Assembly: GCA_030180075.1 (NCBI GenBank)
Contig: JASNJN010000117.1
Span: 1-57,570, forward strand
DNA from: Mikrocytos mackini
Lineage: Eukaryota; Endomyxa; Ascetosporea; Mikrocytida; Mikrocytiidae
Length of the DNA stretch: 57,570 nucleotides
Direction: 5' to 3'
The notes under the pieces are model-generated. The model had not been told where the DNA came from. It saw nothing but the letters and a program-made list of their open reading frames with translations, and did not search any database. Positions 1 to 57,570 of the stretch are shown here, piece after piece (the stretch's first letter is position 1; every line of letters begins with the position of its first letter). The translations under genes were made by a program, and so were the position numbers.

Positions 1-234
1 AATAAACATGTATATTTACTTGACATGTAGATCTCAAGCTCATAAACAGCAAGCTGGTCTCGGTTTTCAATTTATTTTGGTCGGGTTCCATAAATTTCTG
101 AGAAGCGACGGTTATTTAGAGCTGAAAATGAGGCGAAAATCAAAATGAAGATTATTTTTGAAAATTTTCAAAAAGTTGATAGAAGGTCAGCATTAAGAAC
201 AGCTAAAAATCAACATATGTCATTTTGAGCTGAT
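1..234. other. AT-rich sequence, no gene seen
   Basis: No reading frame or RNA gene is recognised. The stretch lies 3' of the LINE fragment on the minus strand and may be its decayed 3' tail. Confidence 0.4.
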
Positions 235-513
235 TTAGACCCTTTCGTTTGCAAAAGTGATTTCCTCTAAAATATGTAATTTGATCTTGTGACCCAACCC
301 TTTTCCACAGATGACTTCGTTGGCGATTTGTGTTACCACGGCGTCATGTCTGCTCTTCAGCAATCCAAATGGGATTTTTGGACATCCACCCAAGACATGG
401 TCAACAGTTTCCAGGCTGTTCTTGGATTTTCTGCACGAGTTGTCTAGACTTCTGTTGATGACTTTATACCATGACCTGATGTCTCTCTTCCCGTCCCAGA
501 GGAGAAGGATCTT
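235..513 (-). pseudogene. LINE C-terminal fragment (zinc knuckle region)
   Basis: The minus strand has 92 open codons that match the 48.4-49.4 kb LINE frame. Shared features are ILLLxDG, SWxKVI, then ETVxHVLGGC, IPFxLLKxRHD and an ANEVI/VNEVI block. These belong to the CCHC zinc knuckle that follows the reverse transcriptase in non-LTR retrotransposons. The second cysteine of the knuckle is serine here (SCRKS instead of CRRC), so the domain is damaged. The frame has no start codon, is closed upstream by a stop, and lacks reverse transcriptase and endonuclease. It is a dead fragment. The family assignment rests on the similarity to the better copy in this window. Confidence 0.7.
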
Positions 514-1023
514 TTAAAATCCCCTATTTCAAGTCTAGGACTCGGGTTGCATTTAGCTTCAAATTTTTAATTAGAATCACAATTTAGTATGATATAGAGG
601 CTGTTTCATTTTGCACCAGATAATTTAAATTCCTCAATTTTTGGGTTATGCATAATTTCGACTGATTTAAGTCTAGAATATGTTATTTTCCTACAACCCC
701 GTGGAATATCGCCAAATAACACGTTATCATCACTAGGTAAATTTACATCATTTAAAACACTGAATTTGCGATTTTTACAAAAATTATGTATTATCAAGTT
801 GATTTGAATTTAAACACCGTCAGTGCATTCGGTTTACTGTATTTATCAAAGGAAAATACTATAACAAAATAAAAACTTCATTTTTTTAGTTTTAGAGGAA
901 TGTCAAATCCAAAAAATTTGGAACAATCTGAAATTATTTGGGGCAAAATAAACCTTCAACTGAATTATGATATAATCATATTAAAATTTTACCTACAAAA
1001 CCCCCTTGTAAAACGAGGGTTAG
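514..1023. other. Spacer, no supported gene
   Basis: Only a 63-codon minus-strand frame (606-797) of no recognisable family is present. If the fragments on both sides come from one LINE, this is where its reverse transcriptase has been lost. Confidence 0.4.
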
Positions 1024-2113
1024 TTACTCTATTTTAGTCGATGCAGTGGGTTTTGGAACATTTGAGACTAACTTATGAGGTTTTACTGTAGTAAGAAACT
1101 CGAAATCGTGGGGTGCATGCCTGAAGTAGTCGTACGTTATACACATGTCTTCAGACATCCCACTCCATCTCCCGTATTTTCTCCGCACTTTGCGTACAGG
1201 CGTGTCCTGTTTATCAACCAAAGTGCGCCCGCTCTCCGGTTTTACAACCTTTGGCTCAACCGAAAGGTCTTCAAACCGGTGCGCGGTGTCTTTACTTGCT
1301 GCCATGTTTTGGTCAACAATAAGACGAGCAATACTTTCGACCTGGACTCTGCTCCCTTGCGAAAAGCCAGTGAATCCGTCATATTTTATTAAACCCTCTA
1401 AACTCACGACCTTTTGTCGGATGGCTTGGAAATTTTCCAGAGCCCCAGGGATCTTCTGTAAGATTCGGAATAACTGGGCGTCGATCAACATGTCTGATTC
1501 TTCCGCATTGATTTCATGCTGTACTGGCCCAGACTTGCTGACCGACTTTTTTTGGTTTTGTTCCTGCCACTGGTGTTTCCAGTGACATTCACAAGTTTGC
1601 CAACAATATTCGTGTTGGTCTTAGGAAAAGGACTGCCAATAGTGTTTCTATTGGTCTTCGTCTTCTGTTTATCTGGGTTATTCTTTGCTGTAACTTGGCC
1701 ATTTCCATTATTTCCCTTCTTGCACTTCCCACTTAACTTCCTATCAAACTCCTTGATTTTTACCTTTTCTAGACTCTTTTCTCCCTCAGTTTTCCGTTTA
1801 TATTCTTCTTTTTCTTGGATAGTAAGGAAAGTGTCGCCATCTGAGTCGGATTCGTTCCATTCTAGCTGGTTGTCCTTGTTCTTATTGCTTCCTTCTTTTA
1901 TACTCTTCGTGTTAGGGTTGTTAGTGGCTTTTCTGTGTGACCCAACAGATTGTTTTGCTCTATTTCTCTTTCGTTCGATTTTGTATGTTCCTCGTTCCTT
2001 TCTCTTGGGGATTGCGCCCCTGTCTGGCCCACAATGGGCATTGTAAGATTGTTGTTGGTTTCGTGTTCTTTTGATTTCTTCTGGTGCCGCTTAATGGCTT
2101 CGTAATCAGTCAT
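1024..2113 (-). pseudogene. Decayed charged protein, possible LINE N-terminal part
   Basis: The minus strand codes in three successive frames: 2113-1898, about 1920-1495 and 1491-1024. The ATG at 2113 starts MTDYEAIKRH. The middle part is rich in Lys, Asn, Glu and Ser (low complexity). The last 155 codons look globular, with leucine-rich helices first and a basic segment later. At least two frameshifts join the parts. Base composition is richer in GC than the flanks, like the LINE at 48.4 kb. It lies on the same strand as the LINE fragment at 235-513, so it may be the N-terminal part of that element. No domain was recognised, so this link is inference only. Confidence 0.4.
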
Positions 2114-2887
2114 ACTTTTTTGAGTTTGAAATTAAAAATTTTTAAATTTTAAACCAGATCTTGGCAATATATCCGCCAAGACCGGAGAGATCTTCGAGGC
2201 ATCAGAGGAGCATACTACTTTTAGTATTTCGCCACCTTTGTTTGTTTTTGCATCGGAATTTCCGCGTTTTATGACAAACGGTGACTTTTCACCCACTGTG
2301 GAAGATTTTTCCAGCCATTTGTTAAGTGGCTGACATTTCGTGCTGCTATTTACAACATTGTTTTTATATAACTTATGTTTTGTAGTTACAGGGGGCGCGA
2401 TAGAGATTCCAACGGTAATACCGGTATTACCGGTAATGGCGGTAATTTGGCAATTTTTTCATTACCGGTATCATGCTTCGATACTGGAATTTTTAACAAT
2501 AATATAATAAATAAAACAGAATACTTGTGTATTTAATAAATTAAACATATGTTTTAAACTTTTTACGTGAACTAAACACAAGGCAGTGTAATAAATATTA
2601 AATGTTTTTCAAATTTTAAATTTAAATTTACATTTCAAACAATAAATTTTAAACTAAAAACATTACAATCTGGATATGGAATATGTTAAATATCTTTATA
2701 AAGTATAATATTTTGTATATTTGAAACTTAGAATACATCTGTCGTGATCTGTTTCATTTTAATCCATATTTAAAATTTAATGTTACCAAACTATATTGAA
2801 TATACACTAATGTTGTCTGTAAATCAAACATGCGCTTTAAAAATATACAATAAAACTACCTATTTACCAAACTAGGTCATTTGTAAT

Positions 2888-4719
2888 CAGGGTAAACGGC
2901 TTATCCTACCTTTGATATCCTTAATTTCCTACCTTTTCGCACCTTTAATTTGTAAAAAAGTGCGCAATAAATATAAATAAAATTTGTAATAAAGACCAAA
3001 TAATATAAATAATTTTCACAATAAAGAGTTATTAGCATTTTAAAAATATTTATTTAAATATTCTTTATTATATCGGCATAAAAGTTCAAGCTCCAATCTA
3101 TCATTTTGCATATTTTTTCTATTATCGGCCAAAATATCTTTATAAATAGAAAACGATCGTTCAACAGCCGCATTGGAAAACGGAATATTTTCATATTTTC
3201 TTGATAACTCATTTAATTTGGGATATTCGTCGATTTTTTTGATTGATTTTTTAAAATCAATGAATTCTAAACTCAATTCCGAATTATTCGTTAATTATAT
3301 CTCAGAGTAAAATCTTTTAAAGTCAATTTCTTTAGATTATTTTCTTTAATATAAAGTTTATTTTTATAATGTTCGATAGTTTCATTAATTTGATCAAATT
3401 TCTTTTTTGTATAATCTGTAATTTTGACTATATTTGTCATATCATTCTCATCAAATTCATCATATAATAATTGTGTTAAAACAGGCAAATTTAATATATA
3501 GTTGTAATAATTGCCGAAATCTTCTATTGTTTTATTTTCTAAATCATTTCCTTGGCTTAATTTTATTAAATGTTCAAGTTTTTGAGTAGCATTATAAATG
3601 AATTTAAGAAGTTGTAAAGCTTTATTTTTTCTCATTATATTTAATATTTTTCCAGGTAACAGTTTATCTTTCTTTTCTTCAACCATTTGTAATAAGTTGT
3701 ACCAATTGTTAATCAATTCTGCTGCAGAACTTATATATGAAGACCATCTGGTTGTACAAAGTTTCAGTTTAGATATGTTTATATTTAAATTCTTTAGTTG
3801 TTTACTTTTATTTAATATATTTCCGCAAGAGATATATCGGTTCCATAAAATTAATAAAACATCAATTTCAGAAAATGTTGTGAAGAATCTTTTAACTATT
3901 AAGTTTAATAAATGTGGAACACATCGCAAATAAGTAAGTTCAGTTAGTTCTGCTGCTTTTTTCATTACTGGTGCATTGTCTGCAATCAAAAAATTAATAT
4001 TTTCTTTATTAATATTGTATTTAGTTATTACTTCTTCGATCATGTTTTTATATTTCTTAGCGTTTAAGTCTTCATTTGTAAGTTGGCTGCTGATTAGAAA
4101 ATTTTTGTCTCCGGTAAAGATAATCACATTGACCAGTTCAGAACCATCATAATGTGGTGTTGAATCAATTGAAAGTGAACAGTATTTCTTATATAAAGTC
4201 TTTTTTAATATATCTGTTATCTTATGTGTAAGTGGTTGTATGTATGCCTGATTATATGTAGAAACACTCTTAATCTGGCAGATATCTTTTAAACATTCCA
4301 TAAATTTGTTGCTATACAGTGCCTTTATTTTATTGAGGGGAATTGAATTAGAAATATTGTGTAATAGAAAGAATAAATGGCAGTCTTTGATGTTATGTGT
4401 TGCCTTCCAATTGGTCATGGTGGGTGTAGAAAGTCGTTCTAAATGTGAACTGCTCTCGTTGTGTCGCTTTATAGTTATTTTGTTTGCTGTTATCTCGATT
4501 CCGCATTTGGTACACATTAGAACACCCTCTTTTATATCAATGTGCTCATAAAGTTCGAAATATAGCTTCAGAGTTGCCTCCCTGGGCGTAGAACTGGTCT
4601 TTTGAGGCATTAAAACGTTTTAAAAGTTTTGAAAATTAAAATTTTATTCTGACAAAGACTCGTTCAAGATCGCACCTTATCGCACCTTTATGTCAAGGTA
4701 GGATAAGATATTTACCCTG
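2888..4719 (-). mobile_element. hAT transposon nested in the copy A repeat
   Basis: The element is flanked by the perfect 8-bp direct repeat TTTGTAAT (2880-2887 and 4720-4727). Terminal inverted repeats begin CAGGGTAAA; about 25 bases match with 3 mismatches. Subterminal CGCACCTT-like motifs occur near both ends. The empty site is visible in copy B of the host repeat, where one TTTGTAAT stands at the matching place. Length is 1832 bp, short for an autonomous hAT but enough for the single transposase frame it holds. The sharp ends suggest a fairly recent insertion. Confidence 0.93.
3040..4610 (-). pseudogene. hAT transposase, one frameshift
   Basis: The ATG at 4610 is followed by a BED-type zinc finger (CTKC...H, residues about 33-56), then the RNase H-like core. 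The first catalytic Asp lies in SIDST, the second in IADNAP, followed by the hAT CxxH motif (CVPH) and the RWSSY block. The first frame stops at 3291. The last part continues in another frame to 3040 and holds the hAT dimerisation signature NAAVERSFS with the third acidic residue. A single small indel near 3280-3295 separates the two. Combined length is about 520 codons. The element looks recently inactivated, or the shift is an assembly error. Confidence 0.88.
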
Positions 4720-4865
4720 TTTGTAATGCAATATTGACATAAAATTTTAAAAATCGATTAGAACTGTAAATTAACAATATCTATACTATATTTAGTCAAT
4801 ATATACAATCTCTATGGATTATAGACGCATACACCTCTTCCTTTTCCATAAACCTAAATTTTTAA

Positions 4866-5146
4866 ATATACGCCCCCAGGGAATAGCATTGTTGCTATTG
4901 TGAACTGGGGGCGTGTATAGTGACTTTAAAAGAAGGCTACGTTTTTCTGGGGTCTGGCCAACCCCTACACCCTTATATACTACTGATTCCCACAAAAGAG
5001 TAGTGGGAGGCGCCGCTATAAGACCTACCAACAGCCCCTGTCATATACAAACACAGGGGCTGATTAACAAAGAAAAAGGAAGGGTAGGCAAGCATTCTAT
5101 TGGCGTACAACAACAAATGAACAAAGTTTTAAAATTAAATAAATAA
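4866..5146. other. GC-richer segment with two strong hairpins
   Basis: This stretch stands out from the AT-rich element around it and is missing from copy B. Hairpin 1 has arms CGCCCCCAG (4871-4879) and CTGGGGGCG (4905-4913). Hairpin 2 has arms CAGCCCCTGT (5032-5041) and ACAGGGGCTG (5053-5062). Between them the minus strand has TATATAAGG. The open frames here (for example 77 codons on the plus strand) resemble no known protein. It may be a small insertion or a structured RNA; neither is shown. Confidence 0.4.
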
Positions 5147-6139
5147 AAAAATGCTATAAATCTAAACTGAACTACGTCATTTTTTTGTAAAATGTCTATT
5201 TGTTGTGTTTATATTAATTATAATATTCATTTTGATTTTAATGTCTTTATGTTTGATAAAATCGGATTTTAATAGTTTAAATTGTAAAAAATAACTTTTT
5301 AAAAATTTAGTTTCAAATTTACTATTATCATGGTATAATGTAAATAATTTTCTAATTTATTTTTAACAGATGCATTTAATACAATATTTATTAATTTCAA
5401 AAAATGATTAAATTATGTAAATTTTCACAAAATATGTTTACAACACATAATAATCTTCTAAAAAATGTTATATAATTGAGAGAATCAATTTGATTTAGTT
5501 AATAAATATAATGTATATGTTTTATTTCCTAAATATATTTTATCTCAATTTCGATTTGTTTGAAAACTACATTAATTTAATAAATTTAATTTTTATAACG
5601 TATATTATTATTTCCCGAAAAAATCAATCTCATTTGCATATTAAATAAAAATTTTTTAATTATAATTATTACGTATTTTAATANATATCNGNCATGNTTA
5701 TGAAACNCTTATTTATCATACGTTTATTAAGATACTTTATAAAAAGTATATTTTGGACCATCTATTTTGGATATTTAGCTTAACAAATCTTTAATCATAT
5801 AACATTAGCATGTATAGCAATATATAAATTTATAAAATTGGAACATATAATTTATAAACTACGGAATATTAAAATTATCATCATTATTTTATGCACTTTC
5901 TTAGCGCTCTTCAAAAGGGAATTACCGGCGGTAAATTACCGGTATTTGATGATCATTACCGTTACCAAAATCAAGAGCAAAACGATAATTTGGAGTCTCT
6001 AGACGGCGATATATATCTACAGATTATCAGCTTCTATACAAACGTCCTTTACAAGTTATTATTTTTCATTACAAGGTGTGAATTACCCGAAGTTCGTAAA
6101 TGTTTCCAAATCAATATTTTATTGAATTTAAAATTTTAA

Positions 6140-6935
6140 AAATTTATATTGTAAAATTATGTACAAAGATATGTTTATTAGTTTATTAAACAATATTGTA
6201 CATTGTTAATATATTTATCGCAATCCATGTTCCATGTACCCCTAGATTTCAACCATTACCCGGGAAATTTTTAGATGGTTATTTTGAATTCCTCTTATCA
6301 ATACTATAATGTTTTGTAACATCATATGCCCTAAATGTGGTTGGTTGGAATTTAAAAGGTAAATTAAGCAAAATTTTCCATTTCAAATTGAATTATTTCT
6401 CATTTCCTTGATGAATTGTATAATATCTTAATGAAACGGAATGCCAGTTACCGAAGCTAAATTCGGGAACCAGTATAATTTTACAGATCCAGAAATTAGA
6501 AACTCTAAATGCAACACGAACTCGTTCAAATTGAAGATCGAGCTAAGCATGTAAAATATTGTATAAATTGTAGATTTACTGCCATAATAGAACAATCGAT
6601 TAACCCAACAATTATGAAAATTATTAAAACGATAAAAATTTGATTTTGAATAATATTTTTCAAACTTTAACCCAAAGATGAATTTTAAAATTTGTATTTT
6701 GGTGGTTATTTTGCTTATTATCTTATTTTAATGTTATTTTACAATTATATGTTAAAATAACTCGCTTGAATACTTGCTCAATCTAAATTACAAGCTCAAA
6801 CCCCGAGTAATTTAACAACTCGGAACTCATAGAACTATAATAGCAAATTGCCATAAGTAATATCAGTTACCAAGATATCGAACAAGTCAATTATAAACCA
6901 GATAAAGCAAGTCTTTTTAAGAATTACCTCCAAAA
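6140..6935. other. AT-rich decayed sequence upstream of an integrase relic
   Basis: All frames are broken. Position suggests the remains of the pol region of the LTR retrotransposon whose integrase follows, but no protease, reverse transcriptase or RNase H motif could be read. Confidence 0.3.
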
Positions 6936-7126
6936 ATTATAACGGAAAACGCTACACAACAGGTTTCAAAAGAATTCAAAGAATTTCTTGAAAGGTTAAG
7001 GATTAAGTATAAAAAATTACACTTTATGTACCTCGCCAAAACGGTTATATAGAACGATCCGACGGATTGATCACAAAACATATAGAAGAGACCAGGAATT
7101 CAAATAGAACAAAGAGACATCATTGA
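6936..7126 (+). pseudogene. LTR-retrotransposon integrase core relic
   Basis: Two overlapping frames give the integrase pattern. The first reads TENATQQVSKEFKEFLERL, a degraded form of the TDNGxxF..SxxF...L signature around the second catalytic Asp. The second (from about 7018) reads YVPRQNGYIERSDGLI, matching the PY.PQ.NG..ER block that follows. The catalytic Asp and the following Gly are replaced. Beyond 7126 there are only fragments, including a short GIPVKHLR that resembles the tail after integrase. No LTRs were identified. It is clearly dead; a Ty3/gypsy-type origin is likely but not proven. Confidence 0.6.
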
Positions 7127-7814
7127 CGAGATGTCTTTTCAATACAAAGGTGCGTCCCATCGTATCATAAGGGTATATATGAAGTCATATTTAACAAACA
7201 TATGAGAGACTTGTTCATATATTCATCTTTGGATTAATCAGACAACAAATACTATAGATTCTTACCAAATTTGACTAAGGATCATACTTACAATGAACGC
7301 CATGGCGAGACGAAAACGAAAGAATGAGACGAATCACGGGTCCATTTATTAAAGTTAAAAGATACTCAATAATGAATGTATTATTTTAGCATTAGAAAAT
7401 GGCAGTATTTATGTGATTTTGATAAACGGGTAGAAGTGGCATACCTGTTAAACATTTAAGATAATAAACCTATAAAAACAAACAACTTCAATGCAAACAT
7501 TAACAAAAAACTGCTCAAGATGCATAAAACAGCACTATACGGACAATAATTAACCAAGAACTATAAACAAAAGAAAAAATAAAAAGACATAACCAAAAAT
7601 TTGCAAAATAATTTAGGAATAGCGGTAAAATATGTCATTTATTATTAAAACTTTTTAAAATAAACTAGATTATTAAATCACACAATAAATTTCACGAGAA
7701 TTCAATTTTAATCGCGTAAAATACTATAATCGTAATAATATCTTTTTATACATTATCAAAAACTAACAAATCTCCAAATTGTAAAGAGAATTTCCAACGT
7801 ATCTTTTTCGTTAC
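7127..7814. other. Decayed AT-rich spacer
   Basis: Remnants consistent with the 3' part of the retrotransposon are seen up to about 7460. After that nothing is recognisable before the stop codon of the PUF gene at 7815. Confidence 0.35.
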
Positions 7815-9485
7815 TTAATTAAGCTTTTCTATGAATTCTAAAATATGTTTCTCATGATGGTTGCTAACTCTATTTCCGATATTTTCTCTAAGTTTTTTGC
7901 AAATGGCTTTCTTTTTATTTTCTGACTCACAGTTTGTTATTCCGGTTTGGATAACATAATTTCCATACGGATCCCGTACCAAGACATCCAAAACCTTGTT
8001 GCTTTCAAACATCGACGTTAATTTTTTCCTATGGCTCATGGGCAGATAGCATAAACAGGCTTCGACTACGTTCGATGCATATTTATGAGATGCAAACACG
8101 ACGAAGCTATTCTTTATTACATGTGTAAGTCCAACGAGTAAAATGTTTGAATTTTTTTGTGGTTCATTAGGCAGATACTTGCTCATCAGTGGCATGACAA
8201 TCGAAATGTGTTTAATGGCTGCCTGTATCACGTAGTTGCTATGTTGGTTGAGGACGTACCCTTTAATGTCCTTGGCAATCAATGAGAACAAAACGTCAGA
8301 ACTTTTGTTTATGCTTTTGATGACGACCAGTATTTTTTCCTCGTTGAGCTCTATGTTTCCTTTCTTATGCAAAAGTTCGAACAAGTTTTGTATTACGACC
8401 GCCCCCTTGTCGATGAGCTTCTGCAGAACTCGGCACCCGTACAGGTCTTTTATTATCAGATTGAACGAATTCTCCATCCTTTCTAGTATGTCCGCAATTA
8501 TCAATGAATGCTCAATGCTTACCAGCCTTTGAATAACATGGTTCCCGTTGATGTTTGTAGCAACTACAAGCAGGCTGTCCCTCAGCTCATCGTATATTGT
8601 TGTGACTCGACTCGCCGCTTCGACTACTTCGTCCGACGTTAACGCATTGTTCTGAGTAGTAGCCTGGCCATCAAAGATAAAGATATTCAAGTCGTTAAAC
8701 TTTTGAAAATTTCCCACGCTATCGGGTGACTTTACGTCCACAGCCTTGTTTTTGTTCCCTAAGGCTCTTTTCGTGTTCTTTTGTGAAAACTGCTTCTCAT
8801 CGTTCTTCGGACTACTCGGCCCAAGATCATCCATCATAGTGGGGGTAATCAAACATTGAATTACTCTACACCCACACGTGTCCTTAGCCAGAAACTGGAA
8901 ATGCCCCGATATTACTGTGAGTGTCTCATTGGCCAAGTTTGGATCGAGGCTGAGCAATTTCTGAACGATATAGTTGGCGAATATGTTAGTGGATATTTTG
9001 AGCAAGTCTATTTTTATAACGTCGAACACTTTCTGCACATCATTCACCGAGGCCTTGTTGAGGAGGGTCTGGAGAGACCGGGAGCCTGTTTGATCGTAGA
9101 CTAAAGTATGTATTGCATTCTTGTTGAGAAGGTCTTGGAGGGAAGAGTCCGAGATATCTGTCACGGGCGTAATCAATTGTTGAGGCTGGTAGTAAGGTGA
9201 ACTGTGAACCATTGGACTAAACAGAGGCGAGGACATAGGGCTAACGTAGATGGGGGTGTACATCGGGCTGTATTGGTATTTATACCCTTCTGGTTCCCAG
9301 TATACATGCCCGGCTTTAGTATCGTAGCCAGGAGGCTGTCTCATCTGCCCTGTTGTGTTGTACTCCGAGAAGCGCCCTTTAGAGAGTCTTTTAGAATATT
9401 TGTTTCTCGGTCTATCCGTTGTTTTTGATTCCTTTTTTGGGGACGGATATTTATTAACATCGTTGTTGTTTTTGATATTTACCAT
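7815..9485 (-). CDS. Pumilio (PUF) family RNA-binding protein
   Basis: PUF proteins bind short UGU-containing motifs in mRNA 3' UTRs and usually repress or localise the message. The first ATG in frame is at 9485, giving 556 residues; a longer frame upstream has no ATG. The first 115 residues are basic and Pro/Tyr/Ser-rich. The C-terminal 430 residues carry Pumilio repeats with typical cores such as GSRSLQTLL, FANYIVQKLL, GCRVIQCLI, GNHVIQRLV, GCRVLQKLI, SNYVIQAAI, ASNVVEACL and GNYVIQTGI, eight in all. A charged, Lys/Ser-rich insert of roughly 100 residues separates repeats 3 and 4, which is unusual. The gene is convergent with the transposon debris to its left and co-oriented with the symplekin-like gene. 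Confidence 0.93.
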   Translation of the reverse strand: MVNIKNNNDVNKYPSPKKESKTTDRPRNKYSKRLSKGRFSEYNTTGQMRQPPGYDTKAGHVYWEPEGYKYQYSPMYTPIYVSPMSSPLFSPMVHSSPYYQPQQLITPVTDISDSSLQDLLNKNAIHTLVYDQTGSRSLQTLLNKASVNDVQKVFDVIKIDLLKISTNIFANYIVQKLLSLDPNLANETLTVISGHFQFLAKDTCGCRVIQCLITPTMMDDLGPSSPKNDEKQFSQKNTKRALGNKNKAVDVKSPDSVGNFQKFNDLNIFIFDGQATTQNNALTSDEVVEAASRVTTIYDELRDSLLVVATNINGNHVIQRLVSIEHSLIIADILERMENSFNLIIKDLYGCRVLQKLIDKGAVVIQNLFELLHKKGNIELNEEKILVVIKSINKSSDVLFSLIAKDIKGYVLNQHSNYVIQAAIKHISIVMPLMSKYLPNEPQKNSNILLVGLTHVIKNSFVVFASHKYASNVVEACLCYLPMSHRKKLTSMFESNKVLDVLVRDPYGNYVIQTGITNCESENKKKAICKKLRENIGNRVSNHHEKHILEFIEKLN

Positions 9486-9753
9486 TTTAAACAAGTATAA
9501 ACTTTCAAAGACGTTTTTTGAATTTTCAAAATAGTGCAAATAAAATTTAACTTTTATGACATAATTTGAAGTTAAATTAACCCAGATCGCCTATGACCAT
9601 GATAATGCTTTGGTTATCCGATAACACTATATAGGACAAGCTGAGCATTTCTAATGAACTGTTTTTATTTCTGAAACAACAAACTCGGACAAAACTTCAT
9701 TTTTCTCACAAAGAGCAAACTGAGAATGTAAAGTTCCATTTTTTCGTACTTAG

Positions 9754-11265
9754 TTAGTAATATTTAGTTATGAAATCTTTGTATTGGCTCTGTGTTGTTT
9801 CGCCGGTTTGTGCTAGCAATTCTTTGTTTAAAACATCCGGGAGTTGACCGACTGAGTAGAATCCCGTGGTCCCAAGTTTGTCGATTATCTTTATATAACT
9901 TCCCCATTCATCACTGCTTCCCCTCCAAAATTCCCTGCTTACCATCTCACAAAGGCAGTCTTCCAAGAACCCCAACTTATTACTTCCTTCGGAAGCCAAC
10001 AGGAATACAAATCTCATATATCTCTTGGGAATAACTTTACTCTTAGTTGTGATTTTCAATGCCTTTGCGATATCTTCTATTGGAAAGATCTTATCGTTCT
10101 TTATTATGTAATTCTTAACGAAACTATCAAATTCGTCTGTGGTTTCTTGTTGGGTAATGAAACGACTGATAAATCCCACCTTCTCACACTTCCACATCTT
10201 CTGTGCATTCTCCTCGAATATAATCTTTAACACTCTTCTAATGACGTTGGTATCTATTTTAAGCAATGTCTTTGTCTTCAACAGTAACTCCTTCGCTTCG
10301 TCGCCCGGTAACAGATACCTGAAATAGAGGGGGAGCTTATACTTCACTAACTGAAGAAAACTATTCGTGACATAATTCTCTAATGGTTTCGTTCCTTTGG
10401 CAGTGGCCCAATAAAGTATTACAAATATCTTTGTTAGCGACAGGGTTTTAAACGAGTCTGTTAAGTGGGATTTCAACTCCTCGTTGGTTTTGAAACTTGA
10501 CATATAAAGGCCGAGTTTCTTCTTAATGAACTTGGAAGATTCTTTGTTCGTTTCAAAGTCGTAGAAATTATAATACAGAGCAATAAACCTGGGTATTTTT
10601 TCCGTGACGGAAATAAACAACTTCTTTGGGTATTCGGGGTGTTTTTCAATCAAATAGTTCACTACATGTAGTATTGTAGCCGTTTCGAAAACGCCCCTTT
10701 CCTGGACAGCAACTATAGTGTTTGTTATTTGTGTTTGAACATATTCGCTTATTTTTATTTGTTTGAGCAAATTCATTTTCAACAACATTTTGAAAGCTCT
10801 AATGTCCTTTCTGTTTAGAATGATTTCCTGTATGAATGTCAAAGCTTTTAGAGCAGATTCTTTCTCTCGATTTAACACCCCATTGCCCACGGCCTCTTTT
10901 AAAAAGCTCAGGATTTCTTTGGGGATTAAAGGAAGGTGAGTTGATAGGAAGATAAATTGGCCAACTTCAAGAAATTCGTACAATCTGATGAATAAGCTGG
11001 AATACATGTTGTTAGAATGCTCAGAAGGCGCCTGTATATAAGTATAATACAGAGTTAGCAAAATTAAAGTATTCGACTCTGAACTGTGCCTTTCTATGAA
11101 ACCAACAATCTGCTTTATGGCTTCCTGTGAATTTTTGTTGTTGAGAAGCCTAACGAACTTCAAGAGTGACAATGCGGGGAAATATGTTCTGGCAGGAAGT
11201 TGTTTGTTACTAGCCTTTAACATTAGAAGTCTAATGGTCATGTATTGTGTCCTTGACAATTCCAT
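9754..11265 (-). CDS. Symplekin/Pta1-like mRNA 3'-end processing scaffold
   Basis: The product has 503 residues from the ATG at 11265 and is all-helical, as expected for HEAT-type repeats. Symplekin (Pta1 in yeast) is the scaffold of the cleavage and polyadenylation machinery. The C-terminal half follows the symplekin C-terminal domain pattern: PLYFRYLLP, then LLKIDTNVIRRVLKIIF, then a helix block ending in FWRGSSDEWGSYIKIIDKL, which parallels the VW..W..FIKC stretch of the family. The N-terminal half has no clear match. It is much shorter than the animal protein, as is common in microsporidia. The ATG is 44 bp from the divergent POT1-like gene and directly preceded by AAATTT. The assignment is by remembered pattern and needs a profile search. 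Confidence 0.6.
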   Translation of the reverse strand: MELSRTQYMTIRLLMLKASNKQLPARTYFPALSLLKFVRLLNNKNSQEAIKQIVGFIERHSSESNTLILLTLYYTYIQAPSEHSNNMYSSLFIRLYEFLEVGQFIFLSTHLPLIPKEILSFLKEAVGNGVLNREKESALKALTFIQEIILNRKDIRAFKMLLKMNLLKQIKISEYVQTQITNTIVAVQERGVFETATILHVVNYLIEKHPEYPKKLFISVTEKIPRFIALYYNFYDFETNKESSKFIKKKLGLYMSSFKTNEELKSHLTDSFKTLSLTKIFVILYWATAKGTKPLENYVTNSFLQLVKYKLPLYFRYLLPGDEAKELLLKTKTLLKIDTNVIRRVLKIIFEENAQKMWKCEKVGFISRFITQQETTDEFDSFVKNYIIKNDKIFPIEDIAKALKITTKSKVIPKRYMRFVFLLASEGSNKLGFLEDCLCEMVSREFWRGSSDEWGSYIKIIDKLGTTGFYSVGQLPDVLNKELLAQTGETTQSQYKDFITKYY

Positions 11266-11309
11266 AAATTTATTTTTGAAATTCAAAGAACTGCAAAATC
11301 GACTAGTGA
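11266..11309. promoter_or_regulatory. Shared divergent promoter of symplekin-like and POT1-like genes
   Basis: Only 44 bp separate the two start codons. AAATTT (11266-11271) touches the minus-strand ATG and lies 39 bp before the plus-strand ATG. The hexamer is its own reverse complement, so it can serve both directions. Confidence 0.5.
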
Positions 11310-12764
11310 ATGACAGAAGACAACACAACGTCGGTAAGAGACTTAGTGATGGGAAAGAGGTATAATTTGACGTTAATTATAAATTCGGTAAATGAATGGA
11401 AAGAAGCCAAGAATAAGTCATGTTACTGTGTACTAGTTGCTTGTGATTTAACATACAACCCCTACAAACACGCCCCTCTAGTAACAGTCGTTATATTTTG
11501 CTCCTGGGCATACAACAACCTGGAGTTTGTACCTGGGCAAATTATTGTGTTAAAAGAAGCAACATACCAGTATTTCGAAGGAAGCTATTCCCTGCAGCTG
11601 AATATATCAGCAGGGAATCGTCGGGCATTGACTCTAAAAACCCCCAGTATTGGTATGGACAAATTTTTGAGGCTTTTTGCACATAAGAATAAAGCAAACC
11701 TTCGAACAAGACTTGATTTGGAGAGGGAAATAATCCAGTACGAAATATTCTCAACATATCTTTCGACGTTTTGCGGTGAAATAGGAGCCGACGTTGAATA
11801 TCGTTCATTCGACGAGCTTACTGAAAAACATAGCTTTCAATCAGTATCAATAATAGGAGAACTTTATAAAGAAGCGGGAAGATCTTTATATTCCAACTAT
11901 CCGGAATTCGTTTTGCAGGACCCGGAGAACTATACAACAATGTTGTTCAAAGCTAACACGCCTTCTTCGTTGCTTTTCCTATCAGAAGATATTCAGGAAG
12001 AAGGGAAGAATGTGTTCGCTGTAATAATTCCCAATCCAACAAATATAAAGACATACGGAGAATCGGAAATAAAAGTCAAGTTCTCAAACTTGATGTTCTT
12101 TGTAGACACATCGAATATGCGGTTTGGATTTTTATACACAAAATTCTCCTCTTATGTGCTCGAAAGTGAAAACAGAACTTCAGGTGAGCCAATAGAAATA
12201 AAAAACTACGATGTCTGCAAACACATTAAAAGCTTTGGAGAAAACGACGAATTTCTAAAGTGTGACGAAAGATCTCTGAACAAAATTATAAAAATAGGCT
12301 TTACAAAGTATATTCCCTTAAAGTTTTGCCTTTTTAACATTACAATATTCCAGGACTGTTTTGTTAAATGCCGGATGATAGATATTGTTCCTTGTACATC
12401 CAAAGAGACTATTGTAGACTTCTGCAAAATATGTAAGGTGTCAAGGAACGGGGAATATAACGACGACACGAAGAAACTTGAATGTAAAATATGCGGGCAG
12501 GGAGAGTTTCTTTTTACGATTTACTGCGTAGTTGTGATAGCAGATAGCACCGAGATGGCGCCTATTCTTCTTCGCGACGAATGGATAAAGGCATTTTTAG
12601 GAGAAAGCGACGATTCTTCATATAGTGAACTTAGAACGAGAATACAATATTTCATTGACATTGTAAAAAATCAATCGCCAACAGTCGTAGTGAAAATAGA
12701 TTTCAGAGAAAACCTGTTAGCAATGCGTGAGTTACTTTATTTCCCCAAATTAACTAATGTATAG
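11310..12764 (+). CDS. POT1-like telomere single-strand binding protein
   Basis: The product has 484 residues. The first 110 match the Telo_bind OB-fold of POT1: SVRDL..GKRYNL near the start, a C-rich strand followed by a D at about 48, VTVVIF, then a PGQIIVLKEATYQYFEGS segment equivalent to the GDIVRLHR..Q.Y block. POT1 binds the G-rich single-stranded telomere end and controls telomerase access. The C-terminal part has a CxxC...CxxC zinc site at residues 372, 375, 392 and 395, followed by FTIYCVVVIAD. This layout is also known from RPA1 and from the third OB-fold of POT1. An RPA1-type protein is the main alternative; the N-terminal domain favours POT1. Confidence 0.62.
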   Translation: MTEDNTTSVRDLVMGKRYNLTLIINSVNEWKEAKNKSCYCVLVACDLTYNPYKHAPLVTVVIFCSWAYNNLEFVPGQIIVLKEATYQYFEGSYSLQLNISAGNRRALTLKTPSIGMDKFLRLFAHKNKANLRTRLDLEREIIQYEIFSTYLSTFCGEIGADVEYRSFDELTEKHSFQSVSIIGELYKEAGRSLYSNYPEFVLQDPENYTTMLFKANTPSSLLFLSEDIQEEGKNVFAVIIPNPTNIKTYGESEIKVKFSNLMFFVDTSNMRFGFLYTKFSSYVLESENRTSGEPIEIKNYDVCKHIKSFGENDEFLKCDERSLNKIIKIGFTKYIPLKFCLFNITIFQDCFVKCRMIDIVPCTSKETIVDFCKICKVSRNGEYNDDTKKLECKICGQGEFLFTIYCVVVIADSTEMAPILLRDEWIKAFLGESDDSSYSELRTRIQYFIDIVKNQSPTVVVKIDFRENLLAMRELLYFPKLTNV

Positions 12765-12844
12765 TTTTATTATCATATCCAATAAGCTAAATTAACCGTG
12801 GTTTTCTTCTTTGTTACAAATTTTCAAATAAATGTTTTCGTTTT

Positions 12845-13753
12845 ATGTTTTTGAAGAATCTGGATTTTGATGTGCAATTGAGGACAAAGGAGCACACAAT
12901 ACTAACCCGCAATTTTGTAGGAGACCTTACCAAACACAAACACATCCTCTTCCTATATGGGACTACCGGAACGGGCAAGACATCACTTGTAGAATATTTT
13001 TTTAATGTCACAATGCGTAAAGAACATAAGAACGTGAAATATTATTACTATAACATTATAAGGACGAGAAGTGAAAGACTAACCCAGTTATTTCCGATTC
13101 TGAACTCGAAGAAAAAAGAAAAACACTTCATAGTGCTTGACGAGGTTGACAAAGCAGACAGCCAGCTGGTTGTTAAGACCATACAAAACCTCCTAGAAGT
13201 TACAAATGAAAATAAAATGGTATACTTTATATTGGTCGCGAACGACTTTAGGTTCTTTGAAAAGAAGTTCAAAACCATAGGAAAGAAGCTTGTACTGAAA
13301 ATTCCTTTCCCTCCTTTTGATAAAGAAGCTATAAAGAAGTACCTGCGAAAAATATTCATAGAAAATAATCAGCCGAATAAAAAGAAGAAGTGTTTTATAG
13401 AAGATATGATTAATCTTGTAGCAGTAAAAATAGGAAACAAAAAACCGGACATCCGAAAGTCGTTAGTGTTGTGCCAGGAGTTAATTGCAAACAAACAACA
13501 GGAAGGAACTACAAACGAAACTCGGATACCCGAACGGGCTAAAGAAGTGCTGACGATTATCCTTTCAAAATTCGACAAAGAAGTCTGGGTAAAAGAAACA
13601 CAAATTTTAGCACTAGCAAACAGTCTAAACAAACTAAACTCGAAGTTAAGTTCTACGTATATAAAGGAAAATTTGGAAATATTATGTAGTCTCGGAAAAA
13701 TCGAGTGTAAGACAGAAAAGTCCAACACTCTTTATAAATCTATCTCTAATTAA
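12845..13753 (+). CDS. AAA+ ATPase of the CDC6/ORC1 replication-initiator family
   Basis: The protein has 302 residues. Walker A GTTGTGKT is at residues 39-46, Walker B FIVLDEVD at 95-102, sensor 1 Asn at 133 (VAND) and the sensor 2 motif PDIRKSL with Arg at 205. The last 70 residues fit a winged-helix domain. CDC6 and ORC1 load the MCM helicase at origins. At 302 residues with no N-terminal BAH domain it is closer to CDC6 or to a minimal ORC1; the two cannot be separated by eye. The frame is intact. AAATTT lies at 12818-12823, 21 bp before the ATG. The gene follows the POT1-like gene by 80 bp on the same strand. Confidence 0.85.
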   Translation: MFLKNLDFDVQLRTKEHTILTRNFVGDLTKHKHILFLYGTTGTGKTSLVEYFFNVTMRKEHKNVKYYYYNIIRTRSERLTQLFPILNSKKKEKHFIVLDEVDKADSQLVVKTIQNLLEVTNENKMVYFILVANDFRFFEKKFKTIGKKLVLKIPFPPFDKEAIKKYLRKIFIENNQPNKKKKCFIEDMINLVAVKIGNKKPDIRKSLVLCQELIANKQQEGTTNETRIPERAKEVLTIILSKFDKEVWVKETQILALANSLNKLNSKLSSTYIKENLEILCSLGKIECKTEKSNTLYKSISN

Positions 13754-13815
13754 CTCATTATGTATTTATAACCCATTCTATCGGATAGAATTATCTTGCA
13801 AGGAAAACTTCCGCT

Positions 13816-14002
13816 TTAATATAAAATACGTGTTCCCGAATAGACCTTTTTGAATATCTTACATTTACAATGGTTACATCTCAGTTGGGCGATGTCTCGC
13901 GTTCTAATCTCCATTCCACACTCTTTATTGCTAAATACTGAAACATTCGTACGTAAGTATGCCCGCGTCCGTGTTTACATTTGGTCTGTTTGTTGATTCC
14001 AT
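13816..14002 (-). CDS. RPB12/RPABC4-like RNA polymerase subunit with a candidate 16-nt intron
   Basis: This gene is too short and split to show as one frame. From the ATG at 14002, 64 nt read to TYECF, where the frame hits stops. Removing the 16 nt 13923-13938 (GT...AG) restores the frame and gives a 56-residue protein. It then reads YECFKCG, followed by DIAQLRCNHC and a basic tail KIFKK. That is the CxxCG...IxCxxC...RIxxK layout of RPB12, the zinc subunit shared by RNA polymerases I, II and III. Without the removal the first CxxC pair is broken. The tail is about three residues shorter than usual. It lies 117 bp from the divergent acyltransferase gene. A short 16-bp insertion in a dead copy is the alternative to an intron. 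Confidence 0.62.
13923..13938 (-). other. Candidate 16-nt spliceosomal intron
   Basis: On the minus strand it begins GTATTTAG and ends ATAAAG, so it has GT-AG ends. Its length is not a multiple of three, and its removal restores both the frame and the CxxC zinc ligand pair of the RPB12-like gene. No classical branch-point motif is obvious. Confidence 0.45.
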
Positions 14003-14095
14003 TTTTACTTTTAAAGTTTGAGTTTTAGAAACGAGTTATCAGCGACTACAATATACTAAACAACACAAAGATCACTAATTTGAATAACAATAGAC

Positions 14096-14101
14096 AAATT
14101 T
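14096..14101. promoter_or_regulatory. AAATTT signal of the acyltransferase gene
   Basis: The hexamer lies 18 bp before the ATG at 14120. Confidence 0.4.
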
Positions 14102-14119
14102 GAAAATCAAAGAATTTAA

Positions 14120-15394
14120 ATGCTGCAACAGAAATTGAAAATCAAAACTTCCCGTCTTCTTCCAGGGGACAGCCCATGGCACATATACAAAACACTAACT
14201 CCTTTATTCTACATATCGAGGTTTGTTATATGGTTTCCAAGAATTATAATATCGATGTGTGTTTACTTCACATCTTTCCTTCTTACTTTCACTATTGTTA
14301 CCTTCAGATTGCATACAGTCCCAATTATAAACAAGGCTGTTAAACTGGCACTTTACGCTAACTTCAGAGTGTTATTGCTTGTTCTAGGAATAGTTAAGAT
14401 AACCACAAGGCGTCAAATTGCCAAGAATCGCGACGTAAGATGTGTGGTAGCCAACCACACGTCAATATTTGATCCTGTTCTGGCTTTTTGTGTGGGTGCT
14501 TTTTCGTTCGTTTCAAAAATAGAGGTCAGAAACAATTTCATTCAACGTTATATAGGAGAATTCTTTGATACAATTTACTTGGAAAGGACTGAGAGGAATA
14601 TCCAAACCATATCTGATGCGCTTAAGACGTCGTCTTGTTCTTCACCAGTACTACTATACCCAGAAGGCTCTACAAACAGAGGGTATTGTCTTCTTGATTT
14701 CGGACATGGGGATATTTTTAATGATGTGAAGTTAGAAGTACTTTCAATAAAATACTCATGTTTCCATGTATTTTCTCAATGCAATGGATGTTCTTCTTTG
14801 ATTAATTTTAGCAGACTTACAACAAAGAACTTTTTATCTGTAATAGAAATACTATCTTATTTAAATTTGTACGAAATTACTGTCTCCTCGGATTATATAA
14901 ATAAAGAAGTAAAACATAAATTAGACGAGGCCAAAAGGATCTTTCAACAAAACCTTGCATTAAAAGTTTCGAGCTTTACAAGGTTCGATATTTTGATAAA
15001 CATGGCCGCTTCTCGCTTTTGTGAAACAGACACTCTGTTTATCAACGACGAATATATCTGTTTTAAAGAACTCAGGAAAATGAATTGTCATTTCGAAACC
15101 TGTAGTAAGATATCGACTGAATTAACAGTTGGACATATATTATCCATGATAGGAAAGTTCAAAGATATTTTAAAGAAAGGCAATACGAAATATTTGATAG
15201 AAGAGTCGGCTATTTTTGACATGTTTGGAATTACAAACAAACCTGAAGAGAAGTTATTATCATCTAGACTTAATTATGCTAACTATGAAGATATAGAAAT
15301 AGGAGATGTAAAGACTAATCATAAGGGGGAATCTGGTGTGTCTTTATTAGATTTTATCATTTGTAACATTTTAAAGAATTTTATAAAATCGTAA
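14120..15394 (+). CDS. Lysophospholipid/glycerophosphate acyltransferase (PlsC family)
   Basis: The protein has 424 residues. Two hydrophobic segments at about 30-65 and 78-95 anchor it to a membrane, probably the ER. The acyltransferase domain follows, with motif I NHTSIFD (His113, Asp118) and motif III PEGSTN (181-186). The family moves an acyl group from acyl-CoA to lysophosphatidic acid or another lysophospholipid in phospholipid synthesis. The 230 residues after motif III have no clear domain; this long tail is more like LPCAT/GPAT-type members than the short bacterial enzymes. The substrate cannot be told from the sequence. The frame is intact. Confidence 0.85.
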   Translation: MLQQKLKIKTSRLLPGDSPWHIYKTLTPLFYISRFVIWFPRIIISMCVYFTSFLLTFTIVTFRLHTVPIINKAVKLALYANFRVLLLVLGIVKITTRRQIAKNRDVRCVVANHTSIFDPVLAFCVGAFSFVSKIEVRNNFIQRYIGEFFDTIYLERTERNIQTISDALKTSSCSSPVLLYPEGSTNRGYCLLDFGHGDIFNDVKLEVLSIKYSCFHVFSQCNGCSSLINFSRLTTKNFLSVIEILSYLNLYEITVSSDYINKEVKHKLDEAKRIFQQNLALKVSSFTRFDILINMAASRFCETDTLFINDEYICFKELRKMNCHFETCSKISTELTVGHILSMIGKFKDILKKGNTKYLIEESAIFDMFGITNKPEEKLLSSRLNYANYEDIEIGDVKTNHKGESGVSLLDFIICNILKNFIKS

Positions 15395-15480
15395 TGGTAA
15401 CGATGTTTGGGAAGTTTAAATAAGTTTTAGCTAGTTTTTCGAATTTAACTGTTGAAGCAAACTAATTAAAGCCACCAAAA

Positions 15481-17322
15481 TTAAAAGATACTGCATTTAT
15501 TTCCCAAGCATCCGGCATTCTTTTTTTTGTTCTTTTTTCTCCTATTTATTCCTTGGCCCGGACTGCCAACATCCCCGCTCTGACTTTTAGAGTTTACAGG
15601 TGAAATGGACTTTGCAAATTCAGACACTTCCGTCGCAACTTTCGTTCTCATCGTCTCATTGGTAAAACTCTCCTTTAGTCTGTGGTCCACTTCTGTGCAT
15701 TTTTGCACGTCCTTGTAATCTTTTATTTTCTGCTTCATATCAAATACACTGACTCTACTGTTTGCATCTACAAGGACATCAATACTGTCTACTTTGGACA
15801 CCTTTGTTTCCTCGTCACTTTCCCCCACAAAGTTGATGCTACTTTCTCGAGTTCCGTATGTTCTGACTAAAGAAAACAGTGGGTTTACTTCGCTCGTAAG
15901 TCTGTTATCTGTTCTTTTATTTGGCTGTTCTATATTACAATGTCGAGGATATATCTTGGAGAAGGACAAGGAAAAAGGGTCCCTGTTGATGTTGTAAGAC
16001 GAAGCTCTTTGTTGTGAAGATTTCGACGGCAAAGGACGAGAAAGATATTTCGATATGTTAAACTTTTGCCAGTCGTATATTTGATCATTCAAATAGCCTT
16101 TCGAAACCAATCCTTTTCTGAACACTCCATTTAGAAAGCTGTAATCCGGATCCTCCTTAAACCCCAGGCATCTTGAATAGTTGTATAAAATCAAGAACTC
16201 GTTTTCTAAGCCTTTACATATTTCTTCTGGAACCATGCTCTTCTTCTTTTCTCCAATGACTTCATGCGCGGGCAGATTTCCCTTCCTTCTAAGTCCCATC
16301 CATTCCAACTTCCCTCGCGCGAAATACACCAGGGTGTTGGCCAGAGATTCTAAATCATCCCTTCTGGACTGAGTAAAACCGCTATGGTTGTTTATAGAAG
16401 CGTATCTTGCCGTCCCTGACATACTCCCCGTCCTTCGTTTTTCTATGTGCTTGTCGTCTATCTTCCAGTATCTACACAATCCCAAATCAATACAATATAC
16501 AGCCGGTACTCCTTCGTTGTATACCTTAGTTTTATTGGTCCTAGGTCTCGCTAAGAGGAAATTGGCCGGCTTAAGGTCCCGGTGAACCAACCCTGCGCCA
16601 TGAAGTAATTCCAACGCACCCAGAAACTGAAGTGCTAACATAAACGTTGTTTTGGTCGAAAATTTCCTACCAACTAAATTGAACACGTCTTCTAAGTTCG
16701 GGCCCAGTAGCTCAAGGACTAGAATATTGTACCCTTTAAATCTCCCAAAATAATAAACCTGCGGGAAAGGGTAATGTTTGGATGATATTCCGTTCCTGCT
16801 ATCCTTGTCTGAAATGTGAACTTTGTAATAATTTCTAATTGTGTTGTAGGCTTTACATTCGTTTGTGAGCTGGCTTGCTGTTGATCCTTCTTTGAGGATG
16901 ATTGGTTCGCTCTTGATACTCACATGGCATTTCCTAATCAGGTCGTAACCACGAAAAACTGTTCCAAAAGAGCCGCTGCCAATTTTCTTTTGTATCAAGT
17001 ACCTCTTTTTAACTATCTGACTTAGCAAGTCGAGCTCCGATGCCTCCTTGTGTTTCTCGCGGCCAGGCCGTTTTTTGTTTCCCATAATTCCAAAGTTACC
17101 AAATTCTTTTCGAACTATTTTATTCCTAGGTGTAGCGGCATTGAACGATGTGTTTTCTTGTGTATCAGGTGTTAAAAGAGGTTTGATAGGCATAGGAGGT
17201 GAATATATGATGTTAGGGATATAATGCTGTAGATGGCTTGATGAAAGAAGTCTTTTGCGGGAATATTTCAAAGGAGATATTTGTTTCTTGTCTGAATTGT
17301 CTTCCTTGCTCTTGTGTTCCAT
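15481..17322 (-). CDS. Casein kinase 1 family Ser/Thr kinase with a CaaX end
   Basis: The protein has 613 residues. The kinase domain spans about 108-400: glycine loop GSGSFG (115-120), Lys137 in VSIK, HRDLKPANF (248-256), and the CK1 hallmark TARYASIN with RRDDLES in place of the APE motif. The DFG motif reads DLG (279-281), an uncommon change. About 105 residues lie before the domain and 200 low-complexity Ser/Lys-rich residues after it. The last residues are a Lys/Asn-rich cluster, CLGNK and CSIF, so the C-terminus fits a CaaX prenylation box behind a basic patch. Yeast Yck kinases also use a lipid tail, to sit at the plasma membrane. AAATTT (17325-17330) is 2 bp before the ATG. The frame is intact. 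Confidence 0.92.
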   Translation of the reverse strand: MEHKSKEDNSDKKQISPLKYSRKRLLSSSHLQHYIPNIIYSPPMPIKPLLTPDTQENTSFNAATPRNKIVRKEFGNFGIMGNKKRPGREKHKEASELDLLSQIVKKRYLIQKKIGSGSFGTVFRGYDLIRKCHVSIKSEPIILKEGSTASQLTNECKAYNTIRNYYKVHISDKDSRNGISSKHYPFPQVYYFGRFKGYNILVLELLGPNLEDVFNLVGRKFSTKTTFMLALQFLGALELLHGAGLVHRDLKPANFLLARPRTNKTKVYNEGVPAVYCIDLGLCRYWKIDDKHIEKRRTGSMSGTARYASINNHSGFTQSRRDDLESLANTLVYFARGKLEWMGLRRKGNLPAHEVIGEKKKSMVPEEICKGLENEFLILYNYSRCLGFKEDPDYSFLNGVFRKGLVSKGYLNDQIYDWQKFNISKYLSRPLPSKSSQQRASSYNINRDPFSLSFSKIYPRHCNIEQPNKRTDNRLTSEVNPLFSLVRTYGTRESSINFVGESDEETKVSKVDSIDVLVDANSRVSVFDMKQKIKDYKDVQKCTEVDHRLKESFTNETMRTKVATEVSEFAKSISPVNSKSQSGDVGSPGQGINRRKKNKKKNAGCLGNKCSIF

Positions 17323-17696
17323 TCAAATTTATGTACAGAAAAATGTAAGATAAAATTCGTTCGAAATTGAAATTTTATTCAACTCATTATTCTAACTATA
17401 ATCACTACAATAATAAGATTGTTGATGTAAAATTTTTATAATACATCAATGTATGAATCGTGGCTTATATGAAGCCTAGGCTAAGAGAGAAGTTAAATAC
17501 CGATCTATTTCTGCAACAAGTTTTTTGATAAATTATACCGAGGAACTTCATTAGGAATAAAAAACTAAACAACAATATGATTTTGCAGAATTTTGTTTTA
17601 AGACAACATTTTAAAAAGGAATTACAATTTTTAAACCTATAAAAGAAATTAATATTTCTTTCTTTCAGCATTGATAAAATTAAAAAAAAATGGTCC

Positions 17697-18420
17697 ATGA
17701 TAAAAAAATCAAAGTGCAAGGCTTGGATAGTGAATCCACAGGTAGGCAAAGACACGCTGAAGTGGAATCCCTTCGTACGCCAGACCAAAAGAGGCATTAA
17801 CTTGTCTGGCCCTCCGTTCAAGGCTGCCATGAAAATGGAAAAGGTCGGGGCGGATAAAGGGCAGAGTCCCCCGCGTAGACCCAAAAAAGGTGCACTGATG
17901 TGCAGTAACGGCGAGCAGCGGGAACGTATAAGTGCAATAAACGCCACTCCGATAAATAAAATTATATATCCCAATCCCGGTCCCAAATCAAAACGTGGAA
18001 GGCCAAAAAAGCCCAAAGCGAAAACCCAGGTGTCGATAGACAAATGGGTCGTCTCAAGCATATCTTGTAAAACTGAAACAGGCAATAAAAAAATTGTTCA
18101 TAAAAAGTCCAAACCGAAAGGAGAGGGCCCAGTTTTTGTACCAAAGTGGAAAAATCCAAATTGGTTAGGCTTCAGGGTCCCGAAATCTATTGAAACACAA
18201 AAGCAACGGGACCACTTTTTTAAAATTTTATATTTTAAAGAAAATCAAAAAAGTGGTCCTGAAAATGACAAAGCAAAACAAGAAGTTAGAGACAATATAT
18301 CTCACTGATAAAGGAGAGAAGAAATATGGAAGCAAACCCGAGAGGGGGAAAACGCTTCAAACGGGGAGGAGTGAAAAGCAGGAAAGAAAGCCGGCTTACA
18401 CTCCCTTCGATCCCAAATGA
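17697..18420 (+). pseudogene. Basic protein with an AT-hook-like motif, broken by a foldback
   Basis: The plus strand has 203 codons from 17697, then the product continues in another frame to the stop at 18418. Composition is Lys/Pro-rich, with KRGRPKKPK (an AT-hook core GRPKK) in the middle. The DNA is clearly richer in GC than its neighbours, like the LINE regions at 1-2 kb and 48-49 kb, so it may be part of a LINE coding frame. A perfect 13-bp foldback at 18209-18259 sits where the two frames meet. The minus-strand frame over the same bases is hydrophobic and looks like a shadow. No family was recognised. Confidence 0.4.
18209..18259. repeat. Perfect 13-bp inverted repeat (hairpin)
   Basis: The arms are GGACCACTTTTTT (18209-18221) and its exact complement (18247-18259), with a 25-bp AT-rich loop. 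It lies inside the basic-protein frame and may be a small inserted foldback or a transcription end signal. Confidence 0.7.
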
Positions 18421-19066
18421 GATTCCAACGGTAATTTGGCAATTTTTTAATTACCGGTATCATGCTTCGATACCGGGATTTTTACACTAATATAATAAAT
18501 AAAACAGAATACTTGTGTATTTAATAAATTAAACATATGTTTTTAACTTTTTACGTGTCATAAACACAAGGTAACGAAATAAATATTTATTGTTTTGTAA
18601 ATTTTAAATTTAAATTTGAATTTCAACCAATAAATTTTCAACTGAATAGCATTACAATCTGGATTTGGAATATGTTAAATATTTTTATAAACTGTAATAT
18701 ATTATAAATTTATAAATTGGAATACATCTGTCATTATTTTGCTATTTAAATACAAATTTAAAATTAATGTTACAATGCTCCATTAAATACTCAATATTAT
18801 GGTCTGAAAATTAAACACACGTTTTACAAATACACAATCAAACTATATGTGGATTAAACTACGTGATTTGTAATGCAATATTGAACTAAAATTTTGAAAT
18901 CGATTAGAATTGAAAATTTGAAATATATACATGATATTTACTTGCTATATACAATCTCTATGGATCTTAGATGTATACGCCCCCCTTTGCCATAAACATA
19001 AATTTTATTTTTGAAATTTTAACTTTTGAAAAATCAAAAAATTTTAATATACACCTCCAGTGAGTG
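18421..19066. repeat. Copy B of the diverged repeat (partner of 2401-6001)
   Basis: It begins GAGATTCCAACGG, as copy A does, and aligns with 2403-2880 and 4720-4880. Shared stretches include TACCGGTATCATGCTTCGATAC and the segment around CAATCTCTATGGAT. It carries a single TTTGTAAT-like site (ATTTGTAAT) where copy A holds the hAT. The alignment ends close to the left end of the hAT at 19072. Confidence 0.8.
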
Positions 19067-19071
19067 ATATA

Positions 19072-21045
19072 TAGGGTGCGGATAATATATGAAGTCATAT
19101 ATTGACATATATTATCATATACCAACATACAAAAAGTCATATGTAAATTTTTTTAAAAAAGTCTTATTTTTTGGTATAAAAACACATAATCCCGACCCAA
19201 TTATATCTATAACAGATATGTGCTTTGTTAAATAAGAACATGTATTGTTACATTATATTTCTATTTTCAAATTTCAAAAATGCCTAAAAAATTTAACACC
19301 GGAGAAGAGATATTTAACCGTATTGATGACCCGTTTGGCGAGACATGGGATTTCAATTACTTCAGACAAGTAATCAAATGCAAACATTGCTTCTCTGAAT
19401 TTGGAGTAGGTAAAAATGATAGAAATTCGACGATAAAATTCCGAGCACAACAACATATCAAAACTTCTTCACGTTTAATGAACCTAAAAATACCAAAATT
19501 ACATCCATATACTAACCACAAGTTAGTAAAAGATACTATGACAAAAACAAACTTCAAACAAGATCTTTCTTCTGTCTTTTTCAAGACCAATCTTCCATTC
19601 AGACTTCTTAATAACGATAACTTCCAAGAATTCGTACGGAAATATACGGGATTTAGTTGCCCCGACGAGTCAACAGTTAGGAAATTATATCTTGAACGTG
19701 TATATGAGGAACGATTGTCAAAGTTAAAAAACATACCCACGAAAAAGACTTCTATATTTTTTGTGATGAATCACAAGATATGAATAATCGATTCTTATTG
19801 GCCATAATGATTGGATTTCTCGACCGGCCATATGTTACTAAGCCTTTTCTTCTATCTTTAAAAGAACTACAGGAAGTGAATAGCTCAACAGTAAATCAAA
19901 CAATAACTCAAAGTTTGTCTAAATTATTCAATAACAAAGTACCATATTCATGTTTCAAAGGGATAGTAACAGATGGAGCAGCTTATATGCGTAAAACATG
20001 CAATTATTTAAAAGACCTTTTCCCAAAATTACTTCACATTACATGTATAACTCACGCACTTCATAGACTATGTGAGAAAATCAGAGAAGAAAACGAAGAA
20101 ATTAACGAATTCGTTTCCAATTTTAAAAGAATTCTCATAAAAAACAACAGAAGGAAATCGTTGTTTAAATCTTCTACGTGCCTTCCTCTTCCAAATTTTT
20201 CTGTATTGACTAGATGGGGAACTTGGATAGAATGTGTCTCTTACATTTCAAAGAACTTTGCAAAAATTCTTCATTTCATTGACAGTATTAAAAATGAATC
20301 TTCAAACTCATCAGCGGTCAAGAACATTCCTGTATTGATTTCTAATCGTAAATTGGAAAAGAAATTTGAATTCATTCATACCAGGTTTTCTTTTCTAACA
20401 AATTCAATTTCTAAATTGGAGGCTAGTCTTTCTTTGGGAGAAGTGGTTTCTATAGTTAACGAAGTTGAAAGTCAAATAAATGAAACTCACTATATGGAAA
20501 AACTTTCACAACTTATAGCTAAGAACAAAGACTTTGTTTATCTACGGAATCTGTATGAAAAGTGCAAAAAAAACAGCGAAGAAATGGTTGAGTTTCAGGA
20601 TAGCTTTTCTCTTTTCACATCTCTCCCTTTGACGAGTGTTGATGTTGAACGTGTATTCAGCGTTATGAAAAGCACATAACAGCTTAGGTCTAATTTGACG
20701 GTCGAATCATTGGAGAAGTTGCTGTATCTGAGGTGGAATTCGAGGATGGGCTTAAGTAAATAGCCTGTTGATCGGCGTTCTAAATCTGGTATTAGTATTA
20801 TTGTATGCAGTTGTTAGTTTATCTCTTCAGTTTATCTCAGTTCTTTTAACATTTGTACAAACCCAAACTCTTGAAAATTAACTTTCAGAACGCTCCACAG
20901 TCCTTATATTCACAAGGATATTTTTCAAACTTTAAAAACTTTAAACTTTGACATCAATTTTGAATCAAGTAAGATAGCTTTTTTTTAAAAGAAGATAAAG
21001 AAATTAATTAATTAATAGAATAATATTTCCTATCTTCGTCATATG
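19072..21045 (+). mobile_element. hAT-type transposon, left end visible
   Basis: The left end reads TAGGGTGCGGATAATATATGA, typical of hAT ends, followed by repeated CATATA motifs. A related end (TAGGGGTAGGATTATATATGA) stands alone at 53030. The right end could not be fixed; a different CAGGGTTGG end starts at 21052. The transposase frame is inside. Confidence 0.6.
19280..20763 (+). pseudogene. hAT transposase with a frameshift and a nonsense codon
   Basis: The ATG at 19280 (AAATTT at 19269-19274) starts a BED-like finger (CKHC...H, residues 35-60). The first frame ends at 19783. The core continues in a second frame that reads FCDESQDMNNR, so one base was lost or gained in the T-run near 19757-19763. 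The second acidic motif is GIVTDGAAY, followed by CITHALH and LTRWGTW. The dimerisation block reads SVDVERVFSVMKS, then meets a TAA at 20677. Reading continues in the same frame as QLRSNLTVESLEKLLYLRW to TAG at 20761, so this TAA is a true nonsense change late in the gene. Confidence 0.85.
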
Positions 21046-21051
21046 TCCAGG

Positions 21052-21246
21052 GTTGGTTTTAGTCCGCGGATAAAACGTTTTGTCCGGGACGCGGTTTAAC
21101 CTGGTTTAAACCGTTTGAAAAATCACAAAACTTTATTTTGACAAAAATTCGAAATTTTCCAATTTTCATATGACATAGCTTCAAACGCACACTTTTTTTT
21201 AGAAAAATGCAGGTATTTATTTTCAAATTTTTAAGACTTAACATAT
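21052..21246. repeat. Remnant with a hAT-like CAGGGTTGG end
   Basis: It starts CAGGGTTGG and has clustered TTTAAACC-type motifs. Bases 21176-21246 match 29268-29345 in reverse orientation, so this is a dispersed repeat. The MULE at 21247 is inserted into it, and no matching right end was found. Confidence 0.5.
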
Positions 21247-21545
21247 AATGCAACAATTTATATGAGTCAAAAACGTTTCATAACCTCCTTTCGAGGATAT
21301 TTGTGCTTCATGTAACATTTTTTAAAAATTTAACTTTTAATTCACGAGCCAGACTTAAACTAAACACAGCCAATATGACAAACCTTGAAAACTGTTCTTC
21401 AACCCACAATCCTTCTAATAGTACATTGCCCGAGGGTATTAGTTCCAAAGACAACACAGTCGTCACTACCACAGGAGATCAATATTCCACAACCAACGAC
21501 AGTTTAGGTCTTCTTAGTAACGAGCCCTTGGATTTAGGCTCTAAT
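21247..21545 (+). repeat. MULE 1 left TIR carrying a duplicate transposase start
   Basis: The repeat holds the promoter region, the ATG at 21375 and 57 codons beginning MTNLENCSST. They are nearly identical to the real transposase start at 25407. The frame then leaves the repeat and stops at 21582. Confidence 0.85.
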
Positions 21546-22249
21546 GTATTTACAGATGGCAAATTCCAACATACTAATTATTAATACTATTAGATTTAAA
21601 CATCTCTGATATAAACAACTGAATGGTGTCAATGGCTCAACTATTAAGTATGATATTTGCCTAAATGGGTAGACGGCTAATCTTATTGCCAATTTTATAC
21701 TGCAAACGAGGTACGAACAGAAAATAAACCAAGTATATACTAAGAAATAACATTTTCCTATGAATTTATAAGTTAAATCTATGAAAAGAATTTTGGAGCC
21801 AATAAATTAGATCATATTTACATGACTGCGGAGGAATATTTTCTATGAATAGAATGGACAAAACTTGTGGGACAGAACCAAGCTTTAGGTTAAGACTTTA
21901 ATGGTGGATATAAAAGAACATAATACACCATGGATGTTAAAGATAGGACAATACATTCATATAGTTAGTTCAAAATCTCGTATATATGAAAGATTCAACG
22001 GCCTACCCAAAAAACTTTATTAAATGATACAAGCGGTAAGAGGGTATTAAAAGAATCGAATAATTTAAAATTCATTAAGTTACGAATTTGGTTCATTGAA
22101 TGAATGAACAAACAAGAATGTAATTTAAATATAATAATAATATTATTAATATTAACTAGGTTTATATCATAAAATAGTTGATAATAATTAATTTTACTCC
22201 ATAAAAAGTTTATAAAAGGAAAGTTTAACTTCTTTGATTAATTAAATTA

Positions 22250-25200
22250 TTAAAATAAACAATACTTACAATACCAGTCGTCATTTTTATTCTGTGGCGG
22301 ATCACTTAAACATGGAATATGAGCCCAATTTTTGCAAATTCCACATGAAATCCAATCAATGAAAAATCCCGGCGCTTCGCATATAGTTAGAAAACAAACC
22401 TTACAGCAGTCCTTATCAATATTCCTTTTGTTTGTTGTCGTCCACGGGATTTCATTTTTATGGCGTCAAACTTTTGTTTGTTAAGTGATGTTTTATCCTG
22501 TAATTTTTGAGGTATACCCTTTCTGTTGATTTCTAACTGTTCATTTGAATATAGACTCGTAGAATCTAAACGATTCTCAATTTTCTTTAAAATAAAGTTA
22601 ATGCCATTGTTAATGAATTCGAGGATATCAGGTCTGGTTTGTATATCAATAATAGCGACAATTGTTTCCAATTTCTTCTTTATTACATTAGCCTTTGTAT
22701 CGAGTTTCTTAATTTCCGAATCTGTTTCACAGGTTAGTCGTTCTGGAAATTCGAAGAGTTGTTTATTGGCACTATGATTCTGTGGTTTATTCTCAATTTC
22801 ATGTTCTAAATGGCCCGCCTCCTTTTCGCTATTAGTTTTTCGTTATTTCTTCAATCTTGTTAAAATAAAACTAAACACAACCATATGTATGTGTTTACAT
22901 ATGTAATTCTTCTGTTTGAAGTAGGGACACGTGCATGTAACCTGATGATTACATATATGACACAGCGAGCACTCTTCTGCGCAACCATAACTACATCCGC
23001 CCGGTATATATTCTATGAAATATCCATTATATTTAAAAACATTCATAGTGTGTTCTGTAAAGTCAGCCTTATTCATAGTAAGAAGTTTATCATGGTTAGA
23101 TTCCGAAATATTTTGTCTATTTGATCTATTCGATTTAAATGGTAATAATTGTTGTCTAATCTGTTCAACGTATTTGTGGTTAACTATGGTTAATAAATTC
23201 TGTAATAAGTAATCCATTCTATTCTGAGTGTTGTTATTAAGATATAACCTTTTAAAACAGGAGAACCAACTCTCGCATAGATTATTTGTAGAAAAGGGTG
23301 CACCCAATCTTGAGTAAAGGGTCCATTTCGGTTTGCTATTATCGTAAGTGCGCATGAAATATTGATGGAAATTCTCATTTGTAGCTTTCATTGTCATTAA
23401 CAATTTCCCATACTCCTTATTAAACCTAGATTCACATTCGATACTCACTATATATGTAACCAGGTTCTGCATTATTGTTCTACTTTTCTCCGTCTTGCAA
23501 AATCTAAGTATATTTTTGAATAGACTTTTCTTAACATGGTATATACACCATAAATGTCTGGTACTTGTGTTAAAAATATTGCTCCAGGCATTTTAAAAGC
23601 CATTATAGCAATCTGACATAAGAAACCTAGGAGATTTAAACTCATTTATATTTCCTTAAATTTTCTAAAACAATATGTTAATAAATCCGTCCTTTCCGAA
23701 TTTGTAATTATAAATATAAAGGGAAATCCTCGCTGATTCCCGTCAATGACTAGTCCCACTATCAACAATATCCCATAGCGTGTGGTAGAATGGGTACTGT
23801 CGAAAAGAACACCCTTGCCACTGTACTTTTCAAAGGATTGTATCATCTCCGTTGTCGAAAAACTTATGATAAAATCATTATCATCCAGATTACTCCCGGC
23901 GCATTTCTCTGAAACATCCTTGTAAATTAGCATATCTATGTTTTTTGAAAACGTATTAAAGAGAATATGTCGTGTATTTTCCGAATCTTCTTGAAACATC
24001 TTCCAATTACACACAAGTTTTCCCTTTAAATACTGGATGTATCGTCTTGTTATAAGCATTTCTCTTTTCACATCCTGCTCTTCAAAATCAGATATCACAC
24101 CATTATAAATATGATCTACAGAAACTCCCATCTGTAATTTGTTTATGATCATATTTTTATGAAAGGGTGGCACTGCAACGTGGATCCAGTCAGGGTTGTG
24201 TATGTGCTCTAAGTTATCAGGGTTGTAAGGTAAAAACCGGATATTACCGTCATGTCATAAACCTTTTTGACGTTTTACCCGGCATAAACCTAAAATTTGG
24301 TAGGAACTAATTTTTGGAAGATTTTGGGGATCAAATTTTCGATTTTTAGCAAATTTTTATTTTTATATTTTATTACTTTGATTTTGGAGATTTTTGATTT
24401 TTCAGGAAATATTTTATTTCTAATCACCTGAGATTACGTTAAGTAATTCCAACTAAGATTATTTTTGGAATTTTTAAAATATTTTCAAAATATAAAATTT
24501 TAAGGTTTTTGACATGGTTTAATCCGGTTTATACCGGTTAAAACCCATGTCGTGTCATAAAGGGTTTATGCCTGTCATAAACGCAACCCTGTAAGTTATG
24601 CTGGACAGTAAAATGATTCTTGTTATTGAATGTAGAAGTAATAAAAGCGGGACACATACGTTGGCCATTCTTTCTATAGTTGCATTTATAATAACTTTTC
24701 TTTGGCTCCCTTTCTTCTTGTGAATTTGTCATTACCAGTGTATGATAAGACGTTTTTTGCTCCTCCCGAAGAAAAGCATCCAAATCGGCCTTTGTGTGGA
24801 AATGGTCTTTGTTTAAAGTCAATGTAAACCCATATAAAGAATTATAATGCTTGAGTATACTTTTAACTTGAGGAAATTGCATACCACATAATTTGCAATA
24901 TAGGCCACAATAAGTTCGTTTATCTTTCTTGATGGGTTCTGTAGCTAATTTGGTATCCCTGTCGACATTTGCTATCATATCTGTATTGTCGTTGTTTATT
25001 TTTTGTTGATTAATTAAATCCGCAGTGTGGTTATTAATGGAAATGATAGGACTAGGTTGACACTTTAAAACATGGTCACTGTTTGTGGTTTTATTCAAGC
25101 TGTTGTTAGACGTACCATGTGTTTTTATAGAACTATGGAAGCTTGTGTCAAAAATGGAAACGTCTTGTGTACAAGATTCTAGGTTATCAATGTTGGTCAA

Positions 25201-25407
25201 CCGTATACTGGCTTCAGTTTCGGTCTTAGGAATGAAGTTAGAGCCTAAATCCAAGGGCTCGTTACTAAAAAGACCTAAACTGTCGTTGGTCGTGGAATAT
25301 TGATCTCCTGTTGTAGTGACGACTGTGTTGTCTTTGGAACTAATACCCTCGGGCAATGTACTAATAGAAGGATTGTAGGTTGAAGAACAGTTTTCAAGGT
25401 TTGTCAT
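22250..25407 (-). pseudogene. MULE 1 transposase with SWIM and PHD-like zinc domains
   Basis: From the ATG at 25407: a Ser/Thr-rich N-terminus; a C2H2 finger (CKLC...H); a WRKY-GCM1/FLYWCH-type zinc motif (YKCN...CPAF...EHIHNP) now split by the MITE; the DDE core with FDSTHS (first Asp) and MSDCYNGF (second Asp); an ESWF block; a SWIM finger (CTCPYF...CKHIH); a coiled region; and a Cys-rich end C..C...CGIC..WAHIPCL...WYCKYC that looks like a PHD finger. Lesions: MITE at 24218, a frameshift near 23645, TAA at about 23595 (FKNAW became F*NAW), and a frameshift near 22425. Without these the protein would be about 900 residues. It is dead but readable. Confidence 0.88.
24218..24591. mobile_element. 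hAT-type MITE inside the MULE transposase
   Basis: The 374-bp element has ends CAGGGTTG / CAACCCTG and the perfect 8-bp duplication TAAGTTAT (24210-24217 and 24592-24599). Inside are repeated CATAAAC and AACCGGTT motifs. Removing it with one TAAGTTAT restores the transposase frame (TVQHNLEHIHNP). Confidence 0.93.
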
Positions 25408-25535
25408 ATTGGCTGTGTTTAGTTTAAGTCTGGCTTGTGAATTAAAAGTAGAATTTTTAAAAAAATGTTACATGAAGCACAAATATCCTCGAAATGAGGT
25501 TATGAAACGTTTTTGACCCATATAAATTATTGCAT

Positions 25536-26501
25536 TCAGTGTTATTCAACCTAGCGATATTAAATTAATAAAATTATTATTCAATTTGAAAATTAGACTA
25601 TTTAACTAATTTTATATATTAAGTAATATGATATATTTGATTGAATTAAAATCGTTTGTACATTGGTAAAAGAAGTTTATTTGTATGTTTATTTTCGGCT
25701 GATACCAAAGTTAATCTTTTAATTTGTAAATTACCCTGAAAACACTACAAATAAAGGTGGAAAAGCGTTCTCATTGTAAAACTTTATCTTGTTTGGGGTT
25801 TCTTCGTTGTTTTCCATTCAAATCCTCGAAAATAATATATGACGCCTATGTTGGGCGTTTGGAATTGGACATTTATTAATCGGTTCTAAAGCCTTTTGGA
25901 AGATGAGTACTTTGAAAACGAACTAATATAGTTTATATAGGTCCATTATATATACCCGTAACATTTCAACCAAAAATTTTAATTTTCAAACTACAAATGT
26001 GATTACCAAAGACACGAATGCAAACTACAGCTAATAACTTAAAGGTTGATTAAACTAAATGGAGATAGTTCATTACAACGAAGTTTTTGCATTTGTTGAT
26101 AGGGTATAGATGAATAAATACACAAAGACTCATAACATAACGACCTAGCTCTCTGAAATGAACCGAACAGAATCTTATACTATTGTCAGTTCTGTATATC
26201 TACAGCTTTGGAGAATGCCCCCATTAATTGTATACTTTTACATTCCAGACCCCACAATGAATCGAATTATAGTTACATTGAGTTTTATACGAAGAAAACA
26301 ATACATACGACAAAACGAATCGTTTCTTAAGTTGCTAAAAGACAAATTACAACTTATTAAACAAATTTGGTTGTATTGTGCAATTGTATAAGGAAGAATA
26401 GTATTTAAATATAGAAAAGATTTTAAACATTCGAATTTAAATATATAATTTATGACTTTATAGTACTATCATTTAATATAATTATTTAGTTATCTATTCG
26501 A
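25536..26501. other. AT-rich spacer
   Basis: No supported gene. A 77-codon plus-strand frame at 26158-26391 has no recognisable features. TTACCCTG at 25732 resembles a hAT end but has no partner. Confidence 0.35.
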
Positions 26502-28461
26502 TCAGATATCCTTGAGAAAACTAAACTCTTTAATGAACAACCTTTTCTTAATACTATCTACTTTAGTACGGTTTCTTCTCCAATCAAGGAATATTTTCAG
26601 TATCGAAAAGCTTTGTTCGATGGAACCATTTGAGGCATATAAGGTAGATAAATAGCAAAACAGTTCATTTAAAATTGGAAACGTCTTCTCGTGTTTTCGC
26701 CAAAACATAAAAGCATCTTTCTGATTTGTCTTTAGGCATATATATGCAGATATTTCTTCGTCAAATCCTGTAGGTGTTGTTATTGTTTGTGAGATTCCAT
26801 CAGAATCTAGGTTTAGGACTTTTGTTGCCATCTCGATACGCTCATCTACTCCTCTATATTCGTCTGGCAGATTAAAGAAATCCTGTGTGTCATCTTCCAT
26901 ATTGAATGCTTCTTCGTAGTGTTGTGAAGTGTGACTCCTGCAGTTGGTCTCTAACATTCCCAATAACTTTGTTGCAATCTTTTTAAGATCTTTACTGTTG
27001 GATTTCAATTCTTCTGTTGTGAAATAGTTAGAGGCTTGTGGAATCAGTAAGACAGTGGCGTTGAATATCATTTTGGATTTTGGATTTTCTAATATATACG
27101 TATCGATATATTTTTAAAAACAAGTGATAATCGGCCGACTGAACTCATCGCAGAATTGTGTTGAAAGTATAAGTTTTGATAATGATTTTTTAAGTTTTAT
27201 TGCTCTGTAATAAAATGATCCTAATAACAGGTACTATGTTCTAAAAACTTTGTTAACATGTAGAATGGTTTTAAAAGTTCTATTAATTTCTTTAAGTGTA
27301 AATACGTAATAGGGTTAATGGAAAGAGCTATATCACAGGGAATTTCATTGTTTTCTTCTATGATAGTAACAAAATTGGACCAATTTGCACATAATTTTTC
27401 GAGGTATAGATATAAAGAGTTCCATCTAATCTCTATGGGCATATTGTAGTGAAGGAGTTGAGTTTTATATTTGGCTTTTTTAAAGTAATTCCCAATTGAG
27501 ACTAAGTCTTTCAAGAATAAAGAAAGTTGATGGATTGACTTTATGGTGTTCTTTATTATGAGTTGGATTAAGTGAATATTACACCCAATGCTTAGTATTT
27601 CTTTACCTTCTGATATTGTTGGAGATAAATTTTCCATGTTTCTGGGTGTTATAGGCGGGGAATTTATTTATATAGGTAACATATCTCTTTCACAAAAATG
27701 TTTATAGGCGTTTAGATCTGTAAAGTTTGAGATGATATCCTTAAAGATGTCACAAAACAAAATCATTGCCGGACAGTTGTCAGTAGTCACTCCAACCATA
27801 CGATTCATATCTAGACCGAAACAAATGACCAGATCAACAAGGTACTTAGAAATTGTATTTGCAGTTTGATCTTGAAATTCCGTAACATCTAGTAATTTGC
27901 TAATCGTACTGTGGTTCTTTTGCAGTATTTTGATTTTTGTTCCAACTAAAATTTTGTTATTAGCTGTCCAAATATCCAGAGAAAAAGCAAAATACCAGTT
28001 GTTTTCCACAAATGAAGCGAAGTAAGATTTTAATTTGTTATATTCTTCTGTTAATAAGTTTATTAATGTTGTTCTTGAAGGAACTTGTATATGATCGAAA
28101 AAGCTTGATTTTAAGTTTAGAAAGAACAGGTCGTTGATAATATTGAAAGGAACTGTACTACTGCAAATAGCTGTCAAAAATATTTTGATTGACCTTTTTA
28201 CTAGTAGATTTGTTTTTTAGGAGGAAATGTAGGATAAGAGAAGTTGTGTTCAGTGCAATAGTCGGCAATTCTGTCTCTATGTATACCGAAAATATGAGTC
28301 TTTAAACTACTCAGGTATTCCCTGTAAACCTTGGTTTCCAAAGAACATATCAAACACGTATATTTACTATCGTTGTTGATAAAAAATTCTTCGGAGATTT
28401 GCTGTAGAGTAAGTTTTTTCTGTGTCATTTTTGTAAAATTTAAAATTTTAACAAGTTTCAT
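26502..28461 (-). pseudogene. hAT transposase (subfamily shared with 54.5 kb), frameshifted
   Basis: The minus strand reads from the ATG at 28461 (or the next at 28428): a BED finger (CLIC...H...H), then SLDIWTANN (first Asp), GVTTDNCPAM (second Asp), GCNIHLIQ, EIRWNSLY, and the dimerisation motif SNGSIEQSFS ending RRNR. The product is spread over four frames (28461-28201, 28177-27668, 27637-27221, 27071-26502), so there are at least three small indels or lost pieces. The same motif set with similar wording (SIDVWTSN, SDGCPAM, EIRWNSV, SNGPLEQSFS) is found in the 54.5 kb element. Terminal repeats were not found. Confidence 0.85.
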
Positions 28462-28861
28462 AAAATTTGCTATCGGAATAGAACGAGGACTTTTAAACGT
28501 TTACATGGTTTTTTTTAATAAGAAGATAAAATATAAAAAGATTATATTCCAAATCTGCGAAATTATATAAAATTCAAAAATTTTAATTCCAAAAAATCTG
28601 CACTAGCAAAAATTAAATCTTTGTAATGATCTTCAAAAATTTACATTTACAAATCTATCAATGTTATCAGTTATGCTCTATTAAAAATAAAACTAATTAA
28701 AAAAATTAAATTAATATTTATGTTGTAAGAATCTGAGAGCAAATGATTAACCTAATCAAATAATTAATTCTATTAAAAAGTGTTGTATACAAAATAATAG
28801 ATCAATAAACATCATAACGAATATACAAATAAATCTTCAGACAAAATTAAAAAAATTAATA
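28462..28861. other. AT-rich flank of the hAT relic
   Basis: No gene or clear repeat seen. Confidence 0.35.
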
Positions 28862-29212
28862 GGCAGAGTATATTTGCACATTAAATAAAAATTTTTATAT
28901 ATGTTTATTTTTACTCTAAGCGATGTATTTTGTTTCTCATCAAGTTTTAACAATGATTTGGGGGCTTAATTTTGTATTTATTGTCTTGATTAAAAATTTT
29001 CCTTTATAATCGGCGAATTTTCGGAATTTCTTCATTTAAAATTTGAAAATCGAAAAATGGTAACAAATAAATGTAATTTTTTTGGTAAAACAATTAAATC
29101 AAAAACCGAGCCCCAGATCTATGTTAAAATTTGATGAGAAACAACATAACTAATTGCGGCGATATTTGCACTCGAAATTTTTTCAAAATTTCTTGTGCAA
29201 ATATACTTTTCC
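28862..29212. mobile_element. MULE-type MITE with a 9-bp duplication
   Basis: This 351-bp element has inverted ends sharing AGTATATTTGCACA and the perfect 9-bp flanking repeat AAATTAATA (28853-28861 and 29213-29221). Inside, segments ending GGGGGCTTAAT and ACCGAGCCCC resemble those of the 44.8 kb MITE. Confidence 0.88.
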
Positions 29213-29267
29213 AAATTAATATTATAATACCAGATTATTAAAAAATTACACAAAATGACAACACTGA

Positions 29268-29345
29268 TTGCATTATATGTTAAGTCTTAAAAATTTGAAA
29301 ATAAATACCTACATTTTTCTTTTAAAAAATGTGCGTTTGAAGCTA
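29268..29345. repeat. Dispersed repeat matching 21176-21250 in reverse
   Basis: About 75 bases match, including TATATGTTAAGTCTTAAAAA and GTGCGTTTGAAGCTA. It shows what the left flank of MULE 1 looks like at another site. Confidence 0.75.
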
Positions 29346-29497
29346 AGTCAAAATAAAATAGGCTCAGGCAAAAATTTTAGTTGTTACTGTGTGTAACAGA
29401 AGAAGCATTACATATTTCTTTTAAAAATGAATTTTAATGATCATTTCATACCAAAACTGAATTTAAATAGACAGATAAAATCGTAATAAATCTTATG

Positions 29498-31013
29498 TTA
29501 ATTGTTATAGCTATTATTGAAAAGCAGTTTTTGGCATTCGTCTAGCTCTTTTTTATTTTCCTGAAAAAAATCATTTATATCATTCTTATTTAAAACCAAT
29601 AAAAATATTCCCCTACATTTCTTTGCAATAATATTTTCAATTTCATCATCACTAGTTACTTTTATAAAGGATTTACCAAATTCCAAATTTAATGCATCCA
29701 CTTTAAATTCCTTGTCTATATCAAAGACATGTAAATATATAATATACATGTGTAAAACTAAAAACTGATAGTAGTCATTAAAAGTCCTAAACCAATTCTG
29801 TAGAACAATCCTTTCTTTTTTAAATCTAACCCTGTCTCTTTCGCATATTCAACAAACAGATTTTCTTTGTTTTTAATTAACAGCTCATAAAGTGTTTGAC
29901 ATATTTCTTTGTTTTCTTTTGATTTTGATAATAACTTTGCATGTTCAATAATTTCAGATTTGAATAAAGTAGTTATTTGTATGCCAGCTAGCAAAATGAA
30001 CTGGAAATGTAATTGTTGGTACATGAATTTAAAGCAGACATGAGAATTTTGAGTGTTTTCCCTACCCGAGCCCGACCCGATTCGGGTCGGGCGGGTTCGG
30101 GTAGAAAATATAAATTTTTTGGTAGTAATTTATCATGTAATTTCAAAAATTCTGTTTAAATTTACACCAAAATATGAGTGGATGTTCAAATTTTCTTAGA
30201 CCTAAGGCCTCAAATACTCCATTGGGGATCTTTCCCACGTTTGCTTAATTGCTGGAATGTAAATCTGAAGTTTATATTATTATATTTTCTTTATTTTCAT
30301 GTTTCACGATTTGTTGAGAATTTTTAGCGATTTTGGGTCCTTCTTCCGCCCGAACCCGACCCGATCGGGTCGGTTATTCTCATGTCTGATTTAAAGTCAT
30401 CAACATCCCAGTTATGGTACTTTTCAAATTCCATAAAGTTTTGTAAGTAAACGGTGTCGAATTCACTATATGCCAGAAGCACCATTTTTACAAATCGAAC
30501 CAATGCCCATTTGTAAGTATAATTTGGGTTATTATCGTGTTTAAACTCTTTATTCAATTTGATAAACATTATTTCTATTTTTTCCGCATTATGGTAAGTT
30601 TGTAGTGAATTGCGTTTTGAATACTGTAGTAAGGTTCCTTGAAAAGATCTCCTGTCCACTTTCTGGGCTATATATAGTTTACGTAACAAGGAATTGTAGA
30701 GCTCTTTGAACTCATCTACGTATTGATCAAATGGAGTATCATCTTCTTTTATTGTTACTGGCTCAAACCGTTCGAGACGATCTATAGAACTGTGACAATC
30801 GTTCTTTATACCGGTACTTTCCCTTTTCTGGGTTGGGTTTGGTTTTTGTTGCATAGGTGGCTTGATTAAAGCAAATAGACACAGCCCAAGAAGGACAATT
30901 ACGATTATAATGTTAGAATAAAGAATAATTCGGTTTTTATTGTTCTTGTTTTGCTTTGTTTTTGTGGCCAGCTTCTGTTTGTAGTCCTTGAGGCTTCGTT
31001 TAAATGCGCCCAT
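29498..31013 (-). pseudogene. Unknown membrane-anchored protein A, interrupted by a MITE
   Basis: The ATG at 31013 starts a basic 30-residue N-terminus and one membrane helix (IIIVIVLLGLCLFAL), then a mostly helical domain. At 30389 the frame runs into a 354-bp MITE. Skipping the MITE and one target copy rejoins DDFKFMYQQLHFQF in frame. A second break, one base in the T-run near 29770, separates the last 80 codons (from YIIYLHVFD). The rebuilt length is about 380 residues. The domain aligns with protein B (31219, divergent neighbour): FMYQQLHFQFILL with FIYQKLHLYYIML, NLFVEYA with NLFIKYS, YLHVFD with YLFLFE. AAATTT occurs twice at 31032-31043, 19 bp before the ATG. The family is not recognised. 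Confidence 0.8.
30035..30388. mobile_element. hAT-type MITE inside gene A
   Basis: The 354-bp element has 13-bp perfect inverted ends CAGACATGAGAAT and the perfect 8-bp duplication ATTTAAAG (30027-30034 and 30389-30396). Subterminal CCCGACCCGA/TCGGGTCGGG palindromes occur at both ends. It cuts the coding sequence of protein A. Confidence 0.95.
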
Positions 31014-31218
31014 TTGATTTTTTGATTTTTGAAATTTAAATTTCAAATGGTATTTTCCTTAAAACAGCAGTTTCGAGCAGCATATTGCTTAAATAAAACA
31101 GGACGAACCATGTCTTTAGAAGTTATTCAATGTATCACCATATTTCTTCAGATTCAAGATTCAATAGTTTCAAATGAACTACAAAATTAATTAATCACAA
31201 TTTAAAGAAGTTCAAACA

Positions 31219-32369
31219 ATGAAGTACTCTTTCAACAACAAACAGAACAGAAATGTATCAAACAAAAGGCATCTTATCATCAGTATCGGAGTTTTGTTAG
31301 TGGTAGTGGCATTAGTAGGAGTTATACTCTATTTTGTCTTTGTACACAGGAAAGAAACCAAAGGAAGTCAAAATAACATCATTAAGAGCACAAGTAACTC
31401 TAACATAGCGTTGGAAATCGGGAAGTGTACTAAGTCCGACAAAACAAAATTGAAGTTGTTACCGAAAATTTCCACAACACAGTCCAAAGTATCTTTTCTA
31501 TGTTACATAGCAATACAGACCAGGAGGACTACGAAACTTTATTAAACTTTGCTTCTGTACAAAGTGTTGAATCATTCAACGCATTCAAGAATATAAAAAC
31601 TAGATATGATTGGATAAACAATGACATTAATTTATACAATTCGGATTATCGTATAGATAAAATAGTTAACTTAGAAGAACAGACCTATAGATTATACAGA
31701 ACAATATACAGTTATGTTAAAATGATTCGTATAGCTATGTACAGCTTTGATGTGGGAAACGTTAAACCTTTAAATGCTTCAGAGAACTTAAGGTTTATCT
31801 ATCAAAAATTACACCTTTACTACATAATGTTAATCACATTCAAAATGATTAACGCGTTAAAAGTAATCATTGGAGAAAGTTTAAGTGTAAGAAATAATCA
31901 TACAAAGCTCATTGAAATATTTGAAGGAATAAATTACTTCTTTGACAAATCTAAAGACAATTTATTTATAAAGTACAGCGGAGGTGTGACCTATCAAGAA
32001 GACGGAAAAACTCCCGAGCTAAAATACATTTTGAAGAGTTTGATGGAGTACCGAAGAGTATTGATTTTAATGCTTTACAATGTTTACCTATTTTTGTTTG
32101 AAGTTAACGAAAATACAGAAGTGGTGAGCGTTAACAAGAAGTTTTTAAAAGAAATTTGGTACAGCTTTTATAGTCGCGTAGAAAGGAAAGAAACAGAAGA
32201 AAACTTCCAAATTAGAGTGGTTAATTCATGCAAGAATATATTTATAAATTTGGTTAAAGATGACAGAAAAAACAACTTCTTTAAACTAGACCATTCTGTG
32301 TTCGAAGATTGTAAGATCAAAGTTTTAGATAAAGGAATTTTGGAACGTTTGACGTTGGATGAGTACTAG
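31219..32369 (+). pseudogene. Unknown membrane-anchored protein B (paralogue of A), one frameshift
   Basis: The ATG at 31219 begins a basic stretch and a membrane helix (IISIGVLLVVVALVGVILYF). The frame shifts once in the A-run near 31447; adding one A lets KSDKTK continue into IEVVTENFHNTVQSIFSM and on to the stop at 32369, giving about 383 residues. Topology and length equal protein A: short cytosolic N-terminus, one helix, then a helical domain of about 320 residues outside or in the lumen. The two genes are head to head, 205 bp apart. The single indel could also be a sequencing error in a homopolymer, in which case B is an intact gene. No known family was recognised. Confidence 0.75.
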
Positions 32370-32525
32370 TTTCGGATTAAATAAATATTAATTTAGATTT
32401 TCGTCTATTTCAACGCTGTGTTAGCTTGGGAATATGTGTATATAGATTTGGTGTGAATAGTTAAGTTCTATACAGGATATTATTATCCGTTCGAAGTGTT
32501 ATGTCAATAATAGATCGAGTTCTCA

Positions 32526-33389
32526 ATGTTTGAAAAAATAAAATTTCAGAATGCAACAAATATTACAATCCAGGGGTATTTATACGTACCAAAAATAAAG
32601 AAAACAGACATATTATTATACTATTTCCATGGTTATGGCGGTTATTTTACACAAGTAGAGGGAATTAACATTTTAGACGAGTATATGAAGCAGGGCTTTG
32701 CACTGTGTGGAATCGACATGTTAGGACACGGATTATCAGGAGGAAATAGAGGTCAAGTTTCCAGTTTCGAAAGTGTACTCGAAGACAATGTAAAATTCAT
32801 TAAATTAGTCCAACAAAAGCATTCCTGCTATAAAAACATTGTATTGCTTGGCCATTCTCTGGGCGGTGCTTGTGCATTAATTATAGGAGCCCAATTCAAC
32901 CTAAACATAAAAGGAGTCGTTTCTCTCGCACCTTTACTTGATATAGCCGGTTTTAAAAACAGTATCATTTACAACGCAATTAAACCAGTAAAGATGCTCA
33001 ACAAAATTTGTCCTAAATTAGTGATGAAGCCTTGTAGGATAAAGTTCCCTAAATTAGCCCAGCAGTTTCCTGAATTTAAAGACATAATTGTGAATGACGA
33101 ATTAATCTTTAGAGGTTCTATGAATCTAAACACATTTGTACAAGTAGACAATTTAAGACTGTATTGTATAAAATCGGCTGTTAATATTAAAGTGCCTGTT
33201 TTAATAATCCATGGGAAAGATGACGATATAACAAGTTACAAAGCTAGTAAACGACTGTTCCAAGAAATGAATAACAACAACAAAACATTTATTGGCATTG
33301 AAGGATCTACACACTATCTCATTTTAGATTCAAAGAAACAAATGATAACAAATTTTATATTGAAGTGGATGAAAGAAATTATAAAGTAA
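32526..33389 (+). CDS. Alpha/beta hydrolase, monoacylglycerol lipase-like
   Basis: The protein has 287 residues, the usual size for the family. Oxyanion motif HGYGG is at 35-39, the region GIDMLGHGLSGG at 62-73, the nucleophile elbow GHSLGG at 109-114 (Ser111), the acid in HGKDDD (Asp233 probably) and the catalytic His263 in STHYL. The order and spacing are those of monoacylglycerol lipases (Hydrolase_4), which release a fatty acid and glycerol from monoacylglycerol. The lid segment 140-170 is hydrophobic, as expected for lipid substrates. No signal peptide is seen. The frame is intact. It follows protein B by 156 bp and converges on EXO1, with 29 bp between stop codons. Confidence 0.88.
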   Translation: MFEKIKFQNATNITIQGYLYVPKIKKTDILLYYFHGYGGYFTQVEGINILDEYMKQGFALCGIDMLGHGLSGGNRGQVSSFESVLEDNVKFIKLVQQKHSCYKNIVLLGHSLGGACALIIGAQFNLNIKGVVSLAPLLDIAGFKNSIIYNAIKPVKMLNKICPKLVMKPCRIKFPKLAQQFPEFKDIIVNDELIFRGSMNLNTFVQVDNLRLYCIKSAVNIKVPVLIIHGKDDDITSYKASKRLFQEMNNNNKTFIGIEGSTHYLILDSKKQMITNFILKWMKEIIK

Positions 33390-33418
33390 AAAATAATTAA
33401 AGAAAGTATGTTTCAGTT

Positions 33419-34579
33419 TTATTGGCTTTTGCCATTACTTTTTATTCTTTCAATGTATTTTATCTTCTTTTTATATTTCTTATGTTTATTTGTAACTTCC
33501 ATAATTTCTTGGTTATTCTCACTTTCTTCAATTTCTTCATTGTTTAGCTCTTTATCTTCCAAATCTTTGTCTATTACTATTTCACTCAAATCAAACTTAG
33601 CCCAAAATTCAGTCGCTTCTTTATCTTCATCTTTTATTTCATTCAGAGGTTTAATTGTTTGATTTTTTAAACAATAAATAGGGTGGTGTCTCCAACTTAA
33701 AAGAGCAAGGTTAAATCGTTCAGGGAAATCTTCAGGTATTTCATATTTTTGGAGTTCAAGTATGTTTTCCGAAATTTTCGATACATCGCCGTTTGTACCG
33801 TTTACTAAATCAAGCCCTTTTACAAAACCAACGTTTCTAACTTTGTTAGGAATGTAATCACAGCCCGTTAACGCACATACACTCATAAACTCATTGAAGT
33901 TTAAATCGACAATCTTTTTTGTTCTACTGTTCATTTTGGAAGGAAGCTTTTTGTCTGTATTTTCAGTTTCAGGGAATAAATTTGTTGTGTCGAAAAACAC
34001 ACCGTTTCCATCAGAGTCTAATTTAGTAAACAGTTTGTTAACTCCAAATACAATCAAATCAGAGTCCTCACTGATAACAAAATCAACAAAGTTGTGTTTG
34101 TAAAGGTAAGCAAGTTGTGCGTCACATTCAAAAGGAGCAACAAGAAACTTGTAGTTCTTCTGTTTGCAGTGCTCTATGGCAACGTCGTGCACTTCTTTCG
34201 TGACACTCATGCAAGTTCTGAGAATTGCGACTGCTTCAGCTTTCTTTCCCGTTTTTTGATAAACCTTGAATGCATTATCTTTGGCCTTTTCTCTGCTCGC
34301 GACCCTCTTCAGGTCTGTTTCGGCCTTGAATGGATATGCAGACCCATCAAAAATAAGATATGGTTCAATGTTGTTGAGTTGAAGAAGTAAAACGTAGTTG
34401 TCAATCAAAGAAAGAAATCTTGAAGGTGTTTTCCCATCTAATACTTCACTAGCACATAAATAAAGACCCCTGTGTATCCATCCATAAACATCAATAGCAG
34501 CCTTCCTGTGCCTAAGCTTTTTGAGGTTCAGGCGCTTTGAAAAATCGGAAAGGTTTTTTAGAAGGTTTAAAATTCCCAT
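33419..34579 (-). CDS. EXO1: Exonuclease 1 (XPG/FEN1 family 5' nuclease)
   Basis: The protein has 386 residues starting MGILNLLK. The metal-binding acids sit almost exactly as in human EXO1: Asp30 (AIDVY), Asp78 (FDGSA), Glu151 and Asp153 (APFECDAQ), Asp172 and Asp174 (SEDSDL), then Asp241 (TGCDY) after an insert of some 16 residues. EXO1 resects 5' ends in mismatch repair, recombination and telomere processing. The helix-hairpin-helix region (YIPNKVRNVGF) lacks the usual GIG. The C-terminus is acidic then basic, and the long MLH1-binding tail of larger homologues is missing. The frame is intact. The ATG lies 9 bp from the divergent gene at 34589. Confidence 0.92.
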   Translation of the reverse strand: MGILNLLKNLSDFSKRLNLKKLRHRKAAIDVYGWIHRGLYLCASEVLDGKTPSRFLSLIDNYVLLLQLNNIEPYLIFDGSAYPFKAETDLKRVASREKAKDNAFKVYQKTGKKAEAVAILRTCMSVTKEVHDVAIEHCKQKNYKFLVAPFECDAQLAYLYKHNFVDFVISEDSDLIVFGVNKLFTKLDSDGNGVFFDTTNLFPETENTDKKLPSKMNSRTKKIVDLNFNEFMSVCALTGCDYIPNKVRNVGFVKGLDLVNGTNGDVSKISENILELQKYEIPEDFPERFNLALLSWRHHPIYCLKNQTIKPLNEIKDEDKEATEFWAKFDLSEIVIDKDLEDKELNNEEIEESENNQEIMEVTNKHKKYKKKIKYIERIKSNGKSQ

Positions 34580-34588
34580 AAAAATTTA
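34580..34588. promoter_or_regulatory. 9-bp divergent start region with a central AAATTT
   Basis: The two start codons (34579 minus, 34589 plus) are separated by 9 bases. AAATTT is at 34582-34587, 2 bases from the minus-strand ATG and 1 base from the plus-strand ATG. Promoter elements for each gene must therefore lie largely inside the other gene. Confidence 0.55.
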
Positions 34589-34924
34589 ATGACACAACAA
34601 CTCGACATAGTGCAGGTTATGATCAAGGCGCGATTAACCTTGTTATGGAAACGCAAACGTGCACTTGTAGAAGAACTTGATTTCGTTTCAGAGCTGCCCA
34701 ATGAAAAGTTAGAAAATCTTTCTAAAGAAAAGAACAACGACCAAAGATTCCTTCTTAAAGACATTAAAATCACAGAAGAGGAGCACGGCTCTTCAAAGCA
34801 CATAGTTGATATCGTGGACAATTGGTGCGGCCAAACTAAAGCAAAAATACAAAACAAATCTTTAACAGAAGTAGATTTATTAAAGTTAAAGAAAATAATA
34901 GATATACTTTATGTAGATAAATAA
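34589..34924 (+). CDS. Small conserved-looking protein, function unknown
   Basis: The frame codes 111 residues and is intact. It is charged and helical: a basic N-terminal helix (IKARLTLLWKRKRALVEEL), an acidic middle, and a C-terminal helix (DLLKLKKIIDILYV). No membrane segment or cysteine cluster is seen. The tight packing between EXO1 and RPF2 (25 bp to the RPF2 stop) supports a real gene. No family was recognised. Confidence 0.65.
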   Translation: MTQQLDIVQVMIKARLTLLWKRKRALVEELDFVSELPNEKLENLSKEKNNDQRFLLKDIKITEEEHGSSKHIVDIVDNWCGQTKAKIQNKSLTEVDLLKLKKIIDILYVDK

Positions 34925-34949
34925 AATAAACTAAATAATTTATGTTGAA

Positions 34950-35690
34950 TCATCTCACTCGTTTGTGTCTATTCACTTCATTTAAGTCTTGTTTGGTTGT
35001 GTATATCCATCCCACTTTCCCATGTATATCATCATCCACTATTTTTTTGCTCTTTTTTGATTTCTTTTCTTCCTTTGGATAAGCTTGTTCTAATGTGTCT
35101 TGAGTTTCAAAGTTGTTTTCTTCAACAATTACAAATTCAAGTTTGAGAAACTCCTCTTGTACTGTCTTAGTTTGCGAGTTAAGTTTAACTACATTTAATC
35201 TGTACGTATCTTCAAATTGTCTAATTAATACTAGTTTCTGAAACAGATTAGTTTCGTTGTATTCATAGCTGTTTCTAAATACATCCACAAAGATACTTTT
35301 TAGTAACTCATTTTCTTTGACTAGAAAAGAAAAGGCTGGGACAGCAGAGTCAATGAATTCTGCCTTTTTGTTTGTAACTACAACAGACGAAAGGGTGATG
35401 CTTAATTTGATAGTGTGAAATAAGAAATTGTTGAACATTCGACCTATCACTATATTGAATGTTTCTTTTAGCTTCTTTTGATTGAACAATATAAATGAGT
35501 CACATTTCTTTGCTAATAGAAGCTTTTCTATGTCGCCGTAACCGTCGGCAAGAGAAACCTTCTGTGTGTATAACACAAAGTTTGGGAACTTAAGAATCTT
35601 GAATATGTTGGCTACTTCTTTGATACCTTGAGGTAGATGCTTTGGTACAATTAGAAGAGTCCTTCTGAAACTGTTAGTGAACTTTGCCAT
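34950..35690 (-). CDS. RPF2: Ribosome production factor 2 (Brix domain)
   Basis: The protein has 246 residues. The N-terminal 150 follow the RPF2 Brix domain: IKEVANIFKILKFPNFVLY, a KCDSFILFN strand, then NIVIGRMFNNFLFHTIKLSI, which matches the NLVIGRMFDYHVLDMIELGI region of the family. RPF2 works with RRS1 to bring 5S RNP (5S rRNA, uL5, uL18) into the pre-60S ribosome in the nucleolus. The C-terminus is Lys-rich (KKSKKSKKIV), as usual. It is shorter than the 310-345 residues of other eukaryotes. The ATG at 35690 is the first in frame. Confidence 0.87.
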   Translation of the reverse strand: MAKFTNSFRRTLLIVPKHLPQGIKEVANIFKILKFPNFVLYTQKVSLADGYGDIEKLLLAKKCDSFILFNQKKLKETFNIVIGRMFNNFLFHTIKLSITLSSVVVTNKKAEFIDSAVPAFSFLVKENELLKSIFVDVFRNSYEYNETNLFQKLVLIRQFEDTYRLNVVKLNSQTKTVQEEFLKLEFVIVEENNFETQDTLEQAYPKEEKKSKKSKKIVDDDIHGKVGWIYTTKQDLNEVNRHKRVR

Positions 35691-35971
35691 TTCAAAAAGT
35701 TATTTTCTTTAAAAACTACCAAGAAGCATTTAACTTTTGCTACGAGCTTTACAGACAAACTAAATTAAATTATTTACCTCTTCTAATGATTTCAAGTACT
35801 TGAGGAATAAAAGACCGTTTAACCGCTCCAACAAGAAAATTTCCTTCTTCGTCGATTTATACACTCATCAATTCACATTTGAGGTTTAGAATACAATATA
35901 AGAGAAATATTAGGTACAACTAATACCCAAACTTACAAAACCATTGCATTCATTTTAATTTAAACAAATTT
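35691..35971. other. Intergenic region with a possible tiny split gene
   Basis: On the minus strand, ATG codons at 35953 and 35944 are followed after 17 nt by GTAAGT (35936-35931), a good 5' splice site. Downstream is an open stretch reading DEEGNFLVGAVKRSF to a stop near 35780. No 3' splice site that joins them in frame was found, so this is only a pointer. AAATTT at 35966-35971 belongs to the next plus-strand gene. Confidence 0.25.
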
Positions 35972-37366
35972 ATGTCAAAGAAGGACAACGAAGCTAAAGG
36001 AAGTCACAAACACGAAACCATATCACGTGTTTTATTATATGTTTCATACACTATTATTACTGCCATCTTTATATTGAATACCGTCAACACTTTAGTTTTA
36101 GCACACACATCCAACCCCTTCTTATACTGGATACACTTAGGACTTTCTGTAATTTCCATACTTTCTTCACTGGGTATCTACTACTTAATATTTCTACTGT
36201 TTAAGACCTTTAAATCTTCCATATTCTACATTTCTATTACAGTATTAAACGTTCTTGTGGCTTTGTTTTCCATCTTCATCTACAAAGCATCTAACTTTAA
36301 AGCACTTTACATTACACTCTTGTCCTTAATGGGGGCTTTTGACTTATTCCTGTTGATTTTGTCCTGTAATATTAAGCTTCCATCCCTTCTCTTCAACATA
36401 GCTTCACAAAGACTCTTTAAATTAAAGAAAGATATATTAAAGAACTTGCTAAAAGAATTGGTGTTATTGTTTACGTGCACATGTATTTCTTGTACATCTA
36501 TTGTGTTAGGAATCAATAATTATGTCACTACAAAAAAGATTTCTAACACTACATATTTACAAGTTTGTGCTATAGTAACCATTTTACTCACTTTAATTTC
36601 ATTATTCACAGTAATACACAATTCATATTTAAACCACGTTTTACTTGGTGTACTAATTCTAGTAAATCACTACAAATACAAACATACAACAGACATTGAA
36701 AGTAACAAGGAGACTAAAGAACAGAAAAATAATACATTGTCATGCTTCGAAGATCTAAACAACAAATATATAAGGAACAAATTCTTTAAAACTTCAACGA
36801 ATGATTATTCTTTTGAGTATGGAAAGACAACTTATATAAGGGTGAAACAGAAAGAGGTTATACTTAGTAAATATTTCATGGAAGAAATTAATAGAGGAGA
36901 AGCTTCACTGCATTGGATTACTACAATGGGAAGTTTTATTTACAGCTTAATATATAACGTTACATTAGAAGAAGCAACTAAAATGCACAAAAAGGCTTGT
37001 TATTTTGGCGGGTATTTGGAATTAGTAAATGTACCTATGTTAAAACTGTTTATGAATACAATAGGAGTTGTGATAAGTTTGATTGTGACTATAATGGTAT
37101 CAGTTTTGTTTATAGCTATTTCATATTTAAAATATGATCTAAGCGACATAAATTGGTGGGTATTTGCTAATATAACCGGGACAACATTTGTGAGTTTATA
37201 TGTAATAATTGGGTGTGTTAATGGATTGTTTTATGGTTATACCGAAACAACAGTGTGCTTATTTATAGAAGACCCAGAAGTAGTATTAATAGACAGGCGG
37301 TATTGGAAGAGACTGAAAGCATATATGGATGGTGCACGCAAAACAAAAATAATTAACAACATATAA
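35972..37366 (+). CDS. Multipass membrane protein, function unknown
   Basis: The protein has 464 residues from an ATG directly preceded by AAATTT. About six to eight hydrophobic helices fall in two groups, near residues 20-145 and 165-235, then a soluble stretch (235-320), then two or three more helices (355-425). The C-terminus is basic and cytosolic by the positive-inside rule. A short TVCLFIEDPE motif after the last helix faintly recalls choline transporter-like (CTL) proteins, but the match is too weak to assign. The frame is intact. Its expression signal and position suggest a normal host gene. Confidence 0.7.
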   Translation: MSKKDNEAKGSHKHETISRVLLYVSYTIITAIFILNTVNTLVLAHTSNPFLYWIHLGLSVISILSSLGIYYLIFLLFKTFKSSIFYISITVLNVLVALFSIFIYKASNFKALYITLLSLMGAFDLFLLILSCNIKLPSLLFNIASQRLFKLKKDILKNLLKELVLLFTCTCISCTSIVLGINNYVTTKKISNTTYLQVCAIVTILLTLISLFTVIHNSYLNHVLLGVLILVNHYKYKHTTDIESNKETKEQKNNTLSCFEDLNNKYIRNKFFKTSTNDYSFEYGKTTYIRVKQKEVILSKYFMEEINRGEASLHWITTMGSFIYSLIYNVTLEEATKMHKKACYFGGYLELVNVPMLKLFMNTIGVVISLIVTIMVSVLFIAISYLKYDLSDINWWVFANITGTTFVSLYVIIGCVNGLFYGYTETTVCLFIEDPEVVLIDRRYWKRLKAYMDGARKTKIINNI

Positions 37367-37402
37367 GATATTAGTGATTTAATAGATATATAGTTATTTA
37401 GT

Positions 37403-38094
37403 TTAGTTGTCCTTTTTTTCATGGTCTTTTTCAACAAGGACTGTATATTTGGAGACGGCTTCCAAGAAAGAGTTTGCATTTATCTGTATTATTTTCTGTT
37501 TTTTATTTGAAATATTGTCTTCATTATATAATATCATATCACCACCATTTTCATTAGGAGGGATGAGTGAAATATGCTCTAAATTATAAAATTTTATATG
37601 GTGTTTGTTTTGAGCTTAAAAATATAGAACATTTCGAATTTTTGAAAATTTTGGTTCATTAGCAAAATTTTATGAGCATTTTTGCCGTTTGAGCATATTT
37701 CGCATACTTATTAGAATATTATTTACCCATTTTGGTAGTAAAAATATGCTTTTAAAATTAAGAGCATATTCCATTCATCCCTATTCATTAGATATTTTCG
37801 AATCATTTCTTCAATATTGTGTGTATTGAATCTTGAAAGATACGGGTTGGCTTTTTCGTCGCCCAATATATCTGTCGGCACCTTACTTGCAACCCAAACT
37901 TCAAAGTTTTCTTTATTCTTTTTGCTAGTGGAGTTTTTAAACTTATTCAACTCTCTGGTAAATATATCAGATTTGGGGTTAAGTTCTTCGATGCAATTTG
38001 AACACACAGTCAATGATTTCAAACTAAATATAGCCCACCAACGTACATATAAATCAGTGATGTCCTCATTTGTCAGTTTAACAAAAGAAATCAT
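37403..38094 (-). pseudogene. Unknown protein gene cut by a MITE
   Basis: The ATG at 38094 starts 103 host codons (MISFVKLTNEDITDLYVRWW...) with a Cys pair (CSNC) and a charged middle. A 226-bp MITE then breaks the frame. Beyond it, 37549-37403 holds about 48 more codons (NENGGDMILYNEDN ... EKKDN, stop 37403). Joining the two needs the MITE removed plus a one-base shift, so the gene has at least two lesions, or the joint is more complex. No family was recognised. Confidence 0.6.
37558..37783. mobile_element. hAT-type MITE in a host gene
   Basis: The 226-bp element has inverted ends (A)GGGATGA(A/G)TG(G/A)AATATGCTC. The perfect 8-bp duplication TTCATTAG stands at 37550-37557 and 37784-37791. 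Confidence 0.9.
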
Positions 38095-38403
38095 TTTAAT
38101 CTTGTTCTTTTGTTTTCTTAATAAAGAAGATTTATGTTAGTTTTTCTATTCGTTTTTGAATCATTCAACTCCAAAATAGTGTCACTTTTTTCTATCTTCT
38201 CAGTATGTGTTTTATTATTTAATCGTAGTTTTGATTCTTGAGTAAGAGCTTAACGATCTACTATGTTTCTATTTGATAGTTTTATTTTTAAGTGTAATGT
38301 TTTGTAAATCAATAGCAGGTCTTTATCGTCTATTGTTGTCATCCTATCCTTAACCAACTCTTTGATGTCTGTGGTTATATTAAAAAAGTATAACGGTCCT
38401 AGC

Positions 38404-39508
38404 TTAACACTTTACCTACCACAGGGGTCAATTCGACCCATAGGCCTTTCCGAAAAATGACCACATGGGTCACATTGACCCTCAGTTTCAAGGATCTGCA
38501 GACCACATGAGTCAATGTGACCCACGAAATGCTATCTGTTGCAGACGATATGGGTCATAATGACCCATATAACTTTCCATGAAAATACTAGATGGGTCAT
38601 TATGACCCACAGAATTCCATCTGTTGCGGACCATATGGGTCAATATGACCCGTGTGGCAAATAATTAATTTAAATGATTTTGAACAGGCGTTTCATCTTT
38701 TAAAGGTGGAATATCACTTTGAATGAGTTAAATATACTCTTAATTTGAAAGGCATATGTGATATAAGCCCCTAGTTAGTGAATAAAACAATTATATGTGT
38801 TATTGAAATTTAACTTTCTGAAATAGCAAATTTGAAAATTGTATAGAGGCAATTGCAATATTTCTATACCAATGGCCATACCTATCAAAACTAAAGTACG
38901 AAGTTTTGTTCTCGACCTTTTATAAAATATGAGAATTTCAAAGATAACACAGAGGAATATACACGCTCCCTTCGAACACAGCGTTTAAACTTCAATAAAT
39001 CAACCATTGGCACCAAAACAAAGCGATCATCATAACATAATAATAAAGATTGTTCATTGTGTACTCTTCTGTCGTGCAGTGACAATAAATTACACATTTT
39101 ATGACGGATTTACTGCAAATGGGGATATGTGATGCGAATCCGAACAACACATGGGCATGTTGAGTTTTACAGTTTAACGGGGAAGTATTGACCATATCCA
39201 AGGATTTAGGAATTGTGTACATAAAATTTTGTGAGATATACTAGGACAGAGAAACTAATTAAATAATATATATTGAATGTAACATATAATTAACTTGTTT
39301 TGCATAAAATGGAAACATGTTTTTTATTAGATTTTATTGGTTTTTAGATTTATGTTACAAAACTGAAAAAAATCCCTGCAATTTTCTTATTTTGACATTT
39401 ATGAAAAACCCAAATATTCGATATGTCTCATTTAAGATCACTACAACACTATGGTATGTTTGGTTAGACTCTCGGAATGCTATATTTCTGTAGTCCGTAA
39501 AGTGTTAA
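38404..39508. mobile_element. piggyBac-like non-autonomous element
   Basis: Both ends are TTAACACTTTAC in inverted orientation (38404-38415 and 39497-39508), so TTAA is the target, as for piggyBac. Size is 1.1 kb. The left end holds six spaced palindromes. Short minus-strand frames (38891-39222) show no piggyBac transposase motif. The insertion splits a host frame at TTAA, which supports transposition rather than chance ends. Confidence 0.8.
38425..38651. repeat. Six spaced palindromes GGGTCAnnnTGACCC
   Basis: Copies begin at about 38425, 38466, 38507, 38554, 38593 and 38637. Each is a 15-base palindrome or a one-mismatch version, 39-47 bases apart. They lie just inside the left end of the piggyBac-like element and may be transposase binding sites. 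Confidence 0.85.
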
Positions 39509-39518
39509 TGATTAACAT

Positions 39519-39844
39519 GGCGAATTTAATTTTTTATGTTTTCGTCAAAAATTTTTATTTGAATTTTACCAGATTAACAACTCAAATAATTCCATTTATT
39601 ACGCCAAACTGCTGTTATTTTAGTCAATTTACCTAAAAATTCCCCAAAATTGCTTTATTGCCTTTTATTGCTTTTAATTATCGCTACCAGATGCTCTACA
39701 GGATCTGAAAATCGTTCTAGAGCGTTAAAATTATGTACTAATAATAATATACAATTTTGAAAAAATTGCTTTTTGGGACCCCTAATGATAACACAGAGGA
39801 TTTGTTAAATAATTTTTAATGTAGATTTTATGTAGTGAAAATAG
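39519..39844. other. AT-rich spacer between two transposons
   Basis: No gene or repeat recognised. Confidence 0.35.
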
Positions 39845-40060
39845 GCACTTCAATTTTGTAGGAATTTTTTCCTTTTTACTGGGCATTTAAAATTCGATAT
39901 ACCAGATATATCTCGCTATTGTGTGTATTTTAAAGAGTTCAACCGAGAATGTTCCATTTCTTTGTGTTATTAAAGATTAAGGCTGTTTTCAAAAATTTCA
40001 AAAAAATTTGTTTTCAAGACTACACGTTCTTATAGAGCTTCATATCACTACAATTGGACA

Positions 40061-42742
40061 ATGGAAACTAAAGATGATCTAATAAATGAGGCTAATTATT
40101 TATATGCCTTTGTGAAGCAAGTAGTGATAAAACAGCAGCAAGTACTAAGAGAACGAGCTACCACAGGCCTGCCGAACTATTCTGAGCTCATCTGTACAAC
40201 CACTTCTACATGCATAACCCCTTCTACAGACATAAACCCCTCTACAAACACAGAACTTTTCCCATATACTGACTTAACTAAACCAACGGAAGCTAAAATA
40301 CGACATTCTCTAGACACACAAAGAAATGATGCAGAGAGCGATTTAGTTTCAATCCGGGGCCAGCCTAACTTCGAAATAGAAAGAACATCTGTTAATAAAG
40401 GCACCCCGAATTTAACAGAATAGAAATACCTAATAGAAGCCAAATGATTTAAAAACGATAAAGAGGCTCGTGTATGGTTGAATTCCTTCTTGTTCGTTGA
40501 TCCATTACAATACACTAAAACTACAGAGAGTAAAAAACAACAAATGCATATTCGAAAATTTATTACAAGTGCAAACAGCACTCAATTTGTTAAAGAAGAT
40601 ATAAAACCGCAAACCAAATATATCAGACTGAAAATGAAAGAATGCATGCCGAGATAGATCTAGATTTAATCGCCCCATGTCCAGCTTATATTACTTTTAC
40701 GGTATTGCTTAATAATACATGTAGAATAGAATATTGTAAAATACACAGCCATATATTAGATTTTAATTATTTAAAATTTAGTAAGACATTTAAACAAGTG
40801 TTGATTGATAAAATTGATATTGGAATACCACTTTGTACAATTTATAAACACTACATGGACGGGTTTGATTCAAAGAATATTAATGAGAAGGATTATCTAA
40901 CTTTAAATTATCTTCGTTTTCTTAGATATTCTTACTCAAATGAAGCGACGCCATACAAAGAAGACCAATATTATTTCCTACAACTAATTAGCTATTATAT
41001 AAAGAACGCAGCTGTAATTGTTATATCATTAAAGTTACAAAGCATGGAATGTTGTTATAATATTACAGACAAAGAAGATTTTGTGTTTGCGTTCTCAAGT
41101 TCATACCAATTGGACATACTGGAAAATACAAACATACACTAATTTTAATCGACAGCACGCATGGGACGAACAGATATAAGTTTCTCCTAACTACTCTTTT
41201 TGTGGTTGATGATTCTTTCAACGGAATACCAGTTCTTTACATCATCTCAAACTCTGATAATAGTAAAATAATAGAGCGCGTTTTAAGAGATTATATAAGA
41301 TTGACAAGTAAGGAAATAGTAACAACTTACGTTGTTACCGACTTGTTCCCTGGTTTCTTCAATGGGTGGATCAAAGCTTTCGGTTCTGATGCATCCTGGT
41401 TGGGGTGCACATATCACTTCAATAAGACCATCACAAAGAATTTAAGTTCTTTAATAAAAGATAAAGCTAAAAGGCATTCTATTAAAAAGCATTTTATACT
41501 TATGCAGCTAGAAAGAGATAAAGGAACTTTTATAAGAAAACTAGGCATATTTATGGAATTTCTAAAAGGAGTAAGCAAATCATTCCATGAATACTTCAGA
41601 CGCAACTTTCTGGCACATTTTAAAAAATGGGCCATATGTTTTCGCATCGATTGTTTAGTGAATACAACTTCTTATGTGGAAACATACCATGGAAATTAAA
41701 ATATAAGTACTTGGAGAAAAAGACCAATGCTAGGTTAGACGGTCTGTTTGTGAAGCTAGTACAATACTCAAAACACATGGAAGCACATCTTTTTAAATTA
41801 AAAAATGTGGATAATTATGAGTTTACTAATTACCGAGAAAAATTTTCTAATAAGTTTCACAAAGAAGCGACATATATGTGCGTTGAAAATATAATATTTT
41901 CAGAGAACAATTGTATGGTGACATTGGGAAACATAACTGTTGTTTATGAGGGGATGTGCAATAAAGATAACACTGAAATATTTTGTAAACAGTGTAGAAT
42001 TTGTTATTACTGTTACAGTTGCACTTGCAAAAACAATTTCCAAAGAAAGCAGATTTGTCGTCACATACATTTCGTTCATTTACACAGCCTTATCGCACAT
42101 GAAAATTATCATAATAAATCAAAAAACGATAATTCAGAAAATAAACCAGAAGATCATAAAGGCCAGATGAATAGTTCGGATTTAATAGTTAAAATAGGAA
42201 ACCCAAATGAAATATTTACTTCTGCTTATCAAAATGCAAAGAATGATATCATGATTAGAGGAAAAGAAACACTTGATAAAACGAATTTTTCACAAAATTA
42301 CAACTATACGATTTCGAAAAGAGGGAAAATTGATAAAAAGATTTATTTAGAGAAAATAAACGAAGTGACAGGTATATTTAATAGCTATATTGGCGAATTT
42401 ACCAAAAGTGTGTTATTAGAAAATTACAATAAAATAGATAAATTCAGTAAAAAATTAAAACAATTGATCGATGAAAAGGAAAACCGGGCAACATCTAACC
42501 ATTTAGAAATAGGGAATAACGTGGACGCTCATTTCTACAAGAATCAAAAACAAAAAAGATTTTTTACGTTTGGTAAAGTACAAAAAAGAAGCAAAATTTT
42601 ACAATGCAACGTTTGTAATAAGAAATTTTTTGATTGTGATGAAACCATTGAGTGTGCGCATAAATGTAGAAATAGAATTCATAAACATTGCCTTTCTGAT
42701 TCTTGTTTTTCAAATTTACAGGGGGATTTCTATTGCTGTTAA
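40061..42742 (+). pseudogene. MULE 2 transposase with SWIM and PHD-like ends
   Basis: The ATG at 40061 starts METKDDLINEA. Stops at 40421 (TAG) and about 40445 (TGA) break the N-terminal part. Frameshifts follow near 40640, 41135 and 41695. Readable domains: a His-rich zinc region (CRIEYCKIHSH), the DDE core with LIDSTHGT (first Asp), VVTDLFPGFFNGW (second Asp), GCTYHF, an ETYHGN block, a SWIM finger (CTCKNN...CRHIH at about 42020-42070), a coiled stretch, and a Cys-rich C-terminus CNVCNKKFFDC...CAHKC...HKHCL...FYCC ending at 42742 that resembles a PHD finger. The inverted TIR copy of the start (43411, minus) is open for 159 codons and better preserved than the one joined to the core. Confidence 0.88.
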
Positions 42743-42955
42743 TTATTAATAAGGAAAAGGATGAAATGAATAATATAAATTAAACGAATTACATTGAATG
42801 CATACATTAACGATTCTATTAATTATCTTGATAAATTAATTCCTCATTATTTAGTTACTTTAAAATCCTAACTCTTGGAAAGCTCAATTTGCCATAATAT
42901 TATTTTATTTCGTTTTTCTAGTTTAGACGAATTAAAAAGAAATATCAAAGCTTTT

Positions 42956-43645
42956 GGTGTACTGTATTGGCTCAACGAACAAGAAGGAATCCAACCATAC
43001 ACGAGCCTCTTTAACGTTTTTAAAACATTTGGCTTCTATTGGGTATTTCTCTTTTGTTAAATCCGGGGCACCTTTATTGACAGATGTTCTTTCTATTTCG
43101 AAGTTAGGCTGGCCCCGGATTGAAACTAAATCTCTCTTTGTATCACTTCTTTGTGTGTTTAGAGAATGTCGTATTTTTGCTCCTGTTGGTTTGGTTAAGT
43201 CAGTGTCTGGGGAAAGTTCTGCGTTTGTAGAAGGGCCTGTGTCTTTAGAAGGGGTTATGTCTGTAGAAGGGGCTGTGTAGATGATCTCAGAATAGCTCGG
43301 TAGGCCTGTGGTAGCGCGTTCTCTGAATACTTCCTGTTGTTTTATCACTACTTGCTCCGCAAAGGCATATAAATAACTAGCCTCGTTTATTAGATCATCT
43401 TTAGTTTCCATTGTCCAATTGTAGTGATATGAAGCTTTATAAGAACGTGTAGTCTTGAAAACAAAATTTTATTAAATTTTAAAGTTTGAAATTTTTGGAA
43501 ACAGCCTTAATCTTTATATAACACAAAGAAATGGAACATTCTCGGTTGAACTCTTTAAAACACACACAATAGCAAGGCAGATCTGGCATATTGAATTCTA
43601 AACTCTCAATAAAAAGGAAAAAATTCATACAAAATACGAAGTGCG
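42956..43645 (-). repeat. MULE 2 right TIR carrying an open transposase start
   Basis: From the ATG at 43411 the minus strand codes about 152 codons equal to the transposase N-terminus (METKDDLINEASYLYAF), without the two stops found in the left copy, until the repeat ends at 42956. Confidence 0.85.
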
Positions 43646-43938
43646 TCAATAGGTTTTATATGATTTCCCCAAATGGATGATACAACCAAGGGTCCCCCCT
43701 TGGGGGAACAACAAATTGAGATTTTTATTACCAAAATATATAAAGAGAATTTAGATGTATTAGTCACTCTAATCTTAGCCAGTCCAAGGCATTTTGGGAC
43801 AAAAACCAGCTAAACCTTCATAGTTTACTGTAAACCATTCAAAAAGTATTAATTTCTCAATTAAGTTACACATACAAATAAAATTCATTACATCTTAAAA
43901 AGAAATATTAATATGATTTCAAATAAAGCTTTTAATTC
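43646..43938. other. Spacer with a small GC hairpin
   Basis: CCCCCTTGGGGG lies near 43714-43726. Nothing else is recognised. Confidence 0.35.
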
Positions 43939-44196
43939 GAGAGCGGATAAAATTTGGGCTAGACCAGATTTGGGCTGTTCATTTAATTTTATATGAACAA
44001 AATGTTTTATTGCTCTAAATATCATTATTTCGAGGTATTATGAATATATATTTATTTTAATATTGTTTGCAATGATGTAATTGTTAAATATTTAAAATTT
44101 CACGTGCATATAATGGATAAATTTTGGGCTAGACCAACATTTGGGCCAGCCCAGGTCCAGCCCAAGTATGGGCTGGCCCAAAATTTATCTTCTCTC
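43939..44196. mobile_element. MULE-type MITE with TTTGGGC ends
   Basis: The 258-bp element has inverted ends GAGAG(C/A)(G/A)GATAAA(A/T)TTTGGGC and the 9-bp flanking repeat TTTTAATTC (43930-43938 and 44197-44205). The GATAAATTTTGGGCTAGACC block is repeated once inside. Confidence 0.88.
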
Positions 44197-44248
44197 TTTT
44201 AATTCATCTTTTATTGTTTATTAATAACCCTGACAATTACTACGTTCT

Positions 44249-46044
44249 TTAATTAAATTTCGGTTCCACAAAGAAATGGATTTTTGGTTTTTCGTATCGT
44301 TTAGCATTTTCCCATGTCCCATCAAATTCACAAATAGAACCTACCACATATAATACCCTTTCACCTTCTTTAAACTTCAACCCATCATAATCTCTCTTCG
44401 GCACTGCGAAATTCTTCAAATACTCAAATGAAGTCTCTTCTTTATTCAATTTGAACAGAACCAATACTCTTTCGCCTATTTCTTCGGATATTTGTATATA
44501 AACACCTATATCTACCCTCGGTGTTACATGGGCGGAAGATGGATCTAGTAGTTTAACAAAACTGTGATTTTTAACAACCCTTAACAGATTATCTACTCTT
44601 TCTTCACAACAGTCATTCTCATTTAAACATTCCATTAAGGCAAACCTAAAATATTCTTCTAAGCTTGCTGCCAGCGTTTTTTGAAACAAATGTATGTATA
44701 CTTGATCTCTTTTTGTTTTCAATATATTTTTTTCACTTTCTTCTTTGTCTAGTTTGTCTTTGTTTATCTTCAAGGGCGAGGAACCTTCCACGCAAATTTT
44801 TTTTTAAATATGGCTTCAAATCAAATACTTCCCAAAAAACACAGGAATTTTTTCGACATTTTATTTTGCTTAAAATCGTCCGAAAAAAATATATGTTGTT
44901 TCTCGTCATATTTTAACGTAAATGGCTAGTTGAAAAAAATAATTTTTTATTTTCCCGAAATATTTTTAAATTTTACGTTTTTGCACCAAAAATTCACAAC
45001 TTCAGAACAAAAAATGTCAAGAAAACCTTTGTAATTTTGAAAATAAATACTATTTTGTAATGAATGAGTTTAAAATCTATAGATAGGGATATATTAACAT
45101 CTAAAATAAACCAAATAAAATTTTTATAAAAATGTTAATTCCTGTGTTTTTTGTAAAATCAAATCAAGTGATATTTATTTATATTGTTTCCCAGCAAATA
45201 ACAAACACAAAATTGGGCTCGGTTTTGGATTTAATGGCTTCATTCAAAAATTTTTCTTTTTAATCACCGATTTTTTAGATTTAAAAATTTTTAATGTAAC
45301 ATTTTAAAAATTTGTCAATTATAAAGAAAAATTTTTGAACGAAGCCATTAAATCCAAAACCGAGCCCAATTTTGTGTTTATTATTTGCTGGGAATAAACA
45401 TACTTTGTTTTTAGCAAAAATATGACCTATAAAATTTAAAATTTTGCGTGGAAAGTTCCTCATCCTATCTTCAACTGTTCGTCGGTTAGAGGAATTAATT
45501 CTGTTTGAGAGTTTGTTTTTTTAACATTCGAATTTGGTAAGATTACATCATTCGAAATATTCATATGACTGCTCATATGACTGCTCATATGTACCGCGTC
45601 TTCAAGTTCAATTTCAACTCGTGGTCTTACGAATTTATCCAAAAAATCTCTCCAGTATTCTAATGTGAACATGTCTTTAATCATGTCTGTCTCAGTTTCA
45701 TCGTATATATATCCGCCCTCCTTTTTGTTCATATATTCTTCCATACGTGCATGTAAAATCTTTTTCTTTATAAAATTCATCCAAACAAATTTGTGCTTTT
45801 CCCCTCCTTTGTTCGAAGGTTCAAAGGTTATATACCCCATGTTATAAAGTTCAAAGAGAATGGTTTCGGTATCTGTCAACCCGGACGAATCTATGGTCGA
45901 ACATATTTTAGCTACCGTTTCTTCCCTTGTGTAATAGGGAAATAAGACCCCTGATCTTGCTCTTTTGAATAGTGCCAACCTTTCCCAAAATAATGAATTT
46001 GATAGTTCTGAAGAAGCTCCGTCTAAACTTTCGATTGTTATGCG
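44249..46044 (-). pseudogene. Unknown protein gene cut by a 692-bp MITE
   Basis: The minus strand is open from 46044 to the MITE (…LTDEQLKI). Skipping the MITE with one target copy rejoins NKDKLDKEES in frame, and the gene runs to TAA at 44249: about 370 codons with no other lesion. No in-frame ATG was found upstream (a TAG precedes at 46045), so the true start may lie behind an unseen intron or be lost. The N-terminal part (WERLALFKRARSGVLFPY, then an E.ILFELYNMGYITFEP block) looks like a winged-helix fold. The C-terminal part has a beta-rich look. The family is not recognised. Confidence 0.7.
44774..45465. mobile_element. 692-bp MULE-type MITE in a host gene
   Basis: The inverted ends GG(G/A)(C/T)GAGGAAC(C/T)TTCCACGC are flanked by the perfect 9-bp repeat TATCTTCAA (44765-44773 and 45466-45474). 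A large inner palindrome (45189-45393) has arms of about 75 bp that include GGGCTCGGTTTTGGATTTAA. Confidence 0.92.
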
Positions 46045-46562
46045 CTATAAAGAACTAAAGGTCAAGTTTGTCTTTTAAATATTTTAAATATTATATTTAT
46101 TTAAAATATTGGAGAGTTCCAATTGACTAGGTATAGCCAATCGTAACTCTCTACACCTCCCGTCTTAGACTTCTTCACCCGGGGTATTTAACCCTTCCTA
46201 TTTTGTTTNNGGNCCTTCTTAGTAGGGGTATTGAGTTTAGCGGCCATGATATGGGTTTGTTATATTTTATGTCAAAAAAATTTTCTCGAATTAAATACAA
46301 CATAAAATGAATTCGAATTTTTTAAAAATTTTAGAAGTGACTATAGGCAGTAATCTTTCAAAATAAATTATAATGAACTTCTATAATGACGACATGGGTT
46401 CAAATAGACACGAGGAGCAATTTATTCGATAAACCACGAAGCAGGGATTTTATGGATTAATCTAAAATTTACTACTAAAGATCAAATCTTAATATTTCAC
46501 TATCGACTTATAATTAAGAACCACAACCTAATAACAAAGATATCTTTGTTTTTCATTTTCAA
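46045..46562. other. Spacer with a GC-richer patch and unresolved bases
   Basis: The patch 46120-46250 includes Ns at 46209-46213. On the minus strand an ATG at 46247 gives about 19 codons (MAAKLNTPTKK then unresolved) to a stop. After that stop a second frame reads KKSKTGGVESYDW. It may hold a small basic protein gene spoiled by the unresolved bases. No assignment is possible. Confidence 0.3.
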
Positions 46563-46574
46563 AAATTTAAATTT
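46563..46574. promoter_or_regulatory. Double AAATTT signal of the RRM gene
   Basis: Two direct copies of AAATTT end 7 bp before the ATG at 46582. Confidence 0.45.
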
Positions 46575-46581
46575 CAGAACA

Positions 46582-47598
46582 ATGGTAGGAAGAACAAAAC
46601 GAACCACTAAGGCATCTACAAAGCCCACAGAACCTGAAGTTGATACCCAAGCGCCTACTGAAGTCGAAGCACCAGTTGTGGAGGAAACTCCAACATCATA
46701 CCATTTCAAAGTTTTTAACCTTTCTCTTTCAACTACTGAAGACTGTTTCCATTTCTTCACTATCCGTCACTTCAAACCAACAAACTGTCACATCGAGAGA
46801 AGCGAAGACAAGCACTCTACAGGCTGTGGATACTTCACAATCACTTCATTAGAGTACAATGGAAACATTTACAACTCTCCATCTGCCTATACAGAAGCAC
46901 TGAACTCAAGTCGAATCAGACTGGATAATAAAAGTCTTCACTTCATTAATATAGACGCCGAAACAGTTGAGTCTGGAGACCAGTTATACATTGAATACTT
47001 GCCAGTAAATTCTACACTCCAGAACATTTACGATACATTTTCTGCCCTTGGTGTAGTGACTGATGTCAGAATGACTATAGGAGCAAGGAGTGCCGCAGTA
47101 AGGTTTGTTAAAACTGACAAAGCATACGAAAACAATGTCAGTGAAGTGACTATAAACGAGAAGAAATTAAATGTGAAAAGAATTTCGGGTGACCGTGTTG
47201 CAAACTTTGGAGGTAACAGAGATGGAATTAGGAACGAACAAAAAGTATTTATTTATGATTACGATGATACTCTAAAGAAGGAAGAAGTCGCTGAATATTT
47301 TTCTGGTTATGGTGAACTAGTGGACGTTATGATGGCCGAAAGAGACCACCCAGAAAAAGGTGTGCATAGATATGGCTTTGTTTCGTTTAAAGATGAAAAC
47401 ATTGCGAGTCAGTTGATAGAGAAAGGAAGTCATGTTATCAATGGAAAGAACTTGTCAGTGAAAACAGCGATAAATAATAAGAATAAAGGGAGTTATGGAG
47501 ATAGGAATAGAGGAGCAGGTAATGGGTATAATAGAAGTGGTTATGGAAGATCAAGTTACAATGATGGGTATAAAAGAGCTAGAAGAGAGTATTATTAA
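46582..47598 (+). CDS. RRM-type RNA-binding protein with an Arg/Gly-rich tail
   Basis: The ATG at 46582 gives 338 residues; the longer frame upstream has no ATG. After a Thr/Pro/Glu-rich leader (1-38) there are three RRM-like units: about 40-125 (degenerate, starts SYHFKVFNLS), 130-195 (DQLYIEYLP...SAAVRFV), and 215-295 (KVFIYDYDDT...YGFVSFKD, with RNP-1 YGFVSF). The tail (300-338) is Gly/Asn/Arg/Tyr-rich, with SYGDRN, GYGRSSY and a final RRE. Such proteins handle mRNA or pre-rRNA (nucleolin or poly(A)-binding style). The exact orthologue is not clear. The frame is intact. Confidence 0.82.
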   Translation: MVGRTKRTTKASTKPTEPEVDTQAPTEVEAPVVEETPTSYHFKVFNLSLSTTEDCFHFFTIRHFKPTNCHIERSEDKHSTGCGYFTITSLEYNGNIYNSPSAYTEALNSSRIRLDNKSLHFINIDAETVESGDQLYIEYLPVNSTLQNIYDTFSALGVVTDVRMTIGARSAAVRFVKTDKAYENNVSEVTINEKKLNVKRISGDRVANFGGNRDGIRNEQKVFIYDYDDTLKKEEVAEYFSGYGELVDVMMAERDHPEKGVHRYGFVSFKDENIASQLIEKGSHVINGKNLSVKTAINNKNKGSYGDRNRGAGNGYNRSGYGRSSYNDGYKRARREYY

Positions 47599-47968
47599 AT
47601 AAGTTGATTATTTGATAGAATTGGTGATATTAAACATTTATTCACAACAAATTTATTAATTCCTTCAGCTAATGTAAAAAAATATGAAATACAAAACAAA
47701 TGAAGTATAAACTCTGCAATATTCGTTAACCAAAATTTCTTATAATATTAGCAGAATGGATCATTCTTTTTTGACTTTTTGTTTGACAATCGAAAAATTG
47801 TTAAATCCGAAATAAAAATTAATGAATGATCTAGTTCTTAAAATACACGAATTTTGGCCATACAATAACGAAATTATTAAAGCACACAACATTATCACTA
47901 GCTTAAAATATAACATTTAATTTGATGTGCTAATCCAAATTTGCTTTCCGAAAATTTTCAAATTTTAA
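47599..47968. other. AT-rich spacer
   Basis: Nothing recognised. Confidence 0.35.
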
Positions 47969-48268
47969 AAAATAAAAAACAATAGAAAACGCTGTAACCC
48001 GAAGTACAGAAGATCTCTTCAAACATCACCTCTGCTATCCACTGACCAATCATCAAATGATCCTATCCATTCTTTAGATTCAAAACAGAGTCATTCTAAC
48101 AACTCAAAGTCTATTTCAAAGAAACCAAAGACCAACACAAATAAATTCACTAAAAATCTAAAACTGAAGCATTTTAAAGACAATACAAGAGCGGCATGTA
48201 TGTTTCTTAGCAAGTTTGGCGACTACGTATTTATCAAACCCAAAAACTTTGGAAATCTACACTCATAA
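47969..48268 (+). CDS. Open frame without ATG, possible exon or LINE fragment
   Basis: There are 99 open codons between stops. The first half is Ser/Gln/Asn-rich, the second is basic and ends KHFKDNTRAACMFLSK...KPKNFGNLHS. The only ATG is 27 codons from the end. An AATAG just before could be a 3' splice site. It is not in frame with the LINE that starts 70 bp later. No family was recognised. Confidence 0.3.
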   Translation, partial: KIKNNRKRCNPKYRRSLQTSPLLSTDQSSNDPIHSLDSKQSHSNNSKSISKKPKTNTNKFTKNLKLKHFKDNTRAACMFLSKFGDYVFIKPKNFGNLHS

Positions 48269-48338
48269 GTAGGGCAACCAAAAGTCTATAAACGCAATTC
48301 GATTATGTGATCATAACAACGTATAATAATACTTATAA

Positions 48339-49433
48339 TTCCATCTTATATTAGGAAGACTTCAAGATAGTAGAAGGAGATTCCAATTTGAAGGGAAAGA
48401 AGATTGGACGTCCGAGACTGAAAGTGAAGAAAAGAAATGCATTAAGCAAGCATTCCAGAAGTCCTATTTAGACAAATGGAACAATGCTAAACTGTATTCT
48501 GGCTTCAACCGGGCGAGAAAGGAAGCAGTCAACTGCTGCTCACAAAGCCATCTATGGCTAAAGAAGCCCGGGCTGTCGAGAGGCGACGTCAAATCTATCC
48601 TACTCTTACAAGACGGAATAGGAAAGCATAAAAGTTGGTTGAAAGTTATAGGAAAAGAGGAATCAAACATCTGTAGAAGATGTAACGCCGCCCCGGAGAC
48701 TGTCGGCCATGTGCTAGGCGGTTGCAACGCAATCCCATTTTCTCTGCTAAAGGGCCGACATGACACGGTGATATTGATGATAGTCAATGAGGTTATCGAG
48801 GCAAGGAAATTAGGACAAAAGCTGTCACTAAGCGACGCTGGAAAAAGGTGCGCTAGGAGCAGCGAGAAATTCGATATCGTCTTAGACCAAAGGGTTGCGA
48901 GCTATGACGGGAAAGAAAAGACAACCCAGATGCCGGACATTATATGTTACGATCACGACAAACGCAAGATAACTGTATTGGAAGTCGGGATCTCGGCGGA
49001 GGATCTCATTGAGTGCAAGGAGATCGAGAAATTAGAGAAGTACAAGAAGCTTGGAGACAGGCTCAAAAGACAACATGAGGGATATCGGGTCAAGACACTT
49101 GCCTTAGTCGTAGGCCAACTCGGGGTGATATCTCAACAGTCAATGCAGAACTTAAACAGGTTCCGAAGACAGGTATTACCAAAACAAAAGATGCATTCAT
49201 CGTACCAGAAAGGAATACAGATCGCTAAATTACTTAGGGTCAATCTGAAGGGATCTCTCAACATATACCGGCGGTTCGTCTCAGGTAACCCCACTCCACC
49301 CTTTGAAAAACGGGGATTACCTTCGCTGAATTACATCAGGAAGTTGAATGAAGGAGGAAGAAGAACAAACTTCTTCAAGGAAAGTGGCAGAAACACATGG
49401 CAGACAGTAAGGAATAGAGGAATCAGGGCGTGA
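48339..49433 (+). pseudogene. LINE C-terminal half with zinc knuckle and restriction-like endonuclease
   Basis: The frame is open for 364 codons after a TAA and has no ATG at its start, so it is a 5'-truncated non-LTR retrotransposon. It holds the last part of the reverse transcriptase (HLWLKKPGLSRGDVKSILLLQDG), a CCHC knuckle (CRRC...HVLGGC) and a restriction-like endonuclease core: MPDIICYDHDKRKITVLEVGI followed by an EKLEKYKKL helix. This order is typical of the R2/CRE/R4 group, which cut specific target sites. No stop or shift is seen, so the insertion is young or under selection. A partial relative lies at 235-513. Confidence 0.85.
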
Positions 49434-49624
49434 CAAGGACGGAGCGTCCTGTGAGTGTAGCAGGTTTGTAGCAAGTTGTAGCAGGTTTGTAGCTGGGTAG
49501 CTGGGTAGCAGGAAGGGAGTGACGGCCGGTGCGGCCAAAAGGAAAAGAATGGGAGATTCCCGGTGGCAGCCGGGTGAGAATGCGGTCTCGGTTACATAAT
49601 GACCGAGTTATTTAATTAAATAAC
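49434..49624 (+). other. LINE 3' UTR with short tandem repeats and an end palindrome
   Basis: GC-rich sequence after the LINE stop has repeated GTAGCAGGTTT and GTAGCTGG units (49455-49510). The GC-rich part ends near 49600, followed by the 18-base palindrome 49607-49624 (GTTATTTAATTAAATAAC). R2-like elements use a folded 3' UTR for target priming. Confidence 0.5.
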
Positions 49625-51580
49625 CATTATGTCAAATTAAATAAAAATAATTCCATCCATATATAAATATTTGTTTATATGAAAAAGTTATTTCTGCGAT
49701 AACTGACTTTTTTATTTATAAAAGCAATATACGCAATTTGTAGCCTTTTTAAAACGCAATAAAGCATTTTCAAGATTTAAAATTTTAAAATACCACAACA
49801 AAAACTCCCCGCGTCAGAGAATATTACAATATCCATTAACACCGTAATATCCCTCAATATAAATACGTTAAAGTAGTTCAAGATAAATCAATAAACTTTA
49901 AGTATCAAATTATCAAAGAAATTAACACTTGAATAAGATCTTAAATGAGCGTATACAACTGAAACCGGTCCCTATGATCATTATCTAGGGCGCTTCGAGA
50001 GTACCCAATAAGCGGATAACTCTTGAAATGACCCAAACTCCTACAAATGCGAGTTCAAAAAATTTAATATCAAATTATATTGCAAATTTTATTGAAACAT
50101 AATAACATAATTCACAAAACTTTTATTATACAAATTAAAATAAATAATTAAATGATTAATTTTCCGGATATAATATAAATTTATGAAACACAGTATTTAT
50201 TTGTATTCTCAGATATTTAACTTAATAAAAATTTATTAATTAAAAACCGCCATCAAAATAAAACTTTTAAACATATAACTTTCCTTTTATCATCCTTTTT
50301 AGTTCCCGGCCCGTCTGTCAAAGAAGTTGTTTCCCACTAAGACGGGTTCTTTCTACCAAATGGGTTCTTTATTGTAAATATTCGAACTTTTGTTATTTCC
50401 ATGACTTATTGGTCACAGGCCTAATACATTGCATCAAAAATTCAGTGGTCATACTAATCATGTTTTGGTAGAGCTTCTTTGATGTAAACCTTTTTGTTTT
50501 AAACTATCTCTTCTACCATTTATTTTATTCGTTCATAAGAAGGATGTAGAATTAACGGCAGTCCACGATTGTGTGTAAACCTCTGTGTGTTGTTATAACT
50601 TGTGTGAAAACAGATACCTGGAAGCTTCCCCAAATTCCTGGTTAGAAAATGATGCATAAGGAGACAATGGAGAGTTTGTATCTTACCATTTAACGAATAC
50701 AACCTCCTCTTCCATATAGTTCTCTGTGTCTTCAATTCTAAATCATTTCCCTTTGTTTGAAATGTTTGTGGTTGTTTATTCTTCGGAACGGCTTGGTATG
50801 TTCCTTGTAGTTCGAGTTTAAAACGCTACGAATAAAAAGTAGACTCCTGAGAGTGTGCTTTCCTTCATCAGATGGAAACCATAGTAAATCTAGACTTTGA
50901 GGGTTTTAATTTAGTCGGTGAGTTGAAAGTGAGATTCTTGTGACAATGCCATCGATAGCTGTGAAGAATTCGAGGCAGACCCTTACGAAGTGCTGTTATT
51001 TTGGGGTTAAAGTTAACATGTTATTTGATCTTGAGAGAAATCAGCCTGGCAAAATTCCAAAATATCGCTTGATATGTCTTCTAGAACTACTAAATATCAG
51101 GATATTTAATGGGTTAGAGTAATGTACTCCCTGGTATTTCTTTGAAACAACACTCTATTTGGTCAAAAATATATTTTTTAACGGTAAATATGGATGCTTT
51201 ATGAAAATTAAAAGTGTTAACCTATCGTTTATAATCAAATAATTATCAAAATTTTCAAGATTCAGTAATTGAGTACACCAATGAAAAATTTTATTTCCAA
51301 AAAATTTTTTTTAATATTTGGAGAATTGTATTTTTGCATATTCAATTATTGTTTATTCAACCTCGCATAAAAAACTATTTCCTTGATATAAAAATTTATA
51401 ATTTCGGGAATTAAAAACTGCATATATTTATTCATATTAAAAGTCAAGTGTTTATTACAGATCGATACATTCAACCCCAAGAAAATAGATTAAATTCAAT
51501 TTTATTGACCTTTATCAGACAAAATATCAGCCAATTTTATCGAAAATAACAGCAATTATTCGGGATTTTATGTGCAATAA
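49625..51580. other. Long AT-rich spacer with decayed sequence
   Basis: Short frames (50520-50735 minus, 50940-51122 plus) have no recognisable features. The segment 50290-51120 is less AT-rich than its flanks and may be an old insertion. Nothing more can be supported. Confidence 0.35.
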
Positions 51581-51587
51581 ACAACAG

Positions 51588-52353
51588 GTTTTAATGACAA
51601 TTTTTATCATTTTAACCCGCAAATTTTTAGTTGCCCTACTCATAAGGACAATTTCTCTAATAGCACAAGGTAAGAAAAACAGACATTTATTCAAAGGCAC
51701 ATGGGTCTGTAAACAGTCCGAAAACAACAACGAACTCGGAGTGAACAAAAAGATCTCACGCTGGTGTTCTTCTCTCACAAACATTTCCTGCTATAAATGG
51801 AGTAAAAGACCTGTAATACACATTGACTTCCCACAATTTGGTCCAATTATCGACTCAATGGCTAGTTTCCACCTTCGTTTACTTTCACGTCTGCAAGAAA
51901 TAGCCTAATATTACAAAATACAAGACGAGATGGATAAACTTCTTAATGAGATTTCTGTTATGCCAATAGAAGGAAAGGCAGGTTGTTATATCAGCCATCT
52001 AGTTAGAATGATTTCGGTAAAAAAAGGAAAAGGTGTAATATTTGTTCTCGACGAATATGACTATCACACATACATGCAAAGTCTCCAAGGGAAAAGAATC
52101 ATTTGAAGAAGATTTACAAAAACAATGTTTGAATTTTGTAATAGATTTGCTTACCGTTCATAAAGCTTTATCGGAATTCTCAGAGTTAATATATTCATCA
52201 TTTGTTACAGGAGACACAGAATTACAACTATATTATTTAGTTTGTGGACCTAATCATCTAATTGATGTATCAACAGTAGACATTCCAAATTTTATCGAAA
52301 ATAAATTGAATCGATATCTCGAAACGTATAATCGATATGATATATCGACTTAA
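51588..52353 (+). pseudogene. AAA-ATPase_like / DUF1703-type protein relic
   Basis: The frame reads TRKFLVALLIRTISLIAQGKK, a worn form of the tRPRrFGKS Walker A region, then HLFKGTWV, RPVIHIDFP, and after an in-frame TAA (51906) YYKIQDE and GVIFVLDEYD (Walker B). A stop and shift near 52104 follow, then LQKQCLNFV, SSFVTGDTELQ and GPNHLIDVST. That order fits PF09820 AAA-ATPase_like proteins, which often carry a PD-(D/E)XK nuclease domain (DUF1703) and are common in bacteria and expanded in some fungi. Walker A is destroyed and there are at least three lesions. Frames at 52700-52910 may be the worn C-terminus. Confidence 0.55.
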
Positions 52354-53786
52354 GCGTTTGTCATGATTTTTTCTCTTACTTTTTCTCCAAATTTCATTAA
52401 AATCACACTCATATCTGCTATTACTGAATACATGGAAATTTTCAAAAATACGACTAAATTACCATAAATAGGCTATATTATAAAAACAAATATATAAATT
52501 TGTTACCGAATACATAATAGATATTGTTTTAACGTTTAAAGTTCCACGAGATGGAATATGTTTCATTTTAAAGGAGTATTTCAGCCTAAACTTCAATTTT
52601 ATTAAATATCGAAAATTACTTGTTTTCGATAACCATCTCGATCAAGATCAAGACTTTGAATGTCTAACCAACAGAGGATAACCTAGTAAAGTTGATTGGG
52701 TATACAACGTAAAAGGAATGTAATCATTTTACAAAGGAAATAAGTTAACTTTAGAACTTACTCAAGAAAGATTTTAAAGCTAAATATCAATCGAAAATTT
52801 TAGGAAAGAATGGTTATAAATCCCCTTCAGGTGTTGGGTATAAAAGTATACTTCCTTCAGCCAATCTAATTAAATTAAATGGATATAAATTCAAAATAGA
52901 TATACAATGATTTCTAATCCTATATGGTAATAATATGTCTTAAATAAGTTAAAATTTTACCTTTCTAGCTAATTAATGAATTCAAAGATTGTGTGTTTTA
53001 TGAATATATAAAAAGTATATTGATATTATTAGGGGTAGGATTATATATGACTTTTTTGTCGAAATTAAATATATGAATATATGGTTTTTTTGATGTTCGA
53101 TATATGGTTTTCTATTATTATACAATAAAGTAATTTTGATTCTAAATTTGTCGCTAAAACACTATTTTGGCACTATTGGGACTTTATTTATACAAATCTA
53201 TTGCTTAAAGGTATTAGAACTGATTTTATATCATGTTTTATGATGAAATGTCGAAAAAATCGGAATTTTAAAATTCGAGAAAATACCATTCTCAAATGCC
53301 AACAAATGCCTATTTCAACAAATAAATCATTTAAAATATACTTGGTAGCCAAATTCAGAATAATTTTCAAAAAATTTATTGATTTTAAATTTTCCCAAAC
53401 AAGACTCCCGAAAATGCGTTTTACACTCCAAAAGTTATCTAATTCTGCTAATAATGATATCTATGTATATAAATACCAGTGTTTGAACAATTAATAATTT
53501 TATTAACTTATAAAAATTTATTTATGACTAAAATTAACTTTTGTTATTTCTCATGCTAATAGTTGATATTGTATGGTAACTTCGAAATAATCTTAAAAGC
53601 AGAACTTTATTCATATTAATTGGAAATTTTATTATTTTATAAATTAAACATCCCAATTTTCCGGAAAACGACGCAAATAGAATTAATATAGTACCAAATT
53701 GCATTTTTGTAAATATAAACCAAATTAATTTATAATTTGTTAGTATCGTCATTTTATATCTTTTTAAAATTTAAATTTATTTACAA
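52354..53786. other. AT-rich decayed sequence with a lone hAT-like end
   Basis: TAGGGGTAGGATTATATATGA at 53030 resembles the left end of the hAT at 19072. No gene is supported; frames at 53201-53494 and 53534-53752 are featureless. Confidence 0.35.
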
Positions 53787-53795
53787 ATGACAGAA

Positions 53796-54511
53796 GGTTT
53801 AATTCCCATCTGCCCCAAATTTTCCGATCTTCCCCAAATTATTCGGATTCCCCCACATTCAAACTCCCCCAAATTTTAAAATCAAAATGATGTAAAAAAG
53901 GTCAGTATCGCGAAAAAATGAAAATTTTTCAAACCATAAAAAATTTTTTTGTTACGCAGAAAAAAATTTCAAATAGAAAATACCTAATAAAAAATTTTTT
54001 TGAAATTATTTTTAATTATCAAAACAACGTTTTTATGGCGTTATAAAAAATTTTGAAAAAAATATATTTTTTTAATTTTCAAAGGGGTTACTCACAAAAA
54101 TTTCAAAAAAGTCGGGACCGAAAAACACAAATTTTTCCGAACAAAAATTTTTNAAAATTTTTNTTCNNCAAAATTTGTGTTTTTCGGTCCCGACTTTTTT
54201 GAAATTTTTGTGATCTACCCCTTTGAAAATTAAAAAAAATATTTTTTCCCAAAAATTTTTATAACGCCATAAAAACGTTGTTTTGATGATTAAAAAATTT
54301 TTCAAAAAATTTTTTTTATTAGGTATTTTCTATTTGAAAATTTTTTCTTCGTAACAAAAAATTTTTTTATGGTTTGAAAAATTTTCATTTTTTTCGCGAT
54401 ACTGACCTTTTTTACATCATTTTGATTTTAAAATTTGGGGGAGTTTGAATGTGGGGGAATCCGAATAATTTGGGGAAGATGGAAGAATTTGGGGCAGATT
54501 GAATTCCAGTC
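53796..54511. mobile_element. Foldback element with arms of about 350 bp
   Basis: Almost the whole 716 bp is one inverted repeat. The arms run 53796-54150 and 54165-54511, with outer motif ATCTGCCCCAAATT and CTTCCCCAAATTATTCGG. The centre holds Ns at 54153-54169. A perfect 9-bp repeat ATGACAGAA (53787-53795 and 54512-54520) flanks it. The duplicated bases are the first three codons of the hAT transposase to the right, so the element landed on that start codon. The 9-bp duplication suggests a MULE-mobilised foldback. Confidence 0.88.
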
Positions 54512-56802
54512 ATGACAGAATATATTATACAAAGGATAATCGGAGCATTTAACACATATAATGAAGGAGTAACTACATGTTTCTGCAGGAAGGTCCCCAA
54601 AATATATCCAACCACTAAATCTAACCTTAAAACACACATCGAAAAATCACACAAACACAAGTTTAGAGAATATTGGCAAGTAAAATATGGAACTGAACCG
54701 AAAGAAAAGTCAACTAAATCAAAGAAAAGGCCAAATATTCTTCTGATACATTTGCAACCGCAATAATTTCGGATTATGTGCCATATGATATTTTATACGG
54801 AAACTTTATGAAAGTACTTTCCTCAAATTTATTTCCAAACATCAAGATTCCCTACATACAGTTGATCAAAGAACAGAACAATCTAAAATATCAAGAAGCA
54901 AAAGACAGCTTAATGATATTTGTCGTCATGCAGAAAATTATAGCTTAAGTATTGACGTATGGACTTCTAATAAACGCGCAGTGTTCGGAACAATGATCAA
55001 AACGGTAGACAATAGAGGCAAGGTATGTGTAAGAAAATTGGATTATCGTGAAATTGCCGATTCCCAAAGTATTACAATAAACCAAACTTTAACTTATATT
55101 ACAGATGAATTCCTTTTAGACGCCGACAAACTAGCATCTATAACCTCGGACGGGTGTCCCGCAATGCTTTTGAGTGTTAGACTATTCAAAAATTATCTTG
55201 AATCAGTTGTGGGTCAGAATGTTGAGGATATAGAAGAAATATTGGAAAAAGACGAAATGAACAGGAATTTTGATGTTGCAAACAGGTTTAACACAATGGG
55301 ATTTTTTAAACCAATGAGTTGTGCGTCTCATTTATTACAACTTGTGTTAAAACATTTTTTTAAAAGTAGCCATTTCTTAGACGATATGCTTAGCTTCATT
55401 GGAATGGTTATCAAGACTTTTAAAAACAATAGAATACTGATGGATGTGCCATATATAGCACCACCAAAAGAAATACGGTGGAATAGTGTTATAGATTATA
55501 TGGTTTATTGTCAAAAAAATTTAAATTTCTATTTCCAACACGTATCTTTTCTCACAGACTTAGAGAATTCCACATTCTCAATGAACAACGAATTTAAAGA
55601 GAACTTATCAGTTACACTGTCGATTCTGACTCTATTGACCACACTAGCAAGACAGATAGAAGCTAAAAATTCTTATATTGGGGATTTCTTCTATAAAATA
55701 GCTTCCATAAAAACAAAGATCGAAATAGTTATCAAGAAACTTGCAAATCGTGGTTCAATCGATATTGAAAGTTTTTGTCTTGATTTACAGTTATATCTAG
55801 ACAAGTACATCTTTGACAATGAAATAATAAAAGATTTGTGCTTAATATCATTATTTCTTACTATAAAAGGACGTAAATTTCTAGATAAGAGAGAGACAAT
55901 AGAAGTAAAAGCTAAACTTGAAGAAATATGCGGTGGTAACGATAACAGTGTTCTTTATAATTAGGGTTTAAAATGATGGGTCACGGGTAATTGCATTAAT
56001 CAACCAACATACAAACAACAAGTCATAAACTTCTGCGAAAATAATTGTATGTGCGTATTTAACATTACTGTATAATTTCTCTTAATTTCTATGAAAATAA
56101 ATAAAAAATTTCATAATATTTCGACTTTTTTAATTTTTTCGAAAAAAACCATTTTCCATTACCCGGGTAACGGGTAATCGATTACTAAGCTGTTTGTGGA
56201 CGTATTTCATCAAACAAAAAGTACGCAAATTAATATTTAGAAAAAATTGAGGTTGTTATAAAAATTTCAAATTTTTTAATGATAATAAATCTATACAAAA
56301 ATACATTTTAAATTTGTCGCTACCCGACCATTTTAAACCCTATTTATAATGTTGGGATGTATGGTCTGCTTGGGGAAGACGATACTGATATCCTTAGACC
56401 TTTAATCGCCGAGCCTATCGATTTCCAAGGAGATTCTTTCGTCTACAACAGCCAAACAACTACAAACAATGGCAATAATCTTTCTACAGACATAAAGGAA
56501 GTAATGGAATCGGGTTCAGACTTCACACCGATAGGGAACAACAATGGCGGTATAGCGGAAGAGATCAGTAAGTTCGAACATGAGGAACCAACAGTAATAG
56601 TCGATCATTTCTGGATTAAAAGGGCAACGAATACCCACTTTTGAATAGCTTATATATCAAAACCAAGAGTATATTTGTAAGCAATGGTCCTTTGGAACAA
56701 TCTTTCAGTTTAGCTAAGATGCTTACTGATTGGAAAAGGAACCGTCTTAAGATTGAAGAAATGAACAAACGGCTTGTAGTAAGAGATTATTGGGGACACT
56801 GA
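54512..56802 (+). pseudogene. hAT transposase with foldback, MITE and frameshifts
   Basis: It starts MTEYIIQR (original 5' flank at 53787, before the foldback). A BED finger (CFCRK...H...H) covers about residues 25-50. The frame breaks near 54745 and 54925. The core reads LSIDVWTSN (first Asp), ITSDGCPAM (second Asp), SCASHLLQ and EIRWNSV from 54940 to 55962. A 380-bp MITE follows; removing it with one target copy gives SVLYNVGMYG in frame. Another shift near 56615 leads to the dimerisation motif SNGPLEQSFS, and WKRNR, ending at TGA 56800. It belongs to the same subfamily as 26502-28461. Confidence 0.87.
55963..56342. mobile_element. hAT-type MITE inside the hAT relic
   Basis: The 380-bp element has inverted ends TAGGGTTTAAAATG and the perfect 8-bp duplication TTTATAAT (55955-55962 and 56343-56350). 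Inside are CCCGGGTAACGGGTAA motifs. Confidence 0.94.
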
Positions 56803-57523
56803 AACAGTAAATAAATTAAGTAAATAATTAAAAAAACATTCTAATTGTCAATCTTTCATTTATTTGTAATTTTACATCCTTTTAATTTCATAGTTTAAGA
56901 CAATTCTTTAATTTGTTTGAGTCATATTATTACAATATAATAATTGTGCCAAAGTATTATATTCCTGTATCTTCGTGTTTACTTTATACTCTATCATGAT
57001 TTGGTATCTCCCTGCTTAATAAGATGATGTGTTAACCACGTACTACACCAGAAACAAACTTTTTATCAATCCCTTTCTTTTATCTAATCAAAGTCATTCT
57101 AGCTCAAAACTGTGCTGTGTCATGATAACATTCCTGATCTTGGTCTATGCCCAGAAGTTTTCTACCTACTCTGGCAAGTTCCTCAACATATCAATGTTCA
57201 TTTCTTTTAGCCTTCCCTTATCATGTCACTTTGTATGATTGTTGTATAAGTCTTTGTAATCTTCTTTAAGTATTAACTGATTTCTACGGCTTCTATAAAC
57301 TATCTTGGACGTTCGTTCTGTCAGTTCCCCGTTTGTGACAGTTTTAAAATTAAAATTTTATTCCAATACCTTTTTGGCCAGAACTAAAACAACAGAGTTT
57401 CATGGATGATATGCGCGTCATCAGATATTTACAAAGCATATGGATGTCTACCGAACTATAAATCGGCGTTTTATATTTAGCGCAACGATATTACTAACAA
57501 ATCTATTAACACCATGTTAGATA
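56803..57523. other. AT-rich spacer
   Basis: No gene supported; the 69-codon frame at 57029-57238 has no recognisable features. Confidence 0.35.
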
Positions 57524-57570
57524 TAGGGTTTCCCCGAGCCGGTTCCGGGTATTTTTAAAACCGAACAAAA
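57524..57570. mobile_element. Probable hAT-type MITE end at the window edge
   Basis: TAGGGTTTCCCCGAGCCGG has the form of the MITE ends seen elsewhere (TAGGGTTT). The rest lies outside the window. Confidence 0.4.

What the first reader, a model, noticed from the sequence alone, without database searches (positions are those of the whole stretch)
13816..14002. Candidate 16-nt intron in an RPB12-like gene
Removing exactly 16 nt with GT-AG ends (13923-13938) turns a broken frame into a 56-residue protein and restores the first CxxC zinc pair of RPB12. Microsporidian introns known to me are short but generally longer than 20 nt; 15-16 nt introns are known from some ciliates. If real, this is among the shortest introns known and needs an unusual spliceosome geometry.
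Basis: partly seen in the sequence, partly recalled or inferred. Interest (0 to 1): 0.8.

Follow-up and report, generated by a model that had tools for sequence, protein, structure and literature searches.

The report
Two 16-base introns in RPB12
A tiny RNA polymerase gene of the oyster parasite Mikrocytos mackini carries two 16-base introns, members of an already published class of extremely short introns, and the parasite's U6 splicing RNA appears to have changed to match them.

Summary
The 16-nt GT-AG interruption is real: its removal is the only single GT..AG removal (8-79 nt) giving the two CxxC zinc pairs of RPB12. No other copy was found in the assembly. The organism is not a microsporidian: its Prp8 is identical to a protein of the GAHX01 set, the Mikrocytos mackini transcriptome (PMC9998036). 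Introns of 16-17 nt are published for this species (217 of 224 are 16 nt; PMC10245619), so the class is known. RPB12 itself was not tested at RNA level. Possibly new: the near-invariant U6 ACAGAGA box reads AAAGAGA here, complementary to U at intron positions +4 to +6 (GTATTT), which suggests a natural compensatory change. I found no mention of it in the searches I ran.

The parts
13791..14002 (-). RPB12 gene, ATG to stop, three exons (14002-13939, 13922-13830, 13813-13791), 59 aa when spliced
   Evidence: no other locus found in the genome
13923..13938 (-). intron 1, GTATTTAGCAATAAAG, 16 nt, phase 1
   Evidence: PDB alignment to Rpo12 across the junction
13814..13829 (-). intron 2, GTATTTTATATTAAAG, 16 nt, phase 1; identical to the intron of an eS10 gene in L039

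Best explanation
The locus is the RPB12 gene of Mikrocytos mackini, the only copy found. It is interrupted by two 16-nt U2-type spliceosomal introns of the published mikrocytid class, each of the form GTATTT-N5-TAAAG. A reduced spliceosome removes them (Prp8, U2 and U6 found here). Inferred mechanism: U6 A-A-A of its altered AAAGAGA box pairs with intron positions +4 to +6 (UUU), where canonical spliceosomes pair ACA with UGU or AGU. U2 keeps GUGUAGUAUC and pairs loosely with the stretch before an A of the terminal TAAAG, which serves as branch point 1-3 nt from the 3' end, giving a lariat loop of about 12-14 nt. Shown: sequence, frame, homology, motif and length enrichment, U2, U6 and Prp8 genes, and one sister intron whose spliced product equals a transcript-derived protein. 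Inferred: splicing of the RPB12 introns themselves, the U6 pairing, the branch point.
For: Only this single GT..AG restores both CxxC pairs. Spliced product matches Rpo12. The double-spliced protein aligns without a gap over 42 columns with yeast RPB12 from YxC to the C-terminal FEAR; score 49 against 31 for the single-spliced product; rank 1 of 312 GT-N12-AG acceptors in the window and the only one ending F-x-A-R (yeast and human sequences recalled). No other locus found. Length peak at 16 nt; GTATTT is 20 of the first 100 listed GT-N7-TTTAAAG sites, GTATGT 1. 7 of 9 spliced products sent to Pfam hit known families, 6 of these with the domain spanning the junction. E2 enzyme: spliced 155 aa = 100% to GAHX01000410.1.p1. 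U6, U2 and Prp8 present. Published transcript support for 16-nt introns in this species (PMC10245619).
Against: No RNA evidence for RPB12 itself. PF03604 scores below its cut-off. The GT-N7-TTTAAAG pattern as a whole is below its reversed control (438 against 619). Many GTATTTN5TAAAG sites show no clear spliced frame or lie in repeats: of 56 distinct instances in the 83 loci held, 13 met a strict open-frame test, and RPB12 is too short to meet it. The single-spliced frame also reads to a stop (RILY), so the second intron rests on the C-terminus and the motif. U1 and U5 were not found. For the U6 pairing: free duplex energies were worse for GUAUUUA with the M. mackini box (+0.5 kcal/mol) than with the canonical box (-3.1), though in another register than the spliceosomal one; and only 48 of 1677 U6 candidates were scored, so a further U6 copy is not excluded. 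The paper words splicing of 16-bp introns as 63% against 37% for 17 bp, so splicing may be incomplete.
Confidence: 0.92

Rival explanations
1. Only the first intron is spliced; the gene ends at RILY (56 aa) and the second 16-mer is a chance match over the stop codon.
For: The single-spliced frame is open to a stop and also matches Rpo12. Background motif matches are common genome-wide (77 in the reversed control).
Against: Motif density (167 in 2 x 13.62 Mb) makes a further chance match in a given 212-nt gene about 0.001 (my arithmetic). The second 16-mer is identical to the eS10 intron. Splicing it gives the conserved flush C-terminus, rank 1 of 312.
Confidence: 0.07
2. The 16-nt insert is a sequencing or assembly error, or the gene is a decayed copy.
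For: Without splicing the frame is broken.
Against: The insert has the genome-wide 16-nt motif at exactly the right place; no other copy of this core polymerase subunit was found; the same motif interrupts 7 other genes with Pfam-recognised products, one of them matched by a transcript-derived protein.
Confidence: 0.01
3. Programmed frameshift or ribosomal bypassing restores the frame instead of splicing.
For: The outcome at protein level would be similar (inference; no call).
Against: GT-AG ends, a length peak at 16 nt and a shared motif; the E2 transcript-derived ORF is a complete continuous frame; published transcript evidence (PMC10245619).
Confidence: 0.005

Closest known systems
Mikrocytid 16-17 nt spliceosomal introns (M. 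mackini, Paramikrocytos canceri; PMC10245619)
   Same: Same species; 217 of 224 introns are 16 nt and 7 are 17 nt, 'highly conserved sequences', reduced spliceosome with U2, U4 and U6 found; of the roughly half of the genes that were annotated, most serve gene expression or the cell cycle.
   Different: The logo is in a figure that I could not see, so identity of motif is inferred from shared species and length. The main text does not contain RPB12, GTATTT or ACAGA.
Stentor coeruleus 15-16 nt introns (PMC9505925)
   Same: GT-AG, same extreme length, U2 GUAGUA kept (passages).
   Different: Stentor keeps U6 ACAGAGA and all five snRNAs; its commonest intron starts GUAAUU; branch A mostly at position 10 (15 nt) or 11 (16 nt). 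Here U6 is AAAGAGA, the 5' site GTATTT, U1 and U5 not found, branch A probably at 13-15 (inferred).
Bigelowiella natans nucleomorph 18-21 nt introns (PMC6461891)
   Same: Miniature introns in a reduced genome (passages).
   Different: No recognisable 5' motif beyond GU, and U6 ACAGAGA kept there.
Microsporidian introns
   Same: Short, conserved introns and a convergently reduced spliceosome (PMC10245619).
   Different: Different lineage; mikrocytid introns are more numerous and all 16-17 nt.

Membership tests
Mikrocytid 16-17 nt introns | Genome is a mikrocytid | tested here: met
   Prp8 100% to GAHX01002346.1.p1 over the 2010 residues compared; GAHX01 = M. mackini transcriptome. Against: one mikrocytid 18S primer site was not found with up to 3 mismatches; the 18S family search did not complete.
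Mikrocytid 16-17 nt introns | Length 16 or 17 nt | tested here: met
   Both are 16 nt; peak at 16 among listed matches.
Mikrocytid 16-17 nt introns | Highly conserved intron sequence | tested here: met
   GTATTTN5TAAAG shared with introns of other conserved genes; these were found by that motif, and the published logo was not visible.
Mikrocytid 16-17 nt introns | Removed from the RNA | not testable with these tools
   Not for RPB12. Sister intron in the E2 gene: spliced product equals a transcript-derived protein.
RPB12 / Rpo12 | Zinc ribbon CxxC-x13-CxxC | tested here: met
RPB12 / Rpo12 | Pfam PF03604 above its cut-off | tested here: not met
   11.9 bits against 24. The best PDB match is still Rpo12, so the name rests on that, the zinc pairs and the C-terminus.
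RPB12 (eukaryotic) | C-terminal F-x-A-R | tested here: met
   VFLAR after the second splice (reference sequences recalled).
U2-type spliceosomal introns | GT-AG ends with U2, U6 and Prp8 in the genome | tested here: met
   U1 and U5 not found
U2-type spliceosomal introns | U6 ACAGAGA box | tested here: not met
   AAAGAGA in the one U6 found, which is still a clear U6 (65.8 bits, cut-off 44).

The most novel reading that the evidence does not exclude
In M. mackini the near-invariant U6 ACAGAGA box has changed to AAAGAGA together with a genome-wide shift of the 5' splice site from +5G to +5U (GTATTT), so that U6-intron pairing is kept by Watson-Crick A-U pairs at +4, +5 and +6. This would be a natural whole-lineage compensatory rewiring of the catalytic 5' splice-site contact, coupled to introns fixed at 16 nt.
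Probability: 0.65. Interest if true: 0.65.

Novelty: new member of a known kind. Interest (0 to 1): 0.42.

Why it matters
The class of 16-nt introns in this species is already published, so this finding adds two members. Its wider value is as a lead: a spliceosome working at the lower length limit that also carries a changed U6 box matched to its 5' splice sites. That would be a natural test of how U6-5' splice-site pairing can be rewired, a contact that two other tiny-intron systems (Stentor, B. natans nucleomorph) kept as ACAGAGA. It also warns that short genes of this species are easily mis-annotated unless 16-nt introns are modelled.

Tried and rejected
Microsporidian origin: rejected. Second RPB12 copy: none found. 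The PF03604 search of the genome found nothing, but it does not find this copy either. Mikrocytid 18S primer mik1340R (sequence from PMC8856654): no match with up to 3 mismatches; rDNA is perhaps absent from the assembly; organism identity rests on proteins. U1 and U5 by Rfam: none up to E = 10. Duplex energies of the 5' site with U6 favoured the canonical box, but in another register than the spliceosomal one; the right register was not computed. A ranked list of splice joins in the window without a motif was not informative. A third motif match in the window (27305-27290, minus, in a transposase-like ORF) does not extend a frame. The control had no instances and shows nothing.

Papers: PMC10245619 passages and the whole of section 7; PMC9998036, PMC11069148, PMC9505925, PMC6461891, PMC3510501, PMC8856654 and PMC5834847 passages only; all others search listings or nothing. 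'I found no mention of the U6 change' rests on the listings (one search listed 20 of 37 papers, one search listed 20 of 24) and on the term search of one main text, in an open-access library without preprints; figures and supplements were not seen.

Full report
What is there. On the minus strand, 14002..13791 holds a short gene. Its ATG frame is broken by GTATTTAGCAATAAAG at 13938..13923. I listed every single GT..AG removal of 8-79 nt in the gene: exactly one, this 16-mer, gives a protein with two CxxC pairs at RPB12 spacing. The single-spliced 56-aa product matches Rpo12 chains in the PDB (E = 6.2e-4; the alignment Y-x-CFKCG runs over the junction). Its Pfam score is weak (PF03604 11.9 bits, cut-off 24); I report that as a failed threshold. 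A search of the whole assembly with the spliced protein finds only the two halves at this locus.

A second intron. The genome-wide motif search listed another match in the same gene, 13829..13814, GTATTTTATATTAAAG, over the presumed stop codon. Removing it as well gives 59 aa: MESTNRPNVNTDAGILTYECFKCGMEIRTRDIAQLRCNHCKCKIFKKVYSGTPEVFLAR. From Y-x-C to the end this is 42 residues, as in human and yeast RPB12 (sequences recalled); it aligns to yeast without a gap and to human with two 2-residue gaps, and it ends VFLAR where they end VFDAR and QFEAR. The alignment score rises from 31 to 49. Among 312 GT-N12-AG 16-mers of the window used as alternative acceptors, the true one ranks first and is the only one ending F-x-A-R. 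The phmmer gain is small (E 6.2e-4 to 3.5e-4 for the best archaeal chain). The same 16-mer is the intron of an eS10 ribosomal protein gene (L039).

Which organism. The genome has 13.62 Mb in 733 contigs; the window has 32% GC. Its Prp8, one open frame of 2011 codons, is 100% identical over the 2010 residues compared to EukProt GAHX01002346.1.p1. PMC9998036 lists GAHX01 as the Mikrocytos mackini transcriptome (passages). So this is Mikrocytos mackini, a rhizarian, not a microsporidian. Against: one mikrocytid 18S primer site was not found, and the 18S family search did not complete.

A class of introns. GTATTTN5TAAAG occurs 167 times against 77 for the reversed control. With 3-8 spacer bases there are 376 matches against 269; of the first 100 listed, 49 are 16 nt, against 11, 5, 12, 9 and 14 for 14, 15, 17, 18 and 19 nt; counted once per sequence, 32 of 78. 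To look at the 5' site without assuming it, I searched GT-N7-TTTAAAG: the pattern as a whole is below its control (438 against 619), but GTATTT makes up 20 of the first 100 listed, GTATGT 1 and GTAAGT 0. Of 17 spliced products printed, chosen by eye, I sent 9 to Pfam: 7 hit (E2 enzyme, 2Fe-2S ferredoxin, TFIIS-type zinc ribbon of an RPB9/RPC11-like protein, LSM, SKP1, PRELI, eS10), 2 did not; in 6 of the 7 the domain spans the junction. Many other matches had no convincing frame or lay in repeats; of 56 distinct instances in the 83 loci held, 13 met a strict open-frame test. For the E2 enzyme (L040, intron GTATTTAACTTTAAAG) the spliced 155 residues are identical to GAHX01000410.1.p1 from the transcriptome, which implies that these 16 nt are missing from that transcript; I did not see the transcript's bases. 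RPB12 itself could not be tested: transcript-derived proteins of that length are probably not in the collection (inference; no search was made with RPB12 there).

Known or new. PMC10245619 (section 7 read) reports 224 introns in 179 genes of M. mackini, 217 of 16 nt and 7 of 17 nt, with conserved sequences, compared with transcriptome data (16-bp introns spliced 63%, 17-bp 37%, as worded there), and introns of the same kind in Paramikrocytos canceri. PMC11069148 (passages) confirms few and very short introns in both species; the earlier P. canceri paper saw no obvious introns (PMC9998036, passages). The present introns are members of that class. I could not see its logo figure or supplements.

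How it may work. The genome has U6 (65.8 bits), U2 with an unchanged GUGUAGUAUC branch-binding segment and Prp8; U1 and U5 were not found, in line with the paper's U2, U4 and U6 only. U6 reads GAUAAAGAGAAG where the family consensus reads GAUACAGAGAAG. In known spliceosomes ACA of this box pairs with +6, +5 and +4 of the intron (established knowledge). Here AAA faces UUU: the box change and the +5U fit each other. Position +7 is A in 28 of the 49 listed 16-mers (not all of these are real introns), which can pair with the U before the box. Stentor (15-16 nt introns) and the B. natans nucleomorph (18-21 nt) kept ACAGAGA. I found no mention of this change in the main text of PMC10245619 or in the listings. 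Caveats: one U6 was found, with 48 of 1677 candidates scored, and free duplex energies, in another register, were better for the canonical box (-3.1) than for this one (+0.5 kcal/mol). The pairing and the branch point (an A of TAAAG) are inference.

Verdict.

Noticed in passing
L001:1501-1599 (G000:C124:5457-5555): U6 snRNA with AAAGAGA in place of ACAGAGA, complementary to the GTATTT 5' splice sites.
   Followed up: partly
L081:7434-1399 minus (G000:C16): Prp8 is 2011 aa and ends after domain IV: no PROCT or JAB/MPN domain by Pfam, also absent from the domain list of the identical transcript protein P0010. The C-terminal domain that regulates Brr2 (recalled) seems lost.
   Followed up: partly
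L046 and L036, 16-mers near locus position 1500: Two Tc1/mariner-like transposase ORFs (by eye) are each interrupted by a GTATTT..TAAAG 16-mer just before the VWG/IWA region. A related repeat family (L003, L004, L013, L014) has one near the same place, but its frames are mixed: joining lengthens the frame in three copies and shortens it in L014. 16-nt introns may travel with DNA transposons.
   Followed up: no
window 27305-27290 minus: Third GTATTTN5TAAAG match in the window, inside a transposase-like ORF; splicing does not extend the frame.
   Followed up: yes
G000: No match to mikrocytid 18S primer mik1340R with up to 3 mismatches; the rDNA may be missing from this assembly.
   Followed up: partly
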